Shown here: one piece after another, positions 1-47,297 of the stretch
How the letters are laid out: each line of letters begins with the position of its first letter
Position numbering within the stretch: position 1 is the stretch's first letter
Assembly: GCA_030680175.1 (NCBI GenBank)
Contig: JAUXWO010000119.1
Span: 1-47,297, forward strand
Length of the DNA: 47,297 bases
Direction of reading: 5' to 3'
Source: Vicinamibacterales bacterium
GTDB taxonomy: Bacteria > Acidobacteriota > Vicinamibacteria > Vicinamibacterales > UBA2999
Position numbers and translations under genes: made by a program
The notes under the pieces: generated by a model
The model's database searches: none
What the model saw: only the letters and a program-made list of their open reading frames with translations
What the model was told of the DNA's origin: nothing

Positions 1-5
1 CGGCG

Positions 6-830
6 GTGGCGGAGCGCGCACTGCTCGTGATGCTGGGCGCGCCCGAACCGGCCGTCCGTCTCACCGGGGCCCGCGTGGCGGGCCGGCTCTTCCGCGCGCC
101 GCTGCCCGGCGACGACACGCCGGCCGCGCGCGCGCTGCCCGTGACGGTCGGCGATGCGCTCATCGCCCTGCTCAACCAGCCCACGGCCCTCGAGCGCCTC
201 GTCGCGATGGAGTCGCTCGGCCTGGCGCGCGATGTCCGCGCGGTGTCCGCGCTCACCGAACGCCACGCCTACCACGTGCGCAACGGCCCGGCGCTCGAGC
301 GCGCCGCCACGCTCGATGCGCTCGCGCGGATCGGGCATCCGTCGAGCCTCGAGTTGTTCACGGCGGCCCTCGACGACCGCTGGGACGCGTTGCGTCAACT
401 GGGGTACGAGGGGCTGGCGCGATTAGCCGACCGCGATGGGGCGGCCGCGGCGCTCGGCGCACGGCCACGCGACCGCCGCGCCCACGTGGCCCTGGCGCAC
501 GCCTTCGCGCGCGCGCGCCTTTTGGCGGGGGAGGGGATGCGCGACATCATCGAGGCGCTCGGTGCCTCCGCCACGCGCGCGCAGGCGCGCGGCTACCTGC
601 TGGAACTGGGCGGGGCCGTGACGGCGCCGCTCCTGGGCGCGCTCGGGCACCACGAGGCGGAGGTGCGGGCCGCCCTGGCCGAGGTGCTCGGGCTCGCCGG
701 CACCCGCGAGGCACTCGCGCCGCTGACGCCCCTGGCCTCAGATCGCAGTCGGACCGTGGCCGAAGCCGCGGCCCGCGCCATCAGCCGCATTGAAGCCGGC
801 CTGTCGAGCGGCACACCCCGGCCCCGCTGA
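6..830 (+). CDS. HEAT-repeat protein, 5' end probably outside window
   Basis: The visible 274 residues are almost entirely alpha-helical, alanine/leucine/arginine-rich repeats of about 30-35 residues, typical of HEAT or PBS-lyase-HEAT repeat proteins, which act as protein-interaction scaffolds. Segments such as LVAMESLGLARDVRAVSALT, LDALARIGHPSSLELFTAAL and the C-terminal VRAALAEVLGLAGTREALAP show the paired-helix pattern with a conserved Asp/Arg near the turn. The first possible start is a GTG five bases into the window, so the true start may lie upstream. No catalytic domain is visible. Function and partner are unknown. Confidence 0.6.
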   Translation: MAERALLVMLGAPEPAVRLTGARVAGRLFRAPLPGDDTPAARALPVTVGDALIALLNQPTALERLVAMESLGLARDVRAVSALTERHAYHVRNGPALERAATLDALARIGHPSSLELFTAALDDRWDALRQLGYEGLARLADRDGAAAALGARPRDRRAHVALAHAFARARLLAGEGMRDIIEALGASATRAQARGYLLELGGAVTAPLLGALGHHEAEVRAALAEVLGLAGTREALAPLTPLASDRSRTVAEAAARAISRIEAGLSSGTPRPR

Positions 831-833
831 CCG

Positions 834-940
834 CCCACGACCTACGACCCACGACCCACGACCCACGAGCCACTACCCACCACCCACGACCCACGACCCA
901 CGACCCACTACCCACTACCCACTACCCACTACCCACGACC
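834..940. repeat. Heptad tandem repeat (ACCCACT/ACCCACG), tract C1
   Basis: The whole gap between the HEAT-repeat gene and the glycosylase gene consists of 7-bp units reading ACCCACG or ACCCACT with occasional substitutions. It runs up to the GTG start of the next gene, and no separate ribosome-binding site is visible. The same heptad family returns at 29417-29567, there as an inverted repeat. Confidence 0.9.
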
Positions 941-1561
941 GTGCCCCGTCCACCGATCCTCCCCGTCTCCTTCTACAGTCGCGGCACCCTTGATGTCGCG
1001 CGCGATCTCATCGGCAAGCTCCTCGTCCACCGCACGCCCGCCGGGATCGCCGCCGGCCTCATCGTCGAGACGGAGGCGTACATCGGCGAGGAGGATCCGG
1101 CCTGTCACGCGGCGAAGGGGCGCACGCCGCGCAATGCGCCGCTCTACGGCCCGCCGGGCCTCGCCTACGTGTACCTGAGCTACGGCGTGCATCCCCTCGT
1201 CAACGCCGTGACCGAGCGCGACGGCTTCCCGGCCGCCGTGCTGATTCGCGCGCTGGAACCCGTGGACGGCCTGCCGTTGATGCGGCGTCGGCGGCGCCGC
1301 TCGCCGTGGCGGAAGGGGAAGCCGGAGGTGGCCGATCACGCGCTCTGCCGCGGCCCTGGCAACCTCTCGGTCGCGCTGGGCATCTCGCTCGCCGAGAACC
1401 TCGCGCCGCTCGGCGGCCCCGCGCTGACGATCGAGGACCACGGCCGCGATGCTGGTCCGGTCGGATGGACCTCGCGCATCGGGATCTCGGCCGGGCAGGA
1501 CAAGCTGTGGCGTTGTGCCGTCATCGGCCATCGCGCCGTCTCGGCGCGTCCGGCCCGCTGA
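941..1561 (+). CDS. aag: DNA-3-methyladenine glycosylase (AAG/MPG family)
   Basis: This 206-residue protein matches the alkyladenine DNA glycosylase family, which flips out and excises alkylated or deaminated purines in base excision repair. The signature IVETEAYIG is at residues 41-49, where Glu45 corresponds to the catalytic general base and Tyr47 to the residue that intercalates at the lesion. The family motifs GRTPRNAPLYGPPG and YVYLSYGVHPLVN follow, and a GPGNLSVALGI segment lies near residue 140. Length is normal. The start is GTG, directly abutting the heptad repeat, so translation initiation is unusual. The downstream gene is convergent. Confidence 0.9.
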   Translation: MPRPPILPVSFYSRGTLDVARDLIGKLLVHRTPAGIAAGLIVETEAYIGEEDPACHAAKGRTPRNAPLYGPPGLAYVYLSYGVHPLVNAVTERDGFPAAVLIRALEPVDGLPLMRRRRRRSPWRKGKPEVADHALCRGPGNLSVALGISLAENLAPLGGPALTIEDHGRDAGPVGWTSRIGISAGQDKLWRCAVIGHRAVSARPAR

Positions 1562-1594
1562 GCAGGCCGGGGCAGGTGCCGCGGTGGTGTGCGA

Positions 1595-2704
1595 TCAGCG
1601 GGTGAACTGGATCACGTGCTCGGATCGCCCGTGGATGAACAGGCGCGCGACGGCGCCGGCCAGCCGGTCGGTGCCGATGCCGGGCTCGATCCCGATGACC
1701 TGCGGGTACCAGCCGCCACCGTCGAGGATCTTGCGTGGCGTGGTCCACTGGGTCGGGTCGTCGAGGGTCGGCGAGAACGCCACGTAGATCCCTTCCTGGG
1801 TCCACTGCATGTCCTTCGCGCGGTTGAGGAGCATCACGTACTGCTGCAGGTGCGTGTTCCAGTGCACCGAGGGCCCCCAGAAGGCATCGACGGAGGGTCC
1901 GTCGAGGTGCCAGGACTGGGCCACCGGATACACAGGCGAGGCCACCGGATACAGCCACGTCGCATCGTCGTTGTGTTCGCCTCGGACGGCACGCGCCGGC
2001 ATCCAGACGCCGCGTGTCCACAGGCTCATCTTGCCGGCAGGCTCGTCGCGGTCGGCCCAGGCCATCCGCGCGACCGCGACGCCCTGCCCCCATTCGCGGC
2101 CGACGTACTGCGAGTAGAAGAAGTGGACGTCGCGGGCGTTCGCGTCGAGCACGGCGCTGAAGTCGCCCACCCCGCCGAGGAAGTACTGATTCTGGCTGTC
2201 GCAGGTGTTCGTCCAGGCCGGCGCCTCGAGAATCACCCCGAGATCCTCCCAGGTCGCGCCGAAGTCGACGGAACGGGCGGCGCCGATGCGCGGCACCACG
2301 CGGCCAGGGTCACCGCAGGCGGCCTCGGCGGGGATCTCGTTGTGATAGTAGCCGTACCACGTCCCGTCGACGTCGGGGATGATCGCCTCCATCCACACGC
2401 CGTGGTCAGGGCGCAGGGAGAACTCGACAGGCACGGCGTCGCTGAGGGTCTGGAGGCGTGGTCCCGAGGCGCGCCACGGTTGGCCGGCCACCGAGGTGAA
2501 CACGTGCAGCGTGGGGACGCCGTCCACGCGCTCCCAGACCACCGGGCTGTTGGAGTCGGCCTCGCCGGGCAGCTCGACCGCGGGTGCCCGCAGCACCGTG
2601 ACCGTTGGGACTCGCGGGGCCTGTCCCTGCGCGTGGAGGGCGCCGAGTCCAAGAATCAGTACACCCGCCGTCACCGGGAGATGTCGAATCACCCTCACTT
2701 GCAC
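1595..2704 (-). CDS. Secreted Asp-box beta-propeller protein (sialidase/glycosidase-like)
   Basis: This 369-residue protein begins with a probable signal peptide (hydrophobic residues about 9-24, ending near ALHAQG), so export to periplasm or surface is expected. The segment SVDFGATWEDLG near residue 146 fits the Asp-box consensus S-x-D-x-G-x-T-W of BNR/sialidase-type propellers. Trp- and Tyr-rich strands, such as DGTWYGYYHNE and WNTHLQQYVML, recall five-bladed glycoside hydrolase propellers. I cannot assign a substrate or catalytic residues. It stands alone, convergent with the glycosylase gene and separated from the MscS gene by 75 bp. Confidence 0.6.
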   Translation of the reverse strand: MQVRVIRHLPVTAGVLILGLGALHAQGQAPRVPTVTVLRAPAVELPGEADSNSPVVWERVDGVPTLHVFTSVAGQPWRASGPRLQTLSDAVPVEFSLRPDHGVWMEAIIPDVDGTWYGYYHNEIPAEAACGDPGRVVPRIGAARSVDFGATWEDLGVILEAPAWTNTCDSQNQYFLGGVGDFSAVLDANARDVHFFYSQYVGREWGQGVAVARMAWADRDEPAGKMSLWTRGVWMPARAVRGEHNDDATWLYPVASPVYPVAQSWHLDGPSVDAFWGPSVHWNTHLQQYVMLLNRAKDMQWTQEGIYVAFSPTLDDPTQWTTPRKILDGGGWYPQVIGIEPGIGTDRLAGAVARLFIHGRSEHVIQFTR

Positions 2705-2779
2705 ACCTCGAGGGGAGAGGCAGCAACAGCCATGCCACGGACGGCATGGGCAAGCAGGGCGATCCAGGCGCGCGGCGCG

Positions 2780-3937
2780 CTATTTCGCCCCGCCTGGAGG
2801 CAGGGGATCGGCCGCCGGTGGGGCGGTCTGGACGATGTGGACCGTGCGCTGCGGGAAGGGAATCGTGATGCCCCGCGCGTCGAACGTCTTCTTGATGCGC
2901 CGCCGCAGTTCGCGGCCCACCTCCCACTGCTTGATGGGCATGGTCTTGATGCGCATGCGGATGGTCACCTGGGAGTCGCCGAAGGCGTCGACGCCCGCGA
3001 CGTCGAGCGGCGCCAGGATGTTCGGCGCGTACGCCGGATCCTTCATCAGTTCGTCGGCCGCGTCGCGCGCGGCCTGGATGGCGCGGTCGGTGTCCTCGGC
3101 GTAGTCCAGGCCGAGGTCGATGACGTAGTACGAGAAGTCCTTCGTCAGGTTGGCCAGCGTCGTGATCGCGCCGTTCGGAACGACGTGCACGGTGCCGCTG
3201 TAGTCGCGCAGCACGATCGTCCGCAGGTTGATCTGCTCGACCATGCCGCCGGTGCCGTTGACGTTGGCGATATCGCCCACGCGCACCTGGTCTTCGACGA
3301 TCAGGAAGAAGCCCGAGATGACGTCGCGCACGAGCGTCTGCGCGCCGAAGCCGATCGCGAGGCCGAGGATGCCGGCGCCGGTCAGGACCGGCGTGATGTC
3401 CATGTCGAGTTCGCGCAGCACCATCAGCGTGGCCGTGCTCCAGACGAGCACGGCGAGCCCGCCGCGCACGATGCCCGCCACCGTCTGCGCGCGCTTCTGC
3501 CGCTCCAGCGCATCGAGGCCGCTCCCGCCGCTCAGGTCCTTCTGCGCCCGGCTCGCGATCGCCCCGGTGACACGCACGATCGCCATGGCGGCGAGCAGGA
3601 TCACCCCGATGCGCACGCCCGTGCGCGCGGCCCACTCCCCGAGGTCCCGGGACTGCAGGCCGACATCGAGGCTGTAGCCGGCCATGTCGAGCGCCGGAAA
3701 GGCCAGCACGGCCACGGTCAGCGCGAACGTGATGAGCCACACCAGCCGCACGGTGCCCCGGACGAACCGGTCGGTCATCGGATCGGCGCCAGCCTCGCCG
3801 AGCACGGTGCGCAGCAGGCGGCGTGCGGCCGAGCCGACGATGATGGCGCCGGCCACGGCGAAGGTGAAGACCACCGAGAGCGCCAGCGCGACCTCGAGGG
3901 TGTTGACGGTGACGGGAATGGCGGCGGTGTCGTCCAT
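2780..3937 (-). CDS. Small-conductance mechanosensitive channel, MscS family
   Basis: This 385-residue protein has at least three N-terminal hydrophobic segments, then a pore-helix-like stretch (DMDITPVLTGAGILGLAIGFGAQ) rich in Gly and Ala, followed by the MscS beta domain (LVRDVISGFFLIVEDQVRVGDIANVNGTGGMVEQINLRTIVLRDY, in pieces) and an alpha/beta C-terminal cage. Members open under membrane tension to release osmolytes. ATG 3937 is chosen because AAGGA lies just upstream and longer versions run into the protease gene. It is in line with htrA and hsp20 on the same strand, 43 bp behind the protease stop. Confidence 0.88.
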   Translation of the reverse strand: MDDTAAIPVTVNTLEVALALSVVFTFAVAGAIIVGSAARRLLRTVLGEAGADPMTDRFVRGTVRLVWLITFALTVAVLAFPALDMAGYSLDVGLQSRDLGEWAARTGVRIGVILLAAMAIVRVTGAIASRAQKDLSGGSGLDALERQKRAQTVAGIVRGGLAVLVWSTATLMVLRELDMDITPVLTGAGILGLAIGFGAQTLVRDVISGFFLIVEDQVRVGDIANVNGTGGMVEQINLRTIVLRDYSGTVHVVPNGAITTLANLTKDFSYYVIDLGLDYAEDTDRAIQAARDAADELMKDPAYAPNILAPLDVAGVDAFGDSQVTIRMRIKTMPIKQWEVGRELRRRIKKTFDARGITIPFPQRTVHIVQTAPPAADPLPPGGAK

Positions 3938-3980
3938 GCGTCCTTGGGGAGTGCTGGGCCCTCGCGACGGCCGTCCGCGG

Positions 3981-5159
<1,179 letters not shown>

Positions 5160-5190
5160 CGGGGACGCCCACGGCGCCACGGCGGCGACG

Positions 5191-5601
5191 CTACGAGACC
5201 GCGACCCGGCGGGGGCCGGCGTCCGGGGCCTTCCGTACGGTGATGGTGAGGACCCCGTCCTTGAGATCCGCGGTCACGGCGCCGGCATCCGCGGAGGTCG
5301 GCAGCGTGAACGAGCGGGCGAACTCGCCGTGCCCGCGTTCCACCTGGTGATACTGCTCGCACGCCACGCGCGCATCGCGGCGGCCGTGCAGCGTCAGCCG
5401 GCCGTCGTGCAACTCGATGCGGATCTGCTCGCGGGTCAGGCCCGGCAGTTCGGCCGTGATCAGGAAGGCGTCGGCCGTTTCACAGACGTCGACGGCCGGC
5501 ACCCAGCCCTGCGGCCCCGGGGCGCTCAGGCGTTCGAGCCGGTGCTGGATGGCGAGCAGGTCGCGCAGTGGATCCCAGCGTGCAAAGGCCACGATCGGCA
5601 T
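5191..5601 (-). CDS. Small heat-shock protein, Hsp20/alpha-crystallin family
   Basis: This 136-residue ATP-independent holdase has the N-terminal W-D-P-L-R-D-L motif common in bacterial Hsp20 proteins. Its alpha-crystallin domain runs from about residue 35, with AELPGLTREQIRIELHDGRLTLHGRR, in pieces, and the closing strand LKDGVLTITVRKA, which contains the family's GVLTI motif. The annotated ATG 5601 overlaps a TACGAT -10 element. GTG 5592, three codons downstream, sits where a transcript from that -10 would begin and may be the true leaderless start. The gene heads a stress cluster with the htrA and mscS genes and is divergent from efp. Confidence 0.9.
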   Translation of the reverse strand: MPIVAFARWDPLRDLLAIQHRLERLSAPGPQGWVPAVDVCETADAFLITAELPGLTREQIRIELHDGRLTLHGRRDARVACEQYHQVERGHGEFARSFTLPTSADAGAVTADLKDGVLTITVRKAPDAGPRRVAVS

Positions 5602-5611
5602 CGTAGCATGG

Positions 5612-5640
5612 TTGGCGGGGCCCGGGCCGTGTGCTACGAT
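5612..5640 (+). promoter_or_regulatory. Promoter for efp
   Basis: A -35-like TTGGCG (5612-5617), a 17-bp spacer and -10 TACGAT (5635-5640) preceded by TGC form an extended -10 promoter. The predicted start is near 5647, giving a leader of about 117 nt before efp. The opposite strand carries the same TGCTACGAT word (5608-5600) facing hsp20, so the 5601-5647 segment looks like a divergent promoter pair. Confidence 0.55.
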
Positions 5641-5652
5641 TCCTTGGATCTC

Positions 5653-5671
5653 CGCCGTCCTGCGGACGGCG
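5653..5671 (+). promoter_or_regulatory. Hairpin in the efp leader
   Basis: CGCCGTCC and GGACGGCG form a perfect 8-bp stem with a TGC loop. It begins only a few bases after the predicted transcription start. It has no T-tract, so it may stabilise or regulate the leader rather than terminate transcription. Confidence 0.45.
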
Positions 5672-5764
5672 CTCTGACCTCCGGCGCCCCGCGGACCCGG
5701 CCCGGCTGGCCACAGGGACTCCCCCCGGGGACACGCTCACGGAAGGCTCCACACAAGACGACTT

Positions 5765-6331
5765 ATGGCGGGCACACTTCAGGCGACTCGTATCAAGCGC
5801 GGCATGATCATCAAGCTCGATGGCGAGCTCGTCCGGATCATCGACGTCACGCACGTCACCCCGGGGAACCTCCGCGGCTTCGTCCGCGTGAAGGGGCGCA
5901 ACCTGCGCACCGAGTCGATGGCCGAGCAGAAGCTGCGCTCGGAAGACATGGTCGAGCGCGCCGTCCTCGACGAGAAGGTCATGCAGTACCTCTACCATGA
6001 TGGCGATGGGTATCACTTCATGGACACGGCCACGTACGAGCAGGTCCACCTCACCGCGGAGTCGTTGGGCGACTTCGTCGGGTACCTGAAGGCCGAGTCG
6101 ACCATCACGGTCGAGTTCTACGGCGAGGTGCCGGTCGGCGTGGAACTGCCGCCCACCGTCGACCTCAAGGTCGTCGAGACCGTCCCGTCCATCAAGGGCG
6201 CGACGGCCAATGCCCAGACGAAGCCCGCGGTGGTCGAGACCGGCATCACCATCACGGTGCCGGCGTTCATCAGCGAGGGCGAGGTCATTCGCGTCAGCAC
6301 GGAGACCGGCGAGTACCTCTCCCGCGTGTAG
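5765..6331 (+). CDS. efp: Translation elongation factor P
   Basis: This 188-residue protein has all three EF-P domains and binds between the P and E sites of the ribosome to relieve stalling at proline runs. The N-terminal KOW-like domain carries the apical loop that reaches the peptidyl-transferase centre. The end matches the family (VPAFISEGEVIRVSTETGEYLSRV, in pieces). The loop reads P33-G34-N35-L36-R37-G38-F39. The position that is Lys34 in E. coli or Arg32 in Pseudomonas is Asn here, so neither the lysylation nor the rhamnosylation target is present at the tip. It is transcribed alone from a divergent promoter region shared with hsp20. Confidence 0.95.
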   Translation: MAGTLQATRIKRGMIIKLDGELVRIIDVTHVTPGNLRGFVRVKGRNLRTESMAEQKLRSEDMVERAVLDEKVMQYLYHDGDGYHFMDTATYEQVHLTAESLGDFVGYLKAESTITVEFYGEVPVGVELPPTVDLKVVETVPSIKGATANAQTKPAVVETGITITVPAFISEGEVIRVSTETGEYLSRV

Positions 6332-6432
6332 CGCACGCATTCGACACGGCGCCCCGCGCGCCACCCGTTCGGTCCCCCGCTCACCTCTGCCGCCGGGCAG
6401 AGCGCACGGTCGCGTCAGATCACCTGGGGGGA

Positions 6433-7764
6433 ATGATCGTGAGCCTCTTGCTGCGCGCTCTCGTCTGGTTCGGCCTTTACGTCGCCCTGACGTTGCTGCC
6501 GCTGGGCGTTGCGTGGTGGGAGCGGCCGTGGGACACCCCGCGCCCGGTGCTCGTCGAGGCGAGCGTGGCCACGGGCTTTCTCGCCCTCCCGCTGATGATC
6601 TTCCAGTTCGCGCTGGTCTCGCGGCTCGGGCCGGCCTCGCGGCCGTTCGGGTCCGACACCCTGATGCAGTTCCATGCGCAGATGGGCGTGGTCGCGCTCG
6701 CCGCCGTCGCCCTGCATCCGCTGCTGCTCGTGGTTGAGGGCATGCCGTGGCGCGCGTGGAATCCGTGGGCCGGCCCGTGGCTGTGGCGCACCGGCGCCGT
6801 GGCCTTCTGGGCGACGCTCCTCATCGTCGGCACGTCGATCTGGCGCCGGCGGCTGCGGCTCAGCTACGAAGCGTGGCAGATCCTGCATCTCCTGCTGGCG
6901 ATCGTGATCACGGCGGCCATGGTGATCCACATCCTGGCGGCGCGCGGCTACGCGTCCGAGCCCGGCATGCGCGCGCTGCTGGCCGGCTATGTGGCCCTGG
7001 CCGCGGTGCTGCTGCTGCGCTACCGCCTGGTACGCCCGCTCCTGTTGTGGCGGCGCCCGTGGGTCGTCGAGCGCAATGAGGATGCCGGCGGCAGCACACG
7101 GCTGCTGCGCGTGCGCCCCGAGGGGCATGCCGGGATCAGCTTCGAGCCCGGACAGTTCTCCTGGATCATGAGCGGCACGAGCCCGCTGTGGTCGGCGCAG
7201 CACCCCATCTCCATGGCGTCGAGCGCCGAGGGCCTCCCGGGCGGTGCGCTCGAGTTCGGCATCAAGGCGCTCGGCGACTGGTCCAGCACGGTCGTGCCGG
7301 CCCTGGCCCCCGGCGCGCGTCTCTGGGTGGACGGCGCCTTCGGCGCCTTCACGCCGGAGGGGCGCGCTGCACAGGGGTACGTGCTCATCGCCGGCGGCAT
7401 CGGCATCTCGCCGATGCGATCCATCCTGCTCACGCTGCGTGACCGGGAGGACGTCCGGCCCGTCGTGCTGTTCTACGCCGCGCACGACGCGTCGCGGGTG
7501 ATGTTCCGCGAGGAGATCGATGCCCTGACCACGGTGCTGAACCTCACGGTGGTCTACGTCTTCGAGAATCCCGACGAGGACTGGGCCGGCGAGCGGGGTG
7601 TCGTGACGGCGGAGGTGCTGCGGCGCCACCTGCCGCGGCAGTTCCGGCGCTTCCAGCATTTCGTGTGCGGACCGCCGGCGATGATGGATGCGTTGGAGCG
7701 AACCCTCGTCGACATCGGCGTACCCTTTGGCGCCGTGCAGACCGAGCGGTTCGATATGGTGTAG
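6433..7764 (+). CDS. Ferric-reductase-like transmembrane flavocytochrome (FRD/NOX family)
   Basis: This 443-residue membrane protein has about six N-terminal transmembrane helices with paired His residues suited to b-heme ligation (MQFHAQ, ALHPLL, ILHLLL, VIHILA). A cytosolic ferredoxin-reductase module follows from about residue 215. The FAD-binding segment GQFSWIMSGTSPLWSAQHPI contains HPIS, corresponding to the HPFT-like motif. The NAD(P)-binding segment is IAGGIGISPMRSILLTLRDRE, in pieces, and FVCGPPAMMDALERTL lies near the C-terminus. The family moves electrons from NAD(P)H through FAD and hemes to an acceptor across the membrane. It ends 3 bp before the small cytochrome gene, implying co-translation and a shared electron path. 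Confidence 0.85.
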   Translation: MIVSLLLRALVWFGLYVALTLLPLGVAWWERPWDTPRPVLVEASVATGFLALPLMIFQFALVSRLGPASRPFGSDTLMQFHAQMGVVALAAVALHPLLLVVEGMPWRAWNPWAGPWLWRTGAVAFWATLLIVGTSIWRRRLRLSYEAWQILHLLLAIVITAAMVIHILAARGYASEPGMRALLAGYVALAAVLLLRYRLVRPLLLWRRPWVVERNEDAGGSTRLLRVRPEGHAGISFEPGQFSWIMSGTSPLWSAQHPISMASSAEGLPGGALEFGIKALGDWSSTVVPALAPGARLWVDGAFGAFTPEGRAAQGYVLIAGGIGISPMRSILLTLRDREDVRPVVLFYAAHDASRVMFREEIDALTTVLNLTVVYVFENPDEDWAGERGVVTAEVLRRHLPRQFRRFQHFVCGPPAMMDALERTLVDIGVPFGAVQTERFDMV

Positions 7765-7767
7765 GCG

Positions 7768-8091
7768 ATGCGGCATGTCATCGTGACGCGGGTGACCGGT
7801 GGGTTCGTCGTGCTGCTGCTGGCGGCCGTGCTGGCCTTCACGTGGGCGGCCAGGCGCCCCACGGCGGCGCCGGTCCTCGTGGCGCCCGCGGCCCCCTCGG
7901 GTGAGGTGCTGTTCCAGCGCCACTGCGCGGCGTGCCACGACCCCGCCGACACGGCGGTGGGCTATCGACTCGCCGACGATCACGCCGCCGCGGCGGCCGA
8001 ACTGCGGGGGTTTCTCGTCGACCACTACGGGCCGTCGCCGGAGGGCATCGCGCTGATCGTCACGCACCTGCTCGAACCGCCGCCGCCGTAG
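7768..8091 (+). CDS. Very small membrane-anchored c-type cytochrome
   Basis: This 107-residue protein has an N-terminal signal or anchor helix (residues about 10-27) and one CXXCH heme c site, Cys53-Ala-Ala-Cys56-His57. Only about 50 residues follow the heme site, and none is Met, so the usual sixth ligand is missing. His72, His86 and His100 are candidate replacements. The C-terminal end is a run of prolines. It directly follows the flavocytochrome gene and is most simply read as its periplasmic electron acceptor or donor. Convergent cydC ends 18 bp downstream. Confidence 0.8.
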   Translation: MRHVIVTRVTGGFVVLLLAAVLAFTWAARRPTAAPVLVAPAAPSGEVLFQRHCAACHDPADTAVGYRLADDHAAAAAELRGFLVDHYGPSPEGIALIVTHLLEPPPP

Positions 8092-8109
8092 CCGTCCTCG
8101 GGGCGCGCG

Positions 8110-9837
8110 TCAGGACTCGCGCAGGCTCGTCGCGAGCAGCCGCTGGAAGCGGCCGTCCGGCCGCGCGGCCAGCTCGGCGAACGTCCCGCGCTCCACCACC
8201 GCCCCCTCCGCGAGCACCAGGATCTCGTCCGCCCGCTCCAGCCCCGCCACGCGGTGCGTCACCAGCAGCACCGCGCGATCCCGCGCGAGCCCCACGAACT
8301 CCTCCACGAGCCGTCGTTCCGTCTCGGGGTCGACCTGCGACGTGGGCTCGTCGAGGAGCACAATCGGCGCGTCCCTCAGGAGCACGCGCGCGAGGGCCAG
8401 CCGCTGGCGCTCCCCACCCGAGAGCGTCATCCCGCGTTCGCCAATCCACGTGTCGCGGCCGGCGGGCCACTTGGCGACGGTAGAGCCGAGCCCCGCCCGG
8501 ATCAGGGCCGCGTCCACCGCCTCGTCCGAGGCGTCCGGACGGGCGAGCCGGACGTTCTCCGCCAGCGTCCCGGTGAAGACATCCGTGCGCTGGGCCATCC
8601 ACGCCACCTGGGCGCGCGCGGCGTCGCCGTCGAGTGACGAGAGGTCGTGGCCCGCGAGCCTGATCGTTCCCGGCGGCGCGGCCCAGAACGTGAGCAGCAC
8701 CTGCACCAGCGTGGACTTGCCCGCGCCGCTCTCGCCGACAAGCGCGACCAGCCGTCCCCGGTCGAGCGTCAGGCTGACATCGCGCAGCGCGGCGGCCCCG
8801 GCGCCGGGATACGTGAACGTCAGGGACGACACCTGCACGAGCGGATGCCCGGGGATCGGCTGGACACCTGTTGCGATCGCCGACGCCGGCCGGGGTGTGT
8901 CGGCCAGCACCCGTGCCGCGGCGGCATGCGTCGCGGACAGGGACTGCGCGGCGGGGACCAGAGGCGCGACGGCTTCGAAGCTGGCCAGGGTCAGCAGGGT
9001 GGCCACCGTCAGCGCGACACCAGACACCGCGCCCGCGTCGACGAGCGGCGCAAGGGCGATGATGACGGCGACGGCCGTCACGTCGGTCAGCCACGACACC
9101 AGCGCCGCGCCGGTCGAGGAGGCGCGCACCGCCGTCTGCTGGGCCGCCTCGAGTTGCCGGCCCACGTCGTCGAGGCGGGCGACATGCCGCGCTCCGGCAT
9201 CGAAGGCGAGGAGGTCGGCGGCTCCCTGCACGCCGTCGACGAGCGCCGCGTGCAGGGCGGCACGTGCGGTCATCTGCGCGGCTCCGGCGCGCCGCCCGAG
9301 CAGCCAGGCCAGCAGCGGCACGCCGATCCCGGCGAGGAGCAGGCCGGCCAGGGCGATCAGTCCGGCCACGGGAGCGATCCACGCCAGGGCCAACGCCGTG
9401 GCGGCGATCACCACGGCGGCCGTCGCCGCGGGGCCGGCGAGACGCAGGTAGGCGTGTTCGATCGTGTCGACATCCGCGAGGATCCGCGCCAGCATGTCGC
9501 CGCTGGATCGGCGATGCCACACGGCAGGCACCAGCGGCGCCAGGCCCAGGAACACGTGGACACGGAGCCGCGCCAGCAGGCGCAGCGTCACGTCGTGCGA
9601 CACCAGGCGCTCGAGGTACCGGCCCACGCCTCGCGTGATCCCGAAGAACCGGACGCCGACGACGGCCACCTGAAGGACCGCGATCGAGGGATGAAGGGCC
9701 GCCGTGGCGATGAGCCACGCGGACGTGCCCATCAGGGCGACCGACGCACCGACGGTGATGGTCATCAGCCCGATTCCGAGCGCAAAGCGGCGGCGCTCCG
9801 GGAACGCGAGCCGCGCCAGCACGGCCCACGCCGTCAT
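8110..9837 (-). CDS. cydC: Thiol reductant ABC exporter subunit CydC
   Basis: This 575-residue half-transporter has six predicted membrane helices followed by an ABC ATPase. Walker A is GESGAGKST, the signature is TLSGGERQRLALAR, and Walker B is IVLLDEPTSQVD, with a downstream H-loop (VTHR). CydDC exports glutathione/cysteine to the periplasm and is needed to assemble cytochrome bd. It is the last gene of the minus-strand cydABDC operon and overlaps cydD by 4 bp. Confidence 0.93.
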   Translation of the reverse strand: MTAWAVLARLAFPERRRFALGIGLMTITVGASVALMGTSAWLIATAALHPSIAVLQVAVVGVRFFGITRGVGRYLERLVSHDVTLRLLARLRVHVFLGLAPLVPAVWHRRSSGDMLARILADVDTIEHAYLRLAGPAATAAVVIAATALALAWIAPVAGLIALAGLLLAGIGVPLLAWLLGRRAGAAQMTARAALHAALVDGVQGAADLLAFDAGARHVARLDDVGRQLEAAQQTAVRASSTGAALVSWLTDVTAVAVIIALAPLVDAGAVSGVALTVATLLTLASFEAVAPLVPAAQSLSATHAAAARVLADTPRPASAIATGVQPIPGHPLVQVSSLTFTYPGAGAAALRDVSLTLDRGRLVALVGESGAGKSTLVQVLLTFWAAPPGTIRLAGHDLSSLDGDAARAQVAWMAQRTDVFTGTLAENVRLARPDASDEAVDAALIRAGLGSTVAKWPAGRDTWIGERGMTLSGGERQRLALARVLLRDAPIVLLDEPTSQVDPETERRLVEEFVGLARDRAVLLVTHRVAGLERADEILVLAEGAVVERGTFAELAARPDGRFQRLLATSLRES

Positions 9838-11471
9838 GACGCCGGCCTCGTGGCGGGCAGTGTGAGCACGCGGTCTGCCGCGCGAAGGGTCGTCGCGCGA
9901 TGCGAGACGAGCAGGACGGTGCGGCCCTGCCGCGCCTCGCGCAGTCCGTCGAGCACGCGGGCCTCCGTCTCGAGGTCGAGATCGGCGGTGGGCTCGTCGA
10001 GCAGCAGGACCGGCGCACGCTTGAGATACGCCCGCGCCAGGGCCAGTCGCTGCGCCTCGCCTCCCGACAGGCCCACGCCCTGTTCACCGACGCGCGTCTC
10101 CAACCCGCGCGGCAGGCGGGCGACCACCTCGTCGAACGCCGCGAGATCGAGGACCCGGGCGATCTCCGCGTCCGACGCGGAGGGGTGGCCCAGGCACAGA
10201 TTGTCGCGGACGGTGCCATGAAAGAGATGCGGGCGCTGGGGCGCCCAGCTGACGTGCCGCCGCCACGCGTCGGGGGGCCACTCGTCGAGCGGCCGGCCGT
10301 CGATCACGATCCGGCCCGCGGCCGGGGGGCGGAAGCGCAGCACCGCCTGGAGGAGGCTGCTCTTGCCGGCGCCTGTCGGGCCGGCGATCCCCAGACACTC
10401 CCCGGCGGCCGCCGTGACCGTGACGGCCCCGAGCGCCGTGGCGCGCGCATCGTCGTACGCCATGACCACGCCGTCGAACGTCAGCGTCGGGGGCGCGGGC
10501 AAGGGCGGCCCGCTCCCTGACGGCGCCGCGGGGCTGATCGCGGCGGCCGCGTCCAACTGCGTCTCGATGGCCGCAAGTTGACGCAGCGTCTCCCGTCCGG
10601 CCATGCCCGCATGGAACGAGGTGCCGAGCGTGCGCAGCGGCCGGTAGAACTCCGGCGCCAGCAGCAGGACCGCGAGCGCTTCGGCAAACGAGATCCAGTC
10701 GTACAGGAGGCGGAGGCCCACCTCCACGGCAACGATGGCCGTGCCGAGCGTGGCCAGGAGTTCGAGGGCGAGCGACGACAGGAACGCCACGCGCAGCACG
10801 TCCATCGTCAGGGTCCGGAATCGATCGGAGGCGGTGTGGAGCGTGGCGGCCTCTGCCTCGACACGTCCGAAGGCGCGGAGTGTGACCAGCCCCTGTACCG
10901 CGTCGAGGAATCGGGCCCCGAGCCGGGCCAGTTCCTGCCACTGCTGCTCGGTTCGCTCGCGCGCGGCGCTCCCGAGCAGCCACATGAAGAGCGGGATGAG
11001 GGGCCCGGTCACGAGGAGGACGGCGCCCGACAGGGGATCGACCCACGCCACCGTGAGGAGAACGCCGGCCGGAATGACGATGGCGAGCCGGACCTGGGGG
11101 CGGTAGGCGGCGAGGTAGGCCTCGAGCGCTTCGACGCCGCCGGCGAGGGTGGCGGTGGTGGCGCCCGTCCGCTCGTGATCGAGCCAGCGAGGCCCGGCGT
11201 CCAGGATTCGTGTGGTGATGGTCGAACGGAGGTCCCGCCTGGTCCGGCCGGCTGCCGCGCTCGCGCCCGTCTCGGCGAGCCAGCCAAGGCCGGCGCGCGC
11301 GGCGGACACGAGCACGAGCCACGCGAGGGGCGCGAGGACGGCACTGCGCCCGGCGTTCGCCAGGAACAGCGCGTCGATCACGCGGGCCAGCAGCAGGGCC
11401 TGCGGGATCACCAGCAGGCCCGCGGCCAGCGCGAGCGTCGTGTGCCAGTCGGGGAGGGCCGGACGCACCAC
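9834..11471 (-). CDS. cydD: Thiol reductant ABC exporter subunit CydD
   Basis: This half-transporter of about 545 residues has N-terminal membrane helices and a C-terminal ATPase with Walker A GPTGAGKSS, signature GLSGGEAQRLALARAY and Walker B VLLLDEPTADLD. The start is not an ATG. The reading frame runs far upstream through cydB, but the first plausible in-frame start after the cydB stop is GTG 11471 (or the adjacent GTG 11468), giving a protein beginning VVRPALPDWH just before the first helix. It pairs with CydC as a heterodimeric cysteine/glutathione exporter. Confidence 0.9.
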   Translation of the reverse strand: MVRPALPDWHTTLALAAGLLVIPQALLLARVIDALFLANAGRSAVLAPLAWLVLVSAARAGLGWLAETGASAAAGRTRRDLRSTITTRILDAGPRWLDHERTGATTATLAGGVEALEAYLAAYRPQVRLAIVIPAGVLLTVAWVDPLSGAVLLVTGPLIPLFMWLLGSAARERTEQQWQELARLGARFLDAVQGLVTLRAFGRVEAEAATLHTASDRFRTLTMDVLRVAFLSSLALELLATLGTAIVAVEVGLRLLYDWISFAEALAVLLLAPEFYRPLRTLGTSFHAGMAGRETLRQLAAIETQLDAAAAISPAAPSGSGPPLPAPPTLTFDGVVMAYDDARATALGAVTVTAAAGECLGIAGPTGAGKSSLLQAVLRFRPPAAGRIVIDGRPLDEWPPDAWRRHVSWAPQRPHLFHGTVRDNLCLGHPSASDAEIARVLDLAAFDEVVARLPRGLETRVGEQGVGLSGGEAQRLALARAYLKRAPVLLLDEPTADLDLETEARVLDGLREARQGRTVLLVSHRATTLRAADRVLTLPATRPAS

Positions 11472-11533
11472 GGGTGATTGTGCCGCCTGCCGGTCCGGGA
11501 CGCGAAGGGCGCGTGACGGGCCGCGTCGCGGCG

Positions 11534-12550
11534 TCAGTACTCCAGCGGCGTGTCCGCCGTCACACGGTGGCGGAACACCCAGTAGGTCCACCCCTGGTAG
11601 AGGAGGACGATCGGGACGAAGATCAGCGCGATCACGCTCATGATCGTCAGGGTATACGGCGTCGACGACGCGTTGTAGATCGTGAGGCTCCAGTCCGCAT
11701 TCAGGCTCGAGACCATCACCCGCGGATAGAGCGCCATGAAGATCGTGATCGTCGAAGTCGCGATGGCGAGGCACGTCATCGCGAACGCCCAGCCGAGGCG
11801 CGCGCGGTGCACGAACACCCCGGCCGCCAGCATGCTGCCGACCGCCGTCATGGGCACGAGCCCCGGATTGACCCCGAGGCGTGCGAACGCGTCCGTCCAC
11901 GCGTAGGTGGCCGCGGCGAACGCCAGGACGGCGGCCGTCGCGAGGGGACCGACCGTCCGCGTGGCCCGAAGCGCCCGGGTGCGAATGGGGTCCGTGCTCT
12001 TCAGGTTGAGGAAGATCGCGCCGTGGGTCGTGAACGCCGTGAACGACGCCACGCCGCAGATGAGCGCGTACGGATTCAGCAGGTCGAAGAAGCCGCCGAC
12101 GTAGTGCATGTCGGCATCGATGGGCACGCCGCGGAGCAGGTTGCCGAGCGCCACGCCCCAGAGCAGGGCGGGCACGGCGCTCCCGACGAAGATCATCCAG
12201 TCCCACGTGGCGCGCCACGTGGGATGGCGATCCTTGCTCCGGAACTCGAAGGCGACGCCACGGACGATGAGCGCCGCCAGCAGGAGGAACAACGCCAGGT
12301 AGAAGCCGCTGAAGAGCGTGGCATACCAGTGCGGAAAGGCGGCGAACATCGCCCCGCCCGCGGTGATGATCCAGACCTCGTTGCCGTCCCACACGGGGCC
12401 GATCGTGTGGATGATGCGCCGCCGCTCCGTGTCGGTGCGGCCGAGGAACGGCAGCAGGATGCCGACGCCGTAGTCGAATCCCTCGAGCACGAAGAACCCG
12501 ATGAAGAGCACGACGATGAGCACGAACCAGAGCGTGTTGAGATCCATCAT
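11534..12550 (-). CDS. cydB: Cytochrome bd oxidase subunit II
   Basis: This 338-residue protein is predicted to have eight or nine transmembrane helices. It begins with the typical MDLNTLWFVLIVVLFIGFFV helix and contains the family motif FVLEGFDYGVGIL, plus the GPVWDGNEVWII segment shared by CydB proteins. It forms the quinol oxidase with CydA, giving oxygen respiration at low oxygen. It is 12 bp downstream of cydA and followed by cydD after 62 bp. Confidence 0.96.
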   Translation of the reverse strand: MMDLNTLWFVLIVVLFIGFFVLEGFDYGVGILLPFLGRTDTERRRIIHTIGPVWDGNEVWIITAGGAMFAAFPHWYATLFSGFYLALFLLLAALIVRGVAFEFRSKDRHPTWRATWDWMIFVGSAVPALLWGVALGNLLRGVPIDADMHYVGGFFDLLNPYALICGVASFTAFTTHGAIFLNLKSTDPIRTRALRATRTVGPLATAAVLAFAAATYAWTDAFARLGVNPGLVPMTAVGSMLAAGVFVHRARLGWAFAMTCLAIATSTITIFMALYPRVMVSSLNADWSLTIYNASSTPYTLTIMSVIALIFVPIVLLYQGWTYWVFRHRVTADTPLEY

Positions 12551-12562
12551 GGTTCGTCTCCC

Positions 12563-13957
12563 TCAGGCGTGGGCCGGCGCCGGCGCGGCGTCGGGGTCGC
12601 CGGCGGCGGTGAGATCAGGCACCGCCAGGCCGGCGCGCGCGAACTTCATCAGCAGGTAGACGTCGGCGGCCATCAGCGCGCCGTAGATGACGGCAAAGCC
12701 AATGAGCGAGGTCAGCACCATGCCGGCGCTGACGGTGGGCGACACGGCATCGGCGGTCCGCTGCAGGCCGAAGACGATCCAGGGCTGCCGGCCGATCTCC
12801 GTGAAGATCCAGCCGGTCGAGTTCCCGATGTAGGGCAGGGCGATGCCCCAGAGGGCCGCCGTGAGCAGCCAGGGATGGCCGAACCGCTCGCGGACGACCG
12901 CGACGACGGCCCAGAGGCCGAGCGCCAGCATGAGCATGCCGGCCCCGACCATGAGGCGGAAGGTCCAGTAGGTCCACTTGACCGGCGGCACGTAGTCGCC
13001 GGGGCCGTACTGCTCGACGTAGGCTTCCTGCAGATCGTTGATCCCGCGCACTTCGCCGTCGAACCGGTTGTAGGCGAGGAAGCTGAGGAGCCCGGGGACC
13101 TTCACGGCGAAGACGTCGCGGCGCTCCCGCTCGTCGCCCCAGGTGAAGAGCGACATCGCCGCCGGGTTCTCCGTGTCCCAGAGCGCCTCGGCCGCGGCCA
13201 TCTTCATCGGCTGCACCCGCATCATGTACTGGGCCTGCGTGTGCCCGACGGTCATCACCGCCAGCGTGGACACGAGGGCGTACACGGCGCCGATCCGGAA
13301 CGACAGGCTGAAGGCCTCGAGGTGTTCCTCGTCCGCGGGCTTCCGGAGGTGCCAGGCGCTGATGCCCATGATGAAGAAGGCCGCGGTCGCCATGGCCCCG
13401 GTGATGACGTGGGGGAACTGCACGAAGACATGCGGGTTGGTGATGAGCGCCAGGAAGTCGTTCATCTCGGCGCGTCCGTTGCGCAGGACGTAGCCCATGG
13501 GCTGCTGCATGAACGAGTTGGCCACCAGGATCCAGTACGCGGAGAGGTTCGACCCGATGGCGACCATCCAGATCGTGGCCAGGTGGACCTTCTTCGGGAG
13601 CTTGTCCCAGCCGAAGATCCAGAGGCCGAGGAAGGTGGACTCCAGGAAGAACGCCACCAGCGCCTCGATGGCCAGCGGGGCGCCGAAGACATCCCCGACG
13701 AACCGCGAGTACTCCGACCAGTTCATCCCGAACTGGAACTCCTGCACGATCCCGGTGACGATCCCCATGGCGAAGTTGATGAGGAAGAGCTTTCCCCAGA
13801 ACTTCGTCATCTTCTTGTAGATGGGGCGGTCGGTCACGACCCAGGCCGTGTGGAGCAGGGCCACGACCCAGATGAGGCCGATGGTCAGGGGGACGAAGAA
13901 GAAGTGGTAGACCGTCGTGACGCCGAACTGCCACCGCGCCAGCGTGAGTGCGTCCAT
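12563..13957 (-). CDS. cydA: Cytochrome bd oxidase subunit I
   Basis: This 464-residue protein is predicted to have nine transmembrane helices. His18 (VYHFFF) matches a ligand of the heme in the dioxygen site. The Gly-Arg-Gln-Pro-Trp motif (GRQPW) characteristic of CydA lies near residue 389, and the conserved segment [20 protein letters not shown] is intact. The length suits the short Q-loop type. ATG 13957 is preceded by GGAGG 10 bp upstream; longer in-frame extensions enter the noncoding gap before tdk. It is the first gene of the cydABDC operon. No cydX-like small ORF was recognised. Confidence 0.96.
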
Positions 13958-14181
13958 ACCGTGTCTGCCTCCGGGTACATGAAGCCGCTCTGCCTGACGC
14001 AAGCACCGTACCCGAGGTGGGGCCTGCCGCGCCAGCCGGATCCGCTTTCCCTTCGAGCGGCGGTAACCTGCTGACGGCGCGCGAATTGGCACAGGGACGG
14101 GGGCGCGGCCGCCCCCGTCTCGGGCGGCACGCCGCCCCGGGGGGACGCCGCCAGGGGGGTGCACCGCCGGATTCCCGGCGC

Positions 14182-14193
14182 TATAGTGAACCC
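14182..14193 (+). promoter_or_regulatory. -10 element giving a leaderless tdk transcript
   Basis: TATAGT at 14182-14187 ends 6 bp before ATG 14194, so the normal +1 position falls on the A of the start codon. No ribosome-binding site fits. No good -35 is seen. The rest of the 13958-14193 gap shows no gene. Confidence 0.6.
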
Positions 14194-14805
14194 ATGGATG
14201 TCGTTCGCACCCCCAGCCAGGGCTGGATCGAAGTCATCGTCGGCAGCATGTTCAGCGGGAAGAGCGAGGAACTGATTCGCCGGTTGCGTCGCGCGCAGAT
14301 TGCGCGGCAGCGCGTGCAGATTTTCAAGCCGGCCGTGGACACGCGCTACGACGAATACCACATCGTCTCGCACAGCGAGCTGCGGATTCCGTCCGAAAGC
14401 GCGTCCTCGAGCGCGGAGCTGCTGTCACACGTGCGGCCCGACACCGAGGTCGTCGGCATCGACGAAGGGCAGTTCTTCGACGCCGAGTTGCCGATCGTCT
14501 GCACGACGCTCGCCGAGCGCGGCCTGCGCGTCATCGTGGCGGGGCTGGACCAGGACTACCTGGGCAAGCCCTTCGAGCCGATGCCGCACCTGCTCGCCAT
14601 CGCCGAGTACATCACCAAGACGCGCGCCATCTGCATGGTGTGCGGGAATCCGGCCAACCACACGCAGCGGCTGGTCGTGAGCCACGACCGCGTGCTGCTC
14701 GGCGCGCAGGGGACTTACGAGGCGCGGTGCCGCCGGTGCTTCGATGTCTCGCTGGCGGAGGCGCCGGGCGGCGTCGAGGACGTGCCCACGGCGGAGCCGC
14801 GCTAG
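14194..14805 (+). CDS. tdk: Thymidine kinase
   Basis: This 203-residue type II thymidine kinase phosphorylates thymidine in the pyrimidine salvage pathway. The P-loop [11 protein letters not shown] is near residue 15, and the Walker-B-like DEGQFFD near residue 90. The lasso domain has two cysteine pairs (CMVCG, CRRC) that bind structural zinc. The C-terminus is slightly extended after the last cysteine pair. It is transcribed from its own promoter with the -10 immediately upstream, divergent from cydA. Confidence 0.95.
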
Positions 14806-14829
14806 CCGCCATGGGGGGAGGCTAGGGGC

Positions 14830-15396
14830 GTGGCGCTGACCGACCTGCTTCCGCGTGCCCTGCTGCTGCTGGGGCTCGGCTTCCTCGTGGCGAACGTGCG
14901 CGTGGCCGTGGACCTGGTCCGGTGGGCACGCCGCCGTTCCGAGGCCGTGCTGGTCTGGCGCGGGCGCACGCCGCCGTTCTACGGCCTGTCGCTCGGCATC
15001 GGCGTCCTGCTCGGCGTGCTGATCCTGTTCAAGCTGTTCGTGCAGCTGCAGCCGCCGTCCCGGTTCTTCGGCGAGCTGATGATGTTCGTCTACTACGGCT
15101 ATGCGCTGCCGCTCAGCACCCGCATCCGGCGCGGGCTGTACGCCGACGGGATCTGGGTGGACCGCGGCTTCATGCCGTACACCCACATCGGGGGCCTCAG
15201 CTGGCGCGAGGGCGCGCCCGACACGACGCTGGTGGTGATCGCGCGGGACAAGGGCACCGCACGGCGGCTCGACGTGCCGGGCCCGCTGCTCGGCGAGGTG
15301 CGCCGGCACCTCCGTGAGAAGGTCACCGCGCACGACATCGACTTCGTCGGCGCCGCGCTGGATCTGGGAGGGCATGATGCACGGGAAGATATCTGA
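14830..15396 (+). CDS. Hypothetical membrane protein with a PH-like tail
   Basis: This 188-residue protein starts at a GTG 24 bp after tdk. Hydrophobic segments lie at about residues 7-25, 53-73 and 84-95. A soluble C-terminal half from about residue 98 contains GLYADGIWVDRGFMPYTHIG and a later VVIARDKGTARRLDVPG. This alternation of short strands and one terminal helix resembles PH-like domains of the DUF5673 type, but I cannot confirm the family. It may be co-transcribed with tdk. Function is unknown. Confidence 0.7.
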   Translation: MALTDLLPRALLLLGLGFLVANVRVAVDLVRWARRRSEAVLVWRGRTPPFYGLSLGIGVLLGVLILFKLFVQLQPPSRFFGELMMFVYYGYALPLSTRIRRGLYADGIWVDRGFMPYTHIGGLSWREGAPDTTLVVIARDKGTARRLDVPGPLLGEVRRHLREKVTAHDIDFVGAALDLGGHDAREDI

Positions 15397-15640
15397 CGAT
15401 CTCTTGATGTGGTGATGTGGTGAACTGATGTGGAGATGTCCAGATCTTCGATGTATCTCGTGATCTGGTGACCTGGTGATCTGGTGATCTGGTGATCTGG
15501 TGATCTGGTGATCTGGTGATCTGGTGATCTGGTGATCTGGCGATCTGGCGATCTGGTGACCTGTCTGCGGGTGGCCGCCACCGGTCACCGCGCCGATAGC
15601 CGCCAGCTGAAAGCCGATCGCTGATCGCTGACCGCCTACA
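15397..15640. repeat. Composite repeat: 9-mer GATCTGGTG tract plus AGCCGAT-type tract (A1+B1)
   Basis: From about 15397 to 15560 the sequence is built on 9-bp units GATCTGGTG. At least eight near-identical units run from about 15460, preceded by degenerate copies and an internal core at 15440-15468 that carries CCAGATC and GTATCTCGTG. After a short linker, 15590-15640 contains AGCCGAT/CGCTGAT units. It fills the gap before ku. Confidence 0.9.
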
Positions 15641-15681
15641 GAGTCCTCCCCGTGTGCCGATAACTTGCCGAGGAGCAGCCG

Positions 15682-16575
15682 ATGGCCATTCGTCCCACTT
15701 GGAAGGGCTACCTGAAGGTCAGCCTCGTCACGATCCCGGTGCGGGTCTACCCGGCTACCGAGTCGAGCGCCACCATCTCGTTCAATCAGCTGCACGCCGA
15801 GTGCCAGACGCGGATCCAGCAGAAGAAGTGGTGCCCCTCCTGCGAACGTGAGATCACCTCCGCCGAGGTGGTCAAGGGCTACGAGTTCGAGAAGGGCCGC
15901 TGGGTGGTCATCGCCGACGAGGATGTCGCGAAGGTGCGCGCCGAGTCGACGAAGGTGATCAACCTCGTCCAGTTCGCCGGCGCCGGCGCCATCGACCCGA
16001 TGTACGTCGACAAGACGTACTACCTGGCCCCCGAGGGGCCCATGGCCAACGACGCCTACGCCGTGATGCGCGACGGCATGCGCGACCACACGGGCATCGG
16101 CAAGATGGCCATCCACGGCCGCGAGTACCTGGTGGCCATCCGCCCGCACAAGCAGGGGCTGGTGATGCACACGCTGCATCATGCCGCCGAGATCCGGACC
16201 ATCGACCAGATCGACGAGCTACGCGAAGTGCGCGGGCAGGTCGCGCCCGCTGAGGCGAAGCTGGCCTCGCAGGTCATCCAGAGCCTCGAGGGCCCGCTCG
16301 ACCTCCGGGACTACCAGGACGAGTACCAGCAGGGGCTACGGCAGATCATCGAGGCGAAGATTGCCGGCGAGGAGATCGCCATGCCGGAGGAGTCCACGCC
16401 GCCGAAGGTCGTGGATCTGATGGAGGCGCTCCGGCGCAGCCTCGACTCGGTCAGTCAGGGCAAGAAGAAGACCGCGAAGGTGGACGAGCCGGCGGCCGCC
16501 AAGGCCAAGAAAGTCGCCGAGGGTCCGAAAGCGGTGGCGGCCCGGGGCACGGCGAAGAAGCGAAAGGCTTCTTGA
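15682..16575 (+). CDS. ku: Ku protein for non-homologous end joining
   Basis: This 297-residue homodimeric DNA-end-binding protein starts with the bacterial Ku signature (IRPTWKGYLKVSLVTIPVRV) and has a Cys-x2-Cys element (WCPSCERE, about residue 52). The core beta-barrel region includes GREYLVAIRPHKQGLVMHTL. A Lys/Ala-rich tail from about residue 258 is typical of bacterial Ku proteins and may help DNA threading or ligase recruitment. GAGGAG lies 6 bp before the ATG. The partner ligase LigD is not in this window. Confidence 0.97.
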   Translation: MAIRPTWKGYLKVSLVTIPVRVYPATESSATISFNQLHAECQTRIQQKKWCPSCEREITSAEVVKGYEFEKGRWVVIADEDVAKVRAESTKVINLVQFAGAGAIDPMYVDKTYYLAPEGPMANDAYAVMRDGMRDHTGIGKMAIHGREYLVAIRPHKQGLVMHTLHHAAEIRTIDQIDELREVRGQVAPAEAKLASQVIQSLEGPLDLRDYQDEYQQGLRQIIEAKIAGEEIAMPEESTPPKVVDLMEALRRSLDSVSQGKKKTAKVDEPAAAKAKKVAEGPKAVAARGTAKKRKAS

Positions 16576-16679
16576 TTGCAGATTGCAGATTGCAGATTGA
16601 AGGGCCGAAAGCCGAAAGCCGACAGCCGACAGCCGACAGCCGACAGCTGGCAGCCGAAAGCCGATAGCCGATAGCCCTG
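16576..16679. repeat. Composite heptad repeat: ATTGCAG tract plus AGCCGAC/AGCCGAA tract
   Basis: Just after the ku stop, four copies of a 7-bp ATTGCAG unit are followed by about a dozen 7-bp AGCCGAA/AGCCGAC/AGCCGAT units. The second half matches the B tracts at 15590, 27400 and, inverted, 42612. It fills the space between the convergent ku and phosphatidyltransferase genes. Confidence 0.9.
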
Positions 16680-17447
16680 CTAGAGAAACCAGCCGATCAG
16701 GCCGAGGCCGGCGGCCGTCGGGTCGCGCAGCCAGTCGGGGGGCGTGATCCACACGAACGCGAGGATGGCGATCACCCAGATGTCGTAGGGGACGGTGGAG
16801 CGCTCATCCCGCCAGAAGAAGAACCGCCAGAAGAGCCCTGCCACGCCGTCGGTCGAGGGCATCGGCCGCCCGTCGAGCGCCAGATACGTGTAGTAGATCC
16901 GATTCGCCACCGTCACCACCGACAGCGCCAGGATCACCCAGAGCACGGCGGCCATCCGGTCCGTGAAGGCGCCGATCATGAACAGCACGATCCGCTCGGG
17001 CCGCTCCATGAAGCCCACCTTGCACTTCTGGATCAGGCTCTCGGCGCGCGCCCGGGCGTAGCTCGTCATGATCGAGAAGATCAGCGCGAGCGTGGCCACG
17101 AGCACGTAGTCCTGCCGATCGAGCGTCGAGTAGAGCCAGATGAGGCCCGTGAAGAGGGCCAGGTCCGAAAACCGGTCGAGCGTCGAGTCCCAGAACGCGC
17201 CGAACTCCGACTGCTTCCCCGTGATGTGGGCGACCTTGCCGTCGATGAAGTCGAAGATGTTGGCGACAATCATGATGACGCCCGCGAGGACGAACCGGTC
17301 CACGGCGAGCGCCCAGGCGGCGCCGATGTTGATGAGCACCCCGATCAGGGTGAGGACATTGGGGTGGATCCCCAGGGCCACGCTGGCGTTGATGATCGCG
17401 CGCAGCGGAAACATGCAGATGGCGCCGACGGCGCCGGTAAAGGTCAT
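16680..17447 (-). CDS. CDP-alcohol phosphatidyltransferase family membrane enzyme
   Basis: This 255-residue integral membrane protein carries the CDP-OH-PT motif at Asp66-Asp69-Gly70-Ala73-Gly83-Asp87-Asp91 (DFIDGKVAH, then GAFWDSTLD). All four metal-binding Asp residues are present, but the usual Arg after Ala73 is His74. Enzymes of this family transfer a phosphoalcohol from a CDP-linked lipid or alcohol, so it should make a phospholipid head group; the acceptor is not clear from sequence. ATG 17447 is chosen over the longer frame because a -10-like TACGCT (17464-17459, minus strand) lies just upstream and the protein then begins at the expected point before the first helix. Confidence 0.88.
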   Translation of the reverse strand: MTFTGAVGAICMFPLRAIINASVALGIHPNVLTLIGVLINIGAAWALAVDRFVLAGVIMIVANIFDFIDGKVAHITGKQSEFGAFWDSTLDRFSDLALFTGLIWLYSTLDRQDYVLVATLALIFSIMTSYARARAESLIQKCKVGFMERPERIVLFMIGAFTDRMAAVLWVILALSVVTVANRIYYTYLALDGRPMPSTDGVAGLFWRFFFWRDERSTVPYDIWVIAILAFVWITPPDWLRDPTAAGLGLIGWFL

Positions 17448-17533
17448 AGAGTGTCTGAAGCGTAGCCGACCGGCCGTCTCCAACTCAAGTACGGCGGCCC
17501 GGGCGGGCGTCCCCCGGCGGAGGCGGGGGGAGG

Positions 17534-17539
17534 TAGAAT
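17534..17539 (+). promoter_or_regulatory. -10 element upstream of the first CNNM gene
   Basis: TAGAAT sits 18 bp before ATG 17558, placing the predicted transcript start near 17546 with a leader of about 12 nt. Confidence 0.4.
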
Positions 17540-17557
17540 GAGGGCGCTCCGCACACC

Positions 17558-18865
17558 ATGCCACTCGTCACCTGGGCCGTCATTACGGTCCTGATCCTGA
17601 TTAACGCCCTCTACGTCGCGGCCGAGTTCGCGGCCGTGAGCGTCCGCGCCAGCCGGATCCGGCGCCTCGCCGACGAGGGGGACGGCCTCGCGCAGCGGCT
17701 GCTGCCCGTGCTCGAGAACGGCGCCGCGCTCGACCGCTACATCGCGACCTGCCAGGTCGGCATCACGGTCTCGAGCCTGCTGCTCGGCGCCGTCGCGCAG
17801 GCCACGCTGGCCGTCGCGCTCACGCCGGTGCTCGTGGCGGCGTTCGACCTCTCGCTGCTGGCGGCGGCCTCGACGGCGGCGACGACGGTGCTCATCGGGC
17901 TCACCGGCCTCCAGGTCGTGTTCGGCGAGCTCGTGCCGAAGTCCCTCGCCCTGCAGTACCCGACCAACACCGCGCGATTCACGATCATCCCGACGGTGTG
18001 GTCGATGTACGCAATGGGGTGGTTCACCACCCTGCTGAACGGGAGCGGCGCCTGGCTCCTGCGCCTGCTGCGCCTGCCGGTGACCGGCCATCGCCACGTG
18101 CACTCGCCCGAGGAGATCGAGCTGCTCATCGCCGACAGCCGCGATGGCGGGCTGCTCGAGCCCGAGGAGCAGCGCTGGCTGCGTCAGGCGCTGCGGTTCA
18201 GCGCCCGGCCCGTGCGGCAGCTGATGGTGCCCCGCACCGATCTGGCCGCGATCGACGCCGACGCGCCCATCGCCGACATCCTGGCCTTCGTGTCGCGGTC
18301 GCCGTTCACGCGCCTGCCGGTCTACCGGGGGCGTGTCGACGAGATCGTGGGCGTGCTCCACGCCAAGCAGCTGATGCAGGGCTTCGTCCTCGAGGGCGAC
18401 GCGCTCCGGCTCGACGCCGCGCTCCAGCCAGCCGTGTTCGTGCCGGAGACGATGTTCGCCGACGCGCTGCTGGAATTGCTGCGGGCCGAGCGTACGCACA
18501 TGGCGTTTGTGGTGGACGAGTTCGGCGGGCTGACGGGCATGGTGACGATCGGCGACGTGCTCGCGGATCTGCTCGGCCCCCTCGACGGCCAGCGCCCCGA
18601 GCGGAGGCCGGAACGCCTGCCCGATGGCGGGTTCCGCCTGCCCGGGCACATCCGCCTGGACGGCCTCGCCGAGGCCGTGGGCTGGACGTGGGAGGGGGAG
18701 GCCGAGACCGTGGGCGGACTCGTCACCGCCCTGCTGGGGCGCATGCCGGTCAAGGGCGACCGGCTCTCCATCGAGGGGCGTCACGTCGAGGTCGAGGCGG
18801 CGACACCACGCACCGTGCTGTCCGTCGTGGTCGGGCCTGCCGGCAGCGGGAGGACGCGTGGCTGA
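17558..18865 (+). CDS. Hemolysin/CNNM-family membrane transporter with CBS domains (copy 1)
   Basis: This 435-residue protein begins with a DUF21/CNNM membrane domain (residues about 1-195; ITVLILINALYVAAEFAAVSV is typical, and FGELVPKSLALQ matches the family). Two CBS modules span about 205-330 (LMVPRTDLAAID and FVVDEFGGLTGMVTIGDVL) and a CorC_HlyC-type C-terminal domain ends it. The family is implicated in magnesium or other divalent-cation efflux. Its stop overlaps the start of the second copy by 8 bp, so the two are translated together and may act as a heteromer. Confidence 0.9.
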   Translation: MPLVTWAVITVLILINALYVAAEFAAVSVRASRIRRLADEGDGLAQRLLPVLENGAALDRYIATCQVGITVSSLLLGAVAQATLAVALTPVLVAAFDLSLLAAASTAATTVLIGLTGLQVVFGELVPKSLALQYPTNTARFTIIPTVWSMYAMGWFTTLLNGSGAWLLRLLRLPVTGHRHVHSPEEIELLIADSRDGGLLEPEEQRWLRQALRFSARPVRQLMVPRTDLAAIDADAPIADILAFVSRSPFTRLPVYRGRVDEIVGVLHAKQLMQGFVLEGDALRLDAALQPAVFVPETMFADALLELLRAERTHMAFVVDEFGGLTGMVTIGDVLADLLGPLDGQRPERRPERLPDGGFRLPGHIRLDGLAEAVGWTWEGEAETVGGLVTALLGRMPVKGDRLSIEGRHVEVEAATPRTVLSVVVGPAGSGRTRG

Positions 18866-20174
18866 ACTCCTGGTCATCGTCGTCATCCTCGTCCTCGTCC
18901 TGCTGAACGGCATGTTCGTCGCGGCGGAATTCGCCGTGGTGGGTGCGTCCCGGCACGCGGTCCAGCAGGCGGCGCGGTCCGGCAGGCGCGGCGCGCGCGC
19001 GCTCTCGCGGGTCGTGAGCGATGCCACGACCCAGGACCGCTTCATCGCCAGCGCGCAGATCGGGATCACCCTCGCGAGCCTCGGGCTGGGGATGTACGGC
19101 GAGCACGCCGTGGCCGGCTGGTTCATGCAGGCCTTCACCGCGATGGGCCAGGCCGGCTGGGTGGCGGCGTCCTCCGTGTCCACGGGGCTGGCGGTCGGGA
19201 TCCTGACGTATCTCCACATCGTCGTGGGGGAGATGGTCCCGAAGTCGCTCGCCCTCCAGCGCCCCGAGCACACGGGCTACCGCATCGTCGGGCCGATGCG
19301 GGTGTTCGGGACGGTCATCGCCCCGGCGGTACTCGCCTTGAACACCCTCGGCAACGGGTTGCTGCGCCTGGTGGGCGTGGACCGGCGGCGTCCGAGCGCC
19401 GACCGGTACTACACGCCCGAGGAACTCCAGGTCGTCGTCCGCGAGAGCGGCGCGCACGGGACCATCGCCCCGAGCGCCGCACGCGTGATCGACCAGCTCC
19501 TGGAATTCGGCGCGCTCACCGCCCGCGACGTCATGCAGCCGCGTGTCCGCATCGTCGGCCTGCCGATCGGGCTGGCGGGCGATGCACTGCGGGCGGTCCT
19601 GTCGACCGATTTGCACACACGCTATCCGGTGTTCGACGGCGATCCCGATCACATCGTGGGCAGCGTGCATGTGAAGGAACTCTTCGCCGTGGTGCGAAGC
19701 GGGCGCGCCGTCGCACTGACCGACGTGACGTCGATGGCCACCGTGCCGGAAACCGCACGGCTGGACCAGGTGTTGACGGCGATGCGCCGCGAGCGCAACG
19801 CCATGGCGCTGGTCGTCGACGAGCACGGCGGGACCGCCGGCATCGTCACGCTCGAGGACCTGTTCGAGGAGGTCGTGGGCGACATCGACGAGGGGCCCTC
19901 CCAGGGGCCGGCGCCGGAGCCGGCGGGGCGGCTCCTGGTACCGGGGACGCTTCGCATCGACGAGCTGGCGGAGCAGACCGGGATCGACGTGAGCCATCCC
20001 GACGTCGAACGGGTGAGCGGGCTGATCCTGACCCTGCTCGGACGGGTGCCGGTCGTGGGTGACACGGTGACGTTCCGCGGTGTGCGCTTCGAAGTGACGG
20101 CCGTCCAGGGCCGCGGCATCGAGGAGGTCGCCGTGGCCTGGGACCCCGGCGCGCCCGACGCGGCGCCGTCGTAG
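18858..20174 (+). CDS. Hemolysin/CNNM-family membrane transporter with CBS domains (copy 2)
   Basis: This 438-residue paralogue of the preceding gene has the same order: a DUF21 membrane domain (VLLNGMFVAAEFAVVGAS, VGEMVPKSLALQRP), two CBS domains (DVMQPRVRIVGLP; LVVDEHGGTAGIVTLEDLFE) and a C-terminal CorC_HlyC domain (VERVSGLILTLLGRVPVVGD). The start is GTG 18858, preceded by GGGAGG 4 bp away and lying inside the end of the upstream gene. The pair is followed closely by uvrC. Confidence 0.9.
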   Translation: MAELLVIVVILVLVLLNGMFVAAEFAVVGASRHAVQQAARSGRRGARALSRVVSDATTQDRFIASAQIGITLASLGLGMYGEHAVAGWFMQAFTAMGQAGWVAASSVSTGLAVGILTYLHIVVGEMVPKSLALQRPEHTGYRIVGPMRVFGTVIAPAVLALNTLGNGLLRLVGVDRRRPSADRYYTPEELQVVVRESGAHGTIAPSAARVIDQLLEFGALTARDVMQPRVRIVGLPIGLAGDALRAVLSTDLHTRYPVFDGDPDHIVGSVHVKELFAVVRSGRAVALTDVTSMATVPETARLDQVLTAMRRERNAMALVVDEHGGTAGIVTLEDLFEEVVGDIDEGPSQGPAPEPAGRLLVPGTLRIDELAEQTGIDVSHPDVERVSGLILTLLGRVPVVGDTVTFRGVRFEVTAVQGRGIEEVAVAWDPGAPDAAPS

Positions 20175-20180
20175 CCGACG

Positions 20181-22019
20181 ATGCCCATCCACGATCTCAA
20201 GGAGCAGATTGGCCGCCTCCCGGAGCAGCCGGGCGTCTACGTCTACCTGAACCGCGCCGGCGAGACGATCTACGTCGGCAAGGCGCGCGCCCTGCGGGAC
20301 CGCGTGCGCAGCTACCTCGCCGCCTCCGGCGCCAGCCCCAAGACGGCGGCCCTGCTCGACGAGGTCGCCGCGCTGGAGGTGATCGTCACCGATTCGGTGG
20401 TCGAGGCCCTGGCGCTCGAGAACAACCTGATCAAGCAGCGGGCGCCGAAGTACAACATCCTGCTGCGCGACGACAAGAACTACCCGTACCTCCGCCTGAC
20501 GTTGAGCGAGTCGTGCCCGCGCGTCCTGGTCGCACGCAGCGTGGAGCGCGACGGCGACTTCTACGCGGGGCCGTTCCTGCCGGCGCGGTTCGCCCGGCGC
20601 GCGCTGCTGCTCACGCACCGCCTCTTCGGCATGCGCTCGTGCAACGAGGTCATCACGGGCAAGCGGGCCCGGCCGTGCCTCGAGTACGACATCAAGCGGT
20701 GCCTCGCGCCGTGCGTCGACACGGTGTGCTCGCCGGAGCGGTACCGGCAGGCGGTGGACGACACGCGCCTGTTCCTCGAGGGCCGGAACCAGGAGCTGGC
20801 CGACGAGCTGCACGGGCGGATGATGGAGGCGGCCGCGGGCGAGCGCTTCGAGGAGGCCGCGCAGCTGCGCGACGCGATGCGCACCGTGCAGGCCGTGCGC
20901 GAACGCCAGCAGAAGATGGCCGGCACGGAGCTCGGCGATCGCGACGTGTTCGGCGTGAAGGTCGGCGCCGCCGGGGCGGTCGTGCAGGTGTTCGTCGTGC
21001 GCGGCGGGCGGGTGGTCGAGCGGCTCGAGTTGTCGAGCGGCGTCCCCGAGCCGGGCACCGCCGACGCCGACGTGCTCGAGGCCGCCGTGCAGCAGTACTA
21101 CACCGCGCAGACGCCGCCGCCCGAGGTGCACCTGCCGACGGCGCTGGCCGACCCGGAGCTGGTCGAGACCTGGCTCTCGAGCCTCGCGGGCCGCCGCGTC
21201 CACCTGCTCGTGCCGCAGCGGGGCGACAAGCGCGGGCTCGTGGAGCTCGCCACGCGGAACGCGGCCCTCGCGTATCAGTCGCGGATGAACGAGGGCGGCG
21301 CCGCGCACTTCGACGCCCTCGAGACGCTGCGCGCGATGCTCAAGCTGCCGGCGCTGCCGCGCCGCATCGAGTGCTTCGACATCTCCACCATCCAGGGCGC
21401 CGAGACCGTCGGCGCGCTCGTCGTCTGCGACGACGGGCGGATGAAGCCGTCGGAGTACCGGAAGTTCAAAGTGCAGGGCGCACAGGCCAGCGTGGCGGCG
21501 TCGGCGGGGGCGGCCGAGCCGCGCTTCCTCGACGACTTCGCCGCGATGGCGCAGGTGGTGCAGCGGCGCTACCTGCGCCTGCACGAGTCGGGCGGGCCGT
21601 TCCCCGACCTGATCGTGATCGACGGCGGCAAGGGCCAGTTGAACGCGGCCTATCGGGCGCTCGAGACGGTCGGTCTGGCCAACCTGGTTGCCATCGGCCT
21701 GGCCAAGCAGGAGGAGCTGGTCTTCACGCGCGACCACGACCAGCCGATCGCCCTGCCCGAGGGGTCGCCGGCGCTGCGGCTGCTGCAGCGGGTGCGCGAC
21801 GAGGCGCACCGGTTCGCCGTCACGTTCCACCGGCAGCGCCGGACCCGCCGGGACCTCCGGTCGGAGCTGGACGAGATTCCGGGCATCGGCGTCCGGCGCC
21901 GGAAGACCCTGCTGACCACCTTCGGGAGCCTGGCCGGGGTGCGGCGCGCCACCCGGGAGGAGCTGACGCCGGTGGTGGGCGCCAGGGCGGCCGACGCCAT
22001 CCTCCGGCACTTCGCGTAG
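20181..22019 (+). CDS. uvrC: UvrABC excinuclease subunit C
   Basis: This 612-residue nucleotide-excision-repair nuclease makes both incisions around a lesion handed over by UvrB. An N-terminal GIY-YIG domain (GVYVYLN...TIYVGKAR, residues 14-34) is followed by a UVR helical hairpin near residue 215 (MMEAAAGERFEEAAQLRDAM). The RNase-H-like nuclease follows, with FDISTIQG and DLIVIDGGKGQLNAA. Tandem helix-hairpin-helix motifs end the protein (EIPGIGVRRRKTLLTTFGSL). Length is normal. It starts 6 bp after the second CNNM gene and is likely in the same transcript. Confidence 0.97.
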   Translation: MPIHDLKEQIGRLPEQPGVYVYLNRAGETIYVGKARALRDRVRSYLAASGASPKTAALLDEVAALEVIVTDSVVEALALENNLIKQRAPKYNILLRDDKNYPYLRLTLSESCPRVLVARSVERDGDFYAGPFLPARFARRALLLTHRLFGMRSCNEVITGKRARPCLEYDIKRCLAPCVDTVCSPERYRQAVDDTRLFLEGRNQELADELHGRMMEAAAGERFEEAAQLRDAMRTVQAVRERQQKMAGTELGDRDVFGVKVGAAGAVVQVFVVRGGRVVERLELSSGVPEPGTADADVLEAAVQQYYTAQTPPPEVHLPTALADPELVETWLSSLAGRRVHLLVPQRGDKRGLVELATRNAALAYQSRMNEGGAAHFDALETLRAMLKLPALPRRIECFDISTIQGAETVGALVVCDDGRMKPSEYRKFKVQGAQASVAASAGAAEPRFLDDFAAMAQVVQRRYLRLHESGGPFPDLIVIDGGKGQLNAAYRALETVGLANLVAIGLAKQEELVFTRDHDQPIALPEGSPALRLLQRVRDEAHRFAVTFHRQRRTRRDLRSELDEIPGIGVRRRKTLLTTFGSLAGVRRATREELTPVVGARAADAILRHFA

Positions 22020-22040
22020 GCCGGTGCCGGCCGGGCCGGT

Positions 22041-22691
22041 GTGCTACCCTTTACTGCTTTGGGTGACCTGAACTTTTCCCAGCTGTTGGTCTCGATGCTC
22101 GTCCTGGTCGTCTCGCTGACGGTCCACGAGGCGGCGCACGCCTGGTCGGCGTTCCGGCTGGGGGACCCGACGGCGGCGTTGCTCGGCCGGCTGTCGCTCA
22201 ACCCGGCGGTGCATGTCGATGTGATCGGCACGCTGGTGTTCCCGATGGTCGCCCTGATGACGGGCTTCCCCCTGATCGGGTGGGCCAAGCCCGTCCCGGT
22301 GGATATGCGGAACCTGCGCACGCCGCGCCGCGACTTCGCGCTGATCGCGCTGGCGGGGCCGGTGAGCAACATCGGGATGGCGATCCTGGCGGCCGTGGCG
22401 TTCACGGTGGTCCGGCCGATGATCGACGGATCCGCGGCCGCCACGCTCGTGGCCACGGCGCTCCTGCTGGGCGTGCTGGTGAACGTGCTGCTGGCGGTGT
22501 TCAACATGCTGCCGGTGCCGCCGCTCGACGGCGGGAACGTGCTGATGGGGGTGCTCCCAGACGGGGCGGCGGCCCTGGTGAACCGGATGCGGCCCTTCGG
22601 CTTCATCCTGCTGTATCTGATGATGTTCTCGGGCGTGCTGTCCGCCATCATCCTTCCGGTGCGAAACATCGTGCTCTCATGGCTGCTGTGA
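22041..22691 (+). CDS. Site-2 protease family (M50) intramembrane metalloprotease
   Basis: This protein of up to 216 residues has about five or six membrane helices. The zinc site is H29-E30-A-A-H33 in the second hydrophobic segment, and the third ligand is Asp163 in NMLPVPPLDGG, both as in compact S2P-like (YwhC-type) proteases. The family cleaves membrane-embedded substrates, but this compact subgroup has no assigned substrate. The start may be GTG 22041 or TTG 22059; the latter fits the adjacent -10 box. It overlaps trpS by 13 bp. Confidence 0.88.
   Translation: MLPFTALGDLNFSQLLVSMLVLVVSLTVHEAAHAWSAFRLGDPTAALLGRLSLNPAVHVDVIGTLVFPMVALMTGFPLIGWAKPVPVDMRNLRTPRRDFALIALAGPVSNIGMAILAAVAFTVVRPMIDGSAAATLVATALLLGVLVNVLLAVFNMLPVPPLDGGNVLMGVLPDGAAALVNRMRPFGFILLYLMMFSGVLSAIILPVRNIVLSWLL
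22045..22050 (+). promoter_or_regulatory. Extended -10 for the site-2 protease gene
   Basis: TACCCT preceded by TGC lies 4 bp after GTG 22041 and 8 bp before the in-frame TTG 22059. If used, this promoter makes TTG 22059 the practical start, on a nearly leaderless mRNA. Confidence 0.4.
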
Positions 22692-23680
22692 CCACTCCTC
22701 GCGTCGTGTCGGGCATGCGTCCGACGGGCAAGCTCCACCTGGGCCACCTGATGGGCGCCCTGCAGAACTGGACGACGCTCCAGGAGCAGTACGACTGCTT
22801 CTACTTCGTCGCCGACTGGCACGCGCTGACGAGCCACTACGCCGACACGGCCGACATCGTGCCGAGCGCGCTCGACAACGTCGCGGACTGGATTGGCGCC
22901 GGCCTCGACCCGGAGAAGAGCACCTTCTTCGTGCAGTCGATGGTGCCCGAGCACGCGGAGCTCTTCCTGCTGCTGCAGATGGTGACGCCGATCCCGTGGC
23001 TCGAGCGCGTGCCGACGTACAAGGAGCAGATCGAGCAGCTGACCGACCGCGATCTGGGCAGCATCGGCTTCCTCGGCTACCCGCTGCTGCAGACGGCGGA
23101 CGTGATCATCTACAACGCCAACTTCGTCCCGGTCGGCGAGGATCAGGTGCCGCACCTCGAGCTGTCGCGCGAGGTCGTGCGCCGCTTCACGAACTTCTAC
23201 GGCGAGCTCTTCGTCGAGCCGCAGGCGCTGCTCACCCCGACGCCGCGCCTGCCCGGCCTCGACAACCGGAAGATGAGCAAGAGCTACAACAACACCATCG
23301 ACCTCTCCGACGATGCCGAGGCGGTGAAGCAGAAGGTGCGGCAGATGTACACGGATCCGAAGCGGGTGCGTGCCGACATCCCCGGCACCGTCGAGGGGAA
23401 CCCCGTCTTCATCTACCACGACGCCTTCAACACCAATCGCGACGAGGTCGAGGACCTGAAGGCCCGCTACCGCGCGGGGAAGGTCGGCGACGTCGAGGTG
23501 AAGACGAAGCTGGCGGCGGCCGTCAACCAGATGCTCGACCCGATTCGCGAGCGGCGTGCCGCCGCCCTGGCGCGCCCCGGCTACCTGCGCGAGGTGCTCG
23601 TCGAGGGATCGCGCCGCGCCCGCGCGGAAGCCCAGGCCACGATGGCCCGCGTGCGCGCGGCCGTCGGCCTGCAGTACTGA
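22679..23680 (+). CDS. trpS: Tryptophanyl-tRNA synthetase
   Basis: This 333-residue class I synthetase charges tRNA-Trp. The HIGH-like motif is in GKLHLGHLMGAL near residue 17, and the KMSKS loop is exact at KMSKSYNN near residue 198. The conserved TADVIIYNANFVPVGEDQ segment contributes to the Trp pocket. Length is typical. The ATG lies inside the end of the protease gene, so translation is coupled. scpA starts 21 bp downstream. Confidence 0.97.
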   Translation: MAAVTTPRVVSGMRPTGKLHLGHLMGALQNWTTLQEQYDCFYFVADWHALTSHYADTADIVPSALDNVADWIGAGLDPEKSTFFVQSMVPEHAELFLLLQMVTPIPWLERVPTYKEQIEQLTDRDLGSIGFLGYPLLQTADVIIYNANFVPVGEDQVPHLELSREVVRRFTNFYGELFVEPQALLTPTPRLPGLDNRKMSKSYNNTIDLSDDAEAVKQKVRQMYTDPKRVRADIPGTVEGNPVFIYHDAFNTNRDEVEDLKARYRAGKVGDVEVKTKLAAAVNQMLDPIRERRAAALARPGYLREVLVEGSRRARAEAQATMARVRAAVGLQY

Positions 23681-23701
23681 GCCCAGCCGCGGAACCGTGC
23701 G

Positions 23702-24679
23702 ATGAGCCAACCGTCCGAACCGACCGACCGTCGCGCCCGTCTCGAAGAGGACTTCGAGTCGCAGCTCGAGACCATCCGGATCCGGCTGCAGTCCTTCGAG
23801 GGGCCGCTCGACCTGCTCGTGCACCTGATCAAGAAGCACGAGATCAACGTCTACGACATCCCGATCGCGCTCATCACGAAGCAGTACCTCGACTACCTCG
23901 ACCTGATGCAGGAGCTGAACCTCGACATCGCGAGCGAGTTCCTGGTGATGGCGTCGACGCTGATTCACATCAAGAGCCGGACGCTGCTGCCGCGGCCCGA
24001 CCCCGCGCAGGAGGACGGCGAGGACGCCGAGGACCCGCGCGACGCGCTCGTCCGGCGCCTGCTCGAACACCAGACCTTCAAGGCGGCGGCCGAACTGCTG
24101 CACGAGCGGCAGACCCTGCGTGGCGCGCAGTGGACGCGCCCCGACTCCCGCATCGAGGCGGTGGCCGGCGACGACTACGAGCCGGAACTCGAGGTCGATC
24201 TCTTCAGCCTGCTCGCCGCCTTCCGCAAGGTGCTCGAGCGCACGCGCGAGCGGCCGCCCGTCATGCTGCCGCCCGAGCAGGTGCCCATCGAGGTGCGCAT
24301 CGAGCAGCTGCTCGAGCGGCTCTCGGAGACGGAGGCGTGCGGCTTCGACGAGCTGTTCGAGGATGTGGGCACGCGTCCGGACATGATCGTCACGTTCCTG
24401 GCGCTGCTCGAGATGATCCGTCTCAAGCTGATCCGCGTGTTCCAGTCCGGCGCGTTCACGCCGATTCGCGTCTACAAGCGCGCGCGGCCGGCGGATGCGC
24501 CGCACCCGATTCACGATCCCGAAGACGAGTACCGCGCGCACCATCCGCCGCCCTCGGCGATCCCCGCCCCGACGCCCGCCGCCGATCGCCCCTCCGAGGA
24601 TGAGGGCGACAACGTACCGGCAGGCGACGATGGGGATGACGACGAGGACGCGGGTGAAGAGCAGGACGAGGACCGATGA
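23702..24679 (+). CDS. scpA: Segregation and condensation protein A
   Basis: This 325-residue kleisin subunit of the SMC-ScpAB condensin complex has the conserved N-terminal signature FEGPLDLLVHLIKKHEINVYDIPIA (in pieces, from about residue 34) and the helix IASEFLVMASTLIHIKSRTLLPR, also conserved. The C-terminal winged helix (about residues 200-265) carries FDELFEDVGTRPDMIVTFLALLEM. A low-complexity acidic tail of about 50 residues follows, beyond the family's usual end. It overlaps scpB by 4 bp. Confidence 0.95.
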   Translation: MSQPSEPTDRRARLEEDFESQLETIRIRLQSFEGPLDLLVHLIKKHEINVYDIPIALITKQYLDYLDLMQELNLDIASEFLVMASTLIHIKSRTLLPRPDPAQEDGEDAEDPRDALVRRLLEHQTFKAAAELLHERQTLRGAQWTRPDSRIEAVAGDDYEPELEVDLFSLLAAFRKVLERTRERPPVMLPPEQVPIEVRIEQLLERLSETEACGFDELFEDVGTRPDMIVTFLALLEMIRLKLIRVFQSGAFTPIRVYKRARPADAPHPIHDPEDEYRAHHPPPSAIPAPTPAADRPSEDEGDNVPAGDDGDDDEDAGEEQDEDR

Positions 24680-25578
24680 GCCACGACGAGAACGACGCCC
24701 CTGACGCCCCCGGTGCCGCTGACGCACCGGCCCCTGACGCACTCGCGCCTGAGTCGCCCGAGACAGCCGAGGCCGTTCAGTCACCGGAGGCCGCCGACGC
24801 CCCCGAGGCCTCCGAGTCTTCCGAGGTCGCCGAGGCCTCCGAGACCTCCGAGGTCGCCGAGGCCTCCGAGGTCCCGGAGACCGTAGACGAACGCCCCCGC
24901 CTGGCGACCGAGCAGCTCAAGGCCATCATCGAGGCGCTGGTGTTTGCCTCGCCCGAGCCGCTGACGCCGCGCACGCTCTTCAAGGTGCTGTCGGACGAGC
25001 CGAAGGAGGACGTCCAGGCGGCGCTCGCCGCGCTCGAGGCGGACTACGAGCAGCGGGGCGGCGGCCTGCACCTCGTGCGCGTGGCCGGCGGCTACCAGAT
25101 CACGTCGCGGCCGGAGCTCCACGACTGGATGCGGCGCCTGTTCCACGAGCGCACGACGCAGAAGCTGTCGGTCGCGTCGCTCGAGACGCTGTCGGTCGTG
25201 GCCTATCGCCAGCCGGTGACGGCCGCGGAGATCACCGAGATCCGCGGCGTCAACACGTCAGGCGTCCTCTCGACGCTGCTCGAGCGCCACCTGATCAAGA
25301 TCGTCGGCCGCAAGAACGTCGTCGGGCGTCCGTTTCTCTACGGGACGACGCGCGAGTTCCTGATCCGGTTCGGGCTCAAGGACCTGGCGGACCTGCCGCG
25401 CATCGAGGACATGGTGCAGGCGCTCGGCTTCGACCCGCCGGCGCTGCTCGTCGAGAAGCCCATCGAAGAGGACATGCTCCCGCTCGAGGAAGGCGACGAT
25501 GGGTTCGACGGTGGCACCGAAGGCGAGTCAGCACCCGTGTCCGACGCCTCCGACGACGACCCGAATCCGTCGGCGTAG
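24676..25578 (+). CDS. scpB: Segregation and condensation protein B
   Basis: This 300-residue tandem winged-helix protein partners ScpA in the SMC complex. The core runs from about residue 78 to 255 and includes LKAIIEALVFASPEPLTPRTL and the conserved LETLSVVAYRQPVTAAEITEIRGV, in pieces. The first 75 residues are an unusual acidic repeat of Glu, Ala and Ser with units such as SEVAEASE, and the C-terminus is also acidic. Together with the acidic ScpA tail this suggests adapted flexible linkers. Confidence 0.94.
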   Translation: MSHDENDAPDAPGAADAPAPDALAPESPETAEAVQSPEAADAPEASESSEVAEASETSEVAEASEVPETVDERPRLATEQLKAIIEALVFASPEPLTPRTLFKVLSDEPKEDVQAALAALEADYEQRGGGLHLVRVAGGYQITSRPELHDWMRRLFHERTTQKLSVASLETLSVVAYRQPVTAAEITEIRGVNTSGVLSTLLERHLIKIVGRKNVVGRPFLYGTTREFLIRFGLKDLADLPRIEDMVQALGFDPPALLVEKPIEEDMLPLEEGDDGFDGGTEGESAPVSDASDDDPNPSA

Positions 25579-25583
25579 CGCCC

Positions 25584-25632
25584 TTGACGCCGGCCGGCGT
25601 TAGTGGTCATACTTTTATGACCAACAAGGAGG
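25584..25632 (+). promoter_or_regulatory. Autoregulated promoter/operator of the toxin-antitoxin pair
   Basis: TTGACG (25584-25589), an 18-bp spacer and CATACT (25608-25613) form a good promoter. A perfect 8-bp inverted repeat TGGTCATA/TATGACCA (25604-25611 and 25616-25623, 4-bp centre) covers the -10 and the start of transcription, where an antitoxin dimer would block it. The ribosome-binding site AAGGAGG (25626-25632) is 6 bp before the antitoxin ATG. Confidence 0.75.
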
Positions 25633-25638
25633 CTGCGC

Positions 25639-25905
25639 ATGGCCCGGAAGAAGCAGGCGCCAGCGGACCGGTCGACGATTCCCGCCGCGGAGTTCAAGGC
25701 CGGCTGTCTCGCCCTGATGGATCGCGTGCGCGAGCGGGGCGAGGAGTACATCGTCACCAAGCACGGCGAGCCCGTCGCGCGCCTGGTGCCCGTGGCGCCC
25801 GAGACCGCCCGGTCGCCGTTCGGGTGGATCGCCGGCAGCGTGACCGAACACGGCGACATCGTCACGCCGCTCGACGAGCCGTGGGAGGCCGCGGCCGGTG
25901 AGTGA
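25639..25905 (+). CDS. Antitoxin of Phd/YefM type
   Basis: This 88-residue protein has a Lys/Arg-rich N-terminus and the Phd/YefM core PAAEFKAGCLALMDRVRERG followed by EYIVTKHGEPVARLVPV, the beta-strand pair that makes the DNA-binding dimer. The Trp-containing tail (WIAGSVTEHGDIVTPLDEPW) is the expected disordered part that wraps the toxin. It overlaps the toxin gene by 8 bp and is preceded by a strong ribosome-binding site and a palindromic operator, which fits autoregulation. Confidence 0.9.
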   Translation: MARKKQAPADRSTIPAAEFKAGCLALMDRVRERGEEYIVTKHGEPVARLVPVAPETARSPFGWIAGSVTEHGDIVTPLDEPWEAAAGE

Positions 25906-26332
25906 CGGCGCCCCGCTGTTGCTCGATACCCACGTCTGGATCTGGATGGTGAACGGCACGTCCGATCGGATCGGCCGTGCCGCGCGCGCGCGCCTCGAGA
26001 AGGCGTCGACGCACTACGCCCTGCGCGTGTCGGTCCTGTCGACGTGGGAGGTGGCGATGCTGGAAGCGCGCGGCCGTCTCACGCTGGCACTCGATTGTCG
26101 TGACTGGGTCGCGCGCGGGCTCGGTGCGCCCGGCGTCGTGCTCGAGGAACTCACGCCGGAGATCGCGGTCGAGAGCACGCGCCTGCCCGAGGCCGACGCC
26201 CTGCGCGATCCCGTTGACCGGATGCTCGTCGCGACCGCGCGCCAGCGGGAACTGACGCTCGTCACCGCCGACGCGGCGGTCCTGGCTTACGCGAAGGGCG
26301 GACGCCTGCGCGTACTGGACGCGCGGCGGTAG
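25898..26332 (+). CDS. PIN-domain toxin (VapC-like ribonuclease)
   Basis: This 144-residue PIN-domain protein is expected to cleave RNA when freed from its antitoxin. The acidic metal-binding set is complete: Asp10 (LLLDTHVW), Glu51 (STWEVAML), Asp104/Asp107 (LRDPVDRMLVA) and Asp125 (TADAAVLAY). The start is GTG 25898 inside the antitoxin gene. Its last 71 bp, including the codon for Asp125, overlap antisense with the 3' end of rluB, an unusual convergent overlap. Confidence 0.9.
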   Translation: MSDGAPLLLDTHVWIWMVNGTSDRIGRAARARLEKASTHYALRVSVLSTWEVAMLEARGRLTLALDCRDWVARGLGAPGVVLEELTPEIAVESTRLPEADALRDPVDRMLVATARQRELTLVTADAAVLAYAKGGRLRVLDARR

Positions 26333-27230
26333 GGCGTGAGCCGCTCGGTCGCGTGTTACCCCCACGCGAAGGCGACTTCCCGGCACTCGCCGGCCGCGGC
26401 GCGGCGCCGCGCGCGGGGGCCGGACGCGGGCCGCTCTTCGCGGGCCGTGACGGCGCCGCCTTCTTCGCCGTGCCTCCACCGGTCGTCGCACGCTGGAGCG
26501 CGGCGACTTCGGCGGGCGTGAGGTCCCGCCACGCCCCCACCGGCAGATCCCCGAGCGTGAGCGGGCCCATCTTGATGCGGCGCAGCTTCTGCACCGGGTG
26601 GCCCACGGCGGCGCACATGTTGCGGACCTGCCGGTTGCGTCCCTCGTGCAGCGTGATGAGCAGCCGGCTCGTCTCGCGCCCCTTGTTGGTCACGGTTCCA
26701 TCGAACACGACATACGCCGGCGCCGTCCGCAGGCCCTCGAGCACGACGCCCTTCCGGAGCTTCTCGACCGCGCGCGCATCCGGCGCGCCCTTGACGATCG
26801 CTTCGTAGATGCGCGGCACCTCGTGCCGGGGGTGGGTGAGGGCGAGCGCCAGGTCGCCGTCACTCGTGAGCAGCAGCAGGCCTTCGGTGTCGTAGTCCAG
26901 CCGGCCCACGGGGTACACGTAATCGCGCACCTTCGTGAGCAGGTCGAGGATCGTCCGCCGCCCCTGCGGGTCCTTCAGCGTCGTCACGTACCCGACGGGC
27001 TTGTTGAGGAGGATGTACCGCGCCTGGGCCTTGAGCTTCACGCGCCGGTCGTCGACCCGGATGTCGTCGCGCTCCGGATCCGCCTTGACCCCGAGCGTCC
27101 GGACCACCTCGCCGTTGACCATGATGCGGCCTTCGAGGATCAGGAGCTCCGCCGTGCGGCGCGACGCGATCCCCGCCGACGACAGCAGCTTCTGGAGGCG
27201 GACGGGCTTGGGGGGGAGATCGAAGGACAC
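26262..27230 (-). CDS. rluB: 23S rRNA/ribosomal large subunit pseudouridine synthase (RluB/RsuA family)
   Basis: This 322-residue protein has an N-terminal S4 RNA-binding domain (VRLQKLLSSAGIASRRTAELLI), then the pseudouridine synthase fold with catalytic Asp in GRLDYDTEGLLLLT near residue 115. The RsuA-type NRQVRNMCAAVGHPVQKL segment follows. After about residue 250 there is a long disordered tail rich in Ala, Pro, Arg and Lys; its last 23 codons lie antisense to the toxin gene. It modifies a uridine in the large-subunit rRNA. The gene order scpA-scpB-rluB is common, though here rluB is inverted. Confidence 0.92.
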   Translation of the reverse strand: MSFDLPPKPVRLQKLLSSAGIASRRTAELLILEGRIMVNGEVVRTLGVKADPERDDIRVDDRRVKLKAQARYILLNKPVGYVTTLKDPQGRRTILDLLTKVRDYVYPVGRLDYDTEGLLLLTSDGDLALALTHPRHEVPRIYEAIVKGAPDARAVEKLRKGVVLEGLRTAPAYVVFDGTVTNKGRETSRLLITLHEGRNRQVRNMCAAVGHPVQKLRRIKMGPLTLGDLPVGAWRDLTPAEVAALQRATTGGGTAKKAAPSRPAKSGPRPAPARGAAPRPASAGKSPSRGGNTRPSGSRPTAARPVRAGVRPSRKPGPPRRR

Positions 27231-27235
27231 TCAGA

Positions 27236-27510
27236 GATGATAAGCGAATCTGGTGATCTCGTGAGGTGGTGATCTGGCGATCTGATGCCCAGATGCGTCG
27301 ATCCGCGATCTATCTCCTGATCTGGGGATCTGTTGATCTGGGGATCTATTGATCTGGAGATCTGGGGATCTGTGGGCCGCTCCGCACTCCTGGCCGGCAG
27401 CGGACAGCGAGACAGCGGAAAGCCGAGAGCTGATCGCTGATAGCTGATCGCTGATCGCTGAGAGCCGATAGCCGATAGCTGCTAGCTGAAAGCCGACAGT
27501 CTGGCGCCTG
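27236..27510. repeat. Composite repeat: 9-mer GATCTGGNG tract plus AGCCGAT/GCTGATC tract (A2+B2)
   Basis: From 27245 to 27372 the sequence is degenerate 9-bp GATCTGGGG/GATCTGGTG units around an internal core (27289-27325, with CCAGATGC and CGCGATCTATCTCCTG). From 27400 to 27505, units such as CTGATCG and AGCCGATAGC follow. It sits between the start of rluB and the end of the alpha/beta hydrolase gene, both on the minus strand. No gene is seen in it. Confidence 0.9.
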
Positions 27511-27520
27511 TGCGAGCGCG

Positions 27521-28738
27521 TTATCGCGCGAGCAGATGGCGCCAGAACGTGACCAGCCGCCAGACCTCGCTGGTGCTCGGCGGGCGGTCGACTTCGGCGT
27601 GCGTGATGAGGCCGCTCAGCAGGGCGTGCACCGTGGTGTGGCGCTCGAGGTGTGCGGCGAGGCGCACCGTCTCCGTCGACGGGATGACGTTGTCGGCGGT
27701 GCCGTGCAGCAGGAACACCGGCGCCGACGGCGCCGGCGCCCGTTCCGGTGACAGGGCCGGGTCCACCGGGTCGCCGCCGATCGCGTCGATGACGGGGAGC
27801 AGGCGGGGACCGAGTTCGCCGACCGCGCGGTCGTTCACCCAGCCAAGCCACGTGCGGGCCGGTTCGGGCTGCATGCCCGCGTAGTCACGCGCGCGCGCAA
27901 ACTCCGCGGCCGCACGCTCCGGCTGCACCGCGGCGAGCGACGAGGCCAGCAGGAAGATCCCGATCCCGCTGCGCAGCCGCTCCACCTGGTCCGGCGGCAC
28001 GATGCCGCGATCGGCGACGCCGAGCAGGACCACGGCGAGCCCGTAGTCGTGCGGCGGCTGGATGACGATCTCGCTTGCGCCGGGCACGCGCGCCACGATG
28101 TCCCCGAGGTCCTCGAGCGGCGGGGCCTCCGCCGAGCACAGGTAGCGCATCACCCGCGGCAGATCGCCGTGGCCGCCGAACGACATGACGAACGCCACGT
28201 GGTCGCGCAGGGCCGGCCGGCCGGCCGCGACGATGGAGAGCCCGCCGGAGAAGCTGATGCCGATCATCCCGATGCGCCCGTCCGGCGCCAGGCCTGAGTG
28301 CGCCGACAGCCACAGGGCGGCATCTTCGATGATGTCGGTCGAGGCCGGCGTGACGCGGAAGCGCTGCAGGTCCGGCGTCGCCACGGTCAGCACGGCGATG
28401 CCGCTGGCCGCGAGGTCCTCGGCCATGCCGGCCAGCCGTGCCTCGTCGATGCCGTCCATGTGGACACCGGGCACGAGCGTCACGGCGCGGCGCACGGCAC
28501 CCTCGGGCCGGTAGAGGCGGGCCGGGATCGCGCCATGGCGCGTGTCGATCTCGAAGACGGGCTCGCGCGTGACCGGCACGGCGCGCCACTCGGCGAGCGT
28601 GGCCAGCGTGCCGGGGAGGGAGGCGGCGCGGGCGATGAACGCCAGCGCATCGACGGCGGGGCGCAGCCACCAGGCGGCGCCGGCCAGCGCGAGCAGCGCG
28701 AGGCTCGCGATCAGCAGGGCGCGGCGAGAGGCGAACAC
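27521..28738 (-). CDS. Membrane-anchored or secreted alpha/beta hydrolase
   Basis: This 405-residue protein has an N-terminal hydrophobic signal anchor (residues about 8-24). The alpha/beta hydrolase core has the nucleophile elbow GISFSGG near residue 170, a probable acid in LLHGTADNVIPS near residue 353, and a catalytic His in LITHAEVDRP near residue 383, as in dienelactone hydrolase or acyl-esterase relatives. The substrate is not evident. It is inserted between rluB and cmk and flanked on one side by a composite repeat. Confidence 0.8.
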   Translation of the reverse strand: MFASRRALLIASLALLALAGAAWWLRPAVDALAFIARAASLPGTLATLAEWRAVPVTREPVFEIDTRHGAIPARLYRPEGAVRRAVTLVPGVHMDGIDEARLAGMAEDLAASGIAVLTVATPDLQRFRVTPASTDIIEDAALWLSAHSGLAPDGRIGMIGISFSGGLSIVAAGRPALRDHVAFVMSFGGHGDLPRVMRYLCSAEAPPLEDLGDIVARVPGASEIVIQPPHDYGLAVVLLGVADRGIVPPDQVERLRSGIGIFLLASSLAAVQPERAAAEFARARDYAGMQPEPARTWLGWVNDRAVGELGPRLLPVIDAIGGDPVDPALSPERAPAPSAPVFLLHGTADNVIPSTETVRLAAHLERHTTVHALLSGLITHAEVDRPPSTSEVWRLVTFWRHLLAR

Positions 28739-28745
28739 ACCCGCA

Positions 28746-28754
28746 TGTTACACT
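28746..28754 (+). promoter_or_regulatory. Extended -10 for near-leaderless cmk transcript
   Basis: TGTTACACT contains a TACACT -10 (28749-28754) with an extended TG. It ends 8 bp before GTG 28763, placing the transcript start within about two bases of the start codon. The segment lies just upstream of the divergent hydrolase gene. Confidence 0.55.
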
Positions 28755-28762
28755 GGCAGGTT

Positions 28763-29434
28763 GTGAAACGGCTCATCATCGCGATCGATGGCCCCTCCGG
28801 CGCGGGCAAGGGCACACTGGCGCACGCCGTCGCGCGCCGCCTCGAGTACCGGCACGTCGATACGGGGGCGATGTACCGCGCGGTCGCCTGGAAAGCGCTG
28901 CAGGACGGCGTGGGGCTCGACGACGAGCCGGCGGTGGCGGCCCTCGCCTCGGCGGCGGCGTTCGCGCAGGAGGACGGCGTCATCCGCATCGACGGCCACG
29001 ACGTGACGCGGGCCATCCGCACGCCCGACATGGACAAGGCGGCCGCCCGCGTGGCGAAGCTGCCCGGGGTCCGCGCGATCCTCGTCGAGCGCCAGCGCGC
29101 GCTGGCGCAGGACGGCGGCGTCGTGATGGAAGGGCGCGACATCGGCACGGTGGTGTTTCCCGCCGCCGACGTGAAGGTCTACCTCGATGCGTCGCCCGAC
29201 GAACGGGCCCGCCGGCGGGCCGGGGATACCGCCCACAGCGGCGGGCAACAGGGCACGGTCGCCGTCGTCGCCACCGACCTGATCGAGCGCGACCGCACGG
29301 ACTCGACCCGCGCCGTCGCCCCGCTCACCATGGCGCCCGACGCCGTCTACGTCGACACCACCGGCATCCCGATCGACGACGTCGTCGAGCGGGTGATGGC
29401 GTTGGTGAAAGAGAGGGTAGTGGGGAGTAGGTAG
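28763..29434 (+). CDS. cmk: Cytidylate kinase
   Basis: This 223-residue kinase phosphorylates CMP/dCMP. It has the P-loop GPSGAGKGT (residues 10-18), the substrate segment HVDTGAMYRAVAW, and the conserved GRDIGTVVFPAADVKVYLDA near residue 127, in pieces. The GTG start aligns with the usual family N-terminus (V-K-R-L-I-I-A-I-D-G-P); an upstream ATG 28745 lies before the -10 box. cmk normally neighbours rpsA, and here a minus-strand H1-like gene lies between them. The 3' end merges with the heptad inverted repeat. Confidence 0.95.
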   Translation: MKRLIIAIDGPSGAGKGTLAHAVARRLEYRHVDTGAMYRAVAWKALQDGVGLDDEPAVAALASAAAFAQEDGVIRIDGHDVTRAIRTPDMDKAAARVAKLPGVRAILVERQRALAQDGGVVMEGRDIGTVVFPAADVKVYLDASPDERARRRAGDTAHSGGQQGTVAVVATDLIERDRTDSTRAVAPLTMAPDAVYVDTTGIPIDDVVERVMALVKERVVGSR

Positions 29435-29567
29435 TGGGGAGTAGGTAGTGGGTGGTGGGTAGTGGGTAGTGGGTGGTGGGTAGTGGTGCACCGCTGCACT
29501 CCTACTACCCACTACCCACTACCTACTACCTACTACCCACTACCCACGACCCACGACCCACGACCCC
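29417..29567. repeat. Long imperfect inverted repeat of GTAGTGGG/CCCACTAC heptads (C2)
   Basis: The left arm (29417-29486) is built of GTAGTGG-type heptads, and the right arm (about 29500-29567) of the complementary CCCACTA/CCCACGA heptads. The centre GTGCA-CCGC-TGCAC (29486-29499) is itself a perfect small hairpin. The transcript from either side could fold into a very long stem. It covers the end of cmk and the gap before the convergent H1-like gene, so it may act as a bidirectional transcript end. The heptads match tract C1 at 834-940. Confidence 0.9.
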
Positions 29568-29569
29568 CG

Positions 29570-30499
29570 TCAGTCCTTCTCGTCGAAGTCTTCCTTCGAC
29601 GCCGGATCGAGTTCCCACCGGTGGCGGTCCCGTTCGGTGATCTCCGCGCCCCCCTGCAGTTCCTCGTCATCGTCGTACTCGATGCCGAGGGCCCGGCCGA
29701 TTTCCTCCACCACATCCTGATCGGGCGTCGGGTTGTCGCCGCCGGGCGTCTCGTCGCCGGACGACTCGGCCGAGGCCCAGTCGGCATCCACGTCACCGGC
29801 CGAGAGCTCCGGGCTGGTCGATGTGTGGTGGTGCAGCTTCTCGACGAGCTCGGCGTGGCCCGTGCGCGCGGCCGAGCCGTGCGGGTCGTAGTCGAGCGAC
29901 GAGGGGAGGGCGGAATGCGGCCGCTCGGCCTCGGCGGCGGTCTTCCGCTCGCGGTCCAGCGTGGGCGCACGCCGCGGCGTGGGCGCCGGGGCCGGGGCGA
30001 GCGCCGCCTTGACGCCTGCCTTGACGGCCGCAGCCGTCACGACCACCTTCTTCACGGCCTTGGCGGCCGCCTTGCGGGCGGGCGCCGTCGTCCTGGCGGC
30101 CTTCTTGACCCCGCGCGCCGCGCTCTTCGCGACGGTCTTGCGTGTCTTGCCGGTGGTCCTGACGACGGCCTTGCGGGCCTTGGCGGACGCATTTACGACG
30201 GCCTTGCGGGCCTGCGTGGACGCCTTCTTCACGGCCTTGCGGGCGGTGACCGAGGCCTTCCGGACGGCCGTGCGCGCCTTGCCTGAAGCGGCCTTGACCC
30301 GACGGGTGGCCTTGCCGGAGGCGGCCTTGACCCGGCGCGTGGCCTTCTTTGCGGCCGCCCGGGCCTTCGTCGCGGCCTTGGCGGCCTTCTTCTTCGGGGA
30401 GTTGGCGGCTTTCTTCACCGCTCGTGCCGCCGTGCCGGCCTTGCGCGCCACCTTCGCCGTGGTCTTCCGGGTCGCCCGAGCCGCCTTTTTCCTGGCCAT
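29570..30499 (-). CDS. Histone-H1-like Lys/Ala-rich protein fused to a DUF6335-like domain
   Basis: This 309-residue protein has two unlike halves. Residues 1 to about 170 are made of Lys, Ala, Arg, Thr and Val repeats such as KATRRVKAASG and ARKAVVNASAK, like the C-terminal tail of histone H1 or bacterial AlgR3/HctB-type proteins, suited to binding DNA backbone. Residues about 185-309 are acidic; SAGDVDADWASAESSGDE, PTPDQDVVEEIGRALGIEY and RDRHRWELDPASKEDF match my recollection of DUF6335 proteins. AAAGGA lies 7 bp upstream of the ATG. It probably compacts DNA or contacts nucleoid proteins; the role of the acidic domain is unknown. Confidence 0.85.
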   Translation of the reverse strand: MARKKAARATRKTTAKVARKAGTAARAVKKAANSPKKKAAKAATKARAAAKKATRRVKAASGKATRRVKAASGKARTAVRKASVTARKAVKKASTQARKAVVNASAKARKAVVRTTGKTRKTVAKSAARGVKKAARTTAPARKAAAKAVKKVVVTAAAVKAGVKAALAPAPAPTPRRAPTLDRERKTAAEAERPHSALPSSLDYDPHGSAARTGHAELVEKLHHHTSTSPELSAGDVDADWASAESSGDETPGGDNPTPDQDVVEEIGRALGIEYDDDEELQGGAEITERDRHRWELDPASKEDFDEKD

Positions 30500-30520
30500 C
30501 GCGGATCCTTTCGCCCAACC

Positions 30521-30549
30521 TTGACAGTGGACTCTAAGTATCGTAACGT
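30521..30549 (+). promoter_or_regulatory. rpsA promoter, overlapping a divergent promoter for the H1-like gene
   Basis: TTGACA (30521-30526), a 17-bp spacer and TAACGT (30544-30549) form the best canonical promoter in the window, giving a leader of about 150 nt for rpsA. On the other strand TACGAT (30545-30540) lies at a suitable distance for the H1-like gene (start 30499). The two promoters would occupy the same DNA and could exclude each other. I see no ORF in the 30550-30703 leader. Confidence 0.7.
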
Positions 30550-30703
30550 CTATTGGTTACGCGAGCGCCCGACGAGCTTTACCGGCCCATCGGCGCACGT
30601 CGGCGGGGCGCCGGACCCCCGCTATTCCACGACCCTGCTCGGGATGTCCCCGAGTCTAATCGCTGGATCAACACGCCCGGCAAGAATGAGGACGCGCACC
30701 GCA

Positions 30704-32482
30704 ATGTCAATTCACGATGAAACGCTGGACACCCCGGCCGCATCGGCGCCTCGGGTTCCCCAGCCCGCGGGCCGGCAGACGCTGAAACCCTCCCCCATGG
30801 TCCAGGGTGGGTACGACGACGAGATGGACCCCACGGAGTTTGCCCAGCTTCTGGACCTTTACGATAACAGCTTCCGCAACCTCGCGGAAGGCGAAGTCGT
30901 CAAGGGGACGGTGCTGAAGGTGACCGATACCGAGGTCGTCGTCGACGTCGGCTACAAGTCGGAAGGCATCATCCAGGTCAACGAGTTCCTCGACGAGACC
31001 GGGGCCGTGATGGTGCAGGCCGGGGACGTCGTCGACGTCCTGCTCGAGCGCACCGAAGACCGGGAAGGCCACATCGTGCTGTCGCGCGAGAAGGCCGAGA
31101 AGATGAAGATCTGGGACGAGGTCGAGAAGGCCTTTGCCGAGCGCAAGGTCGTCATCGGTCGCGTCATCGAGCGCATCAAGGGCGGGCTGGCCGTGGACAT
31201 CGGCGTCCGCGCGTTCCTCCCGGGCAGCCAGATCGACGTGCGCCCCGTGCGCAACCTCGACGCGCTGCGCGGCCAGGAACTCCGCATGCGCGTCATCAAG
31301 GTGAACAAGAAGCGCGGCAACATCGTGCTGTCGCGCAAGGCGCTCCTCGAGGAGGAGAACGCCGAGAAGAAGAAGACGACGCTCGAGACGCTCGCCGAGG
31401 GCAAGGTCCTCCGCGGCGTGGTGAAGAACATCACCGACTACGGTGCCTTCATCGACCTCGGCGGCATCGACGGCCTGCTGCACATCACCGACATGTCGTG
31501 GGGCCGCGTCGGCCACCCGTCCGAGATCTTCAAGGTCAACGACGAGGCGGACGTCATCGTCCTCAAGTACGACCCGGCGACCGAGCGGGTGTCGCTCGGC
31601 CACAAGCAGCTCGTGCCCGACCCGTGGACCACGGTGATGGATCGCTACCCGGCGGGCGCGAAGCTCGGCGGCAAGGTGGTGAGCCTGACCGACTACGGCG
31701 CGTTCATCGAGCTCGAGCCCGGCGTCGAAGGCCTGATCCACGTCAGCGAGATGTCGTGGAGCAAGCGCGTCAAGCACCCCTCGAAGCTGCTCAACGTGGG
31801 CGACTCGGTCGAGGCCATGGTGCTCGGCGTGGATCCGGCGGCGCGCCGGATCTCGCTCGGCCTCAAGCAGGTCGAGAGCAACCCCTGGCACGAGCTGGTG
31901 GAGAAGTACCCCGTCGGCACGAAGATCACCGGCAAGGTGCGCAACCTCACCGAGTTCGGCGCCTTCGTGGAAGTGGAAGAGGACATCGACGGCCTCATCC
32001 ACATCTCCGACATGTCGTGGAGCAAGCGGATCAAGCATCCGAGCGAGGTCCTCAAGAAGGGCGACGTGGTCGAGGCGATGGTGCTCAGCATCGACGCCGA
32101 GAACCAGCGCCTGTCCCTGGGGCTCAAGCAGCTCGCGACCGATATCTGGGAGGACTTCTTCGCCCGGCACAAGGTCGGCGACACCATCGAGGGCAAGGTG
32201 GTCCGCATGACCAACTTCGGCGCGTTCGTCGAACTCGACGAGGGCATCGAAGGCCTGATCCACGTCTCGGAGTTCGATGACAGCCAGGGCGGCGAGAAGA
32301 TCGAGCTGACGGTGGAACAGACCTATCAGATGAAGATCATCAAGCTCAGCCCGAGCGAGCGGAAGATCGGCCTCAGCATTCGCGCGCTGAAGTCGGACGA
32401 AATCCGCACCGATTGGGACAGCTACTCGTCGTCGCAGGGCGACGGTGGCGCCACGCTCGGTGAGCACCTGAAGCACCGGTAA
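30704..32482 (+). CDS. rpsA: 30S ribosomal protein S1
   Basis: This 592-residue protein has six S1/OB-fold RNA-binding domains at roughly residues 62-130, 150-215, 235-305, 320-392, 407-479 and 494-565. Repeats 3 to 6 share the strong motif TDYGAFIDLGG/TEFGAFVEVEE followed by GLIHISDMSWS. A disordered N-terminal 60 residues precedes domain 1. S1 recruits mRNA to the small subunit. ATG 30704 has GAGGA 11 bp upstream; ATG 30686 is an alternative that adds six residues. A strong hairpin follows the stop before the HU-like gene. Confidence 0.95.
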   Translation: MSIHDETLDTPAASAPRVPQPAGRQTLKPSPMVQGGYDDEMDPTEFAQLLDLYDNSFRNLAEGEVVKGTVLKVTDTEVVVDVGYKSEGIIQVNEFLDETGAVMVQAGDVVDVLLERTEDREGHIVLSREKAEKMKIWDEVEKAFAERKVVIGRVIERIKGGLAVDIGVRAFLPGSQIDVRPVRNLDALRGQELRMRVIKVNKKRGNIVLSRKALLEEENAEKKKTTLETLAEGKVLRGVVKNITDYGAFIDLGGIDGLLHITDMSWGRVGHPSEIFKVNDEADVIVLKYDPATERVSLGHKQLVPDPWTTVMDRYPAGAKLGGKVVSLTDYGAFIELEPGVEGLIHVSEMSWSKRVKHPSKLLNVGDSVEAMVLGVDPAARRISLGLKQVESNPWHELVEKYPVGTKITGKVRNLTEFGAFVEVEEDIDGLIHISDMSWSKRIKHPSEVLKKGDVVEAMVLSIDAENQRLSLGLKQLATDIWEDFFARHKVGDTIEGKVVRMTNFGAFVELDEGIEGLIHVSEFDDSQGGEKIELTVEQTYQMKIIKLSPSERKIGLSIRALKSDEIRTDWDSYSSSQGDGGATLGEHLKHR

Positions 32483-32492
32483 CAGGCCTCTG

Positions 32493-32520
32493 CCCCCCGG
32501 TCCGATGCCGGACCGGGGGG
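32493..32520 (+). promoter_or_regulatory. Perfect 12-bp hairpin between rpsA and the HU/IHF gene
   Basis: CCCCCCGGTCCG (32493-32504) and CGGACCGGGGGG (32509-32520) pair perfectly around an ATGC tetraloop. No T-tract follows, so it is not a standard intrinsic terminator. It ends 23 bp before the HU-like start, which lacks a good ribosome-binding site. It may protect the rpsA 3' end, attenuate, or modulate HU translation. Confidence 0.75.
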
Positions 32521-32543
32521 ACGGGGTTCAGGCCCGACATCCC

Positions 32544-32885
32544 ATGACCAAGGCCGAACTCGTCGAGGAAGTGTCCCGCGTCTCGGACCTCACCAAGAAG
32601 CACTCCGAGGTGATCGTCGAGACGGTGTTCAAGAGCATCATCGATGCCCTGCACCGGGGCGAGAAGATCGAGCTGCGCGGTTTCGGCAGCTTCCGCCTGC
32701 GGAAGCGCGAGCCGCGTAAGGGGCGCAACCCCAAGACGGGCGACAAGGTGGACGTGCCACCGAAGCGCGTGCCCTACTTCAAGCCCGGCAAGGAACTGAA
32801 AGACCTCATCAACCGCAACGGGGCCGATCCGGCCGGCGAGGCGCTGGCCCCCGCCGGGGACGATCAGGCCATGCCGGCGGAGTGA
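32544..32885 (+). CDS. HU/IHF-family nucleoid DNA-binding protein
   Basis: This 113-residue protein has the canonical fold: helical N-terminus MTKAELVEEVSRVSDLTKK, then GFGSFRLRKREPRKGRNPKTGD with the DNA-bending arm and Pro tip region, and a final helix GKELKDLIN. A tail of about 19 residues rich in Ala and Asp exceeds the usual 90-95 residues. Its place right after rpsA parallels rpsA-ihfB in proteobacteria, so an IHF-beta-like role is plausible, but the sequence alone cannot separate HU from IHF. Confidence 0.93.
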   Translation: MTKAELVEEVSRVSDLTKKHSEVIVETVFKSIIDALHRGEKIELRGFGSFRLRKREPRKGRNPKTGDKVDVPPKRVPYFKPGKELKDLINRNGADPAGEALAPAGDDQAMPAE

Positions 32886-32907
32886 CCGCCCGTCGGACCG
32901 CCGGACG

Positions 32908-33408
32908 ATGGAACGCCTCTGGTCGCCGTGGAGACATGCCTACGTGACGCGGTCGGACGAGGCAGGCGGCTGCGTCTTCTGTGACGCGCCCCATCTGGAC
33001 GATGGCCGCGCGCTCGTCGTGGACGAGGGCGCCACATGCTTCGTCATCCTCAACCTCTATCCCTACAACAGCGGGCACCTGATGGTGGTGCCGCGGCGCC
33101 ACGTCGCCACTCTGGCCGCGCTCACGCGCGACGAGGTGGTGGAACTCGGGGTGTTGACCCGGCGCGCCGAGATGGCGCTGACCGAGGCGTACCAGCCGCA
33201 GGGCATCAACGCGGGAATGAACCTGGGCCGTCCGGCCGGCGCCGGCGTGGCCGACCATATTCACGTCCACCTGGTCCCCCGATGGACCGGTGACACCAAC
33301 TTCATGACCGTCGTCGGCGAGGTGCGGGTGCTGCCCGAGGAGCTGCCCGCGACGGCCGCGAGACTTCGACCGATCTTTGCGCGTCTTCATCACGAGGACG
33401 CTGGATGA
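32908..33408 (+). CDS. HIT-family nucleotide hydrolase
   Basis: This 166-residue protein has the histidine triad H117-x-H119-x-H121 in DHIHVHLVPRW. The N-terminal CVFC pair (Cys22/Cys25) fits the zinc-binding motif of the Ap4A phosphorylase/hydrolase-like HIT branch. YPYNSGHLMVVPRRHV is the typical substrate-pocket segment. It should act on dinucleoside polyphosphates or AMP-conjugates. It starts 22 bp after the HU-like gene and is followed within 8 bp by the mini acyl-CoA dehydrogenase-like gene, suggesting one transcript. Confidence 0.92.
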   Translation: MERLWSPWRHAYVTRSDEAGGCVFCDAPHLDDGRALVVDEGATCFVILNLYPYNSGHLMVVPRRHVATLAALTRDEVVELGVLTRRAEMALTEAYQPQGINAGMNLGRPAGAGVADHIHVHLVPRWTGDTNFMTVVGEVRVLPEELPATAARLRPIFARLHHEDAG

Positions 33409-33415
33409 TGACCCC

Positions 33416-34147
33416 ATGACTTTTGCCTACACGCCCGCTCAGCAGTCGGTGCAGGACCGCGCCCGCGCCGCCGCAGACCGCCACGTTCGCCCCGCCGCCC
33501 AGGCCATCGATGCCGGTGGGCGGATTCCCGATGCCGTGACGACGGCGCTCGCCGCCGAGGCGCTGTGGCCGGCGCCCGACGCCGTGAGTGCGCTGGTGGT
33601 CGTCGAGGAGATCGCGGCCGCGAGCCCGGCGGTGGCGGCCTCGATCGCGCTGGCCGGCGCCGTGGCCGGCGATGCGGGCCTGCCTGGCCTGCGCGGGTTC
33701 GCCAGTGCCGCGGGCGGATCGGTGAGTGCGGAGGCCCGTGTCGCCGTGGCCGGCCTCGCGCTCGGGATCGGACGCGCCGCGCTGGAAGAAGCCATCGGTG
33801 TGCTGAAGAATGCCGGCGCCCGGCCGAAGGGCTCCGAGCAGACGCCGCACTGGGTGCTCGCGGATGCCGCGACCGAGATCGACGGCGCGCGCCTGCTGGC
33901 GCTCAAGGCCGCGCAGACGATCGGCCGCGGCCAGGCGGCCGATGCCGAGGCGGCGATGGCGCAGTCGTTCGCGAACCTGGCCGCGCAGAAGGCCGTCGAG
34001 GCCGCCCTGCGCATCCTCGGCCCCGAGGGCTACCGCCAGGGCACCGTGCTCGAGCGCCTCACCCGCGATCAGCGGGCCGCATCACTGCTGACCGGCACCG
34101 AAGAGGAGCCGCGCGCCGTCGCCGCCGCCGGGACGCTGCCGCAGTAG
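33416..34147 (+). CDS. Miniature acyl-CoA dehydrogenase-like protein lacking the middle domain
   Basis: This 243-residue protein has an N-terminal helical part (residues about 1-90: FAYTPAQQSVQDRARAAADRH) and a C-terminal helical part (from about 110) that resembles acyl-CoA dehydrogenase. The ends ALRILGPEGYRQGTVLERLTRD and ASLLTGTEEEPRAV mimic the family's GGYGY...RD and GTSEIQ segments. The beta-barrel domain that holds flavin and acyl-CoA in normal proteins of about 380 residues is missing. It may be an inactive partner, a shortened enzyme, or a decayed gene that still has an open frame. Intact frame and normal codon use argue against recent decay. Confidence 0.7.
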   Translation: MTFAYTPAQQSVQDRARAAADRHVRPAAQAIDAGGRIPDAVTTALAAEALWPAPDAVSALVVVEEIAAASPAVAASIALAGAVAGDAGLPGLRGFASAAGGSVSAEARVAVAGLALGIGRAALEEAIGVLKNAGARPKGSEQTPHWVLADAATEIDGARLLALKAAQTIGRGQAADAEAAMAQSFANLAAQKAVEAALRILGPEGYRQGTVLERLTRDQRAASLLTGTEEEPRAVAAAGTLPQ

Positions 34148-34226
34148 GGGATCAGGGATCGGGGATCAGGGAACAGGGAACAGGGAGGCATCTTCCGGTC
34201 CCCGATCCCTGGCCCCCGCCTCCCGC
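34148..34226. repeat. GGGATCA/GGGAACA heptad tract with inverted repeat (tract E)
   Basis: Five heptads of GGGATCA or GGGAACA type run from about 34148 to 34186. AGGGATCGGGGA (34154-34165) pairs perfectly with TCCCCGATCCCT (34199-34210). It separates two convergent genes and may serve as their shared transcript end. Confidence 0.8.
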
Positions 34227-35477
34227 CTACAGAAACCGAAACCAGACGAACAGCACGCTGAAGCCGACGAAGAACGTCAGGCCGAGCCAGCTCAGCACGC
34301 GCATCGCCATGCCGGGCCGCAGGGCTGCCGGTGTGTGCGATGACGTGATCAGGCGGTAGTTCAGGTAGCCGTAGACCGGCGCCGAGAGGAAGGCGAGGGT
34401 GGTCACCAGGTCGATGAGCCCGGTGAGCGAACTCGCGAACATCGTGATCAGCACGAGGGCGGCGAGGCACGTGATCGCCATCCACGTGGCATAGAGACGG
34501 TCAGGCCCGCCGAGCAGCTTCGGCGCCAGCAGGTGCGTGCCCTGCGCGAGCGCGCGCGGATATCCGTCAATCACCGTGAGCGTCGTCGAGAACATCGTGG
34601 TGAACGCCGCGAGGGCGATCACGGGGCCGGCCCAGCCGCCGAGCACCTGCTGGTAGACCTCGATGAGCTGCGTGGCGAAGCCGCCGCTGGAGTTCTGGAG
34701 CGTGAGGCCGGAGCCGTGCATCACCATGGCGCCGAGCCCGAGGAAGAAGATCGCCAGCACGGTCGTCATCCCGTAGCCGAAGTTGAAGTCGAAGCGCGCT
34801 TCCTCGACCGTCGTGCGGCGCCCGGTCTGACGCTCCCGCGCCTGAATCCAGAGCGACTGGAAGACCGAGATCTCGATGGGCGCCGGCATCCAGCCCATCA
34901 GCGCGATCAGGAAGGGCAGGGCCGCGATCGTCCAGGGCGAAGGGCTGATGAAGTCCGGCGGCGCCACCGGGCCGTGCCAGACCGCGGCGACGAACGCGGT
35001 AATCGTGGCGGCGGCGAGCACCGCCATGATGAGCTTCATGGTGCCGTCGAGGGCCCGGTAGTGGCCGCCCGCGAGCAGCGCCACGCAGATCCCCATCACC
35101 ACGACATTCCATATCGTCGGCGACAGCACGGTGCCGAAGAAATACTGCGCGAGCCCCGCGGTGACGAAGGTGACGCCGGCCGTGGAGCCGACCGCTGAAA
35201 AGGCCGCGAGCGCGAGGAACGCGTAGAGGAAGCCGCTGCCGAGCAGGCGGTATCCGTCGAGCAGGTTGTGCCCGGTGGCCACGGCGTAGCGATGGCCGTA
35301 CTCGAAGAACGGGTACTTGAGCAGGTTGATCAGCAGGACCACGGCGACGAGCTGGAAGCCGAAGTCGGCGCCGGCGCGCGTGGACTGCACGAGGTGCGAC
35401 ACGCCGATGGCGGCGCCGGCCATGAGCAGGCCGGGACCGCAGGCGCGCAACAGCGTCAGGAGCGTGGATGGTGACAT
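34227..35477 (-). CDS. Divergent NRAMP-like membrane transporter
   Basis: This 416-residue protein is predicted to have about eleven transmembrane helices in the LeuT-fold NRAMP pattern. In the first helix the canonical metal-binding DPGN is replaced by GVSH (GAAIGVSHLVQSTRAG). In helix six the usual MPH segment reads WMPAPIE, keeping the Met. The loss of Asp and Asn suggests altered specificity, as in NRAMP-related non-Mn transporters. The small HMA-domain gene lies just upstream on the same strand, 81 bp away. Substrate is uncertain. Confidence 0.8.
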   Translation of the reverse strand: MSPSTLLTLLRACGPGLLMAGAAIGVSHLVQSTRAGADFGFQLVAVVLLINLLKYPFFEYGHRYAVATGHNLLDGYRLLGSGFLYAFLALAAFSAVGSTAGVTFVTAGLAQYFFGTVLSPTIWNVVVMGICVALLAGGHYRALDGTMKLIMAVLAAATITAFVAAVWHGPVAPPDFISPSPWTIAALPFLIALMGWMPAPIEISVFQSLWIQARERQTGRRTTVEEARFDFNFGYGMTTVLAIFFLGLGAMVMHGSGLTLQNSSGGFATQLIEVYQQVLGGWAGPVIALAAFTTMFSTTLTVIDGYPRALAQGTHLLAPKLLGGPDRLYATWMAITCLAALVLITMFASSLTGLIDLVTTLAFLSAPVYGYLNYRLITSSHTPAALRPGMAMRVLSWLGLTFFVGFSVLFVWFRFL

Positions 35478-35558
35478 GGAGCGGCACTCGCGGACGTGCA
35501 GCGTCGGGGGACGGACGCACCAGGCAGCGGCGTCACGGGGGACCCGTCGAGGACGTCT

Positions 35559-35777
35559 TCAGGACTGAAGGTGGACGTGGTACCCAAGCGACGCGATCTT
35601 CGCGGCAATCTGGTCTGGCGAGACCTGGGCAGAGTCGTATGTGACCGAGACCTCGTTCGACTGATGCGACGCCGCCACGGCCGACACCCCTGGCAGGGCG
35701 CCGAGGGCGCGCTTCACGGCGTTCTCGCATCCGCCGCAGGTCATGCCGGTCACCGGGAGCGTCAGTTCTGCTGGCAT
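35559..35777 (-). CDS. Small HMA-domain metal-binding protein (CopZ-like)
   Basis: This 72-residue ferredoxin-fold protein has the heavy-metal site Met-Thr-Cys-Gly-Gly-Cys (residues 11-16) and the full HMA pattern ending PDQIAAKIASLGYHV. Such proteins carry Cu(I) or similar ions to P-type ATPases, but no ATPase gene is in this window. The neighbour is the NRAMP-like transporter, so a joint metal-handling role is possible. ATG 35777 is used; GTG 35780 is adjacent and equivalent. Confidence 0.9.
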   Translation of the reverse strand: MPAELTLPVTGMTCGGCENAVKRALGALPGVSAVAASHQSNEVSVTYDSAQVSPDQIAAKIASLGYHVHLQS

Positions 35778-35853
35778 CACGCGTCTGCCAGTGTAGCCGA
35801 TTCTCCGCCCGGCGCGGAACCGTGTCCGGCGGCGCGGCGGTGTCCGGGCATCG

Positions 35854-35859
35854 TATGAT
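35854..35859 (+). promoter_or_regulatory. -10 element upstream of the DUF2157-like gene
   Basis: TATGAT lies 11 bp before ATG 35871. The leader would be only about 5 nt, which would exclude most of the GAGGA word at 35861-35865 from acting as a ribosome-binding site. Confidence 0.45.
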
Positions 35860-35870
35860 CGAGGACGAAC

Positions 35871-36935
35871 ATGCCGGCCTCCGATCGCCTCTCGGCCCAG
35901 CAGCGGGTCCACCGCATCCTCGCCTTCCGGGACGAGTGCGCGGCGCTCCGCGCGGAAGGCCGCCTGCCGTTCTCCGAGCCGGACCTGGCCGCGGTGGCCG
36001 TGCACCACGAGGCGATCATCGCCGACCTGGCGGCCCGCTATGACGTGGACGCGACGGACGCGGCCGGCCGGCTGTCTCGCGGCCTTCGCATCGTCTCGTT
36101 CCTCGGCGCCGTCGCCCTGACCGCGTCGGCCTATGCTGCCGTATCGCGGGTCTGGGGCGCGATGGACGGGGCCTGGCAGGTGCTGTTCCTGACGGCGCTG
36201 CCCGTGACGGCCCTGGTGGCCGTCGAACTGAGCGCGCGGCGCGAGCGCACCCGGTACGTGGCCTGGCTGTTTGCGCTCGTGGCGTTCGGCTGCACGTGGC
36301 TGGCGATCGTCGGTGTCGCCGAGGTCTTGAACGTCGGGTTGCCGATGCCCGCTCTTTGGCTCGGCACGATTGCGTCGGTCGCCCTCGCGGCCGCCTATGG
36401 CTTCCGCCTGGTTTTCGCCGGGGCCATCGTGGCGCTCATCGTGTCGATCGGCGCCTCGCTCGTGTGGGCGACCGGGGCGGACTGGCGCATGGGCTGGGAG
36501 CGCATCGAGCCGCTGGCGATGGCGGCGCTGGCCGTGTTCGGGATGGCGCATCGACTGGCGCAGGCCGGCCCCGGCTTCGGGGCGGTCGCGCGCGGCGTGG
36601 CCGGCACGATCTTCCTCGGGGCGCTGCTGCTGCTGTCGACGACCGCCGAGGCCAGCCACCTGGTGCTGCCGCCGCCGGTGGTCGAGGCCATGTACCAGGC
36701 GTTCTTCCTCGTCGCCGCCCTTGCGACGATCACGATCGGACTCATGCGCCGGTGGCCCGAGATCGTGACACCGGCGACGACGCTGCTGGTGGTGTTCCTG
36801 CTGATACGCCTCGTCGACTGGTTCTGGGACGCGGTGCCGGCGTGGCTCTTCTTCCTGTTGCTGGCCGGACTCGCGTTCGCGAGCATCGCCGTGCTGCGCC
36901 GGATGCGCGACCAGCTCCTCGGAGGGCCCCGGTGA
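35871..36935 (+). CDS. DUF2157-like multi-pass membrane protein
   Basis: This 354-residue protein has a soluble N-terminal region of about 75 residues, then about ten hydrophobic segments. The overall arrangement (short charged start, then a long string of helices with FLGALLLLSTT and WDAVPAWLFFLLLAG) resembles DUF2157 proteins, which have no assigned function. It overlaps the next gene by 4 bp, as DUF2157-type genes often do with DUF4824-type partners. Confidence 0.65.
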   Translation: MPASDRLSAQQRVHRILAFRDECAALRAEGRLPFSEPDLAAVAVHHEAIIADLAARYDVDATDAAGRLSRGLRIVSFLGAVALTASAYAAVSRVWGAMDGAWQVLFLTALPVTALVAVELSARRERTRYVAWLFALVAFGCTWLAIVGVAEVLNVGLPMPALWLGTIASVALAAAYGFRLVFAGAIVALIVSIGASLVWATGADWRMGWERIEPLAMAALAVFGMAHRLAQAGPGFGAVARGVAGTIFLGALLLLSTTAEASHLVLPPPVVEAMYQAFFLVAALATITIGLMRRWPEIVTPATTLLVVFLLIRLVDWFWDAVPAWLFFLLLAGLAFASIAVLRRMRDQLLGGPR

Positions 36936-37663
36936 TTCGCGTCGTGGTGAACATCATCCCCGTGCTGATGGCCGTGGGCTGGCTGGTCGCAACCGGTGTC
37001 TGGAACCGCACCGAGGCCGTGGCCCGCGTCACGCTGACCGCGCGTGAGGCCGCGTGGCGTCCCGGCGAGGGGACGGCGCCGTCGCGCCTGTCGATCACCT
37101 GGGAGCCCCGTGCCGACCCGCTCGATGCCCGCAACTGGCTGACCGACGATCGCCTCCGGCGCCTCGGCTTCGACCTCAGCATGCCCGCGTCGGCGCCGCC
37201 GGCCGGCCGCGTCTACGGACGGATGCTGCCGCGTCGTGCGTGGGTGGTCTTCGAACTCGACGGGGAGGCCTGGCGGGCGATTGAACGCCGTCAGGCCCTG
37301 GCCGGCGGTGACGAGGGCGGCGGACGATTCGCGTCCAGGCTGGTGCCCATCGATGCCGGACCCGACGCCGCGGAGCTGGCCGCGAAGTACGGGGAGGGCC
37401 GCCATCTGATCATTCCGGCGTGGATCGAACTGCAGTGGCGGGGGCCGGAGGCTGGAGGGCCGCTCGTCTACGGCGCCATCCGCGCCCTTGACCCGCCATC
37501 CATCACGGTGCCTCCAGGGCTGGCCGCGCACCTGCGCGCGCTGGCGCCGGCGCCAGCCGCACCGGACCGGCGGCCCGGTGTGCCACCCGCCACCCCTGCG
37601 CGGTACGAGGTCGAGGTCGCGGTGGGACGTCTCGGCATCCCCTGGATCGTCGAGATCCGCTGA
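36932..37663 (+). CDS. DUF4824-like membrane-anchored protein
   Basis: This 243-residue protein starts at a GTG within the stop of the upstream gene. One N-terminal transmembrane helix (residues 3-22) is followed by a soluble domain beginning VARVTLTAREAAWRPGEGTAPSRLSITWEP, in pieces, which matches my recollection of DUF4824. A Pro/Ala-rich linker precedes a final strand. The strict coupling to the DUF2157-like gene suggests they form one complex. Function unknown. Confidence 0.6.
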   Translation: MIRVVVNIIPVLMAVGWLVATGVWNRTEAVARVTLTAREAAWRPGEGTAPSRLSITWEPRADPLDARNWLTDDRLRRLGFDLSMPASAPPAGRVYGRMLPRRAWVVFELDGEAWRAIERRQALAGGDEGGGRFASRLVPIDAGPDAAELAAKYGEGRHLIIPAWIELQWRGPEAGGPLVYGAIRALDPPSITVPPGLAAHLRALAPAPAAPDRRPGVPPATPARYEVEVAVGRLGIPWIVEIR

Positions 37664-37689
37664 GACGGCCGCCCCCGCAGTCGCGGGCC

Positions 37690-38943
37690 TCAGAACGCGA
37701 AGACGATGGCGAGGCTGCCGAAGTGGCCGCTGCCGGCGCCCGTGCGGTACTCGGTGTCGAAGTGCGTGTACTGCAGCGCCGCCGTGACCTGCGGGTGCAG
37801 CCGGTACATCGCATTGCCCCAGACGATGCGGTTCCGCGTGCGCGCGATGGCCGCGCTCAGGCCGTCGGTCTCGGGGTCGTCGATCCCGGCGCCGGCGTGG
37901 AGTGTCCAGAGCGGGGCCGGCAGCAGCGCGAGCTGGACCCAGCCGCCACGGGCGTCGATCGCCTCGATCCGCGATCCCGCAATCGACACCCCCTGGATCA
38001 CGCCGGCCTGAAACGTGTCGAGGTTGCTGCCCGTCCAGGCTTCGCCCGACAGGGTGGCCTTTGAATGCAGGACGAGCTGCAGATCGACGGCCGCACCCCA
38101 CGTGCTGAGCGTCTCCGGCTCGACGGCCTCGCGGCCGTAGTGCACCGACGCCCCGAGGGCCTGCGCGCGTCCGTGCCGCGTGCCGGTGAGCGCCACGCGT
38201 CCTTCGTAGAACGGCTGTCCGGAGCGCTCGCCCGAGAGCGAGGGCAGGTCGGCGAGCGAGCCGGCAGCCGTCGCGTCGCCTCCGCCGAGTGGACGGAGGA
38301 TGCCGGCCTGTACGAGCAGGCGCGCCGAGTCGCCGACCGCCACGCTGCGCTCGGCGCGGAGCTGCGGCAGCCGCATCCAGGGGTTGCCGCTGGCGGCCCC
38401 GAGGGGGACGGCGAAGTGGGAGAACGACGCGGGGTTGAGCGGCGCGAAGATCGCCCAGTCCTGCCCCGCGACGATCGACCATCCTGACGTGTGCCGCAGC
38501 GTGATCAGGGCCAGGCGCATCCGCGGCTGGTTGAAAACGGCGCCATGACCCGCGTTGGGCCGCGCGCCGAAGAAGTCCATCTCCACCTGCGCCGACGGCG
38601 TCCACGAGGAGCTGCCGGCGCCGAACTGGACGCGGAGTCCGAGGCGTGTCTGCCGCGCCGTCATGTGGACGTCGCCCACCTCCGACGCGTCGAGCCCCCC
38701 GGGCACCGTCTGACCGCCGATCGGCGGCGGCTGGAGCCGCGTCCCATCGGCGACCGCCCACAGCGGGATGTCCGGGATGAAGAGCTGCGTGGTCGCCGCG
38801 CTCGTGTTGGCCACGACGGTGCCGTAGAAGGTGAAGACGGGGCCTGTGGGGTCGTCGCCCGCCGGCGTCTGCGCGGCGGCGGAGGGCGCGGCGATCCACG
38901 AGGCGAGGAGCGCGCCGGCGATGGCGAGTGCGGGTCGGGGCAT
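37690..38943 (-). CDS. Outer-membrane beta-barrel, DcaP-like porin
   Basis: This 417-residue protein has a signal peptide (residues about 1-25, ending SAAAQT). Alternating amphipathic strands continue to a C-terminal AIVFAF, the terminal-Phe signal of barrels. The segments TARQTRLGLRVQFG, VEMDFFGARP and WSIVAGQDWAIFAP recall DcaP-like porins (RxSRFGL..., GxTDFFG..., GQTWSTF). Substrate is unknown. It is directly downstream of the acyl-CoA dehydrogenase gene on the same strand, 45 bp apart. Confidence 0.7.
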   Translation of the reverse strand: MPRPALAIAGALLASWIAAPSAAAQTPAGDDPTGPVFTFYGTVVANTSAATTQLFIPDIPLWAVADGTRLQPPPIGGQTVPGGLDASEVGDVHMTARQTRLGLRVQFGAGSSSWTPSAQVEMDFFGARPNAGHGAVFNQPRMRLALITLRHTSGWSIVAGQDWAIFAPLNPASFSHFAVPLGAASGNPWMRLPQLRAERSVAVGDSARLLVQAGILRPLGGGDATAAGSLADLPSLSGERSGQPFYEGRVALTGTRHGRAQALGASVHYGREAVEPETLSTWGAAVDLQLVLHSKATLSGEAWTGSNLDTFQAGVIQGVSIAGSRIEAIDARGGWVQLALLPAPLWTLHAGAGIDDPETDGLSAAIARTRNRIVWGNAMYRLHPQVTAALQYTHFDTEYRTGAGSGHFGSLAIVFAF

Positions 38944-38988
38944 CCAATCACTCCTGCAGGGCGCCGCGCGGCGGCCGGCCAGGCCGCG

Positions 38989-40152
38989 TCAGCCCATGAT
39001 CTGCTTGGCGATCGTCATCAGCTGCATGTTCGACGTGCCCTCGTAGATCTGGCCGATCTTGGCGTCGCGGAACAGCTTCTCGACCGGGTAGTCGCGGACG
39101 AAGCCGTAGCCGCCGTACAGGTTCACGGCCATCGAGGTGACGCGCTCGGCCATCTCCGACGAGACGATCTTGCACATCGCCGCCTCGGTCAGGAACGGCA
39201 GGCCGGCGTCGCGCAGCCGCGCGGAGTTGTAGACGAGCAGGCGCGCCGACTCGAGGTCGGTGGCCATCCGGGCAATCTGGAACTGCACGCCCTGGAAGTC
39301 GGCAATGGCCTTGCCGAACTGCTTGCGCTCCTTGACGTACTTCACCGTGTGGTCGAGCGCGGCCTGGCCGATGCCGAGCATCTGGGCCCCGATGCCAATC
39401 CGCCCCTCGTTGAGCGTCTCGATTGCCACCTTGTAGCCCTTGCCCACGTCGCCGAGGATGTTCGCCTTCGGGACGACGCAGTCCTCGAACAGCAGCTCGC
39501 ACGTGCTGCTGGCGCGGATGCCGAGCTTGTCTTCCTTCTTGCCGACCGTGAAGCCGGGCGTGCCCCGCTCGACGATGAACGCCGTGATCCCGCGGTACCC
39601 GGCCTCGGGGTTGATGTTTGCGAAGACCAGGAAGATGTCGGCTTCGTTGCCGTTGGTGATCCAGAGCTTCCGTCCCGTGATCGCGTAGCCGTCGCCCTGC
39701 TCGACGGCGCGCGTCGTCAGCGCGAACGCGTCGCTGCCCGAGCCGGCCTCCGACAGGCAGTACGCGCCCACGGTGTCGGCGGACAGCCGCGTCAGGTAGC
39801 GCTGCTTCACCTCGTCGGAGCCCCAGCGGACGAAGGCATTGATGACGAGCGTGTTCTGCACGTCCACGAGCACACCGACGGACGGGTCCACGCGCGACAG
39901 CGCTTCGACGGCGAGCACCGAGTGGAAGAACGTCGCGCCGGCGCCGCCGTACTGCTCGGGCACCTCGATGCCCATGACGCCGAGGTCGAACAGCTGCCCG
40001 AGCAGCGCCTTCGAGAACTTCGCGTGCTCGTCCATCTCGGAGACGAGCGGCCGGATTTCCTTGTCGGCGAACTCGTACACGCTGTCGCGGAAGATCACTT
40101 CATCTTCGGTGAGGCGGGTGAGGGGCGCTACGGCGTCGTGCTTCTCGGTCAC
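38989..40152 (-). CDS. Acyl-CoA dehydrogenase (short/branched chain type)
   Basis: This 387-residue flavoenzyme introduces an alpha-beta double bond into acyl-CoA and passes electrons to ETF. It has normal length and all three domains. The middle-domain flavin segment CLSEAGSGSDAFALTT and KLWITNGNEADIFLVFA are intact. The catalytic Glu is in GQIYEGTSNMQLMTIAK near the C-terminus. Starts at GTG 40152 with TGGAG upstream. With the predicted butyryl/isobutyryl-CoA mutase nearby, a short-chain substrate is plausible. Confidence 0.92.
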   Translation of the reverse strand: MTEKHDAVAPLTRLTEDEVIFRDSVYEFADKEIRPLVSEMDEHAKFSKALLGQLFDLGVMGIEVPEQYGGAGATFFHSVLAVEALSRVDPSVGVLVDVQNTLVINAFVRWGSDEVKQRYLTRLSADTVGAYCLSEAGSGSDAFALTTRAVEQGDGYAITGRKLWITNGNEADIFLVFANINPEAGYRGITAFIVERGTPGFTVGKKEDKLGIRASSTCELLFEDCVVPKANILGDVGKGYKVAIETLNEGRIGIGAQMLGIGQAALDHTVKYVKERKQFGKAIADFQGVQFQIARMATDLESARLLVYNSARLRDAGLPFLTEAAMCKIVSSEMAERVTSMAVNLYGGYGFVRDYPVEKLFRDAKIGQIYEGTSNMQLMTIAKQIMG

Positions 40153-40264
40153 GGACAGGCTCCAGGGATCAAGGCGGTGGTCATGAGGACGGGAATTAGG
40201 TGCGGCGGCGGCCGGCTGGTCCGCCGCTGCCGCAGACGCGCAATGGTATCATCGAGTGCACGAG
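40153..40264 (+). promoter_or_regulatory. Divergent gap with a possible VWFA-gene promoter
   Basis: TGGTATCAT (40244-40252) contains a TATCAT -10 with an extended TG on the plus strand. It would give the VWFA gene a leader of about 270 nt that includes the REP-like cluster. The rest of this 112-bp segment shows nothing recognisable. Confidence 0.35.
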
Positions 40265-40441
40265 GGCACTAGTGGGGTGTCGTCGACGATCTACTACCGG
40301 GCCGCCCGTTGGGCGGCCCGCAGAATCGCGGCGGAGCAAAGGCGCTGGTAGTACCCCGGCAGTCGATACACTCCACTAGTGGAGTGCCTCGACCGAAGAG
40401 GCGCTGGTAGTCCCTCGGCAGTCGAGACACTCCGCTGGGAG
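40265..40441. mobile_element. REP/MITE-like palindromic element cluster
   Basis: CACTAGTGGGGTG at 40267 and CACTCCACTAGTG ending at 40382 are near-perfect terminal inverted repeats. They enclose a perfect 10-bp hairpin CGGGCCGCCC-GTT-GGGCGGCCCG (40298-40320). The motif beginning GGCGCTGGTAGT occurs at 40341 and again at 40400, about 34 bp with three mismatches. A second stem pairs 40381-40400 with 40414-40434. The GTAG next to each palindrome is typical of REPs moved by RAYT transposases. No transposase is present here. Confidence 0.75.
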
Positions 40442-40532
40442 CGGCGACCCACGACCCGTATGTGATCCGCGCCATCCGTGGGCGCCAGGCGAGGGGCCGT
40501 GCGGTCGGCGCGTCCGGCCCGCAAGGGGGACC

Positions 40533-42599
40533 ATGAGAGACGCGCGCGGTCTGTGGGCACGCTCCGTTCTGCTGGCGGCGGCCCTTTCGGTCGTGCCCCT
40601 GTCGGCGCAGCAGCCACCACCGCCACCGGCCCCGGCGGAGGGCGAGCCGGCCGAGGCCCCGGAGCAGCCCGTCTTCCGTGCCGGGATCAACTTCGTCCGT
40701 GTCGACGTCATCGCGACCGACCGCGACGGCAATCCGGTCACCGACCTCACGCCCGGGGACTTCGAGGTCTTCGAGGACAACGCCCCGCAGACCATCGAGA
40801 CCTTCCGGCTGATCCAGCTCGACGGCCAGACGGTCATCCCGCCGACGCGGCGCATCGTCACCCGCAACGACGAAGAGACCGCCGCGCAGCAGGAAGACGC
40901 GCGCATCTTCGTCTTCTTTCTCGACGACTACCACGTGCGTCTCGGCAGCAGCATGTCCGCGCGCCGGCATCTCGTGGAGTTCGTCCAGACGCGGCTCGGG
41001 CCGAACGACCTGCTGGCGGTGATGTACCCGCTCAGCCCGCTCGACACCGTCGTGCTGACGCGGGACCACCAGTCGGTCATCCGCATGCTGGAGCGCTTCG
41101 AGGGCCGCAAGTTCGACTACAAGCCGCGCAACAGCACCGAGATGCAGTACCAGTTCTATCCGGCCGAGGCCGTGGAGCGCATCCGGCGGCAGGTGTCGCT
41201 CTCGGCGATCGAAGGGCTGACGATCCGGCTGGGCTCGCTGCGCGAGGGACGCAAGGCCATCATCCTGGTGAGCGAGGGCTACCTCACCATGCTCCCGCCA
41301 CAGCTGCGCGACCCGAACGCCGGCATGCCGGGCGTGGGCAACCCCGCGCGGGGCAATCCCTTCGCGGGGGAGGGCAGTCTCAACGAAGACCGCGCGCAGT
41401 TTGCCGCGGGCGCCGACCTGCAGCAGGAGCTGCGGGACGTGTTCGACAGCGCGAACCGGAACAACACGTCCATCTACGCCGTGGATCCGCGCGGGCTGGC
41501 GTCCGGCGAGTTCGACATCTCCCAGAACGTCGGGACGCAGATGAGCCAGACGGCGCTCAACCAGACGACCGACACGCTCCGCGTGCTGGCGGACCAGACC
41601 GATGGCCGCGCGATCGTGAACATGAACGACCTCGGCCGGGGCCTGGCCCAGGTCGTGCGCGACTCGAGCGCCTACTACCTGCTCGGCTACAACTCCACCG
41701 GGGCGCCGAGCGACGGCAAGTTCCACCGCATTCGCGTACGGGTGCGGCGCCCGGGCGTGGAGGTCCGCGCGCGCCGGGGGTACTGGGCGCTCACCGCGGA
41801 GGAGACGGCGGCCGCCCTCGCGCCGGCGCGCGAGGGCCCGGCCCCGGAGGTGATGTCGGCGCTGGCGGAGCTGGCCGACCACGCACGTCCGCGTCCCGTG
41901 CGCACCTGGGTGGGCCGCACCGTGGGCTCGGACGGCCACTCGGAAGTCACGCTCGTGTGGGAGCCCGTGCCGCCGCCGCCGGGCGTCCGGCGCGAAGCCG
42001 CCTCGCACGTGTCGGTCGTCGCGAGTGCGGCGGACGGGACGGTGGTGTACCGCGGCCGTGTGCCCGGGGAAGGGGAGACGGCCGCATCCGGCCCCGCCGG
42101 CCGTCCCGGCGCGCACGTGCGATTCCCCGCCCCCCCCGGCCGCCTGCAGTTGCGGCTGTCGATGGAGGGTGAGGACGGCGTCATCGACAGCGAAGACCGC
42201 GAGATGATCGTTCCCGATCCCACCGCGCCAGACGTGCGAATCGGGACGCCGCAGGTGCACGTCGCACGGACGGTGCCGGAGTTTCGTCGCATCGCTGGCG
42301 ACCCCGAGGCCGTGCCGACGGCGTCACGCGAGTTCCGCCGGACCGAGCGGCTGCTCGTGCGGCTGGAGGCCGCCGCTCCTGGCGGCGCCGCGCCCACGGT
42401 CGTGGCGCGCCTGTTGAACCGTGCGGGTGACCCGATGTCGGAACTGACGGTGGCTGCGCCGGCGGACAGCGGCGGCCCGTTCAGCATCGACTTCCCGCTG
42501 TCGAGCATCCCGCCCGGCGAGTACCTGATGGAGTTTGCCGCCGGGCAGGACGGCCTCGACACGGTCAAGGAACTGATCGCGTTCCGGGTGGGATCTTAA
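40533..42599 (+). CDS. Secreted VWFA-related protein (acidobacterial type)
   Basis: This 688-residue protein has a signal peptide (residues about 8-25) and a Pro-rich linker. An N-terminal beta-sandwich (FVRVDVIATDRDGNPVTDLTPGDFEVFEDN, in pieces) is the hallmark of the TIGR03436 acidobacterial VWFA-related family. The VWFA domain (about 125-390) contains FVFFLDDYHVRL with a metal-site-like Asp, and RKAIILVSEGY. The second half is beta-rich and Pro/Gly-rich. The start has AAGGGGG 4-5 bp upstream. Function is unknown; the family is expanded in Acidobacteriota. Confidence 0.85.
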   Translation: MRDARGLWARSVLLAAALSVVPLSAQQPPPPPAPAEGEPAEAPEQPVFRAGINFVRVDVIATDRDGNPVTDLTPGDFEVFEDNAPQTIETFRLIQLDGQTVIPPTRRIVTRNDEETAAQQEDARIFVFFLDDYHVRLGSSMSARRHLVEFVQTRLGPNDLLAVMYPLSPLDTVVLTRDHQSVIRMLERFEGRKFDYKPRNSTEMQYQFYPAEAVERIRRQVSLSAIEGLTIRLGSLREGRKAIILVSEGYLTMLPPQLRDPNAGMPGVGNPARGNPFAGEGSLNEDRAQFAAGADLQQELRDVFDSANRNNTSIYAVDPRGLASGEFDISQNVGTQMSQTALNQTTDTLRVLADQTDGRAIVNMNDLGRGLAQVVRDSSAYYLLGYNSTGAPSDGKFHRIRVRVRRPGVEVRARRGYWALTAEETAAALAPAREGPAPEVMSALAELADHARPRPVRTWVGRTVGSDGHSEVTLVWEPVPPPPGVRREAASHVSVVASAADGTVVYRGRVPGEGETAASGPAGRPGAHVRFPAPPGRLQLRLSMEGEDGVIDSEDREMIVPDPTAPDVRIGTPQVHVARTVPEFRRIAGDPEAVPTASREFRRTERLLVRLEAAAPGGAAPTVVARLLNRAGDPMSELTVAAPADSGGPFSIDFPLSSIPPGEYLMEFAAGQDGLDTVKELIAFRVGS

Positions 42600-42611
42600 A
42601 AGGGGTGCTGA

Positions 42612-42870
42612 AGGGCTGTTGGCTTTCGGCTCTCAGCTCTCAGCTCTCAGCTTTCGGCTTTCGGCTCTCGGCATCGGCCCACGGCTCTGCGGCCCGGCAC
42701 CCTGGCCACCCCGGGCACCCGGGCACCCTGGGCACCCCGGGCACCTTGGGCACCCCGGGCACCTTGGGCACCCCGGGCACCTTGGGCACCCCGGGCACCT
42801 TGGGCACCCCGGGCACCTTGGGCACCCCGGGCACCCTGGGCACCCGGGCACCCTGGGCACCCTGGGCACC
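42612..42870. repeat. Composite repeat: inverted B tract plus GGGCACCTT/GGGCACCCC 9-mer tract (D1)
   Basis: From 42612 to about 42685 the sequence reads CTCTCAG/CTTTCGG heptads, the reverse complement of the AGCCGAA-type B tract. From 42694 to 42870, 9-bp units alternate GGGCACCTT and GGGCACCCC, giving a near-perfect 18-bp period. It fills the gap between the convergent VWFA and gdhA genes. Confidence 0.92.
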
Positions 42871-42876
42871 TAGTTC

Positions 42877-44127
42877 CTACGCATACATCCCACGCATCTT
42901 CGTGACCGTGGCCACGCGGTTGATCGCGACGATGTAGGCGGCGGTGCGCATGTCGATCTTGTAGCGCTCGGCGGTCTCGAGGACAGCGGCGAAGGCCTGG
43001 ACCATCTTGGCTTCCAGCTTCTCGTTCACTTCCGCCTCATTCCAGAAGTAGCCGTGGCGGTCTTGCACCCACTCGAAGTACGAAGTGGTCACCCCGCCGG
43101 CGTTGGCCAGAATGTCCGGCACGACGAAGACGCCGCGCTTGTGCAGCAGGGCATGGGCATCGGGCGTCGTCGGGCCGTTGGCGCCCTCGACGATCAACTT
43201 CGCCTTGATCTGATCCGCGTTCTCGACCGTGATCTGGTTCTCGAGGGCCGCGGGGACGAAGACGTCGACGTCGAGGCCGAAGATGGCCGGGCGGTCGAGC
43301 GCCTCGGCGTGCGGGAAGCCGTCGACGCTGCGGTGCTGCTGCGTGTAGTCCAGCAGGGCGGGGATGTCCAGGCCCGCCGCATTGTAGACGCCGCCCTTCC
43401 AGTCGGTGACGGCCACGACCTTCGCGCCCAGTTGGGCCAGCAGCGCCGCGGCGACGGAGCCGACGTTGCCGAACCCCTGCACGGAGACCGTGGCGCCCTG
43501 CAGGTCGAAGCCGAGGTGCCGGGCGGCTTCGCGCGTGGTGATCATGACGCCGCGGCCGGTCGCCTCGCGACGGCCGAGCGAGCCGCCCATCTCGACGGGC
43601 TTGCCCGTGACGACGGCGGTCGACGTGTGGCCGACGTGCATCGAATAGGTGTCCATGAACCAGGCCATGACCTGCTCGTTGGTGTTGACGTCAGGCGCGG
43701 GGATGTCCTTCTCCGGTCCGATGAGGTCGACGATCTCCGCGGTGTACCGCCGGGTGAGGGCTTCGAGCTCGCGGCGCGACATGCGCGTCGGGTCGCAGAT
43801 GATGCCGCCCTTGCCGCCGCCGAACGGCAGCTGCGCCACGGCGCACTTCCACGTCATCCAGGCGGCCAGCGCCGTCACTTCATCGAGCGAGACGTCGGGG
43901 TGAAACCGGATGCCGCCCTTGGCCGGGCCGAGCGTGATGTTGTATTGCACCCGGTAGCCGGTGAAGACCTCGATCTCGCCGTTGTCCATCTGGATGGGGC
44001 AGGAGACGATGATCTGGCGCTTGGGGTGCGTCAGCATCTTCCAGAGGCCCGGATCGAGGTTGAGAATACGTGCGGCGCCTTCGAATTCCTGAAGCATCGC
44101 GCCGAAAACACTGCCGTGTGACGCCAT
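42877..44127 (-). CDS. gdhA: Glu/Leu/Phe/Val family dehydrogenase, probably glutamate dehydrogenase
   Basis: This 416-residue enzyme oxidatively deaminates an amino acid with NAD(P). Conserved lysines are Lys70 (GPAKGGIRFH), Lys94 (MTWKCAV) and the catalytic Lys106 (FGGGKGGI). APDVNT follows with the catalytic Asp, and the nucleotide fold is marked by VQGFGNVGS. The glutamate-type substrate pocket and 416-residue length fit hexameric GDH. ATG 44127 is chosen over the longer frame because the extension is Pro/Arg-rich and lacks family similarity. Confidence 0.93.
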   Translation of the reverse strand: MASHGSVFGAMLQEFEGAARILNLDPGLWKMLTHPKRQIIVSCPIQMDNGEIEVFTGYRVQYNITLGPAKGGIRFHPDVSLDEVTALAAWMTWKCAVAQLPFGGGKGGIICDPTRMSRRELEALTRRYTAEIVDLIGPEKDIPAPDVNTNEQVMAWFMDTYSMHVGHTSTAVVTGKPVEMGGSLGRREATGRGVMITTREAARHLGFDLQGATVSVQGFGNVGSVAAALLAQLGAKVVAVTDWKGGVYNAAGLDIPALLDYTQQHRSVDGFPHAEALDRPAIFGLDVDVFVPAALENQITVENADQIKAKLIVEGANGPTTPDAHALLHKRGVFVVPDILANAGGVTTSYFEWVQDRHGYFWNEAEVNEKLEAKMVQAFAAVLETAERYKIDMRTAAYIVAINRVATVTKMRGMYA

Positions 44128-44511
44128 GAGCGAACCCAGTCCTTGGGCCTCGCCGGGCCTCCGCGGGGGCGGGCCGGCCGGGGCCGTTGTCAGCTGAACT
44201 GCAAACGCCCTGCCGACCTCACGGCGCGAGCGCAAACGTCCTAAGGTAGCGCTGCCACTGCTCGGATGTCAATTGAGTATCGTATCCATGCGGCATGGGC
44301 ATGCTCTCTCGGGGGTGCCGAGGTGCCGGGGTGCCGGGGTGCTTCGGCTGTCGGCGATCGGCTCTCGGCGTCGGCCCACTGCACCGCAGGCACCCCGGCA
44401 CTTCGGCACCTCGGCACCCGCAGCGCGCCTTCTGCGCATGCGACGCGCGCATGGTGTCGATGCGGCCTCCGGGGCGGCGTCGGCGATCCTGGCCTGTATA
44501 ATGAGCGGGTT
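44128..44511. repeat. Divergent gap with a 30-bp inverted repeat (D2)
   Basis: GGGTGCCGAGGTGCC... at 44313-44342 is the reverse complement of 44391-44420, with two mismatches in 30 bp. Each arm is made of 8-bp GGTGCCGG units. The roughly 48-bp loop contains B-type TCGGC units. The icmA -10 lies near the end of the gap. No gene is seen. Confidence 0.85.
44497..44511 (+). promoter_or_regulatory. -10 element for near-leaderless icmA transcript
   Basis: A consensus TATAAT (44497-44502) lies 9 bp before ATG 44512, so the transcript would start within about three bases of the start codon. There is no ribosome-binding site. Confidence 0.65.
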
Positions 44512-46185
44512 ATGAAGAGCGTGCTGAACGGGACCGAGACCGGCAAGCAGCGGTGGGAGCGCGAGGTGCTCGAGCCCGCGTTGAAGAAGGCGCCCGAGCG
44601 GACCGGCCCCTTCACCACCATTTCCGCGCGACCCATCGACCGGCTCTACACCCCCGACGATGTGGCCGGGCTGGAGTACGCGAAGGATCAGGGCAACCCC
44701 GGCGAGTTCCCCTACGTCCGCGGCATCCACCCGAGCGGCTACCGCGGCAAGCTCTGGACGATGCGGCAGTTTGCCGGCTACGGGACGCCGGAGGAAACGA
44801 ACCAGCGCTACAAGGACCTGATTGCCGCCGGCGGCACGGGGCTGAGCGTCGCGTTCGACCTGCCGACGCTGATGGGCCGCGATCCCGACCACGAGCTCTC
44901 GCTCGGCGAGGTGGGGAAGTGCGGCGTCAGCATCGTGTCGCTCGCCGACATGGAGCGCCTGTTCGACGGGATCTCGCTCGCCGACATCACGACGTCGATG
45001 ACGATCAACTCGCCGGCGCCGATGATCTTCGCGATGTACCTGGTGGTGGCCGAGAAGCAGGGCGCCGACTGGTCGACGATCTCCGGGACGATCCAGAACG
45101 ACATCCTGAAGGAGTTCATCGCCCAGAAGGAGTACATCTTCCCGCCGCGGCCGTCGATGCGGCTCATCACCGACATCTTCTCGTTCTGCGCCGAGCGCGT
45201 GCCGAAGTGGAACACGATCTCGGTCAGCGGGTACCACATCCGCGAGGCGGGCTCGACGTCGCTCCAGGAGCTGGCGTTCACGCTGCGCGACGGCCTCGAG
45301 TACGTGCAGTACGGCGTCGATGCGGGGCTCGCGGTCGATGACTTCGTTCCGCGCATCTCCTTCTTCTTCAACTCGCACAGCGACTTCTTCGAGGAGATTG
45401 CGAAGTTCCGCGCCGCGCGGAAGCTGTGGGCCGAGGCGATGGTCGAGCGGTTCGGCGCGAAGAACCCGCGCAGCTGGCAGCTCCGCTTTCACACGCAGAC
45501 GGCCGGCGTCTCGCTGACCGCGCAGCAGCCCTACAACAACGTGGTCCGCACGGCCCTGCAGGCGCTCGCCGCGGTCCTCGGCGGCACCAACTCCCTCCAC
45601 ACCAACTCGCTCGACGAGGCGCTGGCGCTGCCGACGAAGGAGACCGCGACCCTCGCGCTCCGCACGCAGCAGATCATCGCCCACGAGAGCGGCGTCATCA
45701 ACACGGTGGACCCGCTCGGTGGCTCCTACTTCGTCGAGGCGCTGACGCGCGAGATGGAGGAGGGCACGAAGAAGTACTGGGAGACGATCGACGGCATGGG
45801 CGGCATGGTCGAGGCGATCGAGCTCGGCTATCCGCAGAAGGAGATCGCCGAGTCCTCGTACCAGTTCCAGCGGGCGGTCGAGAGCCGCGAGAAGACGATC
45901 GTCGGCGTGAACGAGTACGTGCAGAAGGACGACCCGCCGCTGCAGATCCTGTACATCGACGACACGGCCGCCGAGACCCAGCTGTCCCGGCTCGCCGACC
46001 TGAAGCGGACCCGCGACAACGACCGCGTCGCGCGGTCGCTCGACGCGCTGCGCACCGCCGCGCGCGGCAAGGACAACACGATGGTCCCGCTGCTCGAGTG
46101 CGTGCGCGCCTATGCCACCGTCGGCGAGATGTGCGACGCGCTGCGCGACGTCTGGGGCGAGTGGGAGGAGACGCCGATCATCTAG
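44512..46185 (+). CDS. icmA: B12-dependent acyl-CoA mutase large subunit, isobutyryl-CoA mutase type
   Basis: This 557-residue TIM-barrel catalytic subunit belongs to the methylmalonyl-CoA mutase family and works with a separate B12-binding subunit. Residues that select substrate are diagnostic: methylmalonyl-CoA mutase has Tyr89 and Arg207, isobutyryl-CoA mutase Phe80 and Gln198, 118 residues apart in each. Here Phe87 (TMRQFAGYG) and Gln205 ([10 protein letters not shown]) are 118 apart, the isobutyryl type. The reaction would interconvert isobutyryl-CoA and butyryl-CoA. The family segments [11 protein letters not shown] and [12 protein letters not shown] are intact. Homology-based labels would probably read methylmalonyl-CoA mutase. 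Confidence 0.85.
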
Positions 46186-46400
46186 ATCTGGTGATGTCGC
46201 GACGTGGTGATCTGGTGATCTGAAGTCCGAAGTGGCGATCTCGCGATGTAGCTTCTGATCTGGTGATCTGGCGAGCTGTGATGTGGCGATCTGGTGATGT
46301 GGCGATCTGGGCGAAGAGCGAATAGCGAACAGCGAATAGCGAATCACGAACAGCGAATAGCGAACAGCGAAGAGCGAACAGCGAACAGCGAATAGCGAAC
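46186..46400. repeat. Composite repeat: GATCTGGTG tract plus AGCGAAC/AGCGAAT tract (A3+B3)
   Basis: Degenerate GATCTGGTG and GATGTGGCG 9-mers run from 46190 to 46310, around a core (46226-46263) with CGCGATGTAGCTTCTGATCTGG-like content. From 46311 to 46400 about a dozen AGCGAAC/AGCGAAT heptads follow, right up to the icmB start. It separates the two mutase subunit genes. Confidence 0.9.
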
Positions 46401-46808
46401 ATGGAACAGAAGATCCGAGTCGTGATTGCCAAGCCCGGGCTCGATGGGCACGATCGGGGCGCCAAGGTGATCGCGCGGGCGCTGCGTGATGCCGGCATGG
46501 AGGTCATCTACACCGGCCTCCGCCAGACCCCTGAGCAGATCGTCGGCGCCGCCCTCCAGGAAGACGCCGACGTGATCGGCCTGTCGATCCTCTCCGGCGC
46601 CCACATGCACATCTGTCCGCGCGTGGCCGACCTGCTCAAGGAGAAGGGCCTCGACGACGTGATGGTGGTCATCGGGGGCATCATCCCCGATCTCGATGTC
46701 CCGAAGCTCAACGCGATGGGCATCCACGGCATCTTCATCCCCGGCACGCCCATGCAGCAGATTGTGGACTACATCCGCGGTCACGTCCGGACCAGGGCGG
46801 CGGGATGA
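46401..46808 (+). CDS. icmB: B12-binding small subunit of the acyl-CoA mutase
   Basis: This 135-residue Rossmann-fold domain has the cobalamin motif Asp-x-His-x-x-Gly in [10 protein letters not shown] near residue 16, then [11 protein letters not shown] and VVIGGIIPD, which complete the base-off/His-on B12 site. The size equals the stand-alone IcmB of Streptomyces. It must pair with the large subunit upstream, from which it is separated by a repeat tract. The last codons overlap the next gene's start. Confidence 0.93.
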
Positions 46809-47297
46809 GAGTAAAGGCCGCCGGTTCTCTGCCCGATAGAACGACCGGCGTGTCTCAGAGGTCCCGGACGCTGCTGCTGGCCGACGACAGCGTCACGATT
46901 CAGCGCGTGATCGAGTTGACCTTCGCGGATGAGGACTTCCGCGTCGTCGCGGTGAGCGACGGCCAGCAGGCGATCGACCACCTCTCCGTCGACGCGCCCG
47001 ACATCGTCCTGGCCGACATCGGCATGCCCAAGCGGAGCGGGTACGAGGTTGCCACATTCGTCAAGACGCAGCCGGCGTTGGCAGGCATTCCCGTCCTGCT
47101 GCTCACCGGCGCTTTCGAGGCGGTCGATGAGGCGCGCGTGCGGGCCAGTGGGGCCGACGGCGTCCTCGTCAAGCCGTTCGAGCCCAGTGCCGTGATTGGA
47201 CGTGTGAAGGAACTGCTCGGGATCGGCCGCGGGCCGGCCGCATCACCGCCGCCATCCGGCCGCCTGATCACCACCGCCGGTGGCCCGCCCGCCGAGG
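46805..47297 (+). CDS. Response regulator with receiver domain (runs off window)
   Basis: The frame is open to the window edge, and 164 residues are visible. ATG 46805 overlaps the icmB stop by 4 bp; GTG 46850 is an alternative, closer to the domain. The receiver domain shows the acidic pair ([13 protein letters not shown]), phosphoacceptor Asp in [14 protein letters not shown], the conserved Thr in LLLTGAF and Lys in LVKPFEP. A Pro/Gly-rich linker follows, so an output domain probably lies downstream. Cognate kinase unknown. Confidence 0.88.

Follow-up and report, generated by a model that had tools for sequence, protein, structure and literature searches.

Dispersed tandem-array elements in the intergenic spacers of a Vicinamibacterales genome and their possible relation to S23/IVP genes framed by inverted arrays

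The window, a stretch of 47,297 nt (contig C46, positions 1-47297, of a 4.98-Mb Vicinamibacterales genome in 143 contigs), carries at three sites copies of one dispersed repeat family, termed family A, whose paired ends face inward. Most genes for S23/IVP proteins (PF05635) that we read, in this genome and in others, lie between inverted tandem arrays. This pattern, S23/IVP genes framed by inverted arrays whose units also match dispersed arrays, is what most deserves further work. We lean towards reading family A as a miniature IVS/REPIN-like mobile element, dispersed, non-coding and inverted-ended, that is related to IVP-bearing elements.

Family A consists of a conserved head of about 85 nt and a tail of 8-nt units. 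The layout of the three window sites, where heptads (family B) follow the tail, and of two further inverted pairs was as follows.

15389..15475, + strand: A head, copy 1 (model match 73.8 bits, this copy being part of the model; held-out score 62.2 bits)
15476..15563, + strand: A tail, copy 1, 8-nt units GATCTGGT (TRF period 8, 13.6 copies over 15455-15563)
15597..15635, + strand: short B heptads of AGCCGAT/GATCGCT type, copy 1 (sequence; TRF 15616-15635, period 7)
15682..16575, + strand: ku gene, given as context, 3' of copy 1 (gene prediction; relatives in 15 of 19 genomes)
27246..27333, + strand: A head, copy 2 (model match 80.1 bits; held-out score 72.1 bits)
27334..27372, + strand: A tail, copy 2, 8-nt units (TRF 27319-27372)
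27398..27497, + strand: B heptads (AGCCGAT/AGCTGAT), copy 2 (TRF within 27398-27496; motif arrays 27414-27448 and 27463-27497)
29415..29566, strand order + then -: array family C, inverted pair (GGGTAGT)n..(ACTACCC)n (TRF)
44312..44418, no single strand: inverted array pair GGGGTGCC..GGCACCTC, resembling the arms of family D (TRF; G-rich then C-rich)
46184..46270 (approximate), + strand: A head, copy 3 (model match 79.7 bits; held-out score 71.9 bits)
46256..46310, + strand: A tail, copy 3, 8-nt units, overlapping the end of the head (TRF)
46311..46400, + strand: B-like heptads (AGCGAAC), copy 3, up to the ATG at 46401 (TRF 46311-46409; sequence)

The head of copy 1 starts within the last codons or stop of the upstream gene, that of copy 2 adjoins the start of a minus-strand gene (26262-27230, gene prediction), and that of copy 3 begins at the stop codon of the preceding gene. 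All three A copies have one end only, and the heptad part is short at copy 1 and long at copies 2 and 3. An earlier note on this DNA had placed the first core at 15440-15468 among 9-mer repeats; a related core does recur at the other two sites, but the heads extend over 15389-15475, 27246-27333 and approximately 46184-46270, and the repeat unit is 8 nt long (ATCTGGTG/GATCTGGT, TRF). The family C pair has an A-like architecture built from another unit. Further 7-/9-nt arrays were detected by TRF at 834-940, 16574-16676, 34148-34186 and 42621-42870 (units CCCACGA, GATTGCA/GCCGACA, GGGATCA, GGCTCTC and GGCACCCTG), and are probably additional array families of a similar sort.

For the core said to be shared by the three sites, alignment against shuffled sequences had been named beforehand as the refutation test. 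All three pairs of cores scored above 500 of 500 block shuffles, the tightest margin being that of copies 1 and 2 (score 43 versus a shuffle maximum of 41). In addition, a held-out test was performed with a profile from 36 other copies and 300 shuffles of 8-nt blocks per core. Window cores 1, 2 and 3 scored 62.2, 72.1 and 71.9 bits, compared with means of 22.4, 22.2 and 23.5 bits for their shuffled versions (sd 6.0-6.7; maxima 43.7, 39.8 and 48.7), with a bias towards element 2 because the profile copies had been gathered with octad patterns and the element-2 core. The shared core is thus present in all three window elements, which belong to one dispersed family. When BLAST was run with element 2 alone, element 3 was found (E 4e-13) and element 1 was not among the matches listed, so element 1 needs a profile for detection.

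Genome-wide, a sequence-only model (R1) gave 162 matches at E<=0.01; the count of three copies given in the earlier note holds within the window only. Its proposal of one ancestral core rather than three slippage events is borne out by these matches and by cores that beat block shuffles, and single ancestry is also backed by another genus, in which the initial 25 nt of the head recur with their octads in order (genome G001, locus L290). From this recurrence, the head start looks inherited rather than re-invented.

The follow-up of family A covered 147 matches of at least 30 bits, among 150 listed of the 162, and copies were read in 78 stretches around matches with genes predicted by a rough codon-usage script. 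The head consensus was ATCTGGTGATCTCGTGATGTGGTGATgTGGTGATCtGATGTgcGATGT..GATCT...GATCTATCTnnTGATCTG (alignment A1, 39 copies), and mean identity was 71% (maximum 94%; 122 copies). In the stretches read, whose coding share was 85.5%, the midpoints of 2 of 138 copies of at least 38 bits fell within predicted genes. The A copies read sit between predicted protein genes, unlike the 23S rRNA IVS. Heads started a median of 7 nt past a gene stop (85 heads) or 17.5 nt from a gene start (44 heads), abutting gene ends and starts so that the element fills its spacer. After merging, the 138 matches formed 133 units in 103 clusters (gap <400 bp), three of which, at stretch edges, were left out of the context table. 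The clusters comprised 73 with a single head (37 '+' and 36 '-') and 30 with two inward-facing heads ('+-'), and none was '-+' (30:0, two-sided binomial p 2e-9). Heads in pairs were more alike than single heads (82.6%, n=55, versus 79.2%, n=68; permutation p 0.009) in stricter rows, used since some single rows were tail fragments; looser rows gave the same direction. No target-site duplication was found in the 30 pairs, with no excess over permuted flanks (p 0.86 and 0.60), single-end copies gave little sign of a lost second end (2 of 58 versus 0 of 58 shuffled), and the consensus of 39 heads contained neither a GTAG nor a CGTC tag.

Several features of the heads were recorded separately. Runs of GATAGATA/TAGATAGA occurred within 40 nt upstream of 35 of 114 A heads (e.g. 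L124, L080, L120, L081), and ATCTATCT was upstream of 0 of 114; the second block of the head is GATCTATCT. In one head subtype (e.g. L015:726-815, L037:1635-1724, L054:178-267 and L091), the first block and ATCTATCT are separated by a GC-rich stretch that is often hairpin-like.

The suggestion that the element is structured failed for the head. RNAalifold predicted 0 pairs among 39 copies, by which a structured RNA was ruled out there; window copy 1 (15389-15563) folded no better than shuffles (z -1.1), and the window contained no Rfam match at gathering scores. The inverted pair at L103:5512-5800 folded as a stem (-180.7 kcal/mol, z -18); this was the only pair folded and a best case, its arms being 91% alike compared with 71% on average and among the most similar in the genome. 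An inverted terminal stem is therefore present in the folded pair and absent from the single-ended window copy folded. Across the 30 pairs, left and right arms paired well in any combination, with a slight advantage for true partners (mean arm duplex energy -111 kcal/mol for partners versus -103 kcal/mol for mismatched arms, p 1e-4), and the arm-to-arm match was real but small (within 40.3 versus between 36.9, p 0.001).

Model R1 was also run on 39 other genomes of the order. Matches were most numerous in G024 (77), which belongs to the window's own family, followed by G001 (41), G035 (29) and G034 (23); four further genomes had 1-3 and 31 had none, many of the listed matches being partial. 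The octads are common to Luteitalea sp. MAG records (L148, L155), and a head-like sequence is present in an 'Acidobacteria bacterium' MAG (L166). Orthologous spacers were sought in 19 relatives, with a match at the mcm small-subunit gene (mcm being our own reading of the sequence) in 17 and at ku in 15. At mcm, the genes overlap (ATGA) in G001 and G009, which are hence empty sites, and the spacer is short and plain in several other relatives; a short run of octads is present in G024, the inverted pair (AGTAGGC)n..(GCCTACT)n in G004, and other units in G014, G020, G021 and G022. Inverted arrays of other units occupy the ku spacer in G014 and G004. As orthologous mcm and ku spacers are empty or mostly hold other units, spacers seem to gain arrays independently, with units differing between genera.

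The A and B parts had been described as one composite element. When they occur together, order and strand are strict, with 15 of 15 B arrays (11 spacers) on the tail side and the same strand, but 89 of 100 A spacers are without B by the motif used. B arrays (AGCNGA..., at least 3 units, a motif that misses the AGCGAAC run of copy 3 and the short run of copy 1) were about equally frequent in A spacers (11 of 100) and in headless spacers of at least 60 nt (18 of 183). B heptads are an array family separate from A. Other arrays share spacers with A as well: octad heads stand opposite ACTACCC-type arrays in L112, L127 and L139, and a GGGTAGT array stands opposite an A head in L101. Among adjacent arrays with |skew| >0.15, the only ones counted, the order was G-rich then C-rich in 29 cases versus C-rich then G-rich in 3 (window genome's stretches). 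In spacers without A the counts were 17 (16 direct and 1 with a neutral array in between) versus 4 in reverse (window genome and relatives), and lone arrays followed this polarity weakly (28 versus 17).

Two side observations concern arrays elsewhere. The window genome has a 9-nt array family (AAGGACACG in 13, AAGGCCACG in 6 and AAGGTCACG in 3 arrays, e.g. near L039 and L045), and no IVP gene was found for this AAGGACACG type. Octad elements also lie within putative ribosomal protein operons (L061 in G021, L162, L307; gene names by sequence reading), including an inverted element between the genes for L11 and L1 and a short array that separates two ribosomal protein genes and extends to the next ATG.

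Genes between widely spaced heads were read at four loci (L074, L107, L121, L138), and only L138 holds an IVP gene, the Pfam scan covering the L138 protein only. This gene (contig C137, L138:2687-3067) lies between two inward-facing A heads. Its protein matched PF05635 marginally (34.3 bits, cut-off 33.8) and has a PDB relative in 2rld (E 2e-11); no other Pfam domain was found in it, and so no known catalytic domain. The window contig had no PF05635 match. By our own reading, G001 carries a like gene beside the counterpart of the C137 gene's neighbour (L293). In view of the bare PF05635 score and of this similar gene beside the shared neighbour, the C137 gene may be a resident gene bracketed by A heads by chance.

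Most PF05635 genes read had inverted tandem arrays on both sides with locus-specific units, such as (GGGATCC)n..(GGATCCC)n at L322 and GAGCAGG..CTCCCTG at L325; L314 was without arrays, and L321, L323 and L327 had longer units. Complementarity was scored between the 400 nt upstream and the 400 nt downstream of each gene. The flanks were complementary at a score of at least 40 for 18 of 22 IVP genes versus 4 of 381 control genes (80-220 aa, from stretches of the window genome and relatives; Fisher p 6e-24), the IVP flanks beginning at domain ends and the control flanks at gene ends, and 20 of 22 exceeded the 95th percentile of mismatched flank pairs. The 22 genes came from 47 PF05635 matches (all of G000, the window genome, G010, G015 and G020, 4 of 8 in G001, 1 of 12 in G024, 1 of 5 in G034 and 1 of 7 in G035); their selection preceded the test but followed the idea, which had come from L138, they had been read when they were scored, and this set itself suggested the idea. 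L293 was omitted as its upstream sequence was missing.

A second set was drawn as the 60 best-match loci (best 30 each) from 119 genomes of the phylum and 14 record-derived genomes, with L387 excluded for a short flank. Of the remaining 59 loci, 51 exceeded the 95th percentile of mismatched flanks and 8 fell below, with 33 scoring at least 40; without L345 and L355, which repeat first-set genes, the counts were 49 of 57 and 32 of 57. The upstream arm was G-rich in 34 of 38 second-set loci scoring at least 36. The link was weak in Bacteroidales-titled records, where 5 of 11 loci exceeded the 95th percentile and 1 scored at least 40.

In the window genome, 4 of 5 IVP genes have arms that recur as dispersed arrays, those of the genes on C64 (L308), C1 (L309), C102 (L311) and C137 (L138) belonging to families C, B, D and A, respectively; the arms of the fifth (L310) do not recur. 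Recurrence in the genome's stretches, in bins per 100 kb, was 21.7 for A (inflated, as the stretches were chosen for A), 5.1 for B, 4.5 for C and 2.4 for D, and in twelve other genomes sampled only D was hit (2.0 per 100 kb, G012). Across six genomes, the own genome was the maximum for 6 of 19 arms, and outside the window genome arms recur little. At L309, B lies on the '-' strand upstream and the '+' strand downstream of the IVP gene, so that the window order 'A+ then B+' corresponds to an A 5'-type end with a B 3'-type end behind it, which is the ordinary polarity of a pair. The number of PF05635 genes correlated with the density of 7/8-nt arrays (Spearman 0.69, p 0.01; 13 genomes, kinship ignored, densities from about 47-100 kb per genome). 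G005, G009 and G011 lacked PF05635 matches and had 0-1 arrays per 100 kb; poorer fits were G001 (8 IVP genes, 3.0 TRF arrays per 100 kb) and G020 (1 gene, 0 arrays in 100 kb). No description of IVP genes flanked by inverted tandem arrays at sites other than rRNA was found in the open-access journal literature searched.

A separate observation concerns a GGC[AG]-N8-GC motif upstream of IVP genes (e.g. L138, L313, L315, L322, L323, L369, L383), which resembles a sigma-54 -24/-12 site. As a feature of IVP genes it was rejected, since overall it was not enriched (20 of 80 IVP genes, against 294 of 1358 controls); by an uncontrolled count, 17 of the 20 motifs lay 28-43 nt before the IVP domain start.

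The architecture was compared with known systems. The Coxiella IVS is described as carrying an S23 gene that is preceded by tandem heptamers (GACAGAT), together with inverted terminal repeats, a strong stem and RNase III processing in vitro (PMC4990558). In the same paper the IVS is termed selfish, and the hypotheses cited include past mobility with the ORF as a component (PMC4990558). On that description, the 23S rRNA IVS and the IVP-bearing loci studied here are alike in having a PF05635 gene between inverted repeats and tandem units; here, however, the elements lie in intergenic spacers rather than in 23S rRNA, their ends are long 7-8-nt arrays, gene-less copies occur genome-wide and the window copies are single-ended. 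In CPR bacteria, 23S_rRNA_IVP genes are described at several 16S and 23S sites, with ORF-containing and ORF-less insertions coexisting; these insertions are mostly of homing-endonuclease type and within rRNA genes, and that text does not contain the term 'inverted' (PMC11270868). REPINs are short, intergenic inverted doublets with singlets as remnants and doublets more conserved, and their families are tied to particular genes (RAYT) (PMC3116915). Family A resembles them in its intergenic placement, in its inverted doublets (30 '+-' versus 0 '-+'), in its singlets and in its more conserved paired heads, but differs in that its ends are tandem arrays without a REP tag (the GTAG/CGTC tags of REP sequences are named in the title of PMC3733652) and its candidate linked gene is not a transposase.

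For the arrays themselves, there is a likeness to Beggiatoaceae, for which a study tabulates 170 sets of the intergenic heptamer TAACTGA with one inverted repeat and, as here, places 7-nt tandem units in spacers, ribosomal protein operons and gene ends; that text lacks the terms four helix, S23 and intervening (PMC4679880). S23/IVP ('four helix bundle') proteins are described as frequent orphans resembling the DGR accessory protein Avd (PMC10053308). The likeness to the Coxiella IVS and the REPIN-like doublets with their conservation are the reasons for reading family A as a miniature IVS-like element. Cyanobacterial STRR are intergenic heptamer repeats, that is, 7-nt tandem units in spacers. 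BOX/MITE-type bacterial repeats are modular, short and dispersed; family A differs from them in having no target-site duplication (30 pairs) and arrays as ends.

We propose the following mechanism. Family A has two like ends facing inward (head..tail..tail..head on opposite strands), with one end only in many copies, and would be the miniature form of a larger element in which a PF05635 gene, for which the C137 gene is the candidate, sits between inverted short-tandem arrays. This larger element would be of IVS type, living in intergenic spacers instead of rRNA, with arm units specific to each gene and recurring at other loci, much as REP sequences accompany their own transposase gene. Spread of the element may involve the IVP protein; no movement was seen, as no target-site duplication was found (30 pairs) and no same-genus genome was among those compared. 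In a transcript, the ends of a paired copy might form a long G.U-tolerant duplex that is cut by an RNase III-type enzyme, which would make copies in operon spacers tolerable. The tails would grow and shrink afterwards through slippage, and the 'A+B' composites of the window would each be an A 5'-type end and a B 3'-type end in one spacer. The readings weighed below and this one are not mutually exclusive, and the probabilities attached to them overlap.

The alternative that survives best, though we consider it unlikely, is that A, as a REPIN/MITE-like family, owes its movement to a conventional transposase (RAYT/Y1 or an unseen DDE enzyme) and has no relation to IVP genes. Inverted doublets and singlets, with doublets more conserved, would fit it, as would the three Y1_Tnp genes of the window genome. 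However, Y1_Tnp was present in all 10 genomes searched, whether or not they contain A; among the matches listed, the nearest A copies lay 4.9 kb (C1), 13.9 kb and 27.6 kb from these genes; and the lack of target-site duplication in 30 pairs and of a GTAG/CGTC tag in the head consensus also argues against it. Membership in a RAYT/REPIN system was ruled out on gene adjacency, the nearest listed A match being 4.9 kb from Y1_Tnp.

Serial extension of ends at DNA breaks, with repeats added to 3' ends that are then joined, would explain G-rich-inward ends, the absence of '-+' and the presence of different units in one spacer, and the array orders above (29 versus 3; without A, 17 versus 4) and the mixed A/C and A/B spacers agree with it. 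We nevertheless hold it improbable, since a conserved 85-nt head at more than 100 places needs a template and lone arrays follow the polarity weakly (28 versus 17). Templating by a reverse transcriptase was rejected, there being no RVT_1 match in the window genome, and so was a requirement for Ku-dependent end joining: Ku is dispensable, as G010 has 16 arrays per 100 kb but no Ku match.

A cis-regulatory or protein-binding array under selection (terminator, RNA stability or nucleoid site) appears slightly less probable again. It is favoured by the concentration of pairs in convergent spacers, which hold 17 of 29 pairs with both neighbours called versus 70 of 385 gene pairs overall, but in tandem spacers the two orientations of single heads are about equally common (24 versus 26), and the relatives' ku and mcm spacers are empty or hold mostly other sequences, with a short octad run at mcm in G024. 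Shine-Dalgarno mimicry (GGTGATC against the 16S tail) was discarded, as the units of other genera lack GGTGATC. Least probable of all is local slippage with gene conversion of spacer microsatellites and no mobile element, for although tails are variable and orthologous spacers hold other units, the ordered head beats block-shuffled controls in the held-out test, the polarity is 30:0 and IVP genes are framed by inverted arrays.

The reading of family A as a miniature, IVP-related mobile element can be extended, more tentatively, to a widespread class of bacterial selfish element whose sole gene would be S23/IVP and whose ends would be inverted 7-8-nt arrays, each gene with its own unit. Such elements would move or copy without a recognisable transposase, and gene-less copies would fill intergenic and operon spacers; the 23S rRNA IVS would then represent a small number of copies that had inserted into rRNA.

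Several of the genomes studied are rich in intergenic arrays of heptads and octads. Tying them to S23/IVP proteins gives both a testable role and would help explain spacer repeats across a bacterial order, and the old idea of IVS mobility becomes answerable by presence/absence data. Elements of this kind are known from rRNA genes; here they are apparently seeding the spacers of a genome.
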